Shown piece after piece: positions 1 through 56,205 of a DNA stretch of 56,205 nucleotides. The position numbers were made by a program, and so were the translations under genes. Origin of the DNA: Treponema sp. (GTDB lineage: Bacteria; Spirochaetota; Spirochaetia; Treponematales; Breznakiellaceae). The notes below the pieces were generated by a model that worked only from the letters and a program-made list of their open reading frames with translations, did no database searches and was not told the DNA's origin. The stretch is from the NCBI GenBank assembly GCA_031278715.1, contig JAITJW010000056.1:1-56205 (forward strand), given 5' to 3'. Every line of letters starts with the position of its first letter. Position 1 is the first letter of the stretch.

Positions 1-345
1 GAAAAACAGTACCCCCTCAATGGTTCTGTCGATTTTATAACTGAAATTGAACGGGCGCTTTCGTTTAACCGGCCCGTCCTCTGTACCGAATGTTTGGCGC
101 GGACATGGCCCCACGGGAACACATTTGAGTTGTTCTTGCCGTATTTTGCAAAATACCACATCGGTTTTTATTTTTGGGGGCTCTGTGCGGGTTCTGCCCA
201 ATATCATTACCCCTGGGGCTGGCCGGAGGGCGCTCCGGAACCTAAAGACTGGTTTCATTGCATACTTTACCCCAACGGAGAAGCATACCGTGAAGAAGAG
301 ATAAAGATGCTGCAAAACTTTACATTTGGTCCGGATTTCCTGTAG
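1..345 (+). CDS. C-terminal part of a glycoside hydrolase (GH5/cellulase-like), cut by window edge
   Basis: One frame is open from base 1 to the TAG at 343-345 and gives 114 residues, so the start lies outside the window. The segment TECLAR, followed by a Trp/Tyr-rich stretch with FYFWGL and then KDWFHCILYPNGEAY, resembles the C-terminal end of TIM-barrel glycosidases of the GH5-like/putative 1,4-beta-xylanase type. There a Glu on a late beta strand is the nucleophile, the WGL segment follows, and the protein ends with a WFHDI-dGxPY-type sequence. I infer that the Glu of TECLAR is the catalytic nucleophile. No export signal can be judged. It is the only polysaccharide-degradation gene at this end of the window. 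The family call comes from remembered motifs, so the exact GH family is uncertain. Confidence 0.55.
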   Translation, partial: EKQYPLNGSVDFITEIERALSFNRPVLCTECLARTWPHGNTFELFLPYFAKYHIGFYFWGLCAGSAQYHYPWGWPEGAPEPKDWFHCILYPNGEAYREEEIKMLQNFTFGPDFL

Positions 346-447
346 TACCTGTAGCGCCTATTCCCCATGCAGGCCCGGTTTTACATGGACACGGAGAACG
401 GTGCGGGTACCGATGAATGGACAGGATCAGGCTGCGCCCCGCCTTTC

Positions 448-476
448 TTGAACGGCGCCATAAAAAAAGCTATAGT
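448..476 (+). promoter_or_regulatory. Sigma70-type promoter of valS, predicted leaderless
   Basis: TTGAAC at 448-453, a 17-base spacer and TATAGT at 471-476. Transcription would begin about 7 bases after the -10, at 483, which is the first base of the valS ATG. No Shine-Dalgarno lies between the hexamer and the start codon. Confidence 0.6.
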
Positions 477-482
477 TCCTGA

Positions 483-3230
483 ATGATGAAAGCGATTGAG
501 CTGGCAAAGGCCTTTGATCCCAGGACTTTTGAGGATGCCATTTACAAACGTTGGCGGGAGAGCGGGGCCTTCAAACCCGGTTCCGGCCGGGGTGTTCACC
601 GGAACGAGACTCCTTACGTAGTGGTAATTCCGCCCCCCAATGTTACGGGGGTCCTTCACCTGGGGCACGGCTTGGTGGTTTCCATCATCGACATCGTGAT
701 CCGTTACCACCGTATGCGGGGGGAACCTACCCTGTGGGTGCCGGGTACCGATCACGCCGGTATCGCCACCCAGCATGTGGTGGACAAGCGGCTGCGGGAC
801 CGGGGTATAGACCGCCGAGAACTGGGGCGGGAAAAATTTATCGAGGAAACCTGGAAGGTGAAGGAGGAACACCACCGCGTCATTTCCCGGCAGCTTGCCA
901 GGGTAGGCGCTTCCGTGGACTGGGACCGGGAGCGTTTTACCATGGATGAGGGGCTTTCTCAGGCGGTGCGGGAAGTTTTTGTTTCCCTTTACGAGCGGGA
1001 TCTTCTCTACCGGGGGAACTACCTGGTGAACTGGTGTCCTGCCTGCGGTACCGCCCTGGCCGATGACGAGGTTGAACACGAGGATACGCCGGGAAAGATG
1101 TACCATATCCGCTATCCCATCCTGGGGGCCGTTGCGGGCAGTCCCGGTTTCATCGAACTTGCCACCACCAGGCCCGAAACCATGCTGGGGGACACCGCAG
1201 TGGCGGTCCACCCGGAGGACCCCCGCTATACCGCCCTGGTGGGTAAACAGGTGGAACTGCCCCTGGCCGGTCGTACTATTCCTGTGGTAGCCGACGCCTA
1301 TGTGGACCGGGAATTCGGTACCGGCGCGGTAAAAATTACCCCCGCCCACGATCCCAATGACTGGGACCTGGGAAAGCGCCACGATCTCCCGGTGATCAAC
1401 ATCCTTAAACCCGACGGGCGGCTCAATTCGGAGGTCCCGGAGAAGTACCGGGGCATGACGGTTAAGCAGGCGCGGGAGGCGGTGCTGGAAGACCTTAAGG
1501 CCGGGGGCTTTTATATCCGGGAGGAAGACATTACCCATGCCGTAGGCCACTGTTACCGCTGTCATACGGTGATCGAACCTTTCCTTTCGGAGCAGTGGTT
1601 TGTCAGGATGAAGCCCCTGGCGGAAAAGGCCCTGGCCGCCTGGCGGCGGGGGGAACTTATCTTCTACCCGGCAAAATGGGAAAACACCTATGAACGCTGG
1701 CTGGAGAATATCCGGGACTGGTGTGTCAGCCGTCAGCTCTGGTGGGGCCACCGGATTCCCGCCTGGGCCTGTAAGGACTGCGGTAAAACCACTGTGTCCC
1801 GGACCGATGTGTCCGAATGTCCCCACTGCCGTTCCAAACACATCGAACAGGACCCGGACGTGCTGGACACCTGGTTTTCCAGCTGGCTCTGGCCCTTCAG
1901 TACCCTGGGCTGGGAAAACGGAGACTGCGATACCGGGGACTTTAAGGCTTTTTTCCCCACCACGGCCCTGGTAACCGCCTATGACATTATTTTCTTTTGG
2001 GTTTCCCGGATGATCATGGCCTCCCTGGAGTTTACCGGCAAGGTTCCGTTCCGGGACATCTATATCCACGGCCTTATCCGGGACAAACAGGGCCGCAAGA
2101 TGAGTAAGAGTCTGGGGAACGGCCTGGATCCTCTGGAAGTGGTGGATGAGTTTGGTGCGGACGCCCTGAAGTTTACTATGGCCTTCTTATGTGCCCAGGG
2201 GCAGGATATACTTATCGACAAGGAATCTTTCAAACTGGGTTCCAAGTTTGCCAATAAGATCTGGAATGCCAGCCGTTACATCCTGATGAACCTGGAGGGG
2301 AGGAATCTGGTCCCCAATCCCGCCCTGCTTCCGGCAGACCGCTGGATATGGTCCCGGCTTAACAGCGCGGCACGGGCCATGACCGAAGCCTTCCTGGTTT
2401 ACCGTTTTAACGATGCTGCCACCCTTGCCTACGCCTATTTCTGGAACGATTTCTGCGACTGGTATGTGGAAGCCACCAAACTTTCCGTCAAGAACGGCGC
2501 CGCCGCGGAGAAGGACCGGGCTACCACCGTGCTGCTGGAGGTTCTTGCCGAATCCCTCCGTCTTCTCCACCCCCTGCTGCCCTTTGTTACCGAGGAGATC
2601 TACGGCAAACTCCCCACCACCGGCCCCGGTGAACTCCTTATTACTGCGGCCTACCCTGAATACGCTGAAGAAAAGGCCGATCCCCGTGTAGAGACAGAAT
2701 TCGACGTACTTAAGGAACTGGTGGTCAGGATACGGACCCTGCGCAGTGAATGTACCATCCCGCCCGACAGGAAACTTACGGTCCTCCTGCGTCCCGGAGA
2801 CGAGTGCCGGCGGATTGTGGAGTCCCAAGCGGAACTGGTGAAAAGTCTTGCGGGCATCGGGGAACTGGCAATTGAAGCGCCCCCCGCCCCCCCTGTTCCG
2901 GCGGATAGCGATTCCGCCGGAACAGGGGGGGCGGGGGGTCTAAGGCCCGCCGGTTCCATCGCCCTGGCCGGGGGCCGCAGCGCCGACGGGACGGATTACG
3001 AAGCTTTTGTCTTCATTGCCGGCGCTGCGGACACGGGGGCCTTAAAGCAGAAATTCAGCCGGAACGTGGAAAAAGACCGCAAATTTATCGCGGGCCTGAG
3101 GGCAAGGCTGTCAGACGGGAAATTCCTGCAAAACGCTCCGGCGGAACTGGTGGCGGAGGAGAAACTAAAACTGGAAGAGGCCCTGCGGCGGGTCGAAAAG
3201 CTGGAGTCGTACATCCGGGACCTGGCTTAG
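483..3230 (+). CDS. valS: Valine--tRNA ligase
   Basis: Class I aminoacyl-tRNA synthetase charging tRNA-Val in the cytoplasm. It has the HIGH signature as HLGH (about residues 59-62) after PPPNVTG, WWGHRIPAW, two Cys-pair zinc-ribbon segments (WCPACG; CKDCG with CPHC) and KMSKS at about 539-543. An anticodon-binding region follows, and the C-terminal coiled-coil arm ends in KLESYIRDLA. The 915-residue length is normal for ValRS. Starts at 483 and 486 are both ATG. I chose 483 because the promoter predicts the transcript begins there. An unusual Pro/Ala/Gly-rich segment at about residues 800-819 is encoded by a perfect 26-bp inverted repeat and lies between the anticodon-binding domain and the coiled coil. 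The gene appears monocistronic and faces a convergent oxidoreductase gene. Confidence 0.97.
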   Translation: MMKAIELAKAFDPRTFEDAIYKRWRESGAFKPGSGRGVHRNETPYVVVIPPPNVTGVLHLGHGLVVSIIDIVIRYHRMRGEPTLWVPGTDHAGIATQHVVDKRLRDRGIDRRELGREKFIEETWKVKEEHHRVISRQLARVGASVDWDRERFTMDEGLSQAVREVFVSLYERDLLYRGNYLVNWCPACGTALADDEVEHEDTPGKMYHIRYPILGAVAGSPGFIELATTRPETMLGDTAVAVHPEDPRYTALVGKQVELPLAGRTIPVVADAYVDREFGTGAVKITPAHDPNDWDLGKRHDLPVINILKPDGRLNSEVPEKYRGMTVKQAREAVLEDLKAGGFYIREEDITHAVGHCYRCHTVIEPFLSEQWFVRMKPLAEKALAAWRRGELIFYPAKWENTYERWLENIRDWCVSRQLWWGHRIPAWACKDCGKTTVSRTDVSECPHCRSKHIEQDPDVLDTWFSSWLWPFSTLGWENGDCDTGDFKAFFPTTALVTAYDIIFFWVSRMIMASLEFTGKVPFRDIYIHGLIRDKQGRKMSKSLGNGLDPLEVVDEFGADALKFTMAFLCAQGQDILIDKESFKLGSKFANKIWNASRYILMNLEGRNLVPNPALLPADRWIWSRLNSAARAMTEAFLVYRFNDAATLAYAYFWNDFCDWYVEATKLSVKNGAAAEKDRATTVLLEVLAESLRLLHPLLPFVTEEIYGKLPTTGPGELLITAAYPEYAEEKADPRVETEFDVLKELVVRIRTLRSECTIPPDRKLTVLLRPGDECRRIVESQAELVKSLAGIGELAIEAPPAPPVPADSDSAGTGGAGGLRPAGSIALAGGRSADGTDYEAFVFIAGAADTGALKQKFSRNVEKDRKFIAGLRARLSDGKFLQNAPAELVAEEKLKLEEALRRVEKLESYIRDLA
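2880..2938. repeat. Perfect 26-bp palindrome in frame inside valS
   Basis: The left arm at 2880-2905 and right arm at 2913-2938 are exact reverse complements, with a 7-base loop. The arms combine C/G runs with the core TGTTCCGGCGGA. The element adds roughly 20 residues without breaking the frame and encodes low-complexity Pro/Ala/Gly sequence in an inter-domain linker. The behaviour recalls Rickettsia palindromic elements, which insert in frame in housekeeping genes. That comparison is by analogy only. Confidence 0.8.
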
Positions 3231-3325
3231 CGGCTTGCTTAGGCTAAAACCATGATAAGAGGAAGGCCGGCAAGATTTAACAACCTGCCAGGGCCAGTCC
3301 TCCCCGCCGATGCGGCAAGCCGCTA
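3228..3325. repeat. 11-bp inverted repeat joining the two convergent stop codons
   Basis: TAGCGGCTTGC at 3228-3238 starts with the valS stop codon. Its exact reverse complement at 3315-3325 starts, on the minus strand, with the stop codon of the oxidoreductase gene. In RNA it could pair across a 76-base loop. Both transcripts therefore carry the same 11 bases from the stop codon onward. There is no T-tract, so a simple intrinsic terminator is unlikely. Confidence 0.6.
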
Positions 3326-4489
3326 CTTCTCGTTGTAGCTTTTTCCGGTGTCAAACGTCGCCCCCGTGCCCTTTTTGGGTTTTGACGCGTTCCGCCGTTT
3401 GTTAAGTTCCTCAAGAAAAAGGTCTTCGTCAAAGGGGATCTTCACCGTGGTTTCCAGCCAACTGGAAAGGTGCAGGGCGTTGGAAAGGGTAAGGCCCTCG
3501 ATACCTTCTTTCCCCTCCGCCACGAGGGGTTCGCCCCGGAGGATGCGCCCTGCAAAGGCCTTGAGGACTCCCACATGCTGTTCGTTGCTGCCGTCGGTTT
3601 CAATTTTTTCTTCAGTTACCTTCAGCGTGTCAAAGCCTCCAACGGCCCGGCGGTTAAAATCCCGTTCATTTTGGTCCAGGCGGTACAGGCGCAGGTTGGC
3701 GTTGTCCTCGTTCACGAGCTTCCCCCATTCCAGGGTGATCTCAAAGCGATTGGTACCGGGGGCGTCTGCGGTTGAGGTAATGAAGGTGCCGGTGGCGCCG
3801 TTGGGGTACTCCAGGTAGGCGGTTACATCGTCCTCCACTTCGATATCGTGCCATTTTCCGTTGTGGCAGAAGGCCCGTACCGCGCTGGGCATACCGCAGA
3901 TCCACTGGAAAAGATCCAGGTTGTGGGGACACTGATTCAGCAGTACCCCGCCCCCTTCACCGGACCAGGTGGCCCGCCAGTCCCCGGAGTCGTAGTAAGC
4001 CTGGGTCCGGTACCAATTGGTGATAATCCAGCTTGTCCGTTTGATCGCCCCCAGGCTTCCGCTCTGGACCATCTCCCGCATTTTACGGAAGTAACTGTTG
4101 GTCCGCTGGTTGAACATCATGGCAAAGACCAGACCGCTTTCTCCGGCAACTTTGTTCATTTCCCGCACCTGTTTGGTGTAGACCCCGGCGGGTTTCTCGC
4201 AAAGTACGTGAAGCCCCGCCCCAAATGCCTCTATGGCCAGGGGAGGGTGCTGGTAGTGGGGTACGGCGATAAGCACCGCGTCAACCAGGCCGCTTTTGAT
4301 AAGCTCTGACCCGTCCTTAAAAACAGGAAAATCGGCGGGCAGGAGGTCCCGCGCCCATTCCCGCCGGGCGGGAAGCCGGTCCGCCACCGCCCCAAGTTCC
4401 ATACCAGGAATAATCCGGTCAAATACCGTCTTTACATGGCCGCTTCCCATGTTCCCCATACCGATGATACCCAGCTTAACCTTGTCCAT
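3323..4489 (-). CDS. Gfo/Idh/MocA-family NAD(P)-dependent oxidoreductase
   Basis: Predicted soluble sugar or inositol-type dehydrogenase of 388 residues. An N-terminal Rossmann fold is shown by GIIGMGNMGSGH just after the start and by the EKPAGV motif, where Lys is the usual catalytic residue. The C-terminal alpha/beta oxidoreductase domain contains a GGGVLLNQCPHNLD segment, typical of MocA proteins acting on sugars. I chose the ATG at 4489 because GGGGGTT lies 5-11 bases upstream; in-frame ATGs at 4501 and 4519 have weaker sites. The substrate cannot be read from the sequence. The gene stands alone, convergent with valS and divergent from the DUF4105 gene. Confidence 0.9.
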   Translation of the reverse strand: MDKVKLGIIGMGNMGSGHVKTVFDRIIPGMELGAVADRLPARREWARDLLPADFPVFKDGSELIKSGLVDAVLIAVPHYQHPPLAIEAFGAGLHVLCEKPAGVYTKQVREMNKVAGESGLVFAMMFNQRTNSYFRKMREMVQSGSLGAIKRTSWIITNWYRTQAYYDSGDWRATWSGEGGGVLLNQCPHNLDLFQWICGMPSAVRAFCHNGKWHDIEVEDDVTAYLEYPNGATGTFITSTADAPGTNRFEITLEWGKLVNEDNANLRLYRLDQNERDFNRRAVGGFDTLKVTEEKIETDGSNEQHVGVLKAFAGRILRGEPLVAEGKEGIEGLTLSNALHLSSWLETTVKIPFDEDLFLEELNKRRNASKPKKGTGATFDTGKSYNEK

Positions 4490-4555
4490 ACTAACCCCCA
4501 TCTGTCGGGCCCGCTGCAAACTTTAATGTTTTAAGCAACATTCGTGTTATTATCA

Positions 4556-4591
4556 GAGGCTTTCCCAAAACTTCAGTTTTTGGGAAAGCAA
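4556..4591. repeat. Dispersed palindrome family, copy A
   Basis: A 12-bp perfect stem (GCTTTCCCAAAA at 4559-4570 with its complement at 4578-4589) has a short loop and is preceded by GAG. Related copies lie at 17599-17626 and 34428-34458. This copy sits in the divergent region between the oxidoreductase and DUF4105 genes, so it cannot simply be a terminator for either. Confidence 0.65.
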
Positions 4592-4651
4592 CCTTAGATT
4601 CATCATACTATAGCATTTTTCGGCAAGGTCTTGACACTCCCTTCCCGTGTA

Positions 4652-4680
4652 TTGCATCCGGGGGAAAAGCGGTACAGAAT
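4652..4680 (+). promoter_or_regulatory. Possible promoter of the DUF4105 gene
   Basis: TTGCAT at 4652-4657, a 17-base spacer and CAGAAT at 4675-4680. The hexamers are poor, but the predicted start falls exactly on the ATG at 4687 and no Shine-Dalgarno is present, which matches the leaderless geometry at valS. Confidence 0.35.
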
Positions 4681-4686
4681 AAACAA

Positions 4687-5985
4687 ATGTATAATGTTGT
4701 TTCCCTCCGGCTGCGGTTTGTTGTTTTATCTTTTCTTGTGATGCTTTTTCCCCTTCGCAGTGCGGCGCAGGAGAACTTCGTGGAGGGGCGGGGCGAGTAC
4801 CTGACCCTCAAGGTGGCCGTTATGGGGCCTGGGGACGAGCTGTACTTTTGGTGGGGGCATATCGCCCTGGTTGTCGAGGATTCGCTGAGCGGCCGGTCCT
4901 GGTTTTACGATTACGGTATTTTTTCGTTCGACAGTGAGAACTTTTATTTCAATTTCGCTATGGGCCGGCTTTTGTACCGCTGCGGGGTTTCCCCGGCGCA
5001 GATGAACTACCGGGCCTATATCATGACCAACCGGGACATTACGCTGTACACGCTGGATCTTCCCCCCGAAACCAGGGAGGAGGTGTGGCGTTTCGCGGAG
5101 ATCAACGTGCTTCCGGAAAACCGCAATTACTACTACCACCACTTCAAGGATAACTGCGCCACCCGGATTCGGGACATCCTGGATATTGCTACGGGAGGCC
5201 AGTTTAAGACAGCCTTCGGCCAGGCCCCCAGCCCTTTCACGCTGCGGCAGCAGGTCAGACGGCATACCTGGTTCAATCCCTTTATGGATTGGTTCCTCAA
5301 CTTCCTGATGGGACAGGATATTGACGTGCCCATTACCGTCTGGCAGGAGATGTTTCTGCCCCAGGCGATTGGGGATCGTATAGCGGATTTCCCGTACACC
5401 GATGTCCGGGGAACCGCGCGGAACCTGGTGTCGGATATTGAGGTGCTAAACCGGGCGTTAAACCGCCCGCCGGTACTGGAACGGCCCCGCCGGCAGTGGA
5501 TTTGGGAACTGGTCCTGGGCCTTGGCATCGCCGTCCTTTTAGGTATTCTGCGTTTTTTTGTGAAGAAGGGTCCTGGTTTTTTAAGGGTCATTTTGGGCCT
5601 GATTCAGGCCCTCCTGGGGCTTTTTTTCGGCGCGGCCGGAACCGTGTTGTTCTTTATGACATTTTTTACTGATCACGATTATACCTGGCACAACATCAAC
5701 GTTCTCTTTGTTAATCCCCTCTGGTTTGCGGCCCTGGTCTGGGGTATCCGTTTTGCCTGTTCCAACGGACAGCGGGGCTTCGCCCCTGCGGAAAAGGCCG
5801 GTGTCCTTCTGAAATGGTTCTGGACCGGCGTGTTTGTCCTGTGTTTGTTAACCATGCCGGTAAAGCTTCTGCCCTTTTTTTACCAGCAGAACCAGGTAAC
5901 CCAGGCGCTCATCCTGCCCATTGCCTTTGTCCTCGGCTGGTTTCCCGAATGGTTTTTGAACAAACCGGCGAAGCGGCGGGTATAA
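4687..5985 (+). CDS. DUF4105 (Lnb N-terminal domain) membrane protein
   Basis: 432 residues. A signal peptide or first membrane helix (residues about 8-27, ending near RSAAQ) is followed by an exported domain carrying WWGHIALVVED and HHFKDNCATRIRD. These are the His- and Cys-containing segments typical of DUF4105, the domain found in Lnb, the lipoprotein intramolecular acyltransferase of some Gram-positives. After about residue 265 come several hydrophobic helices (around ELVLGLGIAVLLGIL, FLRVILGLIQALLGLFFGA, and two near the C-terminus). The enzyme is probably anchored with its Cys/His domain outside the cytoplasmic membrane. By family it may act on lipoproteins or envelope lipids; the reaction in spirochetes is not established. 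No Shine-Dalgarno precedes the ATG. Confidence 0.85.
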   Translation: MYNVVSLRLRFVVLSFLVMLFPLRSAAQENFVEGRGEYLTLKVAVMGPGDELYFWWGHIALVVEDSLSGRSWFYDYGIFSFDSENFYFNFAMGRLLYRCGVSPAQMNYRAYIMTNRDITLYTLDLPPETREEVWRFAEINVLPENRNYYYHHFKDNCATRIRDILDIATGGQFKTAFGQAPSPFTLRQQVRRHTWFNPFMDWFLNFLMGQDIDVPITVWQEMFLPQAIGDRIADFPYTDVRGTARNLVSDIEVLNRALNRPPVLERPRRQWIWELVLGLGIAVLLGILRFFVKKGPGFLRVILGLIQALLGLFFGAAGTVLFFMTFFTDHDYTWHNINVLFVNPLWFAALVWGIRFACSNGQRGFAPAEKAGVLLKWFWTGVFVLCLLTMPVKLLPFFYQQNQVTQALILPIAFVLGWFPEWFLNKPAKRRV

Positions 5986-6001
5986 GCGTGTGATCCCGTG
6001 G

Positions 6002-6031
6002 TTGATATTGTAAGGGTCTTCCCGCGAAAAT
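6002..6031 (+). promoter_or_regulatory. Weak promoter candidate before the 6038 gene
   Basis: TTGATA at 6002-6007, an 18-base spacer and GAAAAT at 6026-6031. The predicted start is 6038, the ATG itself. The -10 is poor, so the site is only suggestive. Confidence 0.25.
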
Positions 6032-6037
6032 AAACGT

Positions 6038-7204
6038 ATGAATATGCGTGCGGCGCCGTTTGTCCTCTTTGCCTTATTGGGTTTCCCCTGCGGGGCCCAG
6101 AGTCCCCCGGCCATTCCTCCGGAATCCCTTCCGTCTGAGACAGAGGAGAGCTCCGGTATTTTTCCCCTCAGCCTGGTCCTGGAGGCCCTCCAGGGCCAAA
6201 CGGTCCGCCAGGACCAAACGGGCCGCCAGCTCTTGTATTGGCGGCCGGACTGGCCGCTTGAGATCCCCCCCGACACATTCGCAGTAAGGGGGGCCTCCGT
6301 TATTGAGCTGAATCTGGACGTTGAAACTGAAAGCGGAGAAGCTGAAATTCCCGGTTCTACCCTGGGGCAGTACCGCCTGGCCTGGGATTCCCGGGGCCGT
6401 CTGACGGATATGCCCCTGGCCTTGCCCGTGGACGGTCCTGCCCAGGACCCCCTGTTCGTCCAGGTCCGCCTCCGTTATGGTGAGGGGGACGGCCTTACGG
6501 CTATCGACATTGAGATTCCCCCTCAGGAGCGGTCCCTTTCGATCCGTTTTGAGGCCCCCTATGTTCCGGGGATCCTGCCCCCTGTCAGGCTGGAATACGG
6601 GGATCGGTTCTACCATGTTCGTTTTCACGTGGGGATCCATGAAATTACCGAAACCTGGTTTGATCCCTGGGGGATTTTTTCCGCCTATTTTAAGAGCCGG
6701 GTGGCAGGCGATGGGACTCTTCCGGACAGGCGGCTAAGCGGTGTAAATAAAGACAGTCCCTGGCGTGTCCTTGGCCTGGAAGGGGCGGAATATACACGGG
6801 AGGAATCCGGCGCCTTCAGTCCCGTTAATCCGTTTAAGCTCTCGCTGTTCTACGAAAGCGGGGGGAGTCTTTCGGAAAGTTCCGGGGAATATGGGTCTTT
6901 TTCCGCAATCTACGGGAAGGCAGGACGGCCCCTCTACTGGTCCCGTGACTCCCGGACGTTCAGCCTCCAGTGGGACCAGGGGGGGCGTCTTGTTCGGCTG
7001 CGCGATCTTACGGACGGCGATCCGCCGGTGGATTTCCGTTATGATTACGAATTCGATGCCCGTGGTAACTGGATACGCAGGCGGGAAACCGCCCTGTTTC
7101 GCGCCGGGAACCTGCTCCTGCCCGCCTACAGCCGGGATCTGGTCCGCCGTATCGTTTACGCCGAAGGGGATGGGGAAGGGGAAGGGGATGGCGGTCTCGA
7201 TTGA
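6038..7204 (+). CDS. Secreted protein of unknown function
   Basis: 388 residues beginning with a clear signal peptide (MRAAPFVLFALLGFPCGAQ). The Cys in GFPC could be a loose spirochetal lipobox, but a normal signal-peptidase I site after AQS is equally possible. The mature part is rich in beta-type sequence. Repeating patterns such as YRLAWDSRGRLTDMP, FSLQWDQGGRLVRL and YEFDARGNWIRRRE recall YD/RHS-like or beta-propeller strands (W/YxxDxxGRL). I do not recognise a named family. Its end overlaps the next start by 17 bases, so the two are probably cotranslated. It likely acts in the periplasm or at the outer membrane. Confidence 0.75.
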   Translation: MNMRAAPFVLFALLGFPCGAQSPPAIPPESLPSETEESSGIFPLSLVLEALQGQTVRQDQTGRQLLYWRPDWPLEIPPDTFAVRGASVIELNLDVETESGEAEIPGSTLGQYRLAWDSRGRLTDMPLALPVDGPAQDPLFVQVRLRYGEGDGLTAIDIEIPPQERSLSIRFEAPYVPGILPPVRLEYGDRFYHVRFHVGIHEITETWFDPWGIFSAYFKSRVAGDGTLPDRRLSGVNKDSPWRVLGLEGAEYTREESGAFSPVNPFKLSLFYESGGSLSESSGEYGSFSAIYGKAGRPLYWSRDSRTFSLQWDQGGRLVRLRDLTDGDPPVDFRYDYEFDARGNWIRRRETALFRAGNLLLPAYSRDLVRRIVYAEGDGEGEGDGGLD

Positions 7205-7439
7205 ATGGCAGGACAAAAAATACGGGGAAATTTTTGACGAGGAACTCCGGGGCCTTGAACGCCGCCGTAGTGGTGATCCCCGCTGTACCGTTGAAGATCT
7301 GGAAGGGGTTCTGCGGCACCTGTACGTCATGGACGGCGCGGACTGGTACGGCAGGGGGGATGTTCAGGACATTACGATGGCCGCCACCATTGCCGCCTAT
7401 GAACACTTTATTACCCAATGGAAAGCGGAAAACGCCTAA
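7188..7439 (+). CDS. Small protein of unknown function (83 aa)
   Basis: The ATG at 7188 follows a GA-rich stretch (GGGGAAGGGGAAGGGG) that makes a strong ribosome site inside the end of the upstream gene. The protein is acidic and helical, with IEWQDKKYGEIFDEELRGLERRR and, near the end, ADWYGRGDVQDITMAATIAAYEHFI. There is no signal peptide or metal motif. The coupled 17-base overlap suggests it is made together with the secreted protein before it, although one looks exported and the other cytoplasmic. I do not recognise the family. Confidence 0.75.
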   Translation: MAVSIEWQDKKYGEIFDEELRGLERRRSGDPRCTVEDLEGVLRHLYVMDGADWYGRGDVQDITMAATIAAYEHFITQWKAENA

Positions 7440-7502
7440 TTGCCGCCCTCTGTTCGCTTGTTTCTTCCTGCCGGTTCAGGTAAGATAAAAGTGGGGTGTT
7501 AT

Positions 7503-7781
7503 ATGGAATGGCGGGCAAGTCATATTTTGGTTAAGGACCGGGCCTTGGCGGAGGATCTGTTGCGCCGTGTTAAACAAGGGGCGCCCTTTGAATCCCTGGC
7601 GCGGGAGTATTCTACCTGTCCCTCAAAATCCGGCGGGGGGGATTTGGGCTGGTTTGGGCCGGGGAAGATGGTCGCCCCCTTTGAATCGGCGGTTAAACGG
7701 CTTTCGCCCGGTTCGGTGGGGGACCTTGTTCAGACTCAGTTTGGATACCATATCGTAAAGTGTACAGGTCGTAAAGAATAA
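7503..7781 (+). CDS. Parvulin-type peptidyl-prolyl isomerase (PpiC-like)
   Basis: 92 residues, a single free-standing parvulin domain. It has the usual order: ASHILVKD at the start, an FESLAREYSTCPSK segment, GGDLGWFGPGKMV, and GDLVQTQFGYHIVK at the end. The family catalyses cis-trans isomerisation of prolyl bonds during folding. The absence of a signal peptide places it in the cytoplasm, like E. coli PpiC. The ATG at 7503 has GGGGTG nine bases upstream. It may be transcribed with the HD-GYP gene 31 bases downstream. Confidence 0.93.
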   Translation: MEWRASHILVKDRALAEDLLRRVKQGAPFESLAREYSTCPSKSGGGDLGWFGPGKMVAPFESAVKRLSPGSVGDLVQTQFGYHIVKCTGRKE

Positions 7782-7812
7782 CGTATAGTTCGGGGCGGTG
7801 TAAGGATTCTTC

Positions 7813-9078
7813 ATGGCGGAGATAAGGACGGATTTCAGGTCGATATTGGGTCTTGATTCGGAGCTGAGCCGTATTCAAGACGTAGACCTGTTGCTGGAAC
7901 GGATCCTTTTGGAAGCCCGAAAAGTAGTTCGCGCCGATGCGGGTTCGATTTATGTCATAGACCGGGGCAAGGACCAGCAAGGTGCTGAAAAAAAGCTGGT
8001 CATCAAATACGCTCAAAACGACACTTCCCAAAAAAGCCTTCCTGCAGGCCGAAAGATGATCTACTCGGTGTTGTCGGTTCCCATCAATGAGAAATCCATA
8101 TCGGGCTACTGCGCCCTGACCCGGAAGATCATCAATGTGCCCGATATGTACGATATTCCGGCCACCGCTCCCTATTCCTTCAATTCCAGCTATGATCAAA
8201 TTTCCGGTTACAGAACCATTTCGACGCTTACGATCCCGCTGGTTACCGCGGATTCAAGGCTTTTGGGGGTTATCCAGGTTATCAACTCCAAAGATGAGAA
8301 CGGAAACGTGATTCCGTTTTCCCAGGAAGATGAGTTCCTGATCACCCATTTCGCCTCAAACGCCACCACCGTCCTGCAGCGGGCCTACGCTACCCGTGCC
8401 ATGATTCTGCGGATGATAAAAATGTCCGAGCTTCGGGACCCCAAGGAAACCGGAACCCACGTAAACCGGGTGGCGGGCTATGCAGTGGAAATTTACGAGC
8501 GGTGGGCCTACCACCACGGCGTAAGCGACATGGATCGGGAGAAAATCCGGGATACCCTGAGGGTAGCCGCGATGCTCCACGATGTGGGGAAGGTGGCAAT
8601 TTCCGATCTCATCCTGAAAAAACCGGGCCGTTTTACCCAGGACGAATATTTGATCATGCAGCACCATACCCTTTACGGCGCCGGGTTATTTGATGACCCC
8701 CAATCGGAGATGGATAGTATCTGCCGGGACATCGCCCTGACCCACCACGAGAACTGGGACGGCACCGGCTACCCCGGCTGGATCGATCCGCTGACCGAAA
8801 AGCCCATTAAGATCGATGCCGAGGGGAATGTCCTGGGCAGGGCAGGGGAGGAAATTCCCCTTATGGGCCGCATCGTGGCCCTGGCCGATGTGTACGACGC
8901 GCTCTGTTCCAAACGGGTGTACAAGGATCCCTGGCCGGAGGATAAGGTACTCACGGAGATTCGCAGCCTTACGGGTATCAAATTCGATCCTGAACTGGTG
9001 GATATTTTTTTTGAGGTACTTCCGAATATCAAACAGATCCAGGCTATGTACCCCGAGGCGGAAGCGGATTTAACTTGA
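7813..9078 (+). CDS. GAF/HD-GYP domain protein, probable c-di-GMP phosphodiesterase
   Basis: 421 residues, cytoplasmic. An N-terminal GAF sensor domain (about residues 15-185; VRADAGSIYVIDRG, LLGVIQVINSKDENG) is followed by an HD-GYP domain (about 200-400) with HVNRVAGYAVEIY, AAMLHDVGKVAISD, HHENWDGTGYPG and GRIVALADVYDALCSKR. The HD pair and the GYP motif are intact, so hydrolysis of cyclic di-GMP, and in some family members cyclic GMP-AMP, is expected. The ligand of the GAF domain is not readable. Its 3' end overlaps the convergent DUF188 gene by 35 bases. A TAAGGAT ribosome site precedes the ATG. Confidence 0.93.
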   Translation: MAEIRTDFRSILGLDSELSRIQDVDLLLERILLEARKVVRADAGSIYVIDRGKDQQGAEKKLVIKYAQNDTSQKSLPAGRKMIYSVLSVPINEKSISGYCALTRKIINVPDMYDIPATAPYSFNSSYDQISGYRTISTLTIPLVTADSRLLGVIQVINSKDENGNVIPFSQEDEFLITHFASNATTVLQRAYATRAMILRMIKMSELRDPKETGTHVNRVAGYAVEIYERWAYHHGVSDMDREKIRDTLRVAAMLHDVGKVAISDLILKKPGRFTQDEYLIMQHHTLYGAGLFDDPQSEMDSICRDIALTHHENWDGTGYPGWIDPLTEKPIKIDAEGNVLGRAGEEIPLMGRIVALADVYDALCSKRVYKDPWPEDKVLTEIRSLTGIKFDPELVDIFFEVLPNIKQIQAMYPEAEADLT

Positions 9079-9508
9079 CCAGCAGCCGGTCCAGGCTGTT
9101 TGCCATCATTCTGATTTCCTTTTTGCCGTACGAGGGGCTCCGCTCCCCGCCCAGGCCCTTATGCGCCAGGTCCACAATAAAATTCCGCAGGGAAAGCCGT
9201 TCCCGGATATTCTCCCCGGTGTAGACATTGCCCCGGTCGTCCATGACGGCAAGGTCCCGCTCCACCAAACGCGCCGCCAGGGGTATATCCCTGGTAATGA
9301 CCAGGTCCCCCGGCCGGGCCAGTTCCACGATGCGGTCGTCCGCTGCCCCCTCCTCCGGCGGGCAAAGTTCCATAATCGCGTCCCCCTGCAGTCCCGGTAT
9401 GGAACGGTTGGCTACGAAAACCACGGTAAGGCCGCAGCGCTTTGCCGCCCTCATCACCAATTCCCGTGCCACACGGGGACAGGAGTCCGCATCTACGAAG
9501 ATCTTCAT
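9044..9508 (-). CDS. YaiI/YqxD family protein (DUF188, PIN-like)
   Basis: 154 residues with the family signature at the N-terminus (MKIFVDADSCPRVARE) and, further on, PGDLVITRDIPLAARLVE, VMDDRGNVYTGENI and YGKKEIRMMANSLDRLL. The family has a PIN-like fold with conserved Asp residues, all present here, which suggests a nuclease role that is not proven. It follows the ZapA-ManA fusion gene by 26 bases and is probably the last gene of that operon. The final 35 bases overlap, tail to tail, the end of the HD-GYP gene. Confidence 0.92.
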   Translation of the reverse strand: MKIFVDADSCPRVARELVMRAAKRCGLTVVFVANRSIPGLQGDAIMELCPPEEGAADDRIVELARPGDLVITRDIPLAARLVERDLAVMDDRGNVYTGENIRERLSLRNFIVDLAHKGLGGERSPSYGKKEIRMMANSLDRLLVKLNPLPPRGT

Positions 9509-9534
9509 AGGGAAACCCGTTTGTCCGGCCTGGG

Positions 9535-11079
9535 TCAGTGGCCCACCGGCGCGGGAATGGACGCGGCATAGAGGGTGTACGTTCCCGAAAATACCGGCAT
9601 GTCCGGCTGTGGGGGGATAAAAGCCGATTCCCCAGGTCCCAGTTCCCAGGAAGCGCCGGTTTCATCGGAAGCCTGGAGGCGGCCTGCAATGACGATAACG
9701 ATAACCGGGACCTGGATGGGAAAGGGACCTTCAAAATTCCGGATAAGTGAAAGGGAAAATTCCTTACAGGGACTTGGGTAGGTAAAAAAAACGGGGCCCG
9801 GCGGCTCTGTTTCGGGGGGCGTTTTCAGCAGTTCCGGCATAAAGGGGTGGAAATACAGGACGTTCATAAGCTCGTTTACGTCCACATGCTTGGAACTGAG
9901 GCCGCAGCGGAGTACGTTATCCGAATTGGCCATCAGTTCCACTCCAAAACCGTCCACATAGGCGTGGAGTATCCCGTCGGGAAGGTAGATAGCCTGGCCG
10001 CTTTCCAGATGGATCAGGTTGAGGTAGAGGGGGGCCAGTATCCCCGGATCCCCGGGGTAGAGTTCCGCAAGTCGCCGGATCAGGGAGCATGTATCGTCAT
10101 CGATCCCCCAAGGGATCCTGCTCAGTGTAGAAGCGTAGGCGCTTAGTTCTTTTCTAAGTTCCCTGGACAGATTGAACAGGCCGGCAAGGAAATCCCGCAA
10201 GGGCAGCCGCGATCTTCCAGCGGTATTTTCAAGGGAATCCTGCAGGGGAGCCAGGCCATACTGCAGGGAACGCGGGGCCCCGGCAAGGAACGCACTAAGG
10301 AGCGCAACGGTGTCGCCCGGAGAACGGAAACCGCAGAGGGCGGTAAAAGGACTAAGGGCGCAGATGATCTCAGGCTTGTGGTTATCGTCCTTGTAGTTCC
10401 GTTCCGGAGCGTCAAGATCTATACCCTGCTCGTTTTCCCGCTGCCAGCCCTGCCGGGCCTGTTCCTTACCGGGGTGGGCCTGGATAGACAGGGGCCGGGC
10501 CGCGGCAAGGAGCTTAAACAGGAAGGGGAGGCCGCCGAAATTCGCCGCCCCTTCTTTTCCCACATAGCGGGGGGGATCGGCGGCGATAAGCTGTGCCAAG
10601 CTCTTTTTCCCGGGCCAGTCTTTTAGCATTGAAGGCGCCGAAGGATGTACACCCATCCAGAGTTCCGCCCAGGGCTCCCCGCCGGGGTTCTCACGGCACA
10701 GTAAGCGGGGTATCCAATGGGGGGATCCCCATTCGTAGTGTTTTACCGAATTTTCAAGCAGGTACAGGGCCTGGAGGACCTGCCCGTCTTTTTCAAAGGT
10801 TTCATCCAGCCGGGCTATAAGGTTCAATGTCCGCCGCAGTGTTTCTTCTTTTTCCGAAATATCACCGGACTCCTGTTTTAGCTTGTGAAATTCGTCGCAG
10901 AGCAGGAAGCCGGTTAGAATGGCAATTTTTAGGGGATCCTTGAGCCCGGTTGTTTTTTGCACATCCAGAACCCTGGCGTAGTATTCGCTGAGCAGTTTTT
11001 CCAGATAGGGCCCTTCCTCATCCGCGGTTATCGTAAAGGAAGCGCCAAGAATTTCAAAATGCAGATTACTCTTGGGCAT
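9535..11079 (-). CDS. manA: ZapA-like domain fused to mannose-6-phosphate isomerase (type I)
   Basis: One frame encodes 514 residues. Residues 1 to about 98 resemble ZapA, which crosslinks FtsZ (HFEILGASFTITADEEGPYL; DPLKIAILTGFLLCDEFHKL; then a heptad-rich helix). From about residue 103 a complete ManA begins (LYLLENSVKHYEWGS). It carries zinc-site segments (QAHPGKEQA, HKPE, LPDGILHAYVDGFGVELMANSDNVLR) and runs to the C-terminus at normal length. ManA interconverts mannose 6-phosphate and fructose 6-phosphate. I found no ATG, GTG or TTG in frame near the junction and no Shine-Dalgarno that would allow separate ManA translation. The start itself lacks a Shine-Dalgarno and lies 6 bases after the preceding stop, suggesting coupling. 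A sequencing or assembly indel that removed a stop is the alternative. Confidence 0.9.
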   Translation of the reverse strand: MPKSNLHFEILGASFTITADEEGPYLEKLLSEYYARVLDVQKTTGLKDPLKIAILTGFLLCDEFHKLKQESGDISEKEETLRRTLNLIARLDETFEKDGQVLQALYLLENSVKHYEWGSPHWIPRLLCRENPGGEPWAELWMGVHPSAPSMLKDWPGKKSLAQLIAADPPRYVGKEGAANFGGLPFLFKLLAAARPLSIQAHPGKEQARQGWQRENEQGIDLDAPERNYKDDNHKPEIICALSPFTALCGFRSPGDTVALLSAFLAGAPRSLQYGLAPLQDSLENTAGRSRLPLRDFLAGLFNLSRELRKELSAYASTLSRIPWGIDDDTCSLIRRLAELYPGDPGILAPLYLNLIHLESGQAIYLPDGILHAYVDGFGVELMANSDNVLRCGLSSKHVDVNELMNVLYFHPFMPELLKTPPETEPPGPVFFTYPSPCKEFSLSLIRNFEGPFPIQVPVIVIVIAGRLQASDETGASWELGPGESAFIPPQPDMPVFSGTYTLYAASIPAPVGH

Positions 11080-11085
11080 GGCAAA

Positions 11086-11562
11086 CTAAAAAATATCAAG
11101 CTCGCCGGAGGCCGAAGCATCCTGAGAATCTTCGAAAGGACCTTCTTCCGCATCTTCCACTCCCTCAGGCTCCAGTCTTTCGATCTCCCCGGTATCCGCA
11201 GACACCGGGCCGGCCTCCGGCAGGACGGAAACCGGGGGTGGGGGAGGGCTTTCTTTTTTCCGCTCCGGCGCCCGGTTTTCCCGGTGGGGCGGAAGGCCCG
11301 GTTCGGGTGGAAGGGAGGCGATACTTTTTTCTATGGCATCCTCGAATTTGTTCAGCCGATCCAAAGCGGAGAGGATACCCTCTTCGATACGGCCCTGATC
11401 TTCCCTGAACTTTTGGATTAGGACCTCAAGTTCATCAATACGCCTTTGATACGAATCAAGCTTCCCCTGGAGTTGGGAATTTTCCCCGGAGATCCGTTCC
11501 ACATATTCAATGGCCCGGGCCACTTTTGTTTCCAGCAGCTTGACCTGTTCAAGGGTTATCAT
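11086..11562 (-). CDS. ZapB-like coiled-coil protein, probable cell-division factor
   Basis: 158 residues. The first 90 form a near-continuous coiled coil (MITLEQVKLLETKVARAIEY, then QLQGKLDSYQRRIDELEVLI). The rest is a disordered Pro/Glu-rich tail with RAPERKKESPPPPP and acidic clusters ending in ASGELDIF. The N-terminal pattern resembles small ZapB-type proteins. Its place directly before a ZapA domain supports a divisome role, since ZapA and ZapB bind each other in E. coli. It follows rplT by about 35 bases. The short acidic C-terminus could be a partner-binding peptide; that is speculation. Confidence 0.75.
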   Translation of the reverse strand: MITLEQVKLLETKVARAIEYVERISGENSQLQGKLDSYQRRIDELEVLIQKFREDQGRIEEGILSALDRLNKFEDAIEKSIASLPPEPGLPPHRENRAPERKKESPPPPPVSVLPEAGPVSADTGEIERLEPEGVEDAEEGPFEDSQDASASGELDIF

Positions 11563-11596
11563 GGTATGCCCCCTTTAGTCCGCCTAAACCGGCCAC

Positions 11597-11956
11597 TTAA
11601 CCGGAAACGGCTGGTTTTACCTTTTCTACGATTGCTCTAAAGGCCGCCGTATCCTGGATTGCCAGGTAAGCCAGGGCCTTCCGGTCAATTTTGATCCCCG
11701 TCTTTGAAAGGCCATCCACAAGCCGGGAATAAGAAATTCCTTCCGCCCGGCAGGCGGCGTTGATCCTGATGATCCACAGCCGCCGGAAATCGCCTTTCCG
11801 GTCCCGCCGGTCCCGATAGGCGTAGAAAAGACCTTTCGTAACGGCGTCTTTTGCGGTTTTGTAATTGGAATGTCTGCGCCCCCAGTAACCTTTGGCCTGT
11901 TTCAGGATCTTTTTACGGTGGTTTTTCCGTTTGGCGCCATCTACCGCTCTTGGCAT
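11597..11956 (-). CDS. rplT: 50S ribosomal protein L20
   Basis: 119 residues, the normal length. It begins [20 protein letters not shown] and includes the YYGRR-equivalent [18 protein letters not shown], then [16 protein letters not shown]. It binds 23S rRNA early in large-subunit assembly and, in several bacteria, represses its own operon. It follows rpmI by 33 bases in the conserved infC-rpmI-rplT order. Confidence 0.98.
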
Positions 11957-11989
11957 ATTCTTCTCCTTATGCTGATAGGGTCGGCAATA

Positions 11990-12190
11990 CTAGCCGTAAG
12001 GCAGCAGCCGTTTTTTTATGACGGCTACGTTATCGCTCGACAAAATACCGCTCTGGCGGAGTTTCCGCTTCCGCTTAGCCGACTTTTTGGTGAGGATATG
12101 CCTAAGGTTCTGTTTCTTGTACTTAACCTTACCGCTCCCCGTAAATGAGTAACGCTTGGCTGCGCTTTTCTTTGTCTTCATCTTGGGCAT
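11990..12190 (-). CDS. rpmI: 50S ribosomal protein L35
   Basis: 66 residues, normal for L35. [20 protein letters not shown] is a near-canonical N-terminus and [14 protein letters not shown] is the usual basic middle segment. It is a structural component of the large subunit. It lies 15 bases downstream of infC. Confidence 0.98.
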
Positions 12191-12205
12191 ATACCGCTCC
12201 GTATC

Positions 12206-12724
12206 TTATTTTTTGGCCTTGGGGCTTACTACCATAGACATAAACCGTCCTTCCATAGCTGGAGATTTATCCATCACATACTCCCCTTCCAGCCGGGCCA
12301 GGACATCCTTAAGGACCTCCAGTCCCAATTCCGTGTGGGCAAGTTCACGGCCCCTAAAACGGACTGTTACCTTGACCTTATTACCTTCGCCAAGGAATTC
12401 ACGTACATGTTTGGATTTGAAATCCAAATCGTGCTCGTCAATTTTTGGCTGCATCCGGATCTCTTTAAGTTTGAGCAATTTCTGCTTTTTCTTGGAATCC
12501 CGAACCTTTTTTTCGTTTTCGAATTTGAATTTGCCGTAATCCAAAATCTTGACTACCGGCGGATTGGCCTGAGGGGCCACCTCCACCAAATCAAGGCCCA
12601 GACTCTTGGCCATTTCAAGAGCTTCCAGAGTACTGAGAATCCCCTGCTGCTCACCTTCGTCCCGAATGAGGCGTACCTCCCTCACCCGGATTTGTTCGTT
12701 TATCCTTAAATCCTTATCCGACAA
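12206..12724 (-). CDS. infC: Translation initiation factor IF-3 (TTG start)
   Basis: 172 residues. The N-terminal domain shows [14 protein letters not shown] and [17 protein letters not shown]. The C-terminal domain shows [20 protein letters not shown] and the [17 protein letters not shown] motif. IF-3 keeps the subunits apart and checks the start codon. The start I infer is TTG at 12724, with GGAGGAGG four bases upstream. A non-AUG start is notable because E. coli infC uses AUU to sense IF-3 level, so similar autoregulation is possible. A GC hairpin precedes the ribosome site. Confidence 0.96.
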
Positions 12725-12766
12725 CTGACCTCCTCCGCCCCCACGGGGCAGGGGACAGTAACACTT

Positions 12767-12796
12767 ACTATACCGGAATTATAATATGTTTGTCTA
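12767..12796 (-). promoter_or_regulatory. Promoter of the infC-rpmI-rplT operon
   Basis: On the minus strand TAGACA (12796-12791), an 18-base spacer and TATAGT (12772-12767). Both hexamers match consensus at 5 of 6 positions. The predicted leader of about 36 bases contains a C-run/G-run hairpin and the strong infC ribosome site. Confidence 0.5.
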
Positions 12797-12804
12797 CGGG
12801 GCTG

Positions 12805-13656
12805 CTAGGTGTAGAAGAACTGGTACAACATACAAAATACCGGTGCAGCCAGGGCAATGGAATCGATGGTGTCCAGAACCCCGCCCCGGCCTGGAATAAG
12901 AACCCCTGAATCTTTGATGCCGGAACTGCGTTTCATGGCGGATTCGGCCAGATCCCCCAGGGCCGCGGCGATGCCGGTAGCCAGGCCCGTCAGAAGCCCC
13001 GCCAGTGGAACATAGGGCAGCCGGCTTGATGTAAAGCCCGCAAGAATATCCGCCCCTGCACCGATAAGGATCGACGCGCCGATACCGCCGGCAAAGCCCG
13101 CCAAGCTCTTGTTGGGGCTGGCCTTGACGACACCCTTTGTGCCCTTGCCGAACAGGGTACCCGCTGCCCAGGCTGCCGAATCGTTGATAAAGACCATGAG
13201 GAGGAAAACCAGAATCACCGTCCCCGCGCGGGGGAACATGGTCATCCGCACCACCCAGGCCATGAATAGGCCCGGGTAGATCAGTACGGAAAAACCTGCG
13301 GCGATCCTGGTTGTGTAAGCGGTAAGCTGTTCCGCCGGGCAGAAGATCCGGGACACGAGGAGCCAGAAGGCCCCCAGGGTACACGCCACGGGGAGGATCG
13401 GGACCTGCAGGCCAAAACTGGCGGCCGCGGTCAGTGAGGCGGGCCCCAAAATCCCCAGGATCAGCGCCTCCGCCGGGTGAATGACGGCGCCCTTTTTGCC
13501 GAGGATGACGGTAAATTCCAGCGCCCCCAGGGCGCTGAACAGGATCACCAGGATGTTGACGGCCAGATGGTTACGGTAGGGGAGAAAAAGAACGACCCCG
13601 ATGACCAGGGGAAGGCCAACAATAAAGACAAGAAGACGCTGGATCAGCTTTTTCAT
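12805..13656 (-). CDS. cdsA: Phosphatidate cytidylyltransferase
   Basis: 283 residues with about eight hydrophobic helices. It makes CDP-diacylglycerol from CTP and phosphatidic acid in the cytoplasmic membrane. The C-terminal signature is GDLAESAMKRSSGIKDSG followed by LIPGRGGVLDTIDSI. Compared with the common PGHGGxLDRxDS form, His is Arg and the second Arg is Thr; the metal-binding Asp residues and KR..KD are kept. The start overlaps uppS by four bases (translation coupling). uppS-cdsA adjacency is conserved across many bacteria. Confidence 0.94.
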   Translation of the reverse strand: MKKLIQRLLVFIVGLPLVIGVVLFLPYRNHLAVNILVILFSALGALEFTVILGKKGAVIHPAEALILGILGPASLTAAASFGLQVPILPVACTLGAFWLLVSRIFCPAEQLTAYTTRIAAGFSVLIYPGLFMAWVVRMTMFPRAGTVILVFLLMVFINDSAAWAAGTLFGKGTKGVVKASPNKSLAGFAGGIGASILIGAGADILAGFTSSRLPYVPLAGLLTGLATGIAAALGDLAESAMKRSSGIKDSGVLIPGRGGVLDTIDSIALAAPVFCMLYQFFYT

Positions 13657-14411
13657 GTTGTGGAAGCCCCCTCTTTTCCGCTGTGGATACCTCCGTAACG
13701 GCGATCCCGCGTCGCGTAGTGGGCCAGGGCCGCTTCCAGGTCTTCGTCTGAAAAATCGGGCCAGAATTTATCGCTGATATAGTACTCCGCGTAGGCCCCC
13801 TCCCACAGGAGGAAGTTGCTGATTCGGAATTCGCCGGCGGTTCTGATGATCAGATCCGGGTCCGGCAGATCGGGGTTATCCAGACAGGAATGGAGCAGGG
13901 CTTCGGTGAAACCGTTTTCGCTGTCAGCGAGGGAGGCCCGGTTTGCCGCCAGCGCGCGGTTTACCGCGCGGATAATTTCGTCCCGGCCGCCGTAGTTCAG
14001 GGCCAGGACGACCTGCAGGCCCTTGAAATTCCGGGTGTCTTCACAGGCGCAGCGCAGTTCTTCCGCAACCTCACGGGGAAGACGGGCGGGATCCCCGGCG
14101 TGCCGGATACGGATGCCGTTCTCCCGGTAAAAATCCAGTTCCCCCCGCAGGTAACGCCGTACCAGGGCCATGATAAAGTTGACCTCTTCCACGTCGCGCT
14201 TCCAGTTTTCGGTAGAAAAAGTGTACAGGGTCAGGCAGGGAATTCCCCTGCCGGCGGCAGCCTTGACGATCCGCTTTGCCACCTTAAGCCCTTCCAGGTG
14301 TCCCTGGGGACGGCTCCGGCCGCGGCTTTCCGCCCATCGTCCGTTCCCGTCCATGATGATCCCCACGTGGACGGGGAGGGTCGCTCGCCCGTCGATCTTG
14401 TTATCGTTCAA
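13653..14411 (-). CDS. uppS: Isoprenyl transferase (undecaprenyl diphosphate synthase)
   Basis: 252 residues. cis-Prenyltransferase motifs are in order: HVGIIMDGNGRWAE with the catalytic Asp, LTLYTFSTENWKR, LNYGGRDEI, and DPDLIIRTAGEFRISNFLLW. It condenses isopentenyl units to undecaprenyl diphosphate, the carrier lipid for peptidoglycan. In most bacteria the residue after RTaGe/RTsGE is also variable, so the site looks normal. It overlaps frr by 11 bases upstream and cdsA by four bases downstream. Confidence 0.96.
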   Translation of the reverse strand: MNDNKIDGRATLPVHVGIIMDGNGRWAESRGRSRPQGHLEGLKVAKRIVKAAAGRGIPCLTLYTFSTENWKRDVEEVNFIMALVRRYLRGELDFYRENGIRIRHAGDPARLPREVAEELRCACEDTRNFKGLQVVLALNYGGRDEIIRAVNRALAANRASLADSENGFTEALLHSCLDNPDLPDPDLIIRTAGEFRISNFLLWEGAYAEYYISDKFWPDFSDEDLEAALAHYATRDRRYGGIHSGKEGASTT

Positions 14412-14955
14412 ATATCTCGTTCTCTTTTTCTTCCAGCGCCTGATTCAACCTGGTGATATAATTGTCGGTAAGTTTCTGCAGCTCCTCCCCGTGTTTGGCC
14501 TCTTCGTCCTCGGTCAGTTCCCCGTCTTTAAGGAGCTTCTTGAGTTCGTCATTTCCGTCCCGGCGGATGTTCCGCACCGCCACCCGTCCCTGTTCCGCCT
14601 GGGCTTTGGCCAGCTTGGCCAGTTCCTTGCGCCGGTCCTCCGTAAGGGGGGGAATGGCGATACGGATCACCTTGCCGTCATTGCTGGGGTTCAGGGAAAG
14701 TTCCGAGGTACGAATCGCCTTTTCAATTTCCCCGATCAGGTTCTTGTCCCAGGGCTGGATCACGATAAGCCGGGCTTCGGGAACGGAGATATTCGCCACC
14801 TGGTTCAGGGGCGATTTGTTCCCGTAGTAGTCAACCCGGATCTTGTCGAACAGGGATACCGAAGCCCTGCCGGTCCTGATGGCGGAAAAACCGTCTTTCA
14901 GACTGGCAAGGGTCTTTTTCATCCGGTCTTCACAGTCAATGAGTACCTGGTACAT
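14401..14955 (-). CDS. frr: Ribosome recycling factor
   Basis: 184 residues, canonical length. It has GFSAIRTGRASVSLFDKIRV, SPLNQVANISVPEARLIVIQ, the LNPSNDGKVIRIAIPPLTED loop and LAKAQAEQGRVAVRNIRRDG. With EF-G it splits post-termination ribosomes. Its ATG overlaps the tsf stop by one base, and the order rpsB-tsf-frr-uppS-cdsA is a widespread translation/envelope operon, here lacking pyrH. Confidence 0.97.
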   Translation of the reverse strand: MYQVLIDCEDRMKKTLASLKDGFSAIRTGRASVSLFDKIRVDYYGNKSPLNQVANISVPEARLIVIQPWDKNLIGEIEKAIRTSELSLNPSNDGKVIRIAIPPLTEDRRKELAKLAKAQAEQGRVAVRNIRRDGNDELKKLLKDGELTEDEEAKHGEELQKLTDNYITRLNQALEEKENEIFER

Positions 14956-15812
14956 TATTGGCCTACCTTAAAGTACACATACTCCCTGATGTCTATCGTG
15001 GCTCCAAGGTCCTTGCCGTATGTTTCCAGGGCCCTGGCCACGGTAAGTTTTTCGTCTTTCACGTAACCCTGATCCAGGAGGCATATTTCCTGAAGGTGCT
15101 TATTTATTTTGCCCTGGAGGATCTTTTCAAACTGTTCAGGTTTGGCTTCCTTCATTTTGGCAAATTTTTCATCTCCCTCCATCTGCTTGTGGAAGATATC
15201 CTCCTGCTCTTTAAGGTAGGCGCCGTCAATCGCGCCGCGGTTTAGGGCTAAAGGATTGAAGGCGGCGATATGAAGGGCAATGGTAAAGGCAAAGTCTTTT
15301 GCCTCCTGCCTTGTAAAGAGGTCCTCCTTGTCGGAACCCAGCTTGACTACGACGCCGATGTTGCCATCTCCGTGGATGTACTGGGTAAGGTACTCGCCCG
15401 GGCCGGCTTTAAGTACCTTGATCCGTTTAAGGCTCATGTTTTCACGGATTTTCGTGGCCAGGTCCTGAACCAGGGCGGAAAGCTCATCGTTGACGCCGGT
15501 ATAGCCCTTGTCCAGGACCTTGCCGGCGATAGCGGCCCCCAGCGCGATAAAGTCCGGATTCCGGGCCACAAAATCCGTCTCCGACGCCAGTTCTACAAGG
15601 ACAGCGGTGTTGTTTTCGATCTTGATGAAGATCTTTCCCTCGTTTGTCGCTCGGTCGGAACGTTTTTCCAGAGCCGCCAGGCCTTTTTCCTTGAGGATCC
15701 TTTCAGCCTGTTCAAAGTTACCCCCGGTATCTACCAGGGCTTTTTTACATTCCATCATTCCCGCTCCGGTTTTTTCCCGAAGCCGTTTTACATCTTCTGC
15801 GGTAACAGCCAT
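14955..15812 (-). CDS. tsf: Elongation factor Ts
   Basis: 285 residues. MAVTAEDVKRLREKTGAGMM is the classic UBA-like start and is followed by a dimerisation core with ASETDFVARNPDF. The C-terminus (QGYVKDEKLTVARAL) is typical. It catalyses GDP/GTP exchange on EF-Tu. I chose the ATG at 15812, which has AAGGAG eight bases upstream, over a longer frame beginning at 15896 whose first 28 residues are not EF-Ts-like. Confidence 0.97.
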   Translation of the reverse strand: MAVTAEDVKRLREKTGAGMMECKKALVDTGGNFEQAERILKEKGLAALEKRSDRATNEGKIFIKIENNTAVLVELASETDFVARNPDFIALGAAIAGKVLDKGYTGVNDELSALVQDLATKIRENMSLKRIKVLKAGPGEYLTQYIHGDGNIGVVVKLGSDKEDLFTRQEAKDFAFTIALHIAAFNPLALNRGAIDGAYLKEQEDIFHKQMEGDEKFAKMKEAKPEQFEKILQGKINKHLQEICLLDQGYVKDEKLTVARALETYGKDLGATIDIREYVYFKVGQ

Positions 15813-15899
15813 ACTATAACTCCTTGGTCCCCCGCAACGGCGGGTCCTAACGTAAAGCGTTTTCCAAAACCGCCCGGTTTTGCAGAAAACGCACAAAGG

Positions 15900-16799
15900 C
15901 TACTGGTTATCCCCGTAGACCTTGTCCACGTCCACCGGCAGTTCGTCATCGTCATCTGCCTCGGCGGGGGCCTCCTGGCCGGAAGGCGCGGGTGTGGTCC
16001 CGGTGGTATAGGACTCGATATCGACCTCCTGATCCTCTTCTTTTTTGGAGGCATCGGTCATGATGTCTTCCATGCTTTCGACTTCGTCTCCCAGGGTTTC
16101 GATGATCTTCAGGCCCACTTCGTTGTCCGCCTCTACCACCGCGTTGGCGATGATCTGGGTGAAAAGGGTGATTGCCCGGATGGCATCGTCGTTGCCGGGT
16201 ATGGGGTAGTCGATGCCTTCGGGGTTACAGTTGGTATCCACCACGGCCACGATGGGAATCCCCATACGCTGGGCCTCGGTAACCGCGATGGCCTCCTTGC
16301 GGGTGTCGATGATGAAGAGGATCCCCGGAAGGTCCTTCATTTCTTTAATGCCCCCCAGGTTTTTTTGAAGTTTTGCCCGCTCTTTGTTCAACGAGGCGAT
16401 TTCCTTCTTGGTGAGGTTTTCAAAAGTCCCGTCCACTTCCATTTTTTCCAGTTTTTTAAGCCGGAGCAGGGACTTCTTGATCGTAACAAAGTTGGTAAGC
16501 ATGCCCCCCAGCCAGCGGTTATTCACGTGGAACATGCCGCAGCGCTCGGCCTCTTTCTGGATGGCCTGTTGAGCCTGTTTCTTGGTACCCACAAACAACA
16601 CCGTCTTGCCGGATGCCACCGTCTTGCGAACCGCTTCGTAGGCGTCTTTTATTGCCTGGATGGTCTTTTGCAAGTCGATAATGTGGATGCCGTTGCGTTC
16701 GGCGAAGATGTACTTCTTCATCCGGGGATCCCAGCGTTTCACCTGGTGCCCGAAATGTACCCCCGATTCAAGCAGACTCTTCATAGTAACTACTGCCAA
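15900..16799 (-). CDS. rpsB: 30S ribosomal protein S2 (TTG start)
   Basis: 299 residues. [40 protein letters not shown] and [10 protein letters not shown] are diagnostic for S2. The last 60 residues form an acidic tail ([18 protein letters not shown], then [17 protein letters not shown]) longer than in E. coli. I infer a TTG start at 16799 because GGAGGAGG lies just upstream and it gives [10 protein letters not shown], a Treponema-like N-terminus. An in-frame ATG at 16784 is the alternative. It is the first gene of the S2/EF-Ts operon and has a structured 170-base leader. Confidence 0.95.
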
Positions 16800-16969
16800 T
16801 TCTCCTCCTCCCGGAGTTTTCGGATTAAGAAAACTCCCACGACAAAAACCCGGACTCATTTCACCGCCGCAGGCTGTTTTCCACAGGAAAACTTACCCGG
16901 CAACGGGTCGCAGGTTTTTATCAACCTTCCCTGTATCTCACCCTCCGCCAGGGGAGGGTGGAAAATTGG
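16800..16969 (-). promoter_or_regulatory. Structured leader upstream of rpsB
   Basis: This gene-free stretch between rpsB and maf holds three inverted repeats: an 8-bp pair at 16939-16946/16953-16960, ACCCG/CGGGT at 16895-16899/16904-16908, and a 9-bp stem GGAGTTTTC/GAAAACTCC at 16813-16821/16829-16837 that ends just before the rpsB ribosome site. None is followed by a T-tract. S2 operons are often autoregulated through their leader, so the last hairpin may be a regulatory site. I see no convincing promoter. Confidence 0.4.
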
Positions 16970-17557
16970 TCATTCCCCGTAGGGATAACCGTTGTCCCTG
17001 AGCATGACATAAAATTCGTGTAAGGGCAAGCCGACGATGGAACTGTAGGACCCGCGGATACCGGAGACAAAACAGCTGGCCAGGCCCTGGATACGGTAGG
17101 ATCCCGCCACTCCCTGCCATTCGCCGGTGTCCAGATACCATTCGATCTGTTCCCTGGAGAGCGGACAGAAGATCACGTCGCTTATGACCGAACGGCAGTC
17201 AATGGTATTGGCCTTGCCGGAGTACAGGGCCACCGCGGTGATAACCTGGTGGGTCCTGCCCTGCAGGGTCTCGATCATCAGCTTGGCGCTGTCCCGGTCC
17301 GCGGGCTTACCGAAGACTATGCCGTCTACGGAGATAAGGGTGTCGGCGCCGCAGATCCAGGGGGGATTTTGGCCTTTGAGGTACTCAATGGTTTTCCGTA
17401 CCTTGCGGATCGCCAGGCTTTCCGCCATCTCAAGGGAGTTTCCAGCCTCCTGGGCCTCCTCGTCGATTCTGGGGGGAATAATACTGAAGGGCAGTCCCAA
17501 AAGGCGGAAATATTCGTGCCGTCTGAGGGACCCTGACGCTAAGATGATGGGTTCCAC
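16970..17557 (-). CDS. maf: Maf family nucleoside triphosphate pyrophosphatase
   Basis: 195 residues. It has ILASGSLRRHEYFRLLG near the start, ICGADTLISVDGIVFGKPAD with the catalytic Asp, GRTHQVITAVAL, and GVAGSYRIQGLASCFVSGI. Maf proteins hydrolyse dTTP/UTP or modified nucleotides to monophosphates and are linked to division arrest and housecleaning. The start I infer is GTG at 17557, with AAGGAAGG close upstream. An ATG 19 codons further up adds sequence unlike the family. Confidence 0.93.
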   Translation of the reverse strand: MEPIILASGSLRRHEYFRLLGLPFSIIPPRIDEEAQEAGNSLEMAESLAIRKVRKTIEYLKGQNPPWICGADTLISVDGIVFGKPADRDSAKLMIETLQGRTHQVITAVALYSGKANTIDCRSVISDVIFCPLSREQIEWYLDTGEWQGVAGSYRIQGLASCFVSGIRGSYSSIVGLPLHEFYVMLRDNGYPYGE

Positions 17558-17598
17558 AAAAACCTTCCTTGGATTGTGCTGCAAACACTGATTAGAGA

Positions 17599-17626
17599 TT
17601 TTCCCAAAAATCAAAGTTTTAGGAAA
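17599..17626. repeat. Dispersed palindrome family, copy B
   Basis: TTTTCCCAAAA ... GTTTTAGGAAAGCCTC with one stem mismatch. It shares arms and the flanking GCCTC with copies A and C. It lies between bioN and maf, both on the minus strand. Confidence 0.55.
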
Positions 17627-17645
17627 GCCTCCAAGGTTTGGCGCT

Positions 17646-18308
17646 TTAGTCTAATCGATCCTGTTGGAAGCCCCGTGCTTCCAGGGCTTCCGCGGTGTTG
17701 AAAGCGGTTTCAAGCATCCGTTCAGCCACCGGCGGGATAAGCGCGGCTAGTTGGACGATGCCTTTTTTGCCCCCCCGCGCCTGCCAGGCCATGCCGGCGG
17801 CTTCCCAAATTTCAAAAAACCGGGGGAGAAAACCCAGAGTCAGGGAAAGGGCAAGGCCCAAACGAAAACGAAGACCGTTACGGGCGGAACCTTTCAGGCT
17901 GTCCCTCAGCTCCCCCATTGTCGTTACCGCGAAGAGGAGGGCCCCGGCGCTAAAGGACACGATCATCGAAAGGCCCTGACTAAGACCGCCGGAGATCCCC
18001 GCGTGGTTGATACGGAAGAAGGGCGCTTCCCCCGGCTTAAATTCGACGATCCGCAGGAGCAGAAACAACAGGGCCAGGAGCAGGACGGGACGGCTCCCCC
18101 TCAGAAGTTCCCAGGGACGGATGCCCGCCACAAGCGCCGCCGCGGCGATTCCCACCGCGGCCGTACAGAGTCCCGGAATGGAACCGTAGGCAAAAATTGA
18201 CAGTAAAACTACGGCCAGGAGTTTTACCGGGGCGGGACAGCGGTACAGCGGACCGCGCCCCGGCCGGTATCCAAACGGAATGTCCGGCGCCGTCTTCAGG
18301 GGAGCCAC
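17646..18308 (-). CDS. bioN: ECF transporter transmembrane (T) component, biotin-type
   Basis: 220 residues with about five hydrophobic helices (KLLAVVLLSIFAYG, VLLLALLFLLLRIVEF, and others). The cytoplasmic coupling segment contains AAGMAWQARGGKKG and FNTAEALEARGFQQ; these are the two Ala-Arg-Gly motifs (QARG, EARG) by which T components engage the ATPases. It overlaps the ATPase gene by 13 bases and follows bioY-bioM, so it probably energises biotin uptake. Confidence 0.92.
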   Translation of the reverse strand: MAPLKTAPDIPFGYRPGRGPLYRCPAPVKLLAVVLLSIFAYGSIPGLCTAAVGIAAAALVAGIRPWELLRGSRPVLLLALLFLLLRIVEFKPGEAPFFRINHAGISGGLSQGLSMIVSFSAGALLFAVTTMGELRDSLKGSARNGLRFRLGLALSLTLGFLPRFFEIWEAAGMAWQARGGKKGIVQLAALIPPVAERMLETAFNTAEALEARGFQQDRLD

Positions 18309-19120
18309 GAGCAGTCCTCAACGTTGTGGTAGTTCCGCCGGGGGTCCCGAACCCCCCAGGCCGGGTCCAGCCGGTCCAGCACCCCCGCGGGTTTTCCGTC
18401 TTCGCGGATCTGCGCGTGGTGAAGGATGAGCAGCCGGTCCGCCAGGGCCAGGACTTTTTCCAGTTCATGGGTAAGGACGATAAGGGTCTTTCCGGCCTGT
18501 TTCAGGGAACGGAGGACTTCCAGCACCTGAACTACCCCCGGCCAGTCCAGGTTGGCAAAGGGTTCGTCCATGATGATGATCCGGCAGCCCATAGCCAGGA
18601 TCCCCGCCACCGCGAGGCGCCGCTTTTCCCCGCCGGAAAGCCGGCGCGGAGGTCTTTTCCGTTTGGACTCAAGGCCCATCGCTTCAAGCGCCGCCCCTAC
18701 CCGGCGTTCCGTTTCTTCACGGGAAAGCCCCAGGTTTTTGGGGCCAAAGGCGGTGTCTTCTTCCACCGTTTCCCCCAGAATTTGGCTGTCCGCGTCCTGG
18801 AAAACAAGGCCCAGTTCCCGGCGCAAGGCCTTGTTCCGTGTCAGGGGCTGTCCCCGGAACAGGATTTCCCCTTCCTGGGCTTCCAGAAGTCCCGCCATGC
18901 AGCGCATAAGCAGGGTCTTCCCCGATCCGTTGGACCCGGCCAGGAGGAGGAATTCCCCCTCCGCCGCTTCCAGGCTTATCCGGTCCAGGGCGGTAAAGGC
19001 CGTTTCCGGTCCTTCAAACCGGAGGGACAGGTTCCTTACCGCAAGGATGGGGACCCCGTACCGGTCCCCCGTGTCCCGGATAGGGCCCGGTTTCGGACTG
19101 TCTGGGATAATGGAGGCCAT
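18296..19120 (-). CDS. bioM: ECF transporter ATP-binding protein
   Basis: 274 residues. Walker A is GSNGSGKT, the Q-loop region is LVFQDADSQILGETVEEDTAFG, the ABC signature is LSGGEKRRLAVAGILAM, Walker B is IIIMDEPFANLD, and the switch His is in LTHELE. One ATPase gene suggests a homodimer, as in BioMNY. It starts one base after the bioY stop. The N-terminal 20 residues are poorly conserved in type, so the true start might be slightly internal. Confidence 0.93.
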   Translation of the reverse strand: MASIIPDSPKPGPIRDTGDRYGVPILAVRNLSLRFEGPETAFTALDRISLEAAEGEFLLLAGSNGSGKTLLMRCMAGLLEAQEGEILFRGQPLTRNKALRRELGLVFQDADSQILGETVEEDTAFGPKNLGLSREETERRVGAALEAMGLESKRKRPPRRLSGGEKRRLAVAGILAMGCRIIIMDEPFANLDWPGVVQVLEVLRSLKQAGKTLIVLTHELEKVLALADRLLILHHAQIREDGKPAGVLDRLDPAWGVRDPRRNYHNVEDCSWLP

Positions 19121-19729
19121 TTACCGGCTGAATTTGTCCGCCACAAGCCGCCTGAGCCGGGGGGCGATGAGTACGGCCAGAACCCCCTTAAGGGCGTCCC
19201 CGGCGACAAAGGGGATAAGACCGCCTGTCAGGGCCTTAGCCCAGGAACCCAGGGCAAAGCGGAGCCGGATGAGCCCCGGCACGTAGATTACGAGGAGTCC
19301 TGTCAGAACCGCCAGGATGAGCCGCCAAAGGGGAAGCTTTGTTCCCTGCCGGGGCCGGCCGCAGATCAGCCCCGCGCTGAGGGCGGAAAGCAGGTAGCCG
19401 ATGAGGAAGCCCCCGGTGGGCCCCAGGAGCCGGGCGATTCCGCCGGTGGCCCCGGCGAATACCGGGACCCCGATGATCCCCGCCAGAAGGTAAAGCCCCA
19501 CCGCTCCGCCGCCAAGGACGGGTCCCAGTACCAGTCCTGCCAGAAGGCTGAAGAGGTTCTGGAGGACTACCGGCACGGGGGTGAAGGGTAGGGGGACGGA
19601 AACGAAGGTTCCCGCCGCGACAAGGGCCGCGAACAGGGCCATCAGGCTGAGGGAAAGGGCTGTCCGTCCCGGCTGGGCGCTGCTGTTTTCCCGTGTAAAC
19701 ACGGTGTTTTGTTTTTCAATGTGGTTCAT
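19121..19729 (-). CDS. bioY: Biotin transporter BioY (ECF substrate-binding component)
   Basis: 202 residues with six hydrophobic helices. It shows VSVPLPFTPVPVVLQNLFSL, GPVLGGGAVGLYLLAG and GGIARLLGPTGGFLIGYLLS, the characteristic BioY sequence, and a late Asp/Lys segment at FVAGDALKGVLAVLI. It binds biotin with high affinity. I chose the ATG at 19729, which follows a modest AGGCG; two in-frame ATGs further upstream lack sites. With bioM and bioN it makes a complete BioMNY system, so the organism probably imports biotin. No biotin synthesis gene is in the window. Confidence 0.95.
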   Translation of the reverse strand: MNHIEKQNTVFTRENSSAQPGRTALSLSLMALFAALVAAGTFVSVPLPFTPVPVVLQNLFSLLAGLVLGPVLGGGAVGLYLLAGIIGVPVFAGATGGIARLLGPTGGFLIGYLLSALSAGLICGRPRQGTKLPLWRLILAVLTGLLVIYVPGLIRLRFALGSWAKALTGGLIPFVAGDALKGVLAVLIAPRLRRLVADKFSR

Positions 19730-19800
19730 TCGCCTGCACTCCATGATGAATAAGTGATACGGTCCCCGGAGCAGGAGCTTGCTTGCACTCACCGGAGCCT

Positions 19801-19830
19801 GTTATACCATCACGCTATCATACTTGTCAG
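19801..19830 (-). promoter_or_regulatory. Promoter candidate of the bioYMN operon
   Basis: On the minus strand CTGACA (19830-19825), an 18-base spacer and TATAAC (19806-19801), 5 of 6 matches each. The leader would be about 65 bases. I see no clear BirA-type operator. Confidence 0.45.
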
Positions 19831-19948
19831 GTATTTGGCGATCCCTCCCGGTCGCAGACTGCCAAAGCAGCCCCTAAATCGTGGTTTTGTGCCTTTTTCA
19901 CTGAAAAACCCATAAAAACCTACAAGGCCAAATGGCGTAGCCATAGGG

Positions 19949-19967
19949 CCAGTGCAACCGGCTGCTA
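19949..19967 (-). repeat. Stop-codon-linked motif, MBL gene copy
   Basis: On the minus strand TAGCAGCCGGTTGCACTGG begins with the stop codon of the metallo-hydrolase gene. It matches the copy at 39168-39186 in 18 of 19 bases, and that copy also begins at a stop codon. Confidence 0.7.
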
Positions 19968-20582
19968 ACGCAGGTCCAGTTTGAATCTTGGGCGGTGGTT
20001 ATGATTTTCGTCATAGGCCTGGATGCCCCTGTTGTACTGGCGTTCAGCTTCCAGTGTAGAGGGGGGGCCGTGGGCGGGAAGTACCGTAAAGTCCCCCGGC
20101 AGGGAAAGTATCTTGCTGCGCAGGGCCATCATCTGTACCGCCGCCCCGTAGGTGCTGGCGGTTCGCCCTACAAGGCCCGCACTTAGGGAATCCCCGGTAA
20201 AAAGCAGCCGGTCCACACGGAACACCGCCGAGTCCGATGAATGGCCCGGTGTGGAAAACACTTCGACTTTGAAGGGCCCCGCGTTAAAAATTTGGCTGTC
20301 CCGCACCATAGTGGTTTTGTGTTCCCGGATATAGGGGTTAATCGCGAAGATCTCCGTCTCGTAGATGCGTTTGAGGGTCCGCAGTCCCCGCACATGTTTG
20401 ATATGATCGTGGGTTATCAGGACTCCCCGTACTTTGTAATCGTTGCGTTCGATAAAGTCGAGGATCGCCGTATCCATCACCGCGGGATCGACAACAATCG
20501 CCGCCGGTTCTTCCGGCGCTTCGGTTCCCAGAATATAACAATTGCTGAACCCGTACTTGCAGTAATGAAAAAATAGTTTCAT
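19965..20582 (-). CDS. Metallo-beta-lactamase-fold hydrolase with altered metal motif
   Basis: 205 residues, single-domain glyoxalase II-like MBL fold. Metal segments are ITHDHIKH, TPGHSSDSAVF, FTGDSL and PAHGP. The usual HxHxDH motif reads HDHIKH: the Asp, and with it part of the second zinc site, is replaced by Lys. The other ligands (His, Asp, His) are intact. It may therefore bind a single metal or have a changed activity. Cytoplasmic, no signal. The ATG has AGGGAC upstream. It is probably cotranscribed with the pentapeptide-repeat gene 15 bases before it. Confidence 0.88.
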   Translation of the reverse strand: MKLFFHYCKYGFSNCYILGTEAPEEPAAIVVDPAVMDTAILDFIERNDYKVRGVLITHDHIKHVRGLRTLKRIYETEIFAINPYIREHKTTMVRDSQIFNAGPFKVEVFSTPGHSSDSAVFRVDRLLFTGDSLSAGLVGRTASTYGAAVQMMALRSKILSLPGDFTVLPAHGPPSTLEAERQYNRGIQAYDENHNHRPRFKLDLR

Positions 20583-20596
20583 CTGTCCCTATATCC

Positions 20597-21184
20597 CTAT
20601 TCCTCGATCTCGAAGATTGCATCGTTGGTATTGGATGCTTTGAAGGATACATTCTCCTGCCGGGTCTTGATAAAGTAGTTCCGTTTAAGGTTACAGTTTT
20701 TAAAATCCGAATTGGTAATGTCCGCGTTGATAAAGCGGCTGTTGTAAAGGTCCGAATTGTCAAAGGTGGTATCCGTGATCAGCGATCCGCCGTAGTTGAT
20801 GTGGATCAGGCTGGAACCTTCAAACGTACAGTTACTGATGCTGGACCCCGCAAAAGATAAAAATTCAAGGTCCGAACCGGAAAAATCGCAGTTTTTGAAG
20901 GTGCAGAAATCAAAAAAAAGGATACGCATCCGGGATTTGGTGAACAGGCACATCGAAAAAGAGGCGCCGGAAAAATTACAGCTGTAGAACTTACGGTACG
21001 AAAAATCCATACTATCAAAGTGAAGGCCGCAGGCCGAAAGGTCCTTGATTACTTCCCGCTCTGTGATGTATTTTCCGATTCGCTCCGCCTCTCCCCGGGA
21101 ATTTACTGCGTGGCTTGCACAGGTATTGGAGCCGCTGATGGCCGGATGGCCACAGCCTGCGGCGCAGGGGACTATAACAAACAT
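20597..21184 (-). CDS. Pentapeptide-repeat protein with N-terminal Cys/His cluster
   Basis: 195 residues. Residues 1-25 contain PCAAGCGHPAISGSNTCASH, a CxxxC-H-C-H arrangement that could bind zinc. From about residue 55 to 180 the sequence repeats on a five-residue period, with Phe or Leu at the centre and Ser/Asn/Asp around it (CNFSGASF, CDFSGSDLEF, CTFEGSSL, SDLYNSRF, SDFKNCNL). This forms a right-handed quadrilateral beta helix. The function of such proteins is usually unknown; some mimic DNA or bind proteins. The start is predicted to be leaderless: TATAAC ends 6 bases before the ATG. Confidence 0.88.
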   Translation of the reverse strand: MFVIVPCAAGCGHPAISGSNTCASHAVNSRGEAERIGKYITEREVIKDLSACGLHFDSMDFSYRKFYSCNFSGASFSMCLFTKSRMRILFFDFCTFKNCDFSGSDLEFLSFAGSSISNCTFEGSSLIHINYGGSLITDTTFDNSDLYNSRFINADITNSDFKNCNLKRNYFIKTRQENVSFKASNTNDAIFEIEE

Positions 21185-21190
21185 GGTTCT

Positions 21191-21219
21191 GTTATAGTTT
21201 AATCGTACCGATTAGTAAA
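21191..21219 (-). promoter_or_regulatory. Promoter of the pentapeptide-repeat/MBL genes, predicted leaderless
   Basis: On the minus strand TTTACT (21219-21214), a 17-base spacer and TATAAC (21196-21191). The expected start point is 21184, the first base of the ATG. There is no Shine-Dalgarno. Confidence 0.55.
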
Positions 21220-21304
21220 TCCGTACGCGAAAGCATGCCCAAAAATCGGGATTTTTTGCCCAGGGCGGCTTGGCCGCCCCGTTATGCAAAAGATCCACAG
21301 GTGT

Positions 21305-21325
21305 GATAAGCGCAACAAACTGCTA
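21305..21325 (-). repeat. Stop-codon motif, orphan intergenic copy
   Basis: The reverse strand reads TAGCAGTTTGTTGCGCTTAT(C), matching the other copies over the TAGCAG and GTTGC blocks and the 55745 copy over GTTGCGCTTATC. No recognisable gene ends here, so it may mark the end of a lost gene. Confidence 0.5.
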
Positions 21326-21346
21326 GTCGCAGCGCTGAATAGCGGT

Positions 21347-21352
21347 TAGAAT
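21347..21352 (+). promoter_or_regulatory. -10 element before the zinc-ribbon/murI/mutS2 operon
   Basis: TAGAAT ends six bases before the ATG at 21359, which gives another predicted leaderless start. The -35 position (TAGTCG) is weak. Confidence 0.4.
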
Positions 21353-21358
21353 CATCGT

Positions 21359-21664
21359 ATGTGCTGGTATTGCGGCGCGCCTGTGAAGGCTACCGGGCCC
21401 ATAGGCCGTTCCCTTCAATGTGAGGTATGCGGGAAGGATATCCGTTCCTGCCGGAACTGCCGTTTCTACAGTTCACAGGCATCGGGGGAATGTCAGGAAC
21501 CTCAGGCCGCGGCCGATCCTCCCCGGGACCGGGAGCGGGCGAATTTTTGCGACTGGTTTTCCCTGGATCCAAAGCGCTGTTCCCCCACGGCAGGCCAGCA
21601 AAGAGAAAAAGACCGGCTGCAGGCCAGAGCAGCTTTCGACAAACTCTTCGGTAACGATGGATAA
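21359..21664 (+). CDS. Small zinc-ribbon-like protein of unknown function
   Basis: 101 residues. Two CxxC pairs (MCWYCGAPV and CEVCGKDI) are followed by CRNCRFYSSQASGEC, so at least six Cys residues in the first 45 positions could bind one or two zinc ions. The C-terminal half is charged and contains NFCDWFSLDPKRC. I do not recognise a named family. It overlaps murI by eight bases and starts the murI-mutS2 operon, which suggests a link to cell wall or recombination genes only by position. Confidence 0.8.
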   Translation: MCWYCGAPVKATGPIGRSLQCEVCGKDIRSCRNCRFYSSQASGECQEPQAAADPPRDRERANFCDWFSLDPKRCSPTAGQQREKDRLQARAAFDKLFGNDG

Positions 21665-22469
21665 TCGTCCTATAGTGTTTCTGGATTCCGGTATCGGGGG
21701 GCTTCCTTACTGCCGTAATTTTGTGTCCCGCAATCCGGGGGAACCGGTTGTGTACGTCGCGGATCGCGCTTATTTTCCCTACGGTGAACGGGACCGGGAG
21801 GATCTGCGGGGGATTCTGCGGGACCTGACGGGGCTTCTTAGGGCCAGGGAGGACCCCAAGATGCTGATCCTGGCCTGCAATACCGCTACCGTTTCGGCTC
21901 TGCCGTTTCTGCGGGAACAGTTTCCCCGCCTGCCCTTTGTGGGGACCGTCCCGGCCGTTAAGCCCGCGGTACTGGGTTCAAAGACCCGCCGTGTCGGGGT
22001 GCTGGGGACCCGCAGAACCGTTGACGATCCCTATATCGCGGAACTGGCGGCCCGCTATGGCGGCGGATGTTCGATTGTTCCTGTCGCCGCCCCGGAGCTG
22101 GTAGACTTTGTGGAGTACCGTTACGCGGGCGCGGGCGCGGAGCAAAGGCGGCGGGCCGTGCTTCCCTATGTGGAACGCTTCAGAAGTTCCGGCGCGGACG
22201 CCGTGGTACTTGGCTGTACCCATTTCCTCTTTCTGCTTGAGGAATTCCGGGAGGCTGCCGCCCCGGATATTGCCGTCTACGATTCGGTGGACGGTATTAC
22301 CCGCCGCGTAGAGTCCCTTTTGGACGGGGAGGGCCGCCGCGCCGGAACGGGGGCCGCTGCGTTTCGCCGTTTTTATGTCCGCCGGGCGGGTCCGCCTTCC
22401 CCCGGCCCCGAAGGGGATTCCCTGCGCGTCTGGGCGGATGAAATGGGCTTTGAGATGGAAAACCTATGA
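21657..22469 (+). CDS. murI: Glutamate racemase
   Basis: 270 residues. It makes D-glutamate for peptidoglycan. VFLDSGIGGLPYCRNF replaces the usual DSGVGGLTV; both catalytic Cys residues are present in LILACNTATVSALPFLR and VVLGCTHFLFLLEEF. YFPYGERD, GVLGTRRTV and DSVDGITRRVE are also as expected. The ATG at 21657 lies inside the end of the previous gene; its stop overlaps the mutS2 start by four bases. Confidence 0.95.
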   Translation: MDNRPIVFLDSGIGGLPYCRNFVSRNPGEPVVYVADRAYFPYGERDREDLRGILRDLTGLLRAREDPKMLILACNTATVSALPFLREQFPRLPFVGTVPAVKPAVLGSKTRRVGVLGTRRTVDDPYIAELAARYGGGCSIVPVAAPELVDFVEYRYAGAGAEQRRRAVLPYVERFRSSGADAVVLGCTHFLFLLEEFREAAAPDIAVYDSVDGITRRVESLLDGEGRRAGTGAAAFRRFYVRRAGPPSPGPEGDSLRVWADEMGFEMENL

Positions 22470-24841
22470 ACGAGAGAACCTACCGGCTTTTGGAGTACGG
22501 TGAAATAAAAAACCGCCTTGGGCGCTGCGCCCTGAGCGGGGAAGCCGCCCGGATAATCCGGGATGGGCTGCCCCTGGACAGTGCGGAAGAGGTGGAGATC
22601 CTTAAGACGCGGGTTTCCGCCATCCTTGACCTGATGAAGCGGGAGGGGGAGGAGCCACGGGAGTCGCTTCCCTCGATTTTGCCCATCCTCCCCAAGCTGG
22701 CTGTGGAGGGGGCCTGCCTTGAAATTGAGGAAGCCTATGCCCTGGGTATCTTTGTGGAGCGGGCCGGGCGGCTGGCGGCCTGGCTTCTCAAGGCCCCCGG
22801 CGTATTTGGGGACACCCTGTCCGGCCTTCCCGATTGTTCCGCCCTGGCCCTGGAGATCTTCAAGATCATCGACCGGGACGGCCAACTCCGGGACCTGGAC
22901 GAATTCCGGGCCATTAAACGGCGGATCGCCAGGCTGCGGGAAGAACTGGAGGCGGCGGTAGGCCGCTACACGGGAAACGAGGACACCAGGCGGATGCTTC
23001 AATCCCCCCTGCCATCCCAGCGGGACGGCAGACTGGTCCTGGCGGTAAAGGCGAATTTCCGGGGCCGGATCCGGGGTATCGTCCACGAAGTGTCGGCCAC
23101 GGGGCAGACGATCTTCGTAGAGCCGGGGGAGGTTGTCGAGCGGAACAACGATATCCTTATCGAGCAGCGCGCGCTGGACGCGGAGATTCTGCGGGTACTG
23201 CGGATCCTCAGCGCCCGTATCGCCGAAACCCGGGAGGACCTTGCCGCCCTGCGCCAGGGTATTGTGGAGCTGGAAGTTCTGCGGGCCAAGGCCCGGTATT
23301 CCCTGGAAACCGGGGGAAGTTTCGCGGCCGCCTCTCCCCTGTCCGTTGTGTTAAGGGAGGCCCGGCACCCGCTCCTTGACGCGGCCGTGCCCATCGACCT
23401 GGTGATGGCACCGGGTATACGGACGGTCATCATAACCGGTCCCAACACGGGGGGTAAGACCGTGGCCCTTAAAATCCTGGGACTCTTTGCCCTGATGAAC
23501 CAGAGCGGCCTGGCCCTGCCCACGGCGGAGGGGAGTTCCCTCCCGGTTTTTGACGGGGTCTACGCGGATATTGGGGACGAGCAGTCTTTAAGCCAGTCCC
23601 TGTCCACCTTTTCCGGCCATATTATGAACATTGCCGCCATTACCGCCGCGGCAAGCCCCTGTTCCCTCGTGCTTCTGGATGAGCTGGGTTCCGGTACAGA
23701 CCCAGAGGAGGGGAGTGCCATTGCTATGGCGATTCTGGACCACCTTATCGAAAAAAAAACCTGGCTTGTCGTTACCACCCACCACGGAGTCCTGAAGAAC
23801 TACGGTTACACCAGGGAGGCCGTGGAGAACGCCAGCATGGAATTCGACGGCCGTACCCTGTGCCCCACGTTCCGCATCCGTATGGGGGTCCCCGGCGAAA
23901 GCCGGGCACTGGACATTGCCGCCCGGAACGGACTTTCCCCGGCCATTGTGGAAAAGGCGCGGTCCTACCTGGCGGAGGAACGGGCCGACGTATCCGCCCT
24001 TATCCGGGGCCTGCGGGACAAGCACCGGGAACTGGATTCCGGCCGGGACCTGGTTCGCTCGGAGGAACTGCGGCTTAGGGAGGAAGGCCGGAAGGCGGAT
24101 CTGAGGGAACTGCGGCTGCGGCAAAAAGAGGCCGAACTCAAGGAGAAGGGCCTTGGGCAGTTGGGGAACTTCCTGTCAGAAAGCCGGAAAACCCTGGAAA
24201 ACCTGGTCAGGGAACTGCGGGAAGCCGAAATAACCAGGGAAAAGACCCTTAAAGTGAAGGAATTTCTGGCGGGCCTGGAAGCGGCCGCGGCCAGGGGAGA
24301 CCGGGAACTGGAAGACGAAAAGGCCCTCCTGGCGCAGGACCGGGACCGGGAAAAGGAAGAACAGGAACCTTCTGTTACCGCTGCCGCTCCGGCCCTGCAG
24401 GAAGGCGCGGAGGTCCTGGCGGGCCTGGACAAACGCCGGGGCCGGGTCCTGCGGCCCGACCGCAAGAAAAAAGGTAACTGGATCGTGGAAATCGGTTCCC
24501 TTAAACTCAGTGTGGACGGGAAAGAACTTGTTCCCCTTTCCCCGTCCCCAGCCAAACCCTGCGCCGTGTCGCTTGATCTGGTCGCCCCCGCCGGTGTTAA
24601 AATGGAACTTTCCCTGCGGGGCATGCGCCTGGAGGAGGCCCTGGAGGCCCTTCGGCGGCAGATCGACGGGGCTGTCCTGTCCGGGCTCCGCGAATTCGCC
24701 GTTGTTCACGGCAAGGGGGAGGGGATCCTGATGAAGGGCGTCCACGAATACCTGCGAAACGAGCGGGCCGTGGCGGATTACTATTTTTCCCGCCCGGAAC
24801 TGGGCGGCGCGGGCAGGACCGAAGTTATTTTAAAGCCCTGA
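22466..24841 (+). CDS. mutS2: Endonuclease MutS2
   Basis: 791 residues. The core and lever helices are followed by a MutS-type ATPase with Walker A GPNTGGKT (about 327-334), DIGDEQSLSQSLSTFSGH, LVLLDELGSGTDPEEG and a VTTHHG switch. A long coiled coil (about 510-640) with many Glu/Arg/Leu repeats connects to a C-terminal Smr domain (about 710-785) with LSLRGMRLEEAL and VVHGKGEGILMKGV. In MutS2 the Smr motif is commonly LDLRG; here the Asp is Ser, which may affect nuclease action. MutS2 suppresses recombination and, in Bacillus, rescues collided ribosomes. Confidence 0.95.
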   Translation: MNERTYRLLEYGEIKNRLGRCALSGEAARIIRDGLPLDSAEEVEILKTRVSAILDLMKREGEEPRESLPSILPILPKLAVEGACLEIEEAYALGIFVERAGRLAAWLLKAPGVFGDTLSGLPDCSALALEIFKIIDRDGQLRDLDEFRAIKRRIARLREELEAAVGRYTGNEDTRRMLQSPLPSQRDGRLVLAVKANFRGRIRGIVHEVSATGQTIFVEPGEVVERNNDILIEQRALDAEILRVLRILSARIAETREDLAALRQGIVELEVLRAKARYSLETGGSFAAASPLSVVLREARHPLLDAAVPIDLVMAPGIRTVIITGPNTGGKTVALKILGLFALMNQSGLALPTAEGSSLPVFDGVYADIGDEQSLSQSLSTFSGHIMNIAAITAAASPCSLVLLDELGSGTDPEEGSAIAMAILDHLIEKKTWLVVTTHHGVLKNYGYTREAVENASMEFDGRTLCPTFRIRMGVPGESRALDIAARNGLSPAIVEKARSYLAEERADVSALIRGLRDKHRELDSGRDLVRSEELRLREEGRKADLRELRLRQKEAELKEKGLGQLGNFLSESRKTLENLVRELREAEITREKTLKVKEFLAGLEAAAARGDRELEDEKALLAQDRDREKEEQEPSVTAAAPALQEGAEVLAGLDKRRGRVLRPDRKKKGNWIVEIGSLKLSVDGKELVPLSPSPAKPCAVSLDLVAPAGVKMELSLRGMRLEEALEALRRQIDGAVLSGLREFAVVHGKGEGILMKGVHEYLRNERAVADYYFSRPELGGAGRTEVILKP

Positions 24842-24844
24842 TGT

Positions 24845-24943
24845 CTCAGGTAAAAATCTAACCGATACGGGCCCCGGCCCCTTGGGTTAGATTTTTACCT
24901 GAGGCAATGCGGTTAGATTAATGAGGCAATGCCGTTAGATTAA
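24845..24943. repeat. 19-bp stem-loop plus two tandem 22-bp repeats after mutS2
   Basis: CTCAGGTAAAAATCTAACC (24845-24863) pairs perfectly with 24885-24903; the loop itself contains a GGGCC/GGCCC dyad. Two 22-base direct repeats follow at 24900-24921 and 24922-24943, differing at one base. The nonamer GGTTAGATT occurs inverted in the left arm, directly at 24885 and 24911, and as CGTTAGATT at 24933. No T-tract follows. Confidence 0.75.
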
Positions 24944-25055
24944 TTATCAGGGCCCTTGACCTTTCCCCCCCTTTGGCCCTAAGCTGGATAAACTTTCCTG
25001 CCTGCCCCGTCGAAATCCGGGGAAATGGACATATTTTTTACAAGGAGACGCTGAA

Positions 25056-25145
25056 GTGCCCTGCGGAAGAAAACGCAAGTTGCGCAAAATTGCGACCCAT
25101 AAGCGCAAGAAGAAGCTTCGGAAAAATAGACACAAGAAGAAGTAA
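25056..25145 (+). CDS. 29-residue basic protein, AURKAIP1/COX24 (bS22/mS38-like)
   Basis: GTG start with AAGGAG eight bases upstream and a TAA at 25143-25145. The peptide begins MPCGRKRKLRKIATHKRKKK and ends in NRHKKK; 17 of its 29 residues are Lys or Arg. The pattern K-R-K-x-x-K-x-x-x-H-K-R-K-K-x-x-R-x-x-R-H-K-K is that of the bacterial AURKAIP1/COX24 domain. Known relatives are the mycobacterial small-subunit protein bS22 and mitochondrial mS38. I infer a small-subunit ribosomal component. It stands alone between mutS2 and dxs and is too short for most gene finders. Confidence 0.8.
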   Translation: MPCGRKRKLRKIATHKRKKKLRKNRHKKK

Positions 25146-25334
25146 AACCCCGGAGGTCCGCCGCATGTCCGGCAGGCCGCGGTGGTTTGTGGCGTCCCCG
25201 CGCCGGTAAAGACGCCGGACGCCGCCGGGACGTTGACAGCCGTTTTTGAAGATCGGGCCCCGGACCGGTGGGAACGCGGGGCCAAAGGCGGGGTTCTTCA
25301 AAGGCGGCTTCTTTTTTGCTTGGGGCTTTTTAAG

Positions 25335-27275
25335 ATGCTGGACTCAGAACCTCTTTTACCCCGGATCCAGGGACCCGGGGACCTGAAATCGTTTACGATC
25401 CCCGAACTTTCCCGCCTGGCGGCTGAGATTCGGGAACATATCATAGCCGCCGTCAAAAAAAACGGGGGCCACCTGGCCTCAAATCTGGGGGTTGTGGAGC
25501 TTACCATCGCCCTGCACACGGTGTTTGACTCGCCCCGGGACAAGATCGTCTGGGATGTGGGGCACCAGTGTTATGCCCATAAACTCCTTACCGGCCGTTT
25601 CGCCCTGTTTTCCACCCTGCGCCGCATGGGGGGCCTTGCAGGCTTTCCCCGGCGCGACGAAAGCCCCCACGATGCCTTTAATACCGGACATGCCTCCACC
25701 TCTGTGTCCGCGGCCCTTGGATTCCTTGCAGCAGGGCAGATCCTGGGGATTGGGGGCATGGCGGCGGCGGTAATCGGCGACGGGGCCCTGACCGGGGGGA
25801 TGGCTTACGAGGCCCTTTCCCATGCCGGCCAGTTGGGACTTCCCCTGGTGGTGGTCTTGAACGACAACAAGATGTCCATTGGTCCCAATGTGGGGGGGCT
25901 TTCAAAATACCTGAGCCGTCTGTCCATGAAGGCCAAATACCAGCTTTTCAGACGAACCTTTGATGCGATGGTCCGGGGTATTCCCCTGGTGGGGGAGTCT
26001 CTCTACGCGGCGATACTCAGACTCAAACGGGCGGTAAAGGCGGTCTTTTATACGGACAATTTTTTTGTAGACCTGGGCTTTGAGTATGTGGGACCCATTG
26101 GAGGGCATAACATACCCGCCCTGCTCCAGGTTTTTCGGGACGTGAGGAAGCTGGGCCGGCCCATAGTGATCCACGTGATCACCCGGAAGGGTAAGGGCTA
26201 CGGAGACGCGGAAGACGATCCGGGGACTTACCACGGCGTTTCCGCCCCTGTCGCCCCGATCTTCCCGGTCCGGGAGGCGGGCAGGGAAGATCGGGAAACG
26301 CCGGGTTTTACCGAAGCTTTTGGCCGCGCCCTGTGTAAAGCGGCGGAACGGGATCCCCGTGTCGTTGCCGTAACCGCGGCAATGGAAAAGGGAACCGGTC
26401 TTTCGGCCTTTAGGGAGGCTTTTCCGGACCGTTTTTTTGATGTGGGCATTGCAGAGGAACATGCCCTGACCTTTGCCTGTGCCCTGGCGATCCGTTCCCT
26501 TAAACCCGTGACGGCGATCTACTCCACGTTTATCCAGCGGGGGGTAGACCAGGTGATCCACGACGCGGCCTTACAACGGCTGCCCTTGATTCTGGCGCTG
26601 GACCGCGCCGGCTTTGTGGGGGAGGACGGGGAGACCCACCAGGGCCTTTTTGATATCGGTCTGTTCCGTCCCGTACCCGGTATGAGGATACTTTGCCCCG
26701 CGGGCGCCGTGGAACTTGGCCTGATGCTGGACTGGGCCCTGGCGGTCCCTCACGGGGGGCCTGTCGTCATCCGTTACCCCAAGGATCGCTCACCCCCGGA
26801 GATACCCGCCTTTTCCCGGCCCCTTATCGAAGGCCGGGGAGTCTGGATCCGCGGCGGCAGGGCCGGGGAGAAGGCTTCCGTCTGCCTGGCCTTTACCGGC
26901 GGGCTCTACGACGAGGTCCTCAAGGCTGCAGCCCTGTTGGACGACGCGGGTATTGAGGCGGATTGCTACAATTTGCGCTTTCTTAAACCCGTGGATGAAG
27001 CATATCTGGCGGGAATTATGGACAGCTATGCCCTGACCGTGTTTGTGGAAGAGGGCATCCGGGAGGGGGGCTTTGGAGAGTGCGCCCTGGCCCTGGCCCG
27101 GAGGTGGAACTGCCGCGGTAAAGTTCTAACCCTGGCCGTAGAGGAGGGTTTTGCGGGCCTGGGAACCCGGCAGGAACTGCTCAGGGCGAATCGGCTGGAC
27201 GGATCGGGAATTGCAGACTATGCTTTAACCGGTATTTCCTTTAATTACCATCATGTAGAAAGGATCAGCAAATAG
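25335..27275 (+). CDS. dxs: 1-deoxy-D-xylulose-5-phosphate synthase
   Basis: 646 residues, normal length. Thiamine-diphosphate enzyme joining pyruvate and glyceraldehyde 3-phosphate, the first step of the MEP isoprenoid pathway. It has DKIVWDVGHQCYAHKLLTGR, NTGHASTSVSAALG, the TPP-binding VIGDGALTGGMAYEAL with VVVLNDNKMSIGPNVGGLS, then RFFDVGIAEEHALTFACALA and DRAGFVGEDGETHQGLFDI. I chose the ATG at 25335 because MLDSEPLLPRIQGPGDLK matches the usual N-terminus; the longer frame upstream is not family-like. Nearby uppS uses the pathway product. Confidence 0.96.
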   Translation: MLDSEPLLPRIQGPGDLKSFTIPELSRLAAEIREHIIAAVKKNGGHLASNLGVVELTIALHTVFDSPRDKIVWDVGHQCYAHKLLTGRFALFSTLRRMGGLAGFPRRDESPHDAFNTGHASTSVSAALGFLAAGQILGIGGMAAAVIGDGALTGGMAYEALSHAGQLGLPLVVVLNDNKMSIGPNVGGLSKYLSRLSMKAKYQLFRRTFDAMVRGIPLVGESLYAAILRLKRAVKAVFYTDNFFVDLGFEYVGPIGGHNIPALLQVFRDVRKLGRPIVIHVITRKGKGYGDAEDDPGTYHGVSAPVAPIFPVREAGREDRETPGFTEAFGRALCKAAERDPRVVAVTAAMEKGTGLSAFREAFPDRFFDVGIAEEHALTFACALAIRSLKPVTAIYSTFIQRGVDQVIHDAALQRLPLILALDRAGFVGEDGETHQGLFDIGLFRPVPGMRILCPAGAVELGLMLDWALAVPHGGPVVIRYPKDRSPPEIPAFSRPLIEGRGVWIRGGRAGEKASVCLAFTGGLYDEVLKAAALLDDAGIEADCYNLRFLKPVDEAYLAGIMDSYALTVFVEEGIREGGFGECALALARRWNCRGKVLTLAVEEGFAGLGTRQELLRANRLDGSGIADYALTGISFNYHHVERISK

Positions 27276-27278
27276 AAA

Positions 27279-28157
27279 GTGGACTGGTTTCAGCGTTTTA
27301 CCTATGTCTATGATCTTATCAGGCCCATTCTGGATGTGGGGATTCTGGCGTTTCTCCTCTACAAGGCATACGATTTCCTGGTCAAAACCCAGGCCATGCA
27401 ACTGGTCAAGGGGGCCGGTTTTCTTGCCCTGGTTTACGGTGTGGCCTTCCTCTTCCGCCTTACCACATTGCAGTGGATACTTCAGATACTGGCCCCCGGC
27501 CTCCTCCTCGTTGTCGCCATTGTGTTTCAGCCTGAACTGCGGAAGATCATCATGCGCCTTGGCCAGGGGGATATTTTCCGGCCCGATACTAAACCCCGGA
27601 TAGGCCAGTTTGAGGCGGTGGTAACCGCGGCGGAGATACTTTCCCAGGAACGCCGGGGGGCCCTGATCGTTTTTTCCCGGAAGATCAACATCAGAAACAT
27701 TGTTGATACCGGTACGCGGATGAACGCCGACATATCCTCCCCGTTAATAGTGGCGGTTTTTGAATTCGACGGACCCCTCCACGACGGCGCGATGATCATC
27801 CAAAACGGCCGCATTGCCGCGGCCGGCTGTTTCCTCCCCCTTTCGGAGCAGCAGGGGATACGGAAAAGCTTCGGAACCCGGCACCGGGCGGCCCTGGGGA
27901 TGTCCGAACAGTCCGATGCGGTAATTCTGGTGGTTTCCGAGGAAACCGGGGCCATCTCCCTGGCCGTAGATTCCAAGATATACTACGATCTTTCCACACT
28001 GGAAGTTACCCGCAAGTTAAAAGAGTTTCTGGACCGCGGAGTCCGGCGGGAGGCTTTTTCCGTATCCGGCCTGGGGGAACTGAGTTCCAATACCGGAACG
28101 GATATTGACCAAAATTTTTCCCCCAAGGAGGGGGGCGATGTTTTCGTTAAACCCTAA
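27279..28157 (+). CDS. cdaA: Diadenylate cyclase CdaA
   Basis: 292 residues. Three N-terminal membrane helices (about 18-36, 43-60, 64-82) are followed by a DisA_N/DAC domain with the catalytic DGAMII and GTRHRAALG motifs. It makes cyclic di-AMP from two ATP at the membrane. The C-terminal tail is longer than minimal and Ser/Asn-rich. The start is GTG at 27279, three bases after the dxs stop. The following cdaR overlaps it by 20 bases. c-di-AMP usually controls potassium and osmolyte balance, but no target is visible here. Confidence 0.95.
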   Translation: MDWFQRFTYVYDLIRPILDVGILAFLLYKAYDFLVKTQAMQLVKGAGFLALVYGVAFLFRLTTLQWILQILAPGLLLVVAIVFQPELRKIIMRLGQGDIFRPDTKPRIGQFEAVVTAAEILSQERRGALIVFSRKINIRNIVDTGTRMNADISSPLIVAVFEFDGPLHDGAMIIQNGRIAAAGCFLPLSEQQGIRKSFGTRHRAALGMSEQSDAVILVVSEETGAISLAVDSKIYYDLSTLEVTRKLKEFLDRGVRREAFSVSGLGELSSNTGTDIDQNFSPKEGGDVFVKP

Positions 28158-29139
28158 ACGAATCCTCCGGCTCGTGGCGGAAAACTGGGTGCCAAAGGTT
28201 CTTTCCATTGCCCTGGCCCTGACAATTTTCATGTTCCACCGCATCAACACGCTGGAAACCCGGTTTTTTTCCAGCCTCCTTATCCTGGAACTGCCTTCCC
28301 ACCTGTGCCCTTCCAGTTCCTATGTCCGGATGATACGGATAACCCTGCGGGGAGACGCGAACAATATTCAGCCCATACAGGATGACGATGTGGAAGCGTA
28401 TATCGATCTTAGCAGTTACGAATCCCCGGGGACCTACCACGTTCCCATCAACATCCGTAAGAAAGGTACCGCTATGGAGGTGGAACCACTTGAAATTTCC
28501 GTGAACCCCGTGACGATAAACATTGATCTGGACTACAAACAGAATAAATATGTTCCGCTGACGGCGAATATCGAAGGAACCCCGGAGCCCGGCTTTGATC
28601 TGGTGTCCCATACCCTTTCACCCGCCCAGGTGGTTCTGGAGGGGCCCGGCGGACTTCTGGAAAATGTGCTGGAACTCTACACTGACCTTATCAATCTTAA
28701 CGGCAGGAACGCCGATTTTTCGGTTACGGTACCCATTCTAAACCCTGATCCCCTGCTTACAATACGTGGTAATGCTACAACCGAATTTAAAGGCTTTGTC
28801 CATTCACGAATCGACGTGCGGAATTTCGGAAACATCCCCATTACTCTGTTGAATCTTGACCCCGCCCTTCGGGCGGAGCCGGATTTCAGGACCGGGACCG
28901 TCCGTCTGGAGGGGAGCCGGGGGAATTTAGACGCCTTTTCCCCCCCTTCCGGTTTTCTTACGGTGGACTGCTCGGTCATCACGCAGGCGGGCCGTTACAC
29001 GCTGCCGGTTAAAGCGGCGCTTCCCCCCTCCCTCAGCCTGGTCCGTACGGACCCCGGGGAACTGGGGATCACCGTAACTGCGGTGGAAGTGGAAACGGAA
29101 ACGGAACCGGAACCGGAAATGGAAGCGGAAGATCAATGA
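28138..29139 (+). CDS. cdaR: YbbR-domain protein, CdaA regulator (CdaR)
   Basis: 333 residues. One N-terminal membrane helix (about 16-32) anchors an extracytoplasmic part made of YbbR repeats, visible as repeated segments of the VPLTANIEGTPEPGFDLVSH and SPAQVVLEGPGGLLENV type. The family binds CdaA and modulates c-di-AMP synthesis. The ATG at 28138 has AAGGAGGGG upstream, inside the end of cdaA. The C-terminus is a Glu-alternating tail encoded by a six-base repeat. The stop overlaps the acpS ATG by four bases. Confidence 0.92.
   Translation: MFSLNPKRILRLVAENWVPKVLSIALALTIFMFHRINTLETRFFSSLLILELPSHLCPSSSYVRMIRITLRGDANNIQPIQDDDVEAYIDLSSYESPGTYHVPINIRKKGTAMEVEPLEISVNPVTINIDLDYKQNKYVPLTANIEGTPEPGFDLVSHTLSPAQVVLEGPGGLLENVLELYTDLINLNGRNADFSVTVPILNPDPLLTIRGNATTEFKGFVHSRIDVRNFGNIPITLLNLDPALRAEPDFRTGTVRLEGSRGNLDAFSPPSGFLTVDCSVITQAGRYTLPVKAALPPSLSLVRTDPGELGITVTAVEVETETEPEPEMEAEDQ
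29083..29130 (+). repeat. Eight tandem NNGGAA hexamers at the 3' end of cdaR
   Basis: Successive units GTGGAA, GTGGAA, ACGGAA, ACGGAA, CCGGAA, CCGGAA, ATGGAA and GCGGAA encode an x-Glu repeat. Because the unit is six bases, copy-number change would lengthen or shorten the tail without shifting the frame. Confidence 0.8.
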
Positions 29140-29507
29140 TCGTCGGGATAGGGGTGGACGTGATCCATGTGAAGCGCATGGCCCGCTGGCATTCCATTCC
29201 GGGGCTTTTGGAGCGGTACTTCCACCCGGAAGAACTCTCCGCCGTCCTGGAAAAAGGCGCCGGCGCGAACCTTTCCCTGGCGGCCCGTTTTGCCGCAAAG
29301 GAGGCATTCGGCAAGGCTTTGGGTACAGGCTTGGCGGGAATTGTGCTGAAAGACATCATGGTGAAAAACTGTTTTAACGGCCGGCCGGAGGTACAGGTGT
29401 TCGGTACCGCCCGGCAGGCGCTGGAAAAAAGCGGGGCCGTCCGGGTTCACATTTCCCTTACCCATGAGCAGGATAATGCTATCGCTATGGTAGTGCTGGA
29501 GGGGTGA
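29136..29507 (+). CDS. acpS: Holo-[acyl-carrier-protein] synthase
   Basis: 123 residues. It transfers phosphopantetheine from CoA to acyl carrier protein. IVGIGVDVIHVKRM contains the metal-binding Asp, and LAARFAAKEAFGKALGTGL holds the conserved KEAxxKALGTG motif with the Glu ligand. FHPEELSAVLEKG and VHISLTHEQDNAIAMVVLE complete the fold. Four-base overlap with cdaR upstream. Confidence 0.96.
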   Translation: MIVGIGVDVIHVKRMARWHSIPGLLERYFHPEELSAVLEKGAGANLSLAARFAAKEAFGKALGTGLAGIVLKDIMVKNCFNGRPEVQVFGTARQALEKSGAVRVHISLTHEQDNAIAMVVLEG

Positions 29508-29512
29508 TCCTT

Positions 29513-30364
29513 GTGGAAGAAAAAGAGCTAAAAGTATCGTTTTTATCCAAACGGGAATACGAATGTCCGGTCTGCGGGGCAAAATTCCGCAAAGAGGAGC
29601 TTCTCTCCGGAGGTGGCAGGCTTATCGCCGGTCCCATGACGGAAGAACTCCACCGTATCTACGAGCCCAGCGTTAAATACGGGGAAATTTTTCCGCTTAT
29701 CTACCAGGCTACGGTATGCCCCGAGTGCTGGTTCGCCGCTATGGATCAGGATTTTGAGGAATTGAGCGGCGAAGGGGTACAGGCGGCCCAAAAAGACCGG
29801 GAGGGCCGCCTTAAAGACGCCATGCGCCTCTGCCGGTCCCTGGATTTTTCATCCCCCCGCGGTCTTGTGGAGGGGGCGGTTTCCCAGTACCTCGTAATGC
29901 GCTGTTACCAATACTACGATAAAAATTTCAGCCCGACCGTCAAACAGGGACTGGCGGCCTTGCGGGCCGCCTGGCTTTTTGACGATCTGGATAAAAAGGC
30001 CCCAAAACAGAACTACGACTGGCTGGCCCTGTTGTTCCGTCGGAAGGCGCAGTTTTTGTACAACGAGGCGATCCGGCTGGAGCAAAGCGGCAAGGAAACC
30101 CTTTCCGCGATGAAGGTGTTTGGTCCCGATACGGATAAAAATTACGCTTACGAGGGGGTCCTGTACCTCTGTGCCTACCTGTGTTACAAATTCGGCCCCA
30201 GCGATCCCGGACAGCGCAAGTATTCCCTGGAGGATGCCCGCAGGACCATTGCCAAAATCTTCGGCATGGGAAAATCTTCCAGGGACAAGCCGGGGCCCCT
30301 TCTGGATCATGCCCGGCAGATCTACGATGCCATCAACAAGGAACTTAACGAAAGTGACGAATGA
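29513..30364 (+). CDS. DUF2225 protein with N-terminal zinc site
   Basis: 283 residues. CPVCGAKF near residue 17 and CPECWF near residue 70 form a split CxxC...CxxC zinc site. The rest is a helical, TPR-like solenoid (for example EGAVSQYLVMRCYQYYD, KQGLAALRAAWLFDDLDKK, LLFRRKAQFLYNEAIRLEQS). DUF2225 is common in spirochetes and Firmicutes without a proven role. I chose the GTG at 29513, which has GGAGGGG eight bases upstream, over a GTG at 29504 that overlaps the ribosome site. It overlaps truA by 11 bases. Confidence 0.9.
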   Translation: MEEKELKVSFLSKREYECPVCGAKFRKEELLSGGGRLIAGPMTEELHRIYEPSVKYGEIFPLIYQATVCPECWFAAMDQDFEELSGEGVQAAQKDREGRLKDAMRLCRSLDFSSPRGLVEGAVSQYLVMRCYQYYDKNFSPTVKQGLAALRAAWLFDDLDKKAPKQNYDWLALLFRRKAQFLYNEAIRLEQSGKETLSAMKVFGPDTDKNYAYEGVLYLCAYLCYKFGPSDPGQRKYSLEDARRTIAKIFGMGKSSRDKPGPLLDHARQIYDAINKELNESDE

Positions 30365-31139
30365 GCCCCCCGGAGGGCGCAATATCAGGTTCCTTATTGC
30401 CTATGACGGTACGGATTTTTCCGGCTGGCAGCGGCAGGACGGCAGCCCCCTTTCAGGCGCACGGCGAACGGTTCAGGGGGTTCTTGAGACCGCGCTTGAA
30501 ACAATGCACGGACACAGGGTGCCGCTTACCGGGTCCGGCCGTACCGATGCGGGGGTCCATGCCGCTGGTCAGGTGGCGAATTTCCATACTTCCATCGGCC
30601 GTATTCCCGCCGGACGTTTTGTCCCCGCCCTGAACGGCCTTCTGCCCCAGGATCTGCGGATCCTGGAAGCACGGGAAACCCGCCGGGATTTCCACGCCCG
30701 TTTTGACGCCCGTTCCCGAACTTACCGTTACCACCTTATCTGTGGCCGGCCCGCCCTGCCCCACGAATTACGCTACGCCCTGCAGCTCCGCCGCCGCCCC
30801 CGGATTGACCGGCTTAACGATTATGGCCGCCTGCTCCTGGGGGAGCAGGACTGTTCCCTGTTTGCTGCTTTCGGCGATTCAAGTGAATCCCGGTTTCGCT
30901 ATATCTCCCGCTGCCATTTCTTTGTCCGGGCTGATACACTGGTTTTTGAGATTAGCGCCAATGCGTTTTTGTGGAAAATGGTCCGCTCCATTCTGGGGAC
31001 CCTGCTTTTCTTTGAGGAACGGGACCTGGAACCCCGGGCCCTTCTTAAAGCCCTGGAAAACGGGGAGCGCCGCCTTGCCGGTCCTACCCTGCCTGGCCGG
31101 GGCCTTTTTTTGTGGAACATCGAGTACTACCAGGATTGA
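30354..31139 (+). CDS. truA: tRNA pseudouridine synthase A
   Basis: 261 residues. IRFLIAYDGTDFSGWQRQ, TVQGVLETAL, the catalytic Asp in GSGRTDAGVHAAGQVANF, FHARFDARSRTYRY and NAFLWKMVRSILGTLL are all typical. It modifies uridines 38-40 in the anticodon stem. The start I infer is GTG at 30354, with AAGGA ten bases upstream, because the first family-like residues follow soon after. Last gene of the dxs-to-truA operon. Confidence 0.95.
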   Translation: MTNEPPGGRNIRFLIAYDGTDFSGWQRQDGSPLSGARRTVQGVLETALETMHGHRVPLTGSGRTDAGVHAAGQVANFHTSIGRIPAGRFVPALNGLLPQDLRILEARETRRDFHARFDARSRTYRYHLICGRPALPHELRYALQLRRRPRIDRLNDYGRLLLGEQDCSLFAAFGDSSESRFRYISRCHFFVRADTLVFEISANAFLWKMVRSILGTLLFFEERDLEPRALLKALENGERRLAGPTLPGRGLFLWNIEYYQD

Positions 31140-31258
31140 ACACAGGGCATCGGCGTTTACTCTTTCTTCAGCGCCCCTCATCCAATGCGGGTATTGACAG
31201 GTATCTGCAGATTATTCAGACTGCCTATAGTGCTTCGGTTTTGGCAAGGAGTCTCCCT

Positions 31259-32140
31259 ATGAGAAAATCAACAAGAAAATCAACGATAAAAAATTTAACG
31301 GCCCTGGCGGTTTTGGCGCTTCTACCCGCCGGGGTGTTTGCCCGGCCCGCCGCCGACAACGCGGCCTCCGGGACAATGCCCCAGGCCTCCGTTTCCGAAG
31401 CAGCGGCGCCGGTCGAGCAGGAAAAGATCAAAGCCTACTTCTTTTACGAAGAACTGTGCGCACTGTGCCAGACCGACCAGGAACGTTTCGTCTCGATTCT
31501 TCAGGAGGAACTGCCCCTGGCAGATCGGGATCAGTACCCCAATACCTTTTATATCCTCAACGCCCACAATACCACGGGCCGCCAGGAGTACGTCCGGCTT
31601 ACCGACGATATGGGCCTGGACCGGGGTACCCTGCAATTCCCGCTCCTCGTCCTGGGGGGCCGGGTGTTTCAGGGTTACGACAGCATCACCACCAATATCC
31701 GGGAAGCCTACCTGACCGCGGCGGAGGACCTGTACGTCAACAAGCGGCCCTACAATCCGCGGTTAAAAAAGACCGGGGACAATCTGTTTGAAGATTACCC
31801 GGTAAACCCCGATCATGTAACGCTGGTGTACTATTACCGTATTACCTGTCCCTATTGCGCCCAGGTAAGCCCCCTTATCGACGCGCTGCCCAAAACGGTT
31901 TTAACGGCCAACGGGGAACGGCCCCTGGACATTATCAGGATAAACACGCGGTCGGGAAACAACGGGGAACGTATCGCCGCTTTTTTCGAGGCATGGCAGG
32001 TCCCCGATGAGGATCGTGTCGTCCCGATAGTCTTCTTCCCCGCGTCGTATCTTTCAGGGGACGACGCGATCTCCGATACGCTCTACGAGCGCCTGAGCGA
32101 AGAAACGGGGCCCTGGCCGCTATTGCCCGTAAAAAACTGA
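31259..32140 (+). CDS. Secreted protein with two thioredoxin-like Cys-x-x-Cys sites
   Basis: 293 residues. A signal peptide (about residues 12-29, cleaved near GVFARPA) leads to a first half with YFFYEELCALCQTDQERF (CALC) and a second half with TLVYYYRITCPYCAQVSPL (CPYC, the glutaredoxin motif). Each half shows the alternation expected of a thioredoxin fold (LVLGGRVFQGYD after the first; VVPIVFFPASYL after the second). It is probably a periplasmic thiol-disulfide oxidoreductase or glutaredoxin-like pair. No DsbB/DsbD-type partner is adjacent. The ATG has AAGGAG seven bases upstream. Confidence 0.78.
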   Translation: MRKSTRKSTIKNLTALAVLALLPAGVFARPAADNAASGTMPQASVSEAAAPVEQEKIKAYFFYEELCALCQTDQERFVSILQEELPLADRDQYPNTFYILNAHNTTGRQEYVRLTDDMGLDRGTLQFPLLVLGGRVFQGYDSITTNIREAYLTAAEDLYVNKRPYNPRLKKTGDNLFEDYPVNPDHVTLVYYYRITCPYCAQVSPLIDALPKTVLTANGERPLDIIRINTRSGNNGERIAAFFEAWQVPDEDRVVPIVFFPASYLSGDDAISDTLYERLSEETGPWPLLPVKN

Positions 32141-32312
32141 TGTATGACGGCCCGCGCTGCCCTCCCGGCACAATACGGACAGCGCGCCGGCGCAGAACGG
32201 AACTTCGCAACTTTTTTCCCTGCAGCGGGTCTTAATTCCAAGGATTATGGGCTTTTTTTGAAATTCGGCAGTTTGAAAAGCCCGGTGTCTTAATTTAGTG
32301 TGGAGGAAACCC

Positions 32313-34016
32313 ATGAGCAGTGAATTCATACCCTGGGCTTTTTTGGACGCGTATCGCGGGAAGGACTTCAAGGGCCAGTGGCCTACCCTGCCGGAGATGT
32401 ACCGGATCAACGTTTCCCGCTTTGGGGAACGGCCCTGTTTTACGGTATACGAACCCGACAGAATCAGCCTTAGTTATAACGAATCTCTTAAGTTTATCGA
32501 GGCGGTGGCCCGCCGGCTTCATGCCGTAGGTATCCGCCGGGGCGACAGGGTGGCGGTAACGGGGAAAAATTCCCCCGAATGGGCGGTGGCCTACCTGGGT
32601 ATCCTCTTTGCGGGGGCTACGGTAGTCCCCATTGATTATCAGCTTAAAAACGACGAATCGGATCTCTTGATAAAGACATCCGGGGCAAAGATCCTCTTTG
32701 TGGATGAAGAAAAATACGGGTACTACGAATCGCTGGGGCTTCCGGTAGAACTTGTCTCCCTGAGAAAGGGCATTGGAACCTACATTTACGATCTGGACGG
32801 ACCACAGGCCGAGATTGAGCAGTCCGGGGAGGAGGACCTGGCGGCAATTCTGTTTACCTCCGGCACGATGGGAACCCCCAAGGGCGTCATGCTGACCCAC
32901 AGGAACCTTGTTTCCGACTGCTACCTGGCCCAGGGAACCCCCTTTCCGGTGTACCATACCGACGTGTTTTACGCCCTGCTGCCCCTGCACCACGCCTACA
33001 CCATGCTGGCGGTTTTTATCGAAACCATCTCAACCGGCGCGGAGGTGGTGTTTGGAAAAAAAATGGTTACCCCGATCATCCTTAAAGAATTAAAGATGGG
33101 GAAGATCACCATGCTGTTGGGAGTTCCCATGCTCTTCAACAAGCTTATGGCGGGGATACTCCGGGGCATCCGGGCCAAGGGACCCATTGTTTACGGGCTC
33201 ATCTGTGCCCTCATGGGTCTGTCCGGCTTTATCAAGAAGGTTTTCAAGGTAAATCCCGGTAAGAAGATCTTCCACGCCGTACTGGAACAGGCATCCCTTT
33301 CAACCCTGCGGATCTGTATCTGCGGCGGCGGCCCCCTGGCCCCCAGCGTATTCAGAAAGTACAACCAGCTGGGTATTGACTTTGTCCAGGGCTACGGGCT
33401 TACGGAAACCAGCCCCATTATCAACCTTAACCCCATCACCCGTTACAAAGAAGCCAGCGTAGGAAAAGTGCTGCCCCAAACGGACATGAAAATACTCAAC
33501 CCCGACGAGCGGGGCATCGGGGAAGTCATCGTCAAGGGCCCTATGGTCATGAAGGGGTACTACGAAATGCCCGAAGAAACCGCCGCCGCCTTTACCGACG
33601 ACGGTTATCTGAAAACCGGGGACCTTGGCTATCTGGATGACGAAAATTACCTTTACCTTACCGGCCGGGCAAAGAACCTGATCGTTACCGAAGGGGGAAA
33701 AAACGTCTACCCTGAGGAGATCGAAAACGAATTCCAGCTTTTTGATGAGATCGACCAAATTCTGGTCCGGGGCTTTGTCCAGGACAAGAAGATGAAAATC
33801 GAGGGTATTGAAGCCCTGGTCTACCCCAATGCCGAGGTCTTTAAGGATCCCTCCGGCGGCACAGCGGACAAAGGGGCAATAAAAATCCAGATCGAGAAGA
33901 TCATTGCGGAGGTGAACCAGCGCTTGCTCCCCTACCAGAAGATCGAGCGGCTAGTTATTCTGGATGAACCTATGGAGATGACTACCACAAAGAAGATCAA
34001 GCGGGACACAGTGTAG
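32313..34016 (+). CDS. AMP-dependent acyl-CoA synthetase (long-chain fatty acid--CoA ligase type)
   Basis: 567 residues. ANL-superfamily adenylating enzyme: P-loop A3 is AAILFTSGTMGTPKGVMLTH, A5 is QGYGLTETSPIINLN, A7 is YLKTGDLGYLDDENYLYLTG, A8 is GRAKNLIVTEGGKNVYPEEI, and the A10 Lys is in TTTKKIKRDTV at the very end. An insertion (about 250-300) with several hydrophobic residues suggests membrane contact, as in FadD-type ligases. It activates carboxylic acids, probably fatty acids, for lipid synthesis. GGAGG lies six bases before the ATG. Confidence 0.92.
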   Translation: MSSEFIPWAFLDAYRGKDFKGQWPTLPEMYRINVSRFGERPCFTVYEPDRISLSYNESLKFIEAVARRLHAVGIRRGDRVAVTGKNSPEWAVAYLGILFAGATVVPIDYQLKNDESDLLIKTSGAKILFVDEEKYGYYESLGLPVELVSLRKGIGTYIYDLDGPQAEIEQSGEEDLAAILFTSGTMGTPKGVMLTHRNLVSDCYLAQGTPFPVYHTDVFYALLPLHHAYTMLAVFIETISTGAEVVFGKKMVTPIILKELKMGKITMLLGVPMLFNKLMAGILRGIRAKGPIVYGLICALMGLSGFIKKVFKVNPGKKIFHAVLEQASLSTLRICICGGGPLAPSVFRKYNQLGIDFVQGYGLTETSPIINLNPITRYKEASVGKVLPQTDMKILNPDERGIGEVIVKGPMVMKGYYEMPEETAAAFTDDGYLKTGDLGYLDDENYLYLTGRAKNLIVTEGGKNVYPEEIENEFQLFDEIDQILVRGFVQDKKMKIEGIEALVYPNAEVFKDPSGGTADKGAIKIQIEKIIAEVNQRLLPYQKIERLVILDEPMEMTTTKKIKRDTV

Positions 34017-34114
34017 GAGCAGGGGATGAAAAGGACTAGTACGGTATGGATAAGAACCTGGACAAAAGTTCCCTGCCCGTCCCAATCCTTTCCATCGGGC
34101 CGGCGGAGGTGCAG

Positions 34115-34408
34115 AACTTCGCTGTTCCGGTACGTTCAGGGAGATGCCCTTTTCCAGCGCCCAGGCATAAAAGGCGGCGATCTTTTCGTGCTGTTTCCAC
34201 ACCGAATCGGCAAGGCCCTGGTGGTAGTGGCTACCGCTTCCGCCAGATGGGTCGCCAGGCGCTCCACGTCAAGGGCGTCCACACATTCATTCCAGCCTGT
34301 CCTCCCAACGCCCTGGTTGGACAGCCGGGCCGGGGTATTCTGCTCGCGATAGAGATAGTGGGTAAACCCCCCCCATTTTTGATCTCTAAACCAGTCTTTA
34401 GGATTCAT
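34115..34408 (-). pseudogene. Decayed glycosidase (alpha-L-fucosidase-like) remnant
   Basis: On the minus strand ATG at 34408 begins MNPKDWFRDQKWGGFTHYLY, followed by TGWNECVDALDVERLATHLA, the typical N-terminus of alpha-L-fucosidase-like glycosidases. From about 34210 the likely homology shifts to another frame (GSHYHQGLADSVWKQHEKIA, then FYAWALEKGISLNVPEQ), which looks like the C-terminal half. The catalytic centre, several hundred residues, is missing. Two deletions or one large deletion with a frameshift would explain this. It lies between an acyl-CoA ligase and a TVP38 gene and shows no sign of being translated as a whole. Confidence 0.7.
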
Positions 34409-34427
34409 AAAAACCTCCATAACGAGT

Positions 34428-34458
34428 CATTCCCAAAACTCGGTTAGTTTTGGGAATG
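34428..34458. repeat. Dispersed palindrome family, copy C
   Basis: Perfect 13-bp stem (CATTCCCAAAACT at 34428-34440 with 34446-34458) and a 5-base loop. It lies between the TVP38 stop and the glycosidase remnant, with no following T-tract on either strand. Confidence 0.65.
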
Positions 34459-34467
34459 GCTTTGTGA

Positions 34468-35181
34468 TTACGTTTTTGTCTTCCTCCTCAGGAAGCCAAG
34501 TATCCGTTCCGTAAAGAGGATACCCGACAAGCCGAGGGCGGCGATAAGCAGCAGGACAAGAGCGAACATGCCCCAGTTCCCCTTGATAACCGAATCCCCC
34601 ATGATGGTGGAACTAAGGATGGACGGAATCCGGGCAAATGCCGTAATTATGACAAAAGCCCGCAGTTTAAGGCTGCTAAGGGGAACGACGTAGGAAAGCA
34701 TATCCTTGGGAGTACCGGGGATAAGGAAGATGACAAAAACCACCAGCGCGGTTTTCCTGGTATCCTGAAGAAAAACGTACCTGTTCAGTTTCTCCTGTCC
34801 GAAAAAACGGATAATCAGGGGAAGGCCGGCTTTTCGTACCAGGGCGAAGATGAACGACGAGGCAATCATGCAGCCGGCCAGACAGAGGATAAGCCCGTAC
34901 AGGGCGCCATAGGCGGCTCCGGCGATAAATTCCACCGGCTCACCGGGAATCACCGCCACAATGATCTGCAGTATCTGGATACCGAACAGGAAGAGGACCC
35001 CCCGTGCCCCCTGCAGCTTTACCCAGCGGCTAAAGCCCTCCCGGTACACCGGATCCCGGAGTTTCTGTACAAAGGGCCAAAAGAAGATACAGAGTACAAC
35101 CGTAACCACACAGAACAGGCCCAAGAACACAAGGACCCGCCGCGACAACTTCGGCTTTGTATCTACTCCCGTCTGGTCCAT
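34468..35181 (-). CDS. TVP38/TMEM64-family membrane protein (VTT domain)
   Basis: 237 residues, about six hydrophobic segments. The VTT/SNARE-associated core is shown by VIPGEPVEFIAGAAYGALYG and IFLIPGTPKDMLSYVVPLSS, with the usual G-x-P pair, and ends with a basic tail (RRKTKT). Relatives (DedA, TMEM64) are lipid scramblases or undecaprenyl-phosphate flippases; this subfamily is not assigned. I placed the start at the ATG 35181 (GGAG upstream). tsaC ends 10 bases before it, so the two are likely cotranscribed. Confidence 0.88.
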   Translation of the reverse strand: MDQTGVDTKPKLSRRVLVFLGLFCVVTVVLCIFFWPFVQKLRDPVYREGFSRWVKLQGARGVLFLFGIQILQIIVAVIPGEPVEFIAGAAYGALYGLILCLAGCMIASSFIFALVRKAGLPLIIRFFGQEKLNRYVFLQDTRKTALVVFVIFLIPGTPKDMLSYVVPLSSLKLRAFVIITAFARIPSILSSTIMGDSVIKGNWGMFALVLLLIAALGLSGILFTERILGFLRRKTKT

Positions 35182-35191
35182 ACTACCGCTC

Positions 35192-36241
35192 CTACTGCCG
35201 GGTTTTCTTGCGCGCTGCCGCGCGTCTAAGGCGGTCGTTGATAGCCTCCCCCAGGGCCTCCGGGGGGGCTGCCTCCGCATGGAGGCAGCGGAGGCCAAGC
35301 CTGTCCAGCCGGTGAAGGGCCTCAAAAAGGTTGGCCGCCGCTTCCAGCGTATCCCCTTCTTCCGACAGAACCTCCAGGGCCACAGCGCCGTCCCGGATGT
35401 CCCTGGCGGAACGGCGGCTGAAAAAAAGATACCCCGCGCCGTCCTGGTACGGCAGGGCGGCCATCTCCCCGTGCTTGTGGAGGCAGAGGGGGGTCCGCGG
35501 CGCGTAGTGGCTTGTGAGGAGTCCTGGTGAACGCAGCTCGCCAGATGAGCGAAGTTCACCCGGCGGACCTGGTTCACCAGGCGGGGGGGTCGGGGCTTTC
35601 CCGGAGACGGGCAGGGGGCCCAGAAGGGCTTCAAGCCGCTCGCGGGGAAGGCCACCGGGCCGCAGGATCCGGGGTGTGTCCGTCATATCAAGGACCGTGG
35701 ACTCGATCCCCACCGTGGCAGGTCCGCCGTCCAGAATAATTTCCAGACGATCCCCCAACTGCTCCGCAACATGCTCCGCCCTGGTGGGGGAAAGGCAGCC
35801 AAAGCGGTTGGCGCTGGGGGCCGCCAGCGCGCCGGTGGAAAGCCGGATAAGCTCCCGTGCGGCGGGATGGAAGGGAATACGGACCGCCACGGTGGCAAGC
35901 CCGCTGGTGGCAAGATCGGGGACCGAACCCCGCTTGGGAAGGACCAGGGTCAGGGGACCGGGCCAACATTCAGCCTGAAGCCGGGAAACGTGTTCCCGCG
36001 CCCGCAGATCAAGGGCGCCAAGATCCGCCACATCCTCCAGGGCCTCAGGACAGGCAATGTGAACGATCAGCGGATCAAAACGGGGGCGGCCCTTGACTTT
36101 GAAAATTTTTGCCAGGGCACGGGAATTAAAGGCGTCGGCCCCCAGACCGTAGACTGTCTCCGTTGGAAAGGCGGCGATACCCCCCGTACGGAGGACCGCC
36201 GCCGCAAAATTTAAGGATTCCTCTGTTATGGGGTAGATCAT
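35192..36241 (-). CDS. tsaC: Threonylcarbamoyl-AMP synthase (Sua5/YrdC type)
   Basis: 349 residues: an N-terminal YrdC domain (about 1-200) with AAFPTETVYGLGADAF, KIFKVKGRPRFDPLIVH, SANRFGCLSPT and VGIESTVLDM, then a Sua5-type C-terminal domain that starts at SPGLLTSHYAPRTPL. It makes threonylcarbamoyl-AMP for t6A in tRNA. The linker carries a Pro/Gly/Glu repeat (PPPGEPGPPGELRSSGELRS) encoded by palindromic DNA, unusual for the family. Start ATG 36241. Confidence 0.94.
   Translation of the reverse strand: MIYPITEESLNFAAAVLRTGGIAAFPTETVYGLGADAFNSRALAKIFKVKGRPRFDPLIVHIACPEALEDVADLGALDLRAREHVSRLQAECWPGPLTLVLPKRGSVPDLATSGLATVAVRIPFHPAARELIRLSTGALAAPSANRFGCLSPTRAEHVAEQLGDRLEIILDGGPATVGIESTVLDMTDTPRILRPGGLPRERLEALLGPLPVSGKAPTPPPGEPGPPGELRSSGELRSPGLLTSHYAPRTPLCLHKHGEMAALPYQDGAGYLFFSRRSARDIRDGAVALEVLSEEGDTLEAAANLFEALHRLDRLGLRCLHAEAAPPEALGEAINDRLRRAAARKKTRQ
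35526..35581. repeat. Palindromic repeat in frame inside tsaC
   Basis: GGTGAAC (35526-35532) and GCTC (35536-35539) pair with GAGC (35547-35550) and GTTCACC (35554-35560) around a short loop, followed by a second dyad CCTGG/CCAGG at 35568-35572/35577-35581. The DNA encodes the repeated Gly-Glu-Leu/Pro linker of Sua5, in the same kind of position as the valS palindrome. Confidence 0.65.
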
Positions 36242-36270
36242 GGCGTTCCCTGAACCGGTCGTTTTTTCCG

Positions 36271-37248
36271 TTACAGCCAGCGGCGGATCTTAAAAAATAT
36301 CAGCATCCCTATGGCAATAAGGATCATCACGGCCCAGGTAATGGGATAGGCCGGGGGAAACTCAAGTTCCGGCATAAACTTAAAATTCATCCCGTACACG
36401 CCAACAATAAATGTGAGGGGGATAAAAATTGTGGAAATGATGGTGAGGACTTTCATAACGTTGTTCATCCGGTTCGACACGGCGGAAAGGTTCACCTCGA
36501 TAACTCCGGCGATAAGTTCCCGGTAGGTTTCCACGCTGTCGGCAGCCTGGACCACGTTGTCGTGAAGATCCTTGAAGAAGGGGGCCAGTTCCACCGGGAT
36601 CCGATCCGAATCAAGACGCCCCATGGTCTGAATACTTTCACGCAGGGGCCAGACCACCCGCCTGATCCGTAACAGATTCTGCTTGAGCCTTTGAATGTCG
36701 GGAATAATGTTCTGGTCTTTTTCATCTACGGCCCGTTCCTCAAATTCCTCGATCCCGGTACCGATGGCATCCAGAAAAACAAAGTACCGGTCCACTACCG
36801 CGTCCATAACGGCCCAGGCAAGATAGACGGCCCCCATGCGGCGAATCCTGCCGGCGTTGTTGAGGATCCTCTTCCTCAAGCCGTCAAAAAAATCGCCGGA
36901 CTTTTCCTGAAAACTAATTACCGTGTTTTCGGTAATCACCAGGGCAATCTGCTCAAGATCAAGCTCCCCCTCATGCCCCTCCGTCCCGATGGATTTTAGA
37001 ACGACAAACAGGTAGTCGTCAAATTCCTCCACCTTCGGACGGTGATTGGTATCCAGAATGTCCTCCACCGTCAGGGGGTGGATACGGAAAATCTCCGCCA
37101 GGCGGTTTACCTCGGCCGTATTGTCAAAGCCGCTCATGTTGATCCACGTAAGCCCCGCAGGATTCCTGTGGCGCAAGAGCCCATCTACCGTTTGCTCATT
37201 TTTGATCCAGGCCCCCGCGGGATCGTATCCAATTAGGGACAGTTCCAT
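36271..37248 (-). CDS. corA: CorA-family magnesium/cobalt channel
   Basis: 325 residues. A cytoplasmic funnel domain (about 1-255) is followed by two C-terminal helices. The GMN signature is present in GVYGMNFKFMPELEFPPAYP between helix 1 (VLTIISTIFIPLTFIVGVYG) and helix 2 (AVMILIAIGMLIFFKI). The protein forms a pentameric divalent-cation channel. The ATG follows the merR stop with no gap, so it is translated in a merR-corA unit. Confidence 0.95.
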   Translation of the reverse strand: MELSLIGYDPAGAWIKNEQTVDGLLRHRNPAGLTWINMSGFDNTAEVNRLAEIFRIHPLTVEDILDTNHRPKVEEFDDYLFVVLKSIGTEGHEGELDLEQIALVITENTVISFQEKSGDFFDGLRKRILNNAGRIRRMGAVYLAWAVMDAVVDRYFVFLDAIGTGIEEFEERAVDEKDQNIIPDIQRLKQNLLRIRRVVWPLRESIQTMGRLDSDRIPVELAPFFKDLHDNVVQAADSVETYRELIAGVIEVNLSAVSNRMNNVMKVLTIISTIFIPLTFIVGVYGMNFKFMPELEFPPAYPITWAVMILIAIGMLIFFKIRRWL

Positions 37249-37704
37249 TTAAGGGGTCCCCGCGTACTGTTCGTATTGTTTGGTAAAGTGATCGATCTTC
37301 CCCGTTACCTTTTCCAGGTGTTTCTGCATCTCCCTGATCTGATCTTCCACGTGCCGTTTATGCTCCCGCAGCAGATCACAGCGCTCCTTAAGGGTCCCTT
37401 CCCCTTTTAAGCCGAGTTCCACAAAATTCTTGATCTGTTTGATGGACATCCCCGTGTTTTTAAGGCAGCACACAAGGGCCAGCCCTTCAAGATCGCCTTC
37501 CGAATAACGGCGCACCCCGTTCCGGCTGCGGGCAACACCGGGGAGGAGCCCCTCGTTCTCGTAGTAGCGAAGCACATGGGGGGGAAGGGATGTTTTTTCC
37601 GAGACCTGCTTTATCGTATAGGACACAGGCATGTCCTGGTGTCCGGCCTTGCCGGATCTGTCCACGGTTTCCGCAAGCTCTGTACGTATCCCCGTATTGT
37701 TCAA
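37249..37704 (-). CDS. MerR-family transcriptional regulator (TTG start)
   Basis: 151 residues. Winged-helix DNA-binding N-domain: YTIKQVSEKTSLPPHVLRYY, then ENEGLLPGVARSRNGVRRYS and LALVCCLKNTGMSIKQIKNF. A long dimerisation helix follows (LREHKRHVEDQIREMQKHLE). No metal-binding Cys loop is present at the C-terminus, so it is not a CueR/ZntR-type metal sensor. Start TTG at 37704 with GGAGG six bases upstream; ATG 37632 is the alternative. Its direct linkage to corA suggests it controls that channel, though the effector is unknown. Confidence 0.9.
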   Translation of the reverse strand: MNNTGIRTELAETVDRSGKAGHQDMPVSYTIKQVSEKTSLPPHVLRYYENEGLLPGVARSRNGVRRYSEGDLEGLALVCCLKNTGMSIKQIKNFVELGLKGEGTLKERCDLLREHKRHVEDQIREMQKHLEKVTGKIDHFTKQYEQYAGTP

Positions 37705-37731
37705 TTTTTACCTCCGCCCGACTTATTCTGT

Positions 37732-37760
37732 ATTTTACCGGCGATTCGCAGGCAGGTCCA
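37732..37760 (-). promoter_or_regulatory. Promoter of merR-corA with overlapping dyad
   Basis: On the minus strand TGGACC (37760-37755), a 17-base spacer and TAAAAT (37737-37732). GGCAGG at 37751-37756 and CCTGCC about 18 bases further on form an inverted repeat across the -35 region, a candidate operator. Confidence 0.4.
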
Positions 37761-37807
37761 TAGTCCTGAAAACCCTGCCACATTTTTTTACGCGGTTTTA
37801 TACGCGG

Positions 37808-37836
37808 TTGTTTTATAAGCAGGGGAACGTTATCCT
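37808..37836 (+). promoter_or_regulatory. Promoter of the PHP hydrolase gene
   Basis: TTGTTT at 37808-37813, a 17-base spacer and TATCCT at 37831-37836. The leader would be about 17 bases with a GAAGGTG ribosome site. Confidence 0.4.
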
Positions 37837-37859
37837 GAATTCATGAAGGTGAAAATTTG

Positions 37860-39170
37860 ATGAAAACCGTACTTACCAATTACGACCTGTACCCCAAGGT
37901 GATCCGTTCAGGCCGGGAGACCGAAATAACGATCCGTCCACTGGGGGACCACGCCCGTTTTTTGGACGGTGATGTGTATACCGTTACCATAAGTCCCATG
38001 AACGAAACCACGAGGAACGAGGAGGACCGGGAGTACCCTTCCTATGATCTGCGATCCACAGGGGGCGCCCTGGTTTTCCGGCACCATTTCACCAATGAGG
38101 GGCAGTACCTGGCCCGTATCGAACAAAAAGCTGAGCGGATCGCAGCGGGGCGCCAGGGCGTACGCGCACTGCCCGCGGAACTGCGGCTCTATGCCGTGGA
38201 TGAAGACCTTTTCACCCTGAGACCCTGGCGCGGTGACATGCACGTCCACAGCTTCCGTTCTGACGGCAAAGAGGCCCCCGCCATTGTAGCGGCCAACTAC
38301 CGGAAGGGGGGCTTTGACTTTTTTGCCCTGACCGACCACGAGCGTTACGAACCCTCCCTTGAAATGATCGAGGCCTACCGGGGCGTAGCTATCGACCTGG
38401 GGCTGTTTACCGGCGAAGAAGTACACCCTCCCCGGAATTACACCCACTACATACACGTTGGCGGCGACTGGAGCGTCAATAAGCTTATACGGAAAGACCC
38501 CGGCGCGTACCGGGAGGAAGTTCTGCGCCTTTCAAAGGAACTGGAGATCCCCGGCGGCCTTAACCGTGAGGAGTTCGCCTCCTGTTACTGGGTATGCCGG
38601 GAGATACACCGGGCCGGCGGCCTGGCGATCATGGTCCACCCCCACTGGATACACGAGGGCGCCTACCACAGCGGGGAGAATATGGCCCGGTACATGATCA
38701 CGTCGAAGCTGTTTGACGCGTTTGAGATCATCGGGGGTCAGACTCTGGAAGAAAACCAGCCCCAGGTAAGCCTGTGGCAGGAGATGCGGGCCCAAGGTTG
38801 TTTTCTGTCCCCCCTGGGGAACAGCGACTCCCACGGCACGGTAAACACCGAATGGTTTCAGCTTGCCAAGACCCTGGTGTTTTCGGAAACCTGTAAAAAG
38901 GATTCGATCTTCACGGCTATTAAACAGGGCCGCACCGTAGCCCTGGAACAGTACCACGGCGAACCCAAGGCCCGGCTCTACGGCCTCCACCGTTACGTGA
39001 TGTTCTCCCTCTTTCTCTTGGAGGAGTACTTCCCCCTGCACGACGAACTCTGTTTCGAGGAAGGCCGCCTTATGAAAGATTACGTCTGCGGCGACAGTAG
39101 CGCTGCGGATCTCCTTGGCCGTCTGTCGGGCCGCTGCGCGGCGCTTATGGAGAAGTGCTGGGGAAGCTAG
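37860..39170 (+). CDS. PHP-domain metallohydrolase (CehA/McbA-like)
   Basis: 436 residues. An N-terminal beta domain (about 1-125) precedes a PHP domain with GDMHVHSFRSDG, FFALTDHERYEP, GLFTGEEVHPP, MVHPHWIHEG and LGNSDSHGT, which supply the metal ligands. CehA-type proteins hydrolyse carbamates or phosphoesters; the substrate here is unknown. No signal peptide, so cytoplasmic. ATG 37860 chosen over an adjoining TTG at 37857. The stop TAG is the first codon of the repeated 19-base motif. Confidence 0.88.
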   Translation: MKTVLTNYDLYPKVIRSGRETEITIRPLGDHARFLDGDVYTVTISPMNETTRNEEDREYPSYDLRSTGGALVFRHHFTNEGQYLARIEQKAERIAAGRQGVRALPAELRLYAVDEDLFTLRPWRGDMHVHSFRSDGKEAPAIVAANYRKGGFDFFALTDHERYEPSLEMIEAYRGVAIDLGLFTGEEVHPPRNYTHYIHVGGDWSVNKLIRKDPGAYREEVLRLSKELEIPGGLNREEFASCYWVCREIHRAGGLAIMVHPHWIHEGAYHSGENMARYMITSKLFDAFEIIGGQTLEENQPQVSLWQEMRAQGCFLSPLGNSDSHGTVNTEWFQLAKTLVFSETCKKDSIFTAIKQGRTVALEQYHGEPKARLYGLHRYVMFSLFLLEEYFPLHDELCFEEGRLMKDYVCGDSSAADLLGRLSGRCAALMEKCWGS

Positions 39171-39186
39171 CAGCCTGTTGCACTGG
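39168..39186 (+). repeat. Stop-codon-linked motif, PHP gene copy
   Basis: TAGCAGCCTGTTGCACTGG starting at the stop codon of the PHP hydrolase gene; 18 of 19 identical to the reverse-strand copy at 19949-19967. The following 40 bases (with CCGCTGCCGA and GGGGGC) also resemble the sequence after the copy at 55745. Confidence 0.7.
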
Positions 39187-39245
39187 GAAGCCCACACCGG
39201 GGCACCGCTGCCGACAGGGGGCATGGCTGCCATCAGAAAATATGG

Positions 39246-40532
39246 TTACCACAAATTACCATCACTGTCGAAGGGCCAGTCCTCAGGACCGCTTTGTATC
39301 TCCAGCCGGGCCGGAGCCTCCCCTTCCATGACCTCGGATATCCGGAAAGTTTCGGTGTGGAGGCTGTCGGCGATACGGATGATCCGGGGAAGGGCAGGGT
39401 CGCCGCCGACACAGGTCCGCAGGGCAAGCTGCACTGCCTCACGGTCGCTTTCCAGAATACAGGGAATCCGCGCAAAGTCGATGCCCCGGCTGGTAACGGC
39501 GTTCACGTAGGTAGCCTCGAAATCTATCTTGTTGAAGAGCCGCCGGGTAGTGGTGTGGGCGGCCCCAATGCCCATAGCGGCGCCGTGGGTTTCATCGGTA
39601 AGGTCCAGCACGACGGTACGGTTGGCCCTGAGCCCCCCGGTAACCCAGGGGGAACAGGGGCTGGGACCGGTGATATTGGGGTCCATGCCATCCCCGGAAA
39701 TGTCCTTGCCGATCCGGTCCACCACAAGTACATCGGCACTGTCAAAGGGGATAAGGGGCAGGCGGGAACGGGCCTCGTTGAGAAGGGCCGGTTCACTCAT
39801 CTCAATCTCATCAGGCCGCAGGGCGGCGAATTTACAGGTTTGGCCGTAGGCGTTCTCCAGGATTCCGAAGCCCAGGACCACCGGGGCGTATGCAATGATG
39901 GCTTTACCGAAGAGGAGGACCATCTCCGCCATATATTCAAAACCGTTCTGGTGGCAGATCTCCGCCCCCTCCCGTTTGCCTAAACCGATGGCCATCATCT
40001 TCATAAGCCCGCTTTCGTAGGGGCCGCGAAAATCGGTATGGGGTTTGATCCGGCCTGCCACAATGATACCGTCGGCCCCCGCGGCGTTTTTGTCGATCCG
40101 CACATCGTAACGTTTCCCCCCGGGGCCGGGTTCACTCCGGCCCAGCGCCACGGTTTCCATCGAGGAAACAATGGGACAGCCCAGGGATTCTTCGGTAAGG
40201 CCGTAAGCGGCAAGCAGGGTCCGCTGTCCCCCGGCGCTAGCGCCGCCGTGACTGCCCATAGCGGGAACCACAAAGGGATAGGCCCCGCGGGACTTAACAA
40301 AGGCGGCAATGGCCCCGGTAATGAGGGCTATGTTTGCCACCCCCCGGCTACCGCAGGTAATGGCGTAACGTTTGCCGGGTTGTACCGGGTTCCCAAGTTC
40401 CGGACGGGACAAGCGGGCCTTCACTTCTCCGGGAATATCCTCCGGTTCGATATGCTCCCGATCAAAGAACTGCCGTACCCTGATCATCCGGGGGAGACGG
40501 ACTTCCGCACACAAGCGGCTGATGATCCCCAT
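39246..40532 (-). CDS. LarA-like (DUF2088) lactate-racemase-domain protein
   Basis: 428 residues. ITCGSRGVANIALITGAI, VPAMGSHGGASAGGQRTLL, the IKPHTDFRGPYESGLMKMM region and DVLVVDRIGKDISGDGMDPN resemble proteins of the LarA/DUF2088 superfamily. I could not locate the Lys and His set that holds the nickel-pincer cofactor in LarA, so racemase activity is not assured. ATG 40532 has GGAGG five bases upstream; a TTG four codons earlier would overlap it. No LarB/C/E genes lie nearby. Confidence 0.8.
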   Translation of the reverse strand: MGIISRLCAEVRLPRMIRVRQFFDREHIEPEDIPGEVKARLSRPELGNPVQPGKRYAITCGSRGVANIALITGAIAAFVKSRGAYPFVVPAMGSHGGASAGGQRTLLAAYGLTEESLGCPIVSSMETVALGRSEPGPGGKRYDVRIDKNAAGADGIIVAGRIKPHTDFRGPYESGLMKMMAIGLGKREGAEICHQNGFEYMAEMVLLFGKAIIAYAPVVLGFGILENAYGQTCKFAALRPDEIEMSEPALLNEARSRLPLIPFDSADVLVVDRIGKDISGDGMDPNITGPSPCSPWVTGGLRANRTVVLDLTDETHGAAMGIGAAHTTTRRLFNKIDFEATYVNAVTSRGIDFARIPCILESDREAVQLALRTCVGGDPALPRIIRIADSLHTETFRISEVMEGEAPARLEIQSGPEDWPFDSDGNLW

Positions 40533-40544
40533 GCCCGCCTCCAA

Positions 40545-40837
40545 TTTTTTCTACATGCCGCTCTCAGGATAACACCGGGGGCCGAGGTATGCAATATTGA
40601 AGTGAGGAGGAGAAAGCATGGCGGCCTATCGTAATCCAATTCTATCAAATCAGTCGGTTTTATTCGTGCCGAGTGCAAGCACCATTAGAGAACAACATAC
40701 CCCGACCGCTTGCGGCGGGCTTGTTGATTTTCGGTTTTGCGCTGGGCGCAAACTCCAGTCCTGCGGGCTTGTGGTTTTTTGTTGGAGCGGAAAGCCCGGT
40801 CCGGCGCTTGCGCCGGATGCGCCCTATGAATTACGTG
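40545..40837. other. Gene-poor intergenic stretch with hairpins and a direct repeat
   Basis: Two perfect hairpins (TTTGCGC/GCGCAAA at 40736-40752 and TCCGGCGC/GCGCCGGA at 40800-40817) and a partly repeated segment (GCGGGCTTGT at about 40716 and 40763) fill this space between the LarA-like and transglutaminase genes. A short frame at 40618 has a strong GAGGAGGAG site, but its product is not protein-like and runs into the next gene. Confidence 0.5.
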
Positions 40838-42118
40838 TTAGTCAAACAGTACGCCCAGCCATTTGGCGCTGTCGCTCATGTTTTTTCCGATGAGGCCCAG
40901 GTCTACCTTGGCTGTGGTTTCCGCCACCAGGTACTCGTTGCCTGCCAGGGGGAAGCGGGCTCCCGGTCCTTCAAGGTCGGCGATGCCCATAGCGTGGCCG
41001 TACTCGCGGGAAACCATGATCCCCGCGGGTATGTGGGCCTGGGCAAGGAACAGGGCCCAGAGCATGGCACGGGAATCGCAGTCGCCTCTGCCTTCGGTTA
41101 TGGCGCTTACCAGGTTTACAAAATCGCTGCCCATAAGGTTCCGCTCGTAGTGGAAATTTTGTATGTGGGACAGGGCTTTGGCGGCAAGGGCGTAATCGTC
41201 AAAGTCCGGTACGGTGGGTCCCGGGGCGCCGCGTAGCGCGGCTTTGTTCAGCATGGCTTCGGCGTTCCAGCTTCGTTCCAGTTGAAAGAAGGCGTCTGAA
41301 AGTCGTTCCCAGGAGTCCCGGCAGATCATCCGGTAAAAGCGGCGCCAGGCTTCCTGCCACTGGGTGCTTGTCTCGAATTGGCGCAGTACCTGGAATTCCC
41401 GGTCCACCAGGCTCTGGGCGGCTTCCGCATCTGTGGGGGCAATCCGGGCGGTAACGCCGGTATTGTAAAGCGCTGTTTCTTCCGGTTCAGACCGGGGCCA
41501 GGTAAATTCCGTAATGGGACCCCAGTAGTACTGTTCTGCCGGGGTGGGGGCAATGGAATCCAGGCAGGAGAGGCCGAGAAGTTCCAGTGCGGTATTCCCC
41601 GCCGGTCCGTAGGCCAGGGCCAGGAGTTGGTCTTCGCCGCGATCCACGCAGAGGGCCCAGCCCTGGAAGGCTGTCAGGCGGCCGGTTCCTCCGCTGCGGG
41701 AACGGGGTCTTCCCGCGGCATCCAGGCTGAATTCAAGTCGGACCAGGGCGGTCCGGTGGCCGTGGTAGTCAAAGGCTTCGATTTCCCCGGCTCCGGAACC
41801 TGGTTCTCCGGTTCTGCTTTCAAGGCGGGCGCAGACTGTTTCCAGGCGCGGAACCGGATCTCCGCCTGTCCCGTTCAGGTCCAGTTCAAAGACGGCGCCC
41901 TGCGGGTGGTTAAAGGAAAGCTGTCCGGTTCCCGGCAGTCGGCGCTCCTGGTATCCGGGGGGAAGGTCGATTCGGACACTGCCGAATGGGGAATAGGGCT
42001 CCGCGTGGAGGGAAGCGGGGGAAAGGAATGTAACCAGGCAGAGGGAGAGGAGCAGGAGGCCGGAGGCCCCCCCTGAAACTCCGTTTTTTGGAACATGTGT
42101 CTTTTTTCCGCTTATCAT
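40838..42118 (-). CDS. Secreted transglutaminase-like protein
   Basis: 426 residues. A signal peptide (about 18-40, with GLLLLSLCLVTFLSPASLHA) leads to a beta-rich N-terminal domain (40-210) and a helical C-terminal domain. GRGDCDSRAMLWALFLAQAH carries the Cys, and SREYGHAMGIAD a His followed further on by EYLVAETTAKVD, in the order of the transglutaminase-like Cys-His-Asp protease/transferase fold. It is probably periplasmic and may process proteins or peptides. No Shine-Dalgarno; its ATG is only 35 bases from the divergent rluA start, so the two promoters must overlap. Confidence 0.8.
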   Translation of the reverse strand: MISGKKTHVPKNGVSGGASGLLLLSLCLVTFLSPASLHAEPYSPFGSVRIDLPPGYQERRLPGTGQLSFNHPQGAVFELDLNGTGGDPVPRLETVCARLESRTGEPGSGAGEIEAFDYHGHRTALVRLEFSLDAAGRPRSRSGGTGRLTAFQGWALCVDRGEDQLLALAYGPAGNTALELLGLSCLDSIAPTPAEQYYWGPITEFTWPRSEPEETALYNTGVTARIAPTDAEAAQSLVDREFQVLRQFETSTQWQEAWRRFYRMICRDSWERLSDAFFQLERSWNAEAMLNKAALRGAPGPTVPDFDDYALAAKALSHIQNFHYERNLMGSDFVNLVSAITEGRGDCDSRAMLWALFLAQAHIPAGIMVSREYGHAMGIADLEGPGARFPLAGNEYLVAETTAKVDLGLIGKNMSDSAKWLGVLFD

Positions 42119-42141
42119 GGCAGTTTCAATATCGGTATAAT
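42112..42141 (+). promoter_or_regulatory. Promoter of the RluA gene
   Basis: TTATCA at 42112-42117, an 18-base spacer and a perfect TATAAT at 42136-42141. The start point would be near 42148, giving a leader of six bases or none (TTG codons occur at 42148 and 42151). It overlaps the 5' end of the divergent transglutaminase-like gene. Confidence 0.5.
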
Positions 42142-42153
42142 TCCTCCTTGTTG

Positions 42154-42849
42154 ATGAAACGTATCGAAGTGCTGTTTGAAAACGGGGATTGTCTGGTCCT
42201 CAATAAACCCGCTGGTCTGGCGGTTCAGGGTGGGAAAGGGGTAACGATCTCCCTGGACCGGATTCTTGAAGCCGAATTTACACCGCGGCCCCTTCTGGTT
42301 CACCGGCTGGACCAGGACACCTCCGGTCTGATTCTTGTGGCGAAAAGCCGGGAAGTCGCGGCCCGTTTTTCCGCCCTTTTTGCCGGAACGTGTAAGCGGT
42401 CGGGTGTTCCGGACGCGGTGGGGGGTATTCGGAAGGTATACCTGGCCGTCTGTGCGGGGCATCCCGAACCGGCACGGGGGATCATCCGGCTGGCTTTGGA
42501 AATGCGGGGCGGTACAAAGGAGTCCGGGACAAGGTACCGTGTGCTGGGGGGGCTTCCGCTTCCGGGGGGAGGGGAGTGTTCCCGGCTGGAACTGGAACTG
42601 GAAACCGGGCGGACCCACCAGATACGCCGTCATCTGGCCTATACCGGGTGTCCTATTCTGGGGGACGGTAAATACGGGGACTTTAGCCGTAACAAGGTTC
42701 TCCGGAAGGCCCTGGGCCTTAAACACCTGCTGCTTCACGCCTTCCGGCTCTACATTCCCGAAAGTCTGGCCGGTTTTGCCGGGGGTATTGATATATGTGC
42801 CCCTCTGCCCGGCTATTTTACCCCTTTTGGTCCCTGGCCCGGACCCTGA
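42154..42849 (+). CDS. RluA-family pseudouridine synthase
   Basis: 231 residues. LVLNKPAGLAVQGG, LVHRLDQDTSGLILVAKS with the catalytic Asp, KVYLAVCAGHPEP and LETGRTHQIRRHLAYTGCPI are diagnostic. No S4 domain, so it is the short form. It isomerises uridines in rRNA or tRNA; the exact target is not readable. ATG 42154 chosen, no Shine-Dalgarno. Confidence 0.93.
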   Translation: MKRIEVLFENGDCLVLNKPAGLAVQGGKGVTISLDRILEAEFTPRPLLVHRLDQDTSGLILVAKSREVAARFSALFAGTCKRSGVPDAVGGIRKVYLAVCAGHPEPARGIIRLALEMRGGTKESGTRYRVLGGLPLPGGGECSRLELELETGRTHQIRRHLAYTGCPILGDGKYGDFSRNKVLRKALGLKHLLLHAFRLYIPESLAGFAGGIDICAPLPGYFTPFGPWPGP

Positions 42850-42877
42850 CCGGACCTGGAGCGGACCCGGAGCGCCA

Positions 42878-42907
42878 TTGACATGGGGCAGCTCTTTTTT
42901 CCATGAT
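42878..42907 (+). promoter_or_regulatory. Promoter of the DUF4912/GH57 pair
   Basis: TTGACA at 42878-42883, an 18-base spacer and CATGAT at 42902-42907. The predicted start is about 42914, four bases before the ATG at 42918. This makes an ATG at 42903 an unlikely start. Confidence 0.45.
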
Positions 42908-42917
42908 GTTGCCCTGT

Positions 42918-43610
42918 ATGGTGGATAAATCTCGTCTTGTCCGGCCCTATCTCGACAGCCTTACTACACGGGAGCTGGTCCGGATAGCCGATAGTTGCGG
43001 TATTGATATTCCCTCCTATTTGGAACGGATATTCATTATCGAGGAACTGCTGGATTACGCCAGGGCGGAGGAGGATGGAGATGAGGACGGGGGGGAGAGT
43101 CTTGTAGAATCTCCTGACTATCTTGAAACCGCCCCCATTCCCCGGCGTTACAATATTACGTTCATAGATGTGATGATTCGGGATCCTCTGTGGGTCTTTG
43201 TGTTTTGGGAGGTAAAAGAACACGATGGGGAAATTATTGAAATGGATCCCGATTTTTCCGGTTACTACTTGCGGGTAAAACCTGAACGGGAGAACGGGCC
43301 GGTCCGTAAGGATTTTCCCTCCATGATCCAGATTGACCCCGGTGAGACGGCCCGTTACCTGGGTTTTTCCGAATACCCGGCCCGCTCCGGGGGATTCCGC
43401 GTCGAACTTTGCGCAGTCTTGGGCGGAAGAACCGATGTTCTTGCCGTTTCGAGGGTTTTCCGCCTTCCGGGGCTTCCCGGTAAGGCTGTCCATGACTGGG
43501 AAGGCGCCAATCCTCCTCCGCTGTTGTCCCTTTCCGGGTTGAACGACTTCCCTATTCTCCGTGACATGGATCGTCTGCCCTACCGCCGTTTTTCCTGTGG
43601 CGAGTCCTGA
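42918..43610 (+). CDS. DUF4912 protein
   Basis: 230 residues. RPYLDSLTTRELVRIADSCG with EELLDYARAEE at the start is followed by a carbohydrate-binding-like beta domain: YNITFIDVMIRDPLWVFVFW, then EVKEHDGEI and GYYLRVKPE. The family contains a DPxWxxxYWE-type core, here DPLWVFVFWEV. DUF4912 genes often sit next to GH57 glucan branching enzymes, as here with a 3-base gap, so a role in glycogen metabolism is inferred. I chose ATG 42918 on promoter position. Confidence 0.85.
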   Translation: MVDKSRLVRPYLDSLTTRELVRIADSCGIDIPSYLERIFIIEELLDYARAEEDGDEDGGESLVESPDYLETAPIPRRYNITFIDVMIRDPLWVFVFWEVKEHDGEIIEMDPDFSGYYLRVKPERENGPVRKDFPSMIQIDPGETARYLGFSEYPARSGGFRVELCAVLGGRTDVLAVSRVFRLPGLPGKAVHDWEGANPPPLLSLSGLNDFPILRDMDRLPYRRFSCGES

Positions 43611-43613
43611 TCT

Positions 43614-45290
43614 ATGCCCGCCGATCCTGTTATTTCCGTGGTGCTGGAAGCCCACGAACCGTTTTTTTGTAAAACTTTTTCCGCCTGTTCCGGCTGTTTT
43701 ACCAACACGGCAAATCCCGCCTGCGGCATAGGTTCCTCCCTTGAGGAGATACGTTTTTTTGAAAGTCTTTCGGAAACCTATCTTCCCCTGCTGGAAATGC
43801 TGGAACGTCTGGACCGGGACCGGGTGCCTTTCCGGCTGGGTATTTCCGTTTCCCCCATCCTCTGCCACCATTTGGAAGATCAGGAACTTCTGGGGCGCTA
43901 CCTTGACTACACCGCCAGGCAAATCGAATTCGGCAAGCATGAGATGCGCCGTTACCGGAACAATGAGCGGCTGAAAAAACTTGCACAGTACTACTGCGAC
44001 AGGATCATAGAGCGGCGTTTTAACTTTTCCGAGCGTTACGACGGTAATATTCTCAAGGTTCTGAATACGTTCCAGCGCAAGGGGAAAATCGAACTACTGG
44101 CGGCTGCGGCGACTCACGCTTTTTTGCCGTTTTACGTTTCCTACCCGGAGGCTGTTCAGGCCCAGATTGAGGTGGCCCTGTCCTCGTATCACCGCTGCTT
44201 TGGCAAATTCCCCCAGGGGTTTTTTTTAAGCGAAATGGGCTGGACTGGGGAACTGGAACGGCCGCTGCGTTCCTACAACCTGGGCTACACGATTGTGGAA
44301 GCCCACGGTCTTATATACGGTGATCCTCCTGCACAGAAGGGGAGTTTTTATCCTGTCAGGACCCCGCGTGGGATTTTTGTGCTGGGCCGTGAATACTACA
44401 GCGGAGAAGATCTGCAGGAACTTTCCGGGGGCGTCCTCTACCGGGACAACCTGAGGGATTCCGGCTACGATCTGCCTGCCGCCAGCGTTGGCCCCTTTCT
44501 GGGGCCCGGCGGGGCGCGGGGACCTACGGGTTACAAATACTACACACGGGGCGCAGGGGCTTTGGGCGCGGGGTCCGGGTGGGCCGGGGGTCCGGCAGCG
44601 CCGGATTCTGCCGCCGGTATTTACAATCCTGCTGCCGCCAGAGGCCAGGCCGCACGGGGCGCGGAGATATTTCTCAGGCGGTGCCTGTCCCGGCTCAAGT
44701 CCGCCGCCGCGCTGATGGACGGGGCGCCTCTGTGTCTGTGCGTATTCAAGGCCGGCGAACTGGGCCGTTCCTGGTACGAAGGTTTTGATTTTCTCGAACA
44801 GTTCTTCCGGCAGGGGGCGCAGATTGAGGGGCCGCGTTTCATGACTCCCGCGGAATTCCTCTACAAACAACAGGTTACGAATTTCCAAACCACGCTTCCC
44901 GCGTACTCTTCCGGGGGCTTCAACGGTTACGGGGAGACATGGCTTCACGTGTCGAACGATTGGATGTACCGCCACACATTTCGGGCCCTTGAACGGATGA
45001 TAGAACTGGCCGAGCGTTTTCCCGACAATACAGGTCTTAAAGAACGGGCCCTAAACCAGGCCGCACGGGAAATACTTCTGGTCCTGTCCTCCGACTGGCC
45101 GGGGATGCTGTACCGTCAGGAATCTTCGGCCCTGGCTGTTTCCTGCATAGAGGATGCTTTGAGGAATTTTACGACGATCTACGAGGCACTGGGCAGTAAT
45201 TACATAAGTACCGAATGGCTTACCAATCTGGAAAAACGCCACAATATCTTTCCCCACATCAATTACCGTATCTTCAGGCGGAAAAAATAG
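43614..45290 (+). CDS. GH57 family protein, glycogen branching-enzyme-like but atypical
   Basis: 558 residues. GH57 features: VVLEAHEPFF near the start, the FFESLSETYLPLLEMLERL region, ISVSPILCHHLEDQELLG, and the nucleophile segment GFFLSEMGWTGELERPL with Glu. The usual acid/base segment (D-x-E-L-F-G-H-W-W-x-E-G in branching enzymes) reads KAGELGRSWYEG, so the catalytic Asp and the His appear replaced. A Gly/Ala-rich insertion (about residues 290-345, with PGGARGPTGYKYYTRGAG) precedes it. C-terminal DUF1957-like helices are intact. It may bind glucan without branching it, or use another acid. Confidence 0.87.
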   Translation: MPADPVISVVLEAHEPFFCKTFSACSGCFTNTANPACGIGSSLEEIRFFESLSETYLPLLEMLERLDRDRVPFRLGISVSPILCHHLEDQELLGRYLDYTARQIEFGKHEMRRYRNNERLKKLAQYYCDRIIERRFNFSERYDGNILKVLNTFQRKGKIELLAAAATHAFLPFYVSYPEAVQAQIEVALSSYHRCFGKFPQGFFLSEMGWTGELERPLRSYNLGYTIVEAHGLIYGDPPAQKGSFYPVRTPRGIFVLGREYYSGEDLQELSGGVLYRDNLRDSGYDLPAASVGPFLGPGGARGPTGYKYYTRGAGALGAGSGWAGGPAAPDSAAGIYNPAAARGQAARGAEIFLRRCLSRLKSAAALMDGAPLCLCVFKAGELGRSWYEGFDFLEQFFRQGAQIEGPRFMTPAEFLYKQQVTNFQTTLPAYSSGGFNGYGETWLHVSNDWMYRHTFRALERMIELAERFPDNTGLKERALNQAAREILLVLSSDWPGMLYRQESSALAVSCIEDALRNFTTIYEALGSNYISTEWLTNLEKRHNIFPHINYRIFRRKK

Positions 45291-45312
45291 CGTTACGATG
45301 CGGCAGACCGTT

Positions 45313-46632
45313 CTAAAAATCCAGTTGTTGAAGGGTTTCCATACGGCGCTGCAGGGCCAGGGCTTCTTCCACCACGGCAAGGCCCAGGGCGGCGGGGAGG
45401 TAACGGCTGTCCAGTTCCAGGGCCTGTTTCCAACACTCTCTGGCTTCCTCGTACCGGTTCAGGGCATAGGCGTCCAGGCCCTCAAGGTACAGGGCGTCCA
45501 CTTTATCGGCCTTCGCAGCCCTGCCCTGATCCCCCAGGTCCACGCGGATTGCCATGCTCAGGCGGCTTAGCATCTGAATCCTGGTAAGCATATCCACGCT
45601 GTAATTTATATCCAGGGCAAGGTTTCCGGACGATCCGGTGTTTCCGGTTTCCCGGTTCCAGCCGGTGATGTTCAGGGTACTTCCCAGAACCAGGCGGCAG
45701 GATCCGTTTTTCATACGGATTCCGCCCTGCATGGTCAAAAACCCGGTAAGGTCAACGGCAAGGCCCAGGGCCCAATAGGGTTTTTCCGAAAGCTTAATAT
45801 TCTCCAGGTTAAGGGGCAGGAAAAAATCGAAGGAAAAAAGCAGGGTCCGGATCGGCTTGTAGGCCAGGGCTGCCGTGATTGTCGTGGGGAGTCCTTCCCC
45901 CCTGACCGGGGGGCCTATATTCCGTATAACAAGGCTTAGCGAGCTGTTCTTTTCCCGGCGGGCACGGTAGAACTTCAACAGATCGAAACGGGTAAGGAGT
46001 CCGATATCGGCCATCATCATAGCGGCCGACTGTTCCCACCCGGAACCGCTTGACGGTTTTCCGCTTTCACTATCCGCAAAATCGGGGACAAAGCGGAAGG
46101 CCCCTTTCAGATTAAGTCCCAGGGAAAGGCCGGAAAAATTGTAATCCGGAAAGAAGTTGTAAGAACCGTTCAGAATGGTTTCCGCCTCAGAATAGTACCC
46201 CTTGGACACACGATTCCCCAAAATATCGTATTCACTAAAGGGGGTGTAGAGCCACCTTGCCCCGGCTGCCAGTCCCAGGTTCCCGATCCGGTAGGTAAAA
46301 ACCAGGCCTTCAATTTTGGTATCCGCTATCCAGTTGTTGTGAAAAAAGGCAAGTTCCGAGCGGTCCAGACGGGAAGATGCGGCGGGGTTGCATTCCAGAA
46401 ACGAAGCGTCGTCGGCCACTGCGCCGAAGGAAGATGCCAGCGCCTCCGCCCGGCCCCCGATAGGTATGTTGAGCAGGGGAAAGGCGGTAAGGCCGGCGTT
46501 ATCGTCGGCGCCGTAGATAGCGTCAAGGTAAGCGGCTATATCGCCGTAGGCATCGCTGTCAAAATCCAGGGCCCCGGTACCGGCGCCTGAAAAAAAACAC
46601 AGGAAAAGCGCTATGTAACATCGTTTTTTCAT
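45313..46632 (-). CDS. UPF0164-type outer-membrane protein with C-terminal TPR
   Basis: 439 residues. A signal peptide (MKKRCYIALFLCFFSGAG) is followed by IPIGGRAEALASSFGAVADD and ECNPAASSRLDRSELAFFHN, a FadL-like barrel opening as in the Treponema UPF0164 family. Alternating aromatic/hydrophobic strands and gaps run to about residue 360. The last 65 residues look like a TPR (ALYLEGLDAYALNRYEEARE, CWKQALELDSRYLPAALGLA). UPF0164 barrels are proposed hydrophobic-compound transporters of the outer membrane. It is divergent from the large repeat protein gene, 80 bases away. Confidence 0.85.
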   Translation of the reverse strand: MKKRCYIALFLCFFSGAGTGALDFDSDAYGDIAAYLDAIYGADDNAGLTAFPLLNIPIGGRAEALASSFGAVADDASFLECNPAASSRLDRSELAFFHNNWIADTKIEGLVFTYRIGNLGLAAGARWLYTPFSEYDILGNRVSKGYYSEAETILNGSYNFFPDYNFSGLSLGLNLKGAFRFVPDFADSESGKPSSGSGWEQSAAMMMADIGLLTRFDLLKFYRARREKNSSLSLVIRNIGPPVRGEGLPTTITAALAYKPIRTLLFSFDFFLPLNLENIKLSEKPYWALGLAVDLTGFLTMQGGIRMKNGSCRLVLGSTLNITGWNRETGNTGSSGNLALDINYSVDMLTRIQMLSRLSMAIRVDLGDQGRAAKADKVDALYLEGLDAYALNRYEEARECWKQALELDSRYLPAALGLAVVEEALALQRRMETLQQLDF

Positions 46633-46676
46633 GTAAATTAATTGTAAGACACAACCGGGAACAGGGTTTTGCACTA

Positions 46677-46705
46677 TTCCGGTATTTCCTGTTTCTCAGT
46701 ATAAT
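46677..46705 (+). promoter_or_regulatory. Promoter of the repeat protein/SpoIIE operon, predicted leaderless
   Basis: Perfect TATAAT at 46700-46705 with a poor -35 (TTCCGG) 17 bases upstream. The expected start, 46712, is one base before the GTG. Confidence 0.45.
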
Positions 46706-46712
46706 TAACAGC

Positions 46713-49700
46713 GTGGGCACGGTATCGGCGATTTTTCACAACCGGGGTTGTAATAAACTGCTGGCGTGCTGCCTTGTTGCCCTGGTCCTTGGCCCTTCTC
46801 TTTCCGCAGGGGAGCCGGAGAACGATTCACTTGTCTATATTGATTCTCTTATCAATAGCAGGCAGTACTCCGAGGCTGTCCGGGCGCTGACCGGCTATAT
46901 GCGGGAGAATCCTGATGATTTTGAGCAGGCCCAGGAACGTATACGCCGGATCATAGGCGTTCAAGGGGGGTACAACAGGCTCATCGGTGAGTTACTGGAC
47001 ATTATTACGGAAGATCCCGGCAACGTGGACCAGATTCTTGCCCTGACGCGCCAGCTTGAGGCTATGGGATCGTCCGATGATTCCCAAACCGGGGAATTTG
47101 TTACCCGTATCTACAACCTTGCCCGGTTTGCGGTGAACCGTAAAAGGCTGGAGGCGATTCTTGCCGAAGGCCAGGCCCTTACCGCCGCCGGGAACTACGA
47201 GGGGGCCCTGCTGGTCTACGGAGAAGGGCTGGATATTTTCCGGGAGGAGTTTTTTACGCTGGATTACGGTGAGGATCTGGAGGGCCGGGTCCGTGAGCAT
47301 AGTTCCCTTCTTGGCATGTATATTGCCCGGTTCCGGGACGCCGCCCTTACACTGCAGGAAGAATTTGGGGATCCGGGGGTTCTACCGGAGGAACTTGAGG
47401 CCGGGACGGCGCTGTTCAACCGGATTGAACCGGCCTTGAGCAGTCTGATTGAGATTCGCGGGGGTATTGACGAAACCGGCCGTTACTTTCTTGAACAGCT
47501 TGCCCGTATCCGGAGTATAGACGCCGCCATAGGGGATCAGTCTTTCCTCTCCTTCGCTTCCCGGCTTATCTACGGCCAGAACGGGGATGCGACGCGGAAC
47601 GGTTTCCTCCACACTATCGACTCGTTGTGGGCTTACCGGATCGGGACCCTGGACGCCCTGGTATCCGCCGCCTCCGCCACCGTTTATAAAAGCGCGCTGG
47701 CGGAGGCCCGGAACGGAAATTACCGGAGTGCTGAAACCGGTTTCAGCAAGGCTGCAGGCTACGGCGCCCTGGAAGGGGAAATTCAGGAACTTAACGGGCG
47801 TTATGCGCGGGAAGGCCGCGGGGAGCCGGATCCCCCCGCCGGGGGGGGCTTCCTCCAGGTTCGCTATTTCGCTATTCTCCTGGCACGGGATGCGGAACTG
47901 TTGGAGTTGTCTCTGGAACAGATCGCAGCGGATCTGCCGGAATTTCAGGCCGGGATGGAGACAGCGGAGAGCGTTGAAAGGCTGCGGGGAATTTTTAACA
48001 AGCTTATTGCAGAGGCGGACGGAAAAATCGCCGGATTATACGGGATGGACCGGGAATTCCGTAGCGGCCCTGCGGATGATCCCGCCCGTTTTCCCGGACG
48101 CGGCGGCGCGGCGGAAATTGTCCGTTATACCGCTGAGGCCGCGGAGCTTCTTGAGAAATTCCGGTCCCGCTGCCTGAATACGGAATTCGACTGGGCGTAC
48201 CGCCGCTATGCTGCGCTGAACGCGGAACTGGAACAAAGGCTGGACCGGCGGCGGACGGAATTGTCCGCGGGAAACCGGCTTCTTGAGGGGCTTAGGCAGG
48301 AAGACCAGGCCCTCCGTTCCACCTGGCCGGAAATCCCGCTGATTCCGGATTTGGGTGGGGAATCCACCCGGCGTTATTTCTACCCGCGCGAAGCCCTGGC
48401 CCGGTTCAACCTGGTGCTTCCCCTTATCGACGGGGATATTCGGCAGGGCAGGGCCGTCCTTTCCGGTTATGATGCGGAGCGCCGGGAATTCCTGACCGAC
48501 GGGGAACTTGGCCCGCTCCGCGCTACTACCCGCGCCCTTGTAGCCGGACTGGAAGACCTGTACCGGCAGGGGAACGAAGGGGCCCGTATCGCTTCCGACC
48601 GGACGGCCCAGGCGGATCTGCTCCGCGAACAGGGGGACCGGTACTACCGGGAGGCCGGGGCCGCGGTGAAACAGGACGATTTTGGTACCGCACGGGATCG
48701 GATCCGGCGGGCGGCGGAATGTTACAACGAGTCCCTGGCCCTGGAGGAATCCGCCGCGCTGCGGCAGGACTGGGATACGCGGGTGCTTGTCCTTGGTCAG
48801 GATATTAACCAGCGGGAAAACGAGCTTGTGATTCGGGAGGTCAGGAAGATCGTGAATCTGGCCCGGAACGAATATTTTGAGGAAGATTTTGAAGCTGCCG
48901 AAAAACTGTTAATGCAGGGACAGAACCGCTGGCATGTGACCAATGCCGAGGAGAATCCTGAGATCGGCTACTGGCTCTCTATAGTGCGCGGGGCCCTGTC
49001 TTTCCGGTCGGACCGGGTAATTCCGGTTACCGCCCCCCTTTTTACGGAAATGGGCCAGCTGTTAAGTGAGGCCCGCAGGGTTTTTGAGCAGGGTTATGCC
49101 CTTATCAGGGCAAACCGTGTGCAGGAGGGTACTGCCCTTTTTGACGAGGCCCGCTTGAAGATCCGTAAGGTGAAGATCATGTTCCCGATGAACCATGAGG
49201 CGGGAATGTTGGAACTTAGGATGGATCAGGTAACCGACCCCCGTGCCTTCAGCGCATCTTTTCAACGCCGGCTTGACGAGGCATTTGTGGGGGTCCAGCG
49301 GCAGTCCGCCGAATCTTTTGCGGATCTTCAAAATTTGGCGGAACTTAACCCCGGGTATCCGGGAATTGCCGGTATTCTGAAGCAGGCGGAGATACTCATG
49401 GGCTACCGGGTTGCCCCCCCGGATCCCCGGATTCTCCGGCGCTCGGACGAACTTACCAGGACGGCCCGGACCATTGTGGACAACAACGACCGGGACCAGT
49501 TTGAGGCGGCCCTGCGCCAGCTTAACGAGGCCCTAAGCCTTAACCCAAACAATGACGAGGCTATGGTACTTAAAGACCGGGTACAGACACGTATGGGGAC
49601 CGGAAACGCCATACTCTCCAGCGCCGATGAAGGGGAATACCAGCGGGCGGTCAGGGAACTGCAGCAGGGGAACACCCTTACGGCCATGTCGCTGGTGGAG

Positions 49701-49778
49701 CGGCTCCTGCAGAACCCCCGGAACCGGAATTCTACACGGGTCATTGAGCTGCTGCGAAGGATACAGGCGATCCTGTGA
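46713..49778 (+). CDS. Large periplasmic helical-repeat protein
   Basis: 1021 residues. GTG start without a ribosome site. A signal peptide (LLACCLVALVLGPSLSAG) leads into helical repeats of the TPR type (for example YIDSLINSRQYSEAVRALTG, GQALTAAGNYEGALLVYGEG, LRQLNEALSLNPNNDEAMVL) over almost the whole length, broken by coiled-coil segments. No enzymatic motif. It overlaps the SpoIIE gene by four bases (GTGA), so a stoichiometric or functional link to that sensor is likely. By position the UPF0164 barrel may belong to the same envelope system. Confidence 0.8.
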   Translation: MGTVSAIFHNRGCNKLLACCLVALVLGPSLSAGEPENDSLVYIDSLINSRQYSEAVRALTGYMRENPDDFEQAQERIRRIIGVQGGYNRLIGELLDIITEDPGNVDQILALTRQLEAMGSSDDSQTGEFVTRIYNLARFAVNRKRLEAILAEGQALTAAGNYEGALLVYGEGLDIFREEFFTLDYGEDLEGRVREHSSLLGMYIARFRDAALTLQEEFGDPGVLPEELEAGTALFNRIEPALSSLIEIRGGIDETGRYFLEQLARIRSIDAAIGDQSFLSFASRLIYGQNGDATRNGFLHTIDSLWAYRIGTLDALVSAASATVYKSALAEARNGNYRSAETGFSKAAGYGALEGEIQELNGRYAREGRGEPDPPAGGGFLQVRYFAILLARDAELLELSLEQIAADLPEFQAGMETAESVERLRGIFNKLIAEADGKIAGLYGMDREFRSGPADDPARFPGRGGAAEIVRYTAEAAELLEKFRSRCLNTEFDWAYRRYAALNAELEQRLDRRRTELSAGNRLLEGLRQEDQALRSTWPEIPLIPDLGGESTRRYFYPREALARFNLVLPLIDGDIRQGRAVLSGYDAERREFLTDGELGPLRATTRALVAGLEDLYRQGNEGARIASDRTAQADLLREQGDRYYREAGAAVKQDDFGTARDRIRRAAECYNESLALEESAALRQDWDTRVLVLGQDINQRENELVIREVRKIVNLARNEYFEEDFEAAEKLLMQGQNRWHVTNAEENPEIGYWLSIVRGALSFRSDRVIPVTAPLFTEMGQLLSEARRVFEQGYALIRANRVQEGTALFDEARLKIRKVKIMFPMNHEAGMLELRMDQVTDPRAFSASFQRRLDEAFVGVQRQSAESFADLQNLAELNPGYPGIAGILKQAEILMGYRVAPPDPRILRRSDELTRTARTIVDNNDRDQFEAALRQLNEALSLNPNNDEAMVLKDRVQTRMGTGNAILSSADEGEYQRAVRELQQGNTLTAMSLVERLLQNPRNRNSTRVIELLRRIQAIL

Positions 49779-52700
49779 GCAAAACCCCCGTATTCGTCCT
49801 GCTTGCCCTCCTCCTCTCTGTCCCCCGGATGGCCCCGGCCCAGGAGGATCTGTACTGGGATGCCCCGGTCCCCTTTTCCATGTCCACGGGGAGCTACCCC
49901 GTATCCGCCTCCAACGGGGAACTGTCCGTGGTGGCCTGGCAGGAATCGGAGGCAAAGTCCGACAATGACGGCGAAATATGGGTATGCCTGGCGGTTAATT
50001 CCGGGGGGGAGGACTGGCGTACCTACCGTCGGGTAGGAGGGCCCTACCACTACGCCGGCGTCGAACCGGCCATCCTCAGCGTCGCCCTGGATAAGGACGG
50101 GCAGATCGTCATTACCGCGGCCGCTTCCACCGGCCTTTGCGAGATCCTCATCTCCGGCGACCGGGGAGAGACTTTCCGTTCCTGCTTCCTTGAAACCGGC
50201 GGCCAGGATTCGGTGGCCCCCCGTATCGTCCTCCGGTCCGATGGGGGTTACCTGTTGTTTAGCGCCAGGGGGGAAGATCAAAGCCTGTCCATTTACTACA
50301 GCCGTTCCGATGACGCGGTTACCTGGGAACCTTTTGTGCCGTTTGTAGAAGATCCGGCCCTGCAGCTTAACTTCCTTCCCAGTCATGCGGTCCTGGGAAC
50401 TACCGATGTTGTGGTTTTTCAATCCTACGTTACCGGGGGAAGCTCGCTCCCCAGTTTCCAGCTCTACCTTAAAAAATCTACGGATTCAGGGCGGACTTGG
50501 ACCAGCGCCCGGCCCCTGACCGGGATCAGGGAAAGTGGAAGTTCCGGTGATCCCCTCCGCTTCGATAACCAGCGGCCCTTTCTTATCCCCCTGGGGGAAA
50601 AACTCTTCCTGGTTTGGGAACGGCGCTTCCGCAACACCCCCCCCCAGATCTACAGCGCCGAAATCGAACAGGATGAACTCCTTGTAAACACCGTCCAGCA
50701 GGTTAACCGGGAGGAAGCCTACTGTAACAACCCCATTGCCTTTGAATACGGGGGTTCCCCCCTTGTCGTCTGGGTCGATAACCGCCGGGGTATCAACCGG
50801 GTGTATATGGCCCGGCATAACGGATTCTCCTGGCTCAACTACGATCTGTCCGGCCCCGGCGACGATCTGGCCTTTGTCCGGCCCGTGGCCTCCGGCAGGG
50901 GAATTTCGCTGTTTTACCAGGCAAATTCCCGTGGAAGCAGCCGGATATTCGGCATATTCCCCGACCGCACAACCGCGGCCCCCGATATTGTCCCCCTGAA
51001 TTTCAAAGCCGGCCTCCGTTCCCGTGCAGAACGGATCAGCGTAACCTGGAATGAACCCTCCGACCATTCGGGTATTGCCGGGTATTCCTGGCTTTGGAGC
51101 CGGGAACCGGAGGAAGAACCGCCCCACAGCCTCCGCGAGGCAGGCGGCACCCCTCCGTCCCTGAATCTGAACGCGGTCGAAGACGGAATCTGGTATTTCA
51201 GCGTCATAGCGCGGGATTTGGCGGGAAACTGGTCCGGTCCCGCCCGCATAGCGTACATCCGCGACACCACCCCCCCGCCGCCTGTGTCGATCCTCCTCCC
51301 GCAGACCGATGAACAGGGTTTCCTCGTCTCCAACACCTTCAACCTGGAATGGATCCCGCCTTCCGCGTCCGATATATCCGGCTACGTCTGGCGTCTGGAC
51401 TACCTGGGCCCCTCCGGTTCCCTGTTGGCCGCGACAGGGGAAAAATTCGAACAGGAAGCTGCCGCCATGTTCCCCCAGACCCCGCTTCTTAACAACCTGA
51501 TCCCCCGGCTCCTGTTAAGTGCCGGCTATGATAACCAGGATGACGGACTGTGGCGTTTTACCGTTTCCGTGGCGGATCTGGCGGGAAACTTGTCCGCTCC
51601 CTCACGGATATTTTTTAAGACCAACAAGTACATCCCCCACACCTATATCACGCTGGTGGATTCTTCCCGGGACCTCCGGGGGATCCTCTGGATCAGAATA
51701 CTGGGCCGGGGTTTTTTGCGGGACGGAGCGGTGGGCCGGATCTTCCTTGACCGGGATGGAATAGCCCCCTATGACCGGGAATACTTCCTTGACCGGGACG
51801 AATACCGGGTACTTTCAGACCGGGAAATTGTTGACCTTGCTGTCGATGATATTGAACAGGGACAGTACCGGCTGGGACTGGAACACCCCCTGCGCGGGAT
51901 CAGCCTGTCCCCGGCCCTCATTACCGTGGACCGGATGGGAACCGTCAAATTCGGGGACTATTCACAGGCCTGGCAGCCTGTCTGGGAGATCAGGGAGCGC
52001 CGGCCCGGCGTCATCAATATCGAACTACTCGTTATCATCGCCCTTGCGATCCTGTGTTTTGCGGGGATCCTCATGTCCCTGCGGGGCCTTGGCCAGGCCC
52101 TTGCCGATTCCAGGGCGGTACGGATCGAAGTGCTTGCCCTGCTTGGAGGAGATTCTATGCCTGTGGAAAAGAAAAAACAGCTTGCCGCCATAAAACGCCG
52201 GGGCCTGGGCCTGCGGGGAAAACTAGCGGGCTTTACCATCGTACTTGTACTCCTGGTGGTAGCTATGGTATCCGTCCCCCTTTACTACATGATGACCGTA
52301 ACCCAGGAACAGACCCTGCTCCGGGGGCTCAGAGACCGTTCACGGGTACTTCTGGAAGGACTTGCCACCAGTGCCAAGACATACCTGCAGGAACGGGATA
52401 TTCTGGAATTGGGCTTCCTCCCCAGCCAGATTGCCGCCATACCGGAGGCCCGTTACGTTACCATCAGCGGTTACGGAAACGGCGATACCGTCTTCGACGA
52501 CCACGTCTGGGCCACCAACGACCCCGATATCCTGTCCAAAATCGACACCGCCGAACTCCAGCCCGGCATCTCCCGGATACGCGATCTGCTTAGCCCGCGG
52601 CTTGAGGAAATTGCTACGGAACTGAACCGGGCCGCACAGGAAAGCGCAGGCGCCCTTTCACAGGCCATCTCGGACCTCACCGTGGAAGGACTCTCCATCG

Positions 52701-54349
52701 CCACCCTCCTGGACAGCGAAAACCAGCGGCGCTTCGCCGATATTCAGGTAAGCACCCGTTCCCTGGAGGCCCGTGTTACCGAAGCCCTGGCCGCAATAAA
52801 CAAGGAGATCGGTTCAGAACCGGCCTTCTCCACAGAACGTCTGGTACGGGATGGAGACGGGCGCTACGTCTTCTTCAAACCTATTCTGTACCGGCAGGGG
52901 CAGGCGGATATTTACTTCCAGGGCCTCATCCGGCTGGAAGTCTCGCTGGATTCCATCCGGGAACAGATCGCCAGGGATCAGGTTGACCTGCTGCAGATCA
53001 TCCTCCTGGTGGCCCTGGCGGCCCTGGGCATCGGAACCGTGGGCGCCCTGATCCTCTCCTCCCTGATCATCCGCCCCATCCGCCGGCTGGTAGGGCACGT
53101 CGAGCAGATACGGGATACGGAGGACAAGTCGAAACTGGCGGGCCTGGAAATTGCCGTTAAAACCCATGACGAGATCGCCGTGCTTGGGGCCACCGTCAAC
53201 GACATGACCCACGGCCTTGTCAAAGCCGCCATCGCCGCGTCGGACCTCTCCATCGGCAAGGAAGTTCAGAAAAAATTCATCCCCCTGGAACTGGACAAAG
53301 AGGGAAACAAACTCAGCACCGGCTTCAAAGAGACAGACTACGCCGAATTTTTCGGCTACTACGAGGGGGCCAAAGGCGTTTCCGGGGATTACTTTGACTA
53401 TCAGGACCTGGACGGCCGCTATTACGCGATCATCAAATGCGATGTCGCCGGGAAAGGCATCCCCGCCGCCCTCATCATGATCCAGGTAGCCACCATGTTC
53501 CTCAACCACTTTAAGCAGTGGAAACCCAGCGAAGAAGGATTACACATCGAGGAACTGGTCTACCACATCAACGATTTTATCGAAACTCTGGGGTTCAAAG
53601 ACCGTTTCGCCGCCTTCACCCTCTGCCTTTTCGATTCCCGGACCGGCATCCTCCGGTTCTGTAACGCCGGCGACAACATCATCCACTTTTTTGACGCCTC
53701 CGAGAAAACCGTAAAAACCCTCACCCTGCCGGAAACCCCCGCCACCGGGGTACTTCCCAACTTCATGGTCCGGACAAAAGGGGGCTATCCGGTCGTAACC
53801 ATGACCCTGGACAGGGGAGACATTCTGTTCCTCTACACCGACGGTATCGAGGAAGCCAAACGCCGCTTCCGGGACACCGAATTCCATGAGATCCTCTGCG
53901 AACAGGGCCCCCCCGGCAGCAGCCACGGCAACCACCATGCGGGCCAGGAAGACGAAGAATTGGGAGCCGCCAGAGTAAAGGAGATCATCAACGCCGTCAT
54001 GAACCGCAAAATGTACACCCTCCACAAGTGGCACAACCCGGAAGGCGATGCGGAACTCGTTTTCGACTTTACCATGTGCCGGGGAACCGTAGAGGAGGTC
54101 ATCATGGCCCTGGTATCCGTGGAAAAGATGTTCCGCTGTTACAAAAACCCCAGGGCAGGGGAGGACAGCCGGGTACTGGTAGACAAAAAACTGGACAGTT
54201 TCCTCAAAAACCATTTCGTCCAGTACCGAAGCTACTGTTCCCGCACACGGGAGAACACTGGAAACGACGCGTATATGTATTATACTCATGTCAACGAAGA
54301 CGAGCAGTACGATGACCTGACCATTTTGGGGATCAAACGAAAGGTATAA
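49775..54349 (+). CDS. Giant membrane sensor with SpoIIE-type phosphatase
   Basis: 1524 residues. Signal peptide (1-22), a BNR/sialidase-like propeller with repeated S-x-D-x-G-x-T-W units (about 25-400), two fibronectin-like domains (about 410-620), an IPT-like domain, membrane helices near 744-768 and 818-842, a second outside domain (845-1065), another helix (about 1070-1095), HAMP (1095-1150), and a C-terminal PP2C-type SpoIIE domain with SGDYFDYQD, DVAGKGIPAALIM, FCNAGDNIIHFF and ILFLYTDGIEEAKR. The Asp ligands for Mn/Mg are present. It likely dephosphorylates an anti-sigma antagonist-like protein on receipt of an outside signal. No STAS or kinase partner is in the window. GTG start, TGA of previous gene inside it. 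Confidence 0.9.
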   Translation: MSKTPVFVLLALLLSVPRMAPAQEDLYWDAPVPFSMSTGSYPVSASNGELSVVAWQESEAKSDNDGEIWVCLAVNSGGEDWRTYRRVGGPYHYAGVEPAILSVALDKDGQIVITAAASTGLCEILISGDRGETFRSCFLETGGQDSVAPRIVLRSDGGYLLFSARGEDQSLSIYYSRSDDAVTWEPFVPFVEDPALQLNFLPSHAVLGTTDVVVFQSYVTGGSSLPSFQLYLKKSTDSGRTWTSARPLTGIRESGSSGDPLRFDNQRPFLIPLGEKLFLVWERRFRNTPPQIYSAEIEQDELLVNTVQQVNREEAYCNNPIAFEYGGSPLVVWVDNRRGINRVYMARHNGFSWLNYDLSGPGDDLAFVRPVASGRGISLFYQANSRGSSRIFGIFPDRTTAAPDIVPLNFKAGLRSRAERISVTWNEPSDHSGIAGYSWLWSREPEEEPPHSLREAGGTPPSLNLNAVEDGIWYFSVIARDLAGNWSGPARIAYIRDTTPPPPVSILLPQTDEQGFLVSNTFNLEWIPPSASDISGYVWRLDYLGPSGSLLAATGEKFEQEAAAMFPQTPLLNNLIPRLLLSAGYDNQDDGLWRFTVSVADLAGNLSAPSRIFFKTNKYIPHTYITLVDSSRDLRGILWIRILGRGFLRDGAVGRIFLDRDGIAPYDREYFLDRDEYRVLSDREIVDLAVDDIEQGQYRLGLEHPLRGISLSPALITVDRMGTVKFGDYSQAWQPVWEIRERRPGVINIELLVIIALAILCFAGILMSLRGLGQALADSRAVRIEVLALLGGDSMPVEKKKQLAAIKRRGLGLRGKLAGFTIVLVLLVVAMVSVPLYYMMTVTQEQTLLRGLRDRSRVLLEGLATSAKTYLQERDILELGFLPSQIAAIPEARYVTISGYGNGDTVFDDHVWATNDPDILSKIDTAELQPGISRIRDLLSPRLEEIATELNRAAQESAGALSQAISDLTVEGLSIATLLDSENQRRFADIQVSTRSLEARVTEALAAINKEIGSEPAFSTERLVRDGDGRYVFFKPILYRQGQADIYFQGLIRLEVSLDSIREQIARDQVDLLQIILLVALAALGIGTVGALILSSLIIRPIRRLVGHVEQIRDTEDKSKLAGLEIAVKTHDEIAVLGATVNDMTHGLVKAAIAASDLSIGKEVQKKFIPLELDKEGNKLSTGFKETDYAEFFGYYEGAKGVSGDYFDYQDLDGRYYAIIKCDVAGKGIPAALIMIQVATMFLNHFKQWKPSEEGLHIEELVYHINDFIETLGFKDRFAAFTLCLFDSRTGILRFCNAGDNIIHFFDASEKTVKTLTLPETPATGVLPNFMVRTKGGYPVVTMTLDRGDILFLYTDGIEEAKRRFRDTEFHEILCEQGPPGSSHGNHHAGQEDEELGAARVKEIINAVMNRKMYTLHKWHNPEGDAELVFDFTMCRGTVEEVIMALVSVEKMFRCYKNPRAGEDSRVLVDKKLDSFLKNHFVQYRSYCSRTRENTGNDAYMYYTHVNEDEQYDDLTILGIKRKV

Positions 54350-54370
54350 CAAGCCCTTATCACGCGCTGG

Positions 54371-54386
54371 GAGCCTGTTGCATAGG
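54371..54386 (+). repeat. Partial copy of the stop-codon motif before argC
   Basis: GAGCCTGTTGCATAGG, sharing AGCCTGTTGCA with the other copies; it lies 22 bases after the SpoIIE stop and just before the argC ribosome site. Confidence 0.4.
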
Positions 54387-54394
54387 AGGCAGAT

Positions 54395-55405
54395 GTGGCA
54401 AACTACACGGTGTATATTGACGGCGCTTCCGGAACCACAGGACTTCAGATTCGGGATCGCCTGGAAGGACAGGAAGACATAGAACTCATCGTTCCGGAAG
54501 GGGAACAGCGGAAAGATCTCTCCTGCCGCCTGGAAGCCCTGGGCCGCTCGGATCTCGGCATACTCTGCCTTCCCGACGAGGCCGCACGGGAACTCGTGTC
54601 CGCTGCCCCGGCCCATGTGCGGATCATCGACGCCAGTACCGCTCACCGTACCAACAGCGCCTGGGTCTACGGTTTTGCCGAATTGGAACCCCCGGACCGC
54701 CCGGCCCCCGGCCCCCGCTACCGGGACCTCATCAGGACCGCCCGCCTCGTGGCCGTCCCCGGCTGCCACGCCACCGGCTTTCTTGCCCTCACCGCCCCGC
54801 TGCTCCGCCGCGGCCATATCCCGCCTGCCCTCCGCCTCCGGTGCCACTCCCTTACCGGCTATTCCGGCGGCGGGAAGACCATGATTGCCGCCTATCAGGA
54901 CCCCGGACGGCCCAACGATTACCTTTCCCCCCGGCAGTACGGGCTTACACTGCGGCACAAGCACCTGCCGGAGATGCGGACCATCGCTGGCCTGGAAAAG
55001 TCCCCCCTCTTCAGTCCCATCGTAGACGATTTTTACCAGGGCATGCTCGTATCCGTCGGCCTGGGGGCGGAGGACTTTATCGGCGGGGAATTTGGCCGGA
55101 ACGGGACCCTCTCAATCGAAGCGCTCCGCCGTTTTTTTACGGACTACTACCGCGGCCAAACGCTTATCCACGTGATGGAAGAATCCCCCCAGGACCTGGC
55201 CTCCAACACCCTGGCAGGGCGGGACGATCTGGAAATTTGGATCGGCGGCAACGAAGAGCAAGTCCTGCTCATGGCCCGTCTGGACAATCTGGGTAAAGGC
55301 GCGTCCGGCGCCGCGGTACAGTGTCTTAATCTGATGCTGGGCCGGCCCGAATACTCAAGTTTACGTTTTGAAACGCCGGTTCAAAATCAGAAACAACCGG
55401 CTTAA
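54395..55405 (+). CDS. argC: N-acetyl-gamma-glutamyl-phosphate reductase
   Basis: 336 residues, arginine biosynthesis, NADPH-dependent. VYIDGASGTTGLQIRDRLEG is the nucleotide-binding start; the catalytic Cys is in VPGCHATGFLAL; LTGYSGGGKTMI and RHKHLPEMRT, then DFYQGMLVSV, are type-2 ArgC features. GTG start with AGGAGG seven bases upstream. No other arg genes are in the window, so it is detached from the pathway cluster. Confidence 0.95.
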   Translation: MANYTVYIDGASGTTGLQIRDRLEGQEDIELIVPEGEQRKDLSCRLEALGRSDLGILCLPDEAARELVSAAPAHVRIIDASTAHRTNSAWVYGFAELEPPDRPAPGPRYRDLIRTARLVAVPGCHATGFLALTAPLLRRGHIPPALRLRCHSLTGYSGGGKTMIAAYQDPGRPNDYLSPRQYGLTLRHKHLPEMRTIAGLEKSPLFSPIVDDFYQGMLVSVGLGAEDFIGGEFGRNGTLSIEALRRFFTDYYRGQTLIHVMEESPQDLASNTLAGRDDLEIWIGGNEEQVLLMARLDNLGKGASGAAVQCLNLMLGRPEYSSLRFETPVQNQKQPA

Positions 55406-55426
55406 AATCAAGATAAGGAGATAATC

Positions 55427-55747
55427 ATGGCATTTAGTGATCGGATGCGGGACCTGCTGGATCAGGGCGCCCAGGTTTCAAAAGACTTCCTGAGCAAAGC
55501 CGGGGCAAAAGCCCAGAATCTGGGGGAACGGGGGGTTCTGGCCCTGGAAATAAAGCAAATGGAAGGCCATGCCCGAAAACTTCTGGCACGCCTGGGGAAC
55601 AGCGTATACCGCCGCTTCACGGAAGAAGGCGCCGAATCCGTTTCCGCCTCGGATCCGGAGATCAGCGGCCTCCTTTCGGAGATTAGCTCACTTAAGGGGG
55701 TCATCGAAAAACGGGAAAGCGAACTGGAAAGCCGGCGTAATTCCTGA
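55427..55747 (+). CDS. Small helical protein of unknown function
   Basis: 106 residues. AAGGAG is placed before the ATG. The sequence is amphipathic and helical: MAFSDRMRDLLDQGAQVSKD, GHARKLLARLGNSVYRRFTE, and a C-terminal coiled coil LKGVIEKRESELESRRN. No signal peptide. 21 bases after argC, so perhaps cotranscribed. I do not recognise the family. Confidence 0.8.
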   Translation: MAFSDRMRDLLDQGAQVSKDFLSKAGAKAQNLGERGVLALEIKQMEGHARKLLARLGNSVYRRFTEEGAESVSASDPEISGLLSEISSLKGVIEKRESELESRRNS

Positions 55748-55765
55748 CAGCCTGTTGCGCTTATC
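55745..55765 (+). repeat. Stop-codon-linked motif, 55747 gene copy
   Basis: TGACAGCCTGTTGCGCTTAT(C), beginning with the TGA of the small helical protein. It shares CAGCCTGTTGC with 39168-39186 and GTTGCGCTTATC with the orphan copy at 21305-21325. Confidence 0.6.
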
Positions 55766-55860
55766 CGCATCCTGTTCCCCGCTGCCGAACCGGGGGCGCT
55801 TTGCTATTGGCGACAAATTCCGTAACGATAAAAAAATTTTTATTTTTTTCCAAAAAATAC

Positions 55861-55889
55861 TTGACCTAACGGTAAAAAGAACCTATATT
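55861..55889 (+). promoter_or_regulatory. Strong promoter with upstream A/T element
   Basis: TTGACC at 55861-55866, an exact 17-base spacer and TATATT at 55884-55889, preceded at 55828-55858 by A- and T-tracts that resemble an UP element. This is the best-formed promoter in the window and the kind usually found before stable RNAs. Confidence 0.65.
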
Positions 55890-56205
55890 AAACATGCCGC
55901 TTTAGTACAGCTCACAGACATCGTTTTTCCCGAGATACGGCAAAGACAGTCTTAAAAACCGGAACAGGCTTTACGGCTTGACACGGTAGCTGCGGTTATG
56001 TTAGCGTCTGCAAATGCGCTAAAAAAACCGGCCTGCCTGCGGACAGGTCTGGTGTAAGGCGGCGGTTTGGACATAGTTCCAGACCATGATATTTGGCAAA
56101 CAACCCGGTAAGGCGGAAGCCGTACGGGGTTTAGGGAAGGGGAGTGGGAGCCGCAGCCGGGTTAAGGCCTGGAGGCGGCTGACGAGGAAGAGGCGGGCAC
56201 GTGAG
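55890..56205 (+). other. Unassigned region downstream of a strong promoter
   Basis: No convincing gene: the open frame from ATG 56086 to the window end has no ribosome site and an Arg/Lys/Gly-rich product. The DNA holds paired segments (GGTCTGG/CCAGACC at 56046-56052/56079-56085 and a stem around CCTG...CAGG at 56031-56046). It could be the 5' part of a structured RNA, a long leader (for example of an rRNA operon) or a gene that starts outside the window. Confidence 0.4.

Follow-up and report, generated by a model that had tools for sequence, protein, structure and literature searches.

The window, that is, the whole analysed stretch of 56,205 nucleotides from Treponema sp., carries on its minus strand a single open reading frame at 9535–11079 (514 codons plus a stop; calculated mass 56.9 kDa; residues numbered from the ATG at 11079) in which zapA is joined to manA, the gene for a type I mannose-6-phosphate isomerase. 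On the same strand, the gene order is infC-rpmI-rplT-zapB-zapA(-manA), and a similar order was found at loci L194, L195, and L199. The first three genes encode IF-3 (12206–12724, PF00707/PF05198), ribosomal protein L35 (11990–12190, PF01632), and ribosomal protein L20 (11597–11956, PF00453). The original prediction had placed a zapB-like gene upstream of the fusion, and the minus-strand gene at 11086–11562 indeed matched PF06005 (43.9 bits, cut-off 31.5), with its stop 6 bases before the zapA start. A YaiI/YqxD (DUF188) gene lies directly downstream on the minus strand (9044–9508, PF02639). A plus-strand gene at 7813–9078, encoding a protein with GAF and HD domains, is convergent with the zapB-zapA-manA cluster, and a similar GAF/HD gene adjoins the fused gene in L199.

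Profile matches agreed with the original prediction of ZapA followed by ManA in one frame: PF05164 at residues 7–86 (39.5 bits against a cut-off of 23.8), PF20511 (PMI_typeI_cat) at residues 107–252 (108.7 bits against 22), and TIGR00218, the NCBIfam manA equivalog, at residues 105–492 (215 bits against 116.2); a match to NF011710 (PRK15131.1) stayed below its cut-off (288 against 571). The ZapA domain was assigned to residues 1–99 (10783–11079, minus strand) from PF05164 and the predicted fold, and the ManA domain to residues 106–514 (9538–10764, minus strand) from TIGR00218, the active-site alignment, and the model. The junction between them, at about residues 100–105 (10765–10782, minus strand), contains no stop and no ATG, GTG, or TTG; it reads ...LDETFEKDGQVLQALYLLENSVKHYEWGS..., and the ManA core starts a few residues past the last ZapA helix. 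In the structure model of the whole fusion, which showed two domains with a mean pLDDT of 90 (lower in the ZapA part), residue 99 is the last of this helix, and residues 106–109 form the first strand of ManA. The claim that ManA has no ordinary start of its own also held, ATG, GTG, and TTG being absent from codons 86–141 of the fused frame. The last such codon before ManA is a TTG at codon 85, within ZapA, which is not kept as a start codon in the three closest relatives; the next standard start is the ATG at codon 142, within ManA.

ZapA is a crosslinker of the FtsZ ring. The model of the ZapA domain consisted of a hairpin (strands at residues 4–10 and 13–19), helices at residues 23–44 and 49–70, and a long C-terminal helix at residues 76–98. 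The top nine PDB matches in a fold search were all ZapA (2mmv, 4p1m, 9isj, 9isk, 1t3u, and 1w2e); the best had an E of 6.5e-4 and was the sole one below 0.001, with a high rmsd. Confidence in this model was moderate, with a pLDDT of 77 for the domain alone and blocks of 57–65 around residues 61–100 in the full model. The domain also retains positions that do not vary across 30 ZapA sequences, fused and separate, such as L11, G12, E21, Y25, P49, and L50. The window ZapA is not a stand-alone small protein, since it continues in frame into ManA, and it is better named a ZapA domain in a fusion than an ordinary ZapA. The ftsZ gene is present in the window's genome, and by analogy with ordinary ZapA the domain is expected to form oligomers and to bind filaments of FtsZ.

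ManA interconverts fructose-6-phosphate and mannose-6-phosphate. Residues Q200, H202, K235, E237, H372, and R391 of the fusion align with the metal/active-site positions of Salmonella PMI, namely H99, K132, E134, H255, and R274, plus the Gln two residues before H99. On alignment to the Salmonella enzyme, none of the six positions varied in any of the proteins compared (23/23 fused, 88/88 separate); decay of ManA in the fused genes was rejected on this ground. The ManA part of the model matched PMI structures with an E of 4e-39. Next to the catalytic Arg, at residue 392, the motif reads VLRCGL in the window, L003, and L004; in L005 and the consensus of the family it is VLRGGL. In comparisons of the four closest fused genes, dN/dS was 0.19–0.31 for the ManA half and 0.13–0.26 for the ZapA half (pairs where defined), values that are rough because synonymous divergence is locally almost saturated. 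The window ManA is thus predicted to be a catalytically competent, Zn-dependent mannose-6-phosphate isomerase and looks functional. A link between sugar-nucleotide supply and division had been proposed from the fusion, but a GDP-mannose pathway was not established: the match to a GMP/PMI-family nucleotidyltransferase in the window's genome fell below the curated cut-off, and two PGM/PMM genes were found. A GDP-mannose route is possible in this genome, and a catabolic role for ManA is equally open.

The original prediction had allowed that an indel removing the zapA stop would look the same as a fusion, and the window does sit in a genome of 213 contigs, where an assembly or sequencing error in the metagenome assembly could have this effect. 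Alignment to close relatives showed fused rather than separate genes in L003, L004, and L005, the three closest matching genomes, all of the same genus (76, 72, and 66% identity). Their junctions differ from that of the window by gaps of whole codons only, a pattern not expected of a read error common to separately assembled species. L010, a more distant fourth member of the genus, is also fused, with a longer linker, and the single-contig genome G034 (3,855,671 bases; locus L199) carries both genes in one 550-residue protein. The three fused relatives and G034 refute the indel for the window locus; we regard an artefact as extremely unlikely and the fusion as virtually certain to be a genomic fact. 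The relatives' records are mostly metagenome-assembled "Treponema sp." and "Spirochaetaceae", plus "Spirochaetia bacterium", and by our own reading they come from termite guts. Two proteins might still be made from the fused gene, through cleavage of the linker by a protease or through translation starting at a nonstandard internal codon. Consistent with this are the CTG codons at positions 105 and 107, the wide variation in linker length between fused lineages, and the ManA start of the distant fused gene L114, where a G-rich stretch precedes a retained in-frame ATG (CCGGGGGGCCCT). A hidden internal start in the window's gene was nevertheless disfavoured, as neither the TTG at codon 85 nor the CTG at codon 105, which reads CTC in L005, is present in all relatives, and synonymous divergence at the junction was not clearly depressed. 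Production of two proteins is therefore unlikely in our judgement, and the fused gene very probably gives one bifunctional polypeptide. In L114 itself, ManA might also be made alone, because this ATG is kept at its start.

A total of 111 non-redundant loci with both halves were compared, a set that is not random because long open frames were fetched deliberately; 23 were fused and 88 were separate, with a stop and a start. The separate pairs often overlap by 4 to 8 bases. In a tree built from both proteins with the junction left out, the fused and separate states changed 8 times under LG+G4 (at least 7 forced by supported branches) and 7 times under the PMSF mixture model (at least 5 forced), compared to about 21 changes with shuffled labels; this is a gene tree, on which gains and losses are not separable. 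The fused groups on the LG+G4 tree were the window group, L007, L006, L023/L139, L113, L022/L040/L041/L073/L127/L133, and L011/L019/L114/L131/L136/L138/L140. Linker length ranged from a few residues to about 60 across the fused lineages, and fused clades persist over divergent species, the window group reaching down to 66% identity. As judged from these sequences, the joining of zapA and manA recurs on several separate gene-tree branches in spirochaetes related to Treponema, and this recurrence suggests that ManA may be carried to the division ring. The genome bin G152 contains two different zapA-manA fusion genes, L126 on contig C307 and L133 on contig C20, which reflect either true duplication or the mixing of two strains in the bin. 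The 850-residue open frame of L029 was considered as another ManA fusion and rejected, its extra part being, by eye, a shadow frame of the kinase-like gene beside manA.

Neighbouring gene pairs served as controls. Neither zapB-zapA nor rplT-zapB was fused at any of 109 loci (0/109 each); the zapB-zapA control is imperfect, because no overlap between the two genes occurs at any of these loci, which makes them less easily fused than zapA-manA. The uppS-cdsA pair of the window overlaps by 4 bases; when the two were joined into one query and searched against 200 genomes of the family, no stop-free read-through appeared among the matches listed. At least about 15 spanning matches were listed, every one with stops, and the control rests on these spanning matches, as distinct from two-part ones. 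Outside the window's family (f1), no stop-free spanning zapA-manA match was found among the matches listed from 393 genomes of the phylum and 394 of the order. The two genes also lie side by side in another family of the order (f3), being adjacent yet separate in genomes G482 and G556, and stop-free fusions occurred only in the window's family among the matches listed. In L194 and L195, also of f3, zapB-zapA-manA lies behind rplT with the genes separate. Because the separate cluster is present there, it is probably older than the fusions.

The proposed starting state is such a zapB-zapA-manA cluster, in which zapA and manA would lie side by side or share a few bases; once the stop of zapA and the start of manA were lost, the two would be read as one, and this probably happened more than once in the window's family. 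A snapshot of this origin is shown by the fused L113 and its close relative L155, in which the genes are separate: relative to L155, L113 lacks one base around the ATGGCTGA overlap, and neither the ManA ATG nor the ZapA stop (TGA) survives.

This pair also fits neutral operon fusion, in which the stop/start overlap is lost by chance, the halves remain independent, and the tether has no function. The genes were already adjacent and often overlapped by a few bases, so that small changes would fuse them, and most of the family is unfused. Weighing against it, several independent-looking zapA-manA fusions stand beside none at 109 loci for zapB-zapA and rplT-zapB and none among the listed uppS-cdsA matches, although zapB-zapA, never overlapping, is the harder pair to fuse; the fused clades have also lasted across divergent species. 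We give the neutral account slightly less than an even chance. It concerns the purpose of the protein rather than its existence and is compatible with the fusion, a bifunctional protein, and delivery to the Z ring. Fusion could also have been followed by loss of function on one side, reducing ZapA to a module that only oligomerises ManA, or ManA to a noncatalytic appendage of ZapA, and either state could arise in this way. However, the window's genome (G000) showed a single zapA and a single manA, both at the fusion locus, and a search for further copies found none, although a second manA could have been missed, as the assembly of 213 contigs is 84% complete. Purifying selection on both halves, the intact ManA active-site residues, and the retained invariant ZapA positions likewise make such a loss very unlikely, and both halves look functional from their sequences.

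These data are best read as a bifunctional ZapA-ManA protein through which ManA reaches the FtsZ ring, a reading that we consider likely. The N-terminal ZapA would oligomerise and bind FtsZ filaments, with the C-terminal ManA carried along. Since no second zapA or manA was found and there is no ordinary internal start, ManA is probably produced only in the ZapA-tethered form, a share of which would sit on the Z ring at a presumed fixed 1:1 stoichiometry of ZapA to ManA. An enzyme placed C-terminal to ZapA is expected to ride the Z ring, a step we infer from E. coli ZapA (PMC12754632), and recruitment of ManA by the fusion is accordingly probable. A regulatory or supply function of ManA once it is there seems doubtful to us, and that ManA activity or its substrate state modulates Z-ring assembly is speculative. 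Similarly doubtful is a coupling of metabolism to division, in which septal ManA would report or supply fructose-6-phosphate/mannose-6-phosphate and alter Z-ring assembly or septal envelope synthesis, covalent tethering having been repeatedly selected in the family. The tether is not needed in this family, because most relatives keep the genes separate. The recurring fusion of an FtsZ-ring protein with a central sugar isomerase hints at a functional reason for producing ManA together with the division machinery and perhaps at its site, and a natural covalent ZapA-ManA fusion makes this a directly testable case. Why manA should belong to the infC-rpmI-rplT-zapB-zapA cluster of these spirochaetes in the first place is a further question.

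The literature searched, with most subscription journals outside its scope, yielded no paper that describes a ZapA-ManA fusion. Both parts belong to known families, and their combination is a new architecture. The ZapA half has the same domain and fold as ZapA of E. coli (4p1m), Klebsiella (9isj/9isk), Pseudomonas (1t3u), and Geobacillus (2mmv), and as 1w2e, with zapB adjacent in the window; stand-alone ZapA has roughly 85–110 residues, whereas the last ZapA helix of the window precedes an enzyme of about 410 residues. The ManA half shares about 34% identity over the whole enzyme with Salmonella ManA (2wfp/3h1m), together with the fold and the metal/active-site residues. Stand-alone ManA begins at a Met of its own that precedes the first strand by a few residues, whereas the window ManA follows ZapA directly and has no start codon. 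Metabolic enzymes that act on FtsZ are known in UgtP of B. subtilis (PMC5889556) and OpgH of E. coli (PMC3723540), which are separate proteins that respond to nutrients at the division apparatus (PMC5889556, PMC3723540). The likeness to them, a sugar-metabolism enzyme at the division apparatus, is an analogy of logic and not homology; in contrast to UgtP and OpgH, the link to an FtsZ-binding protein in the window is covalent.
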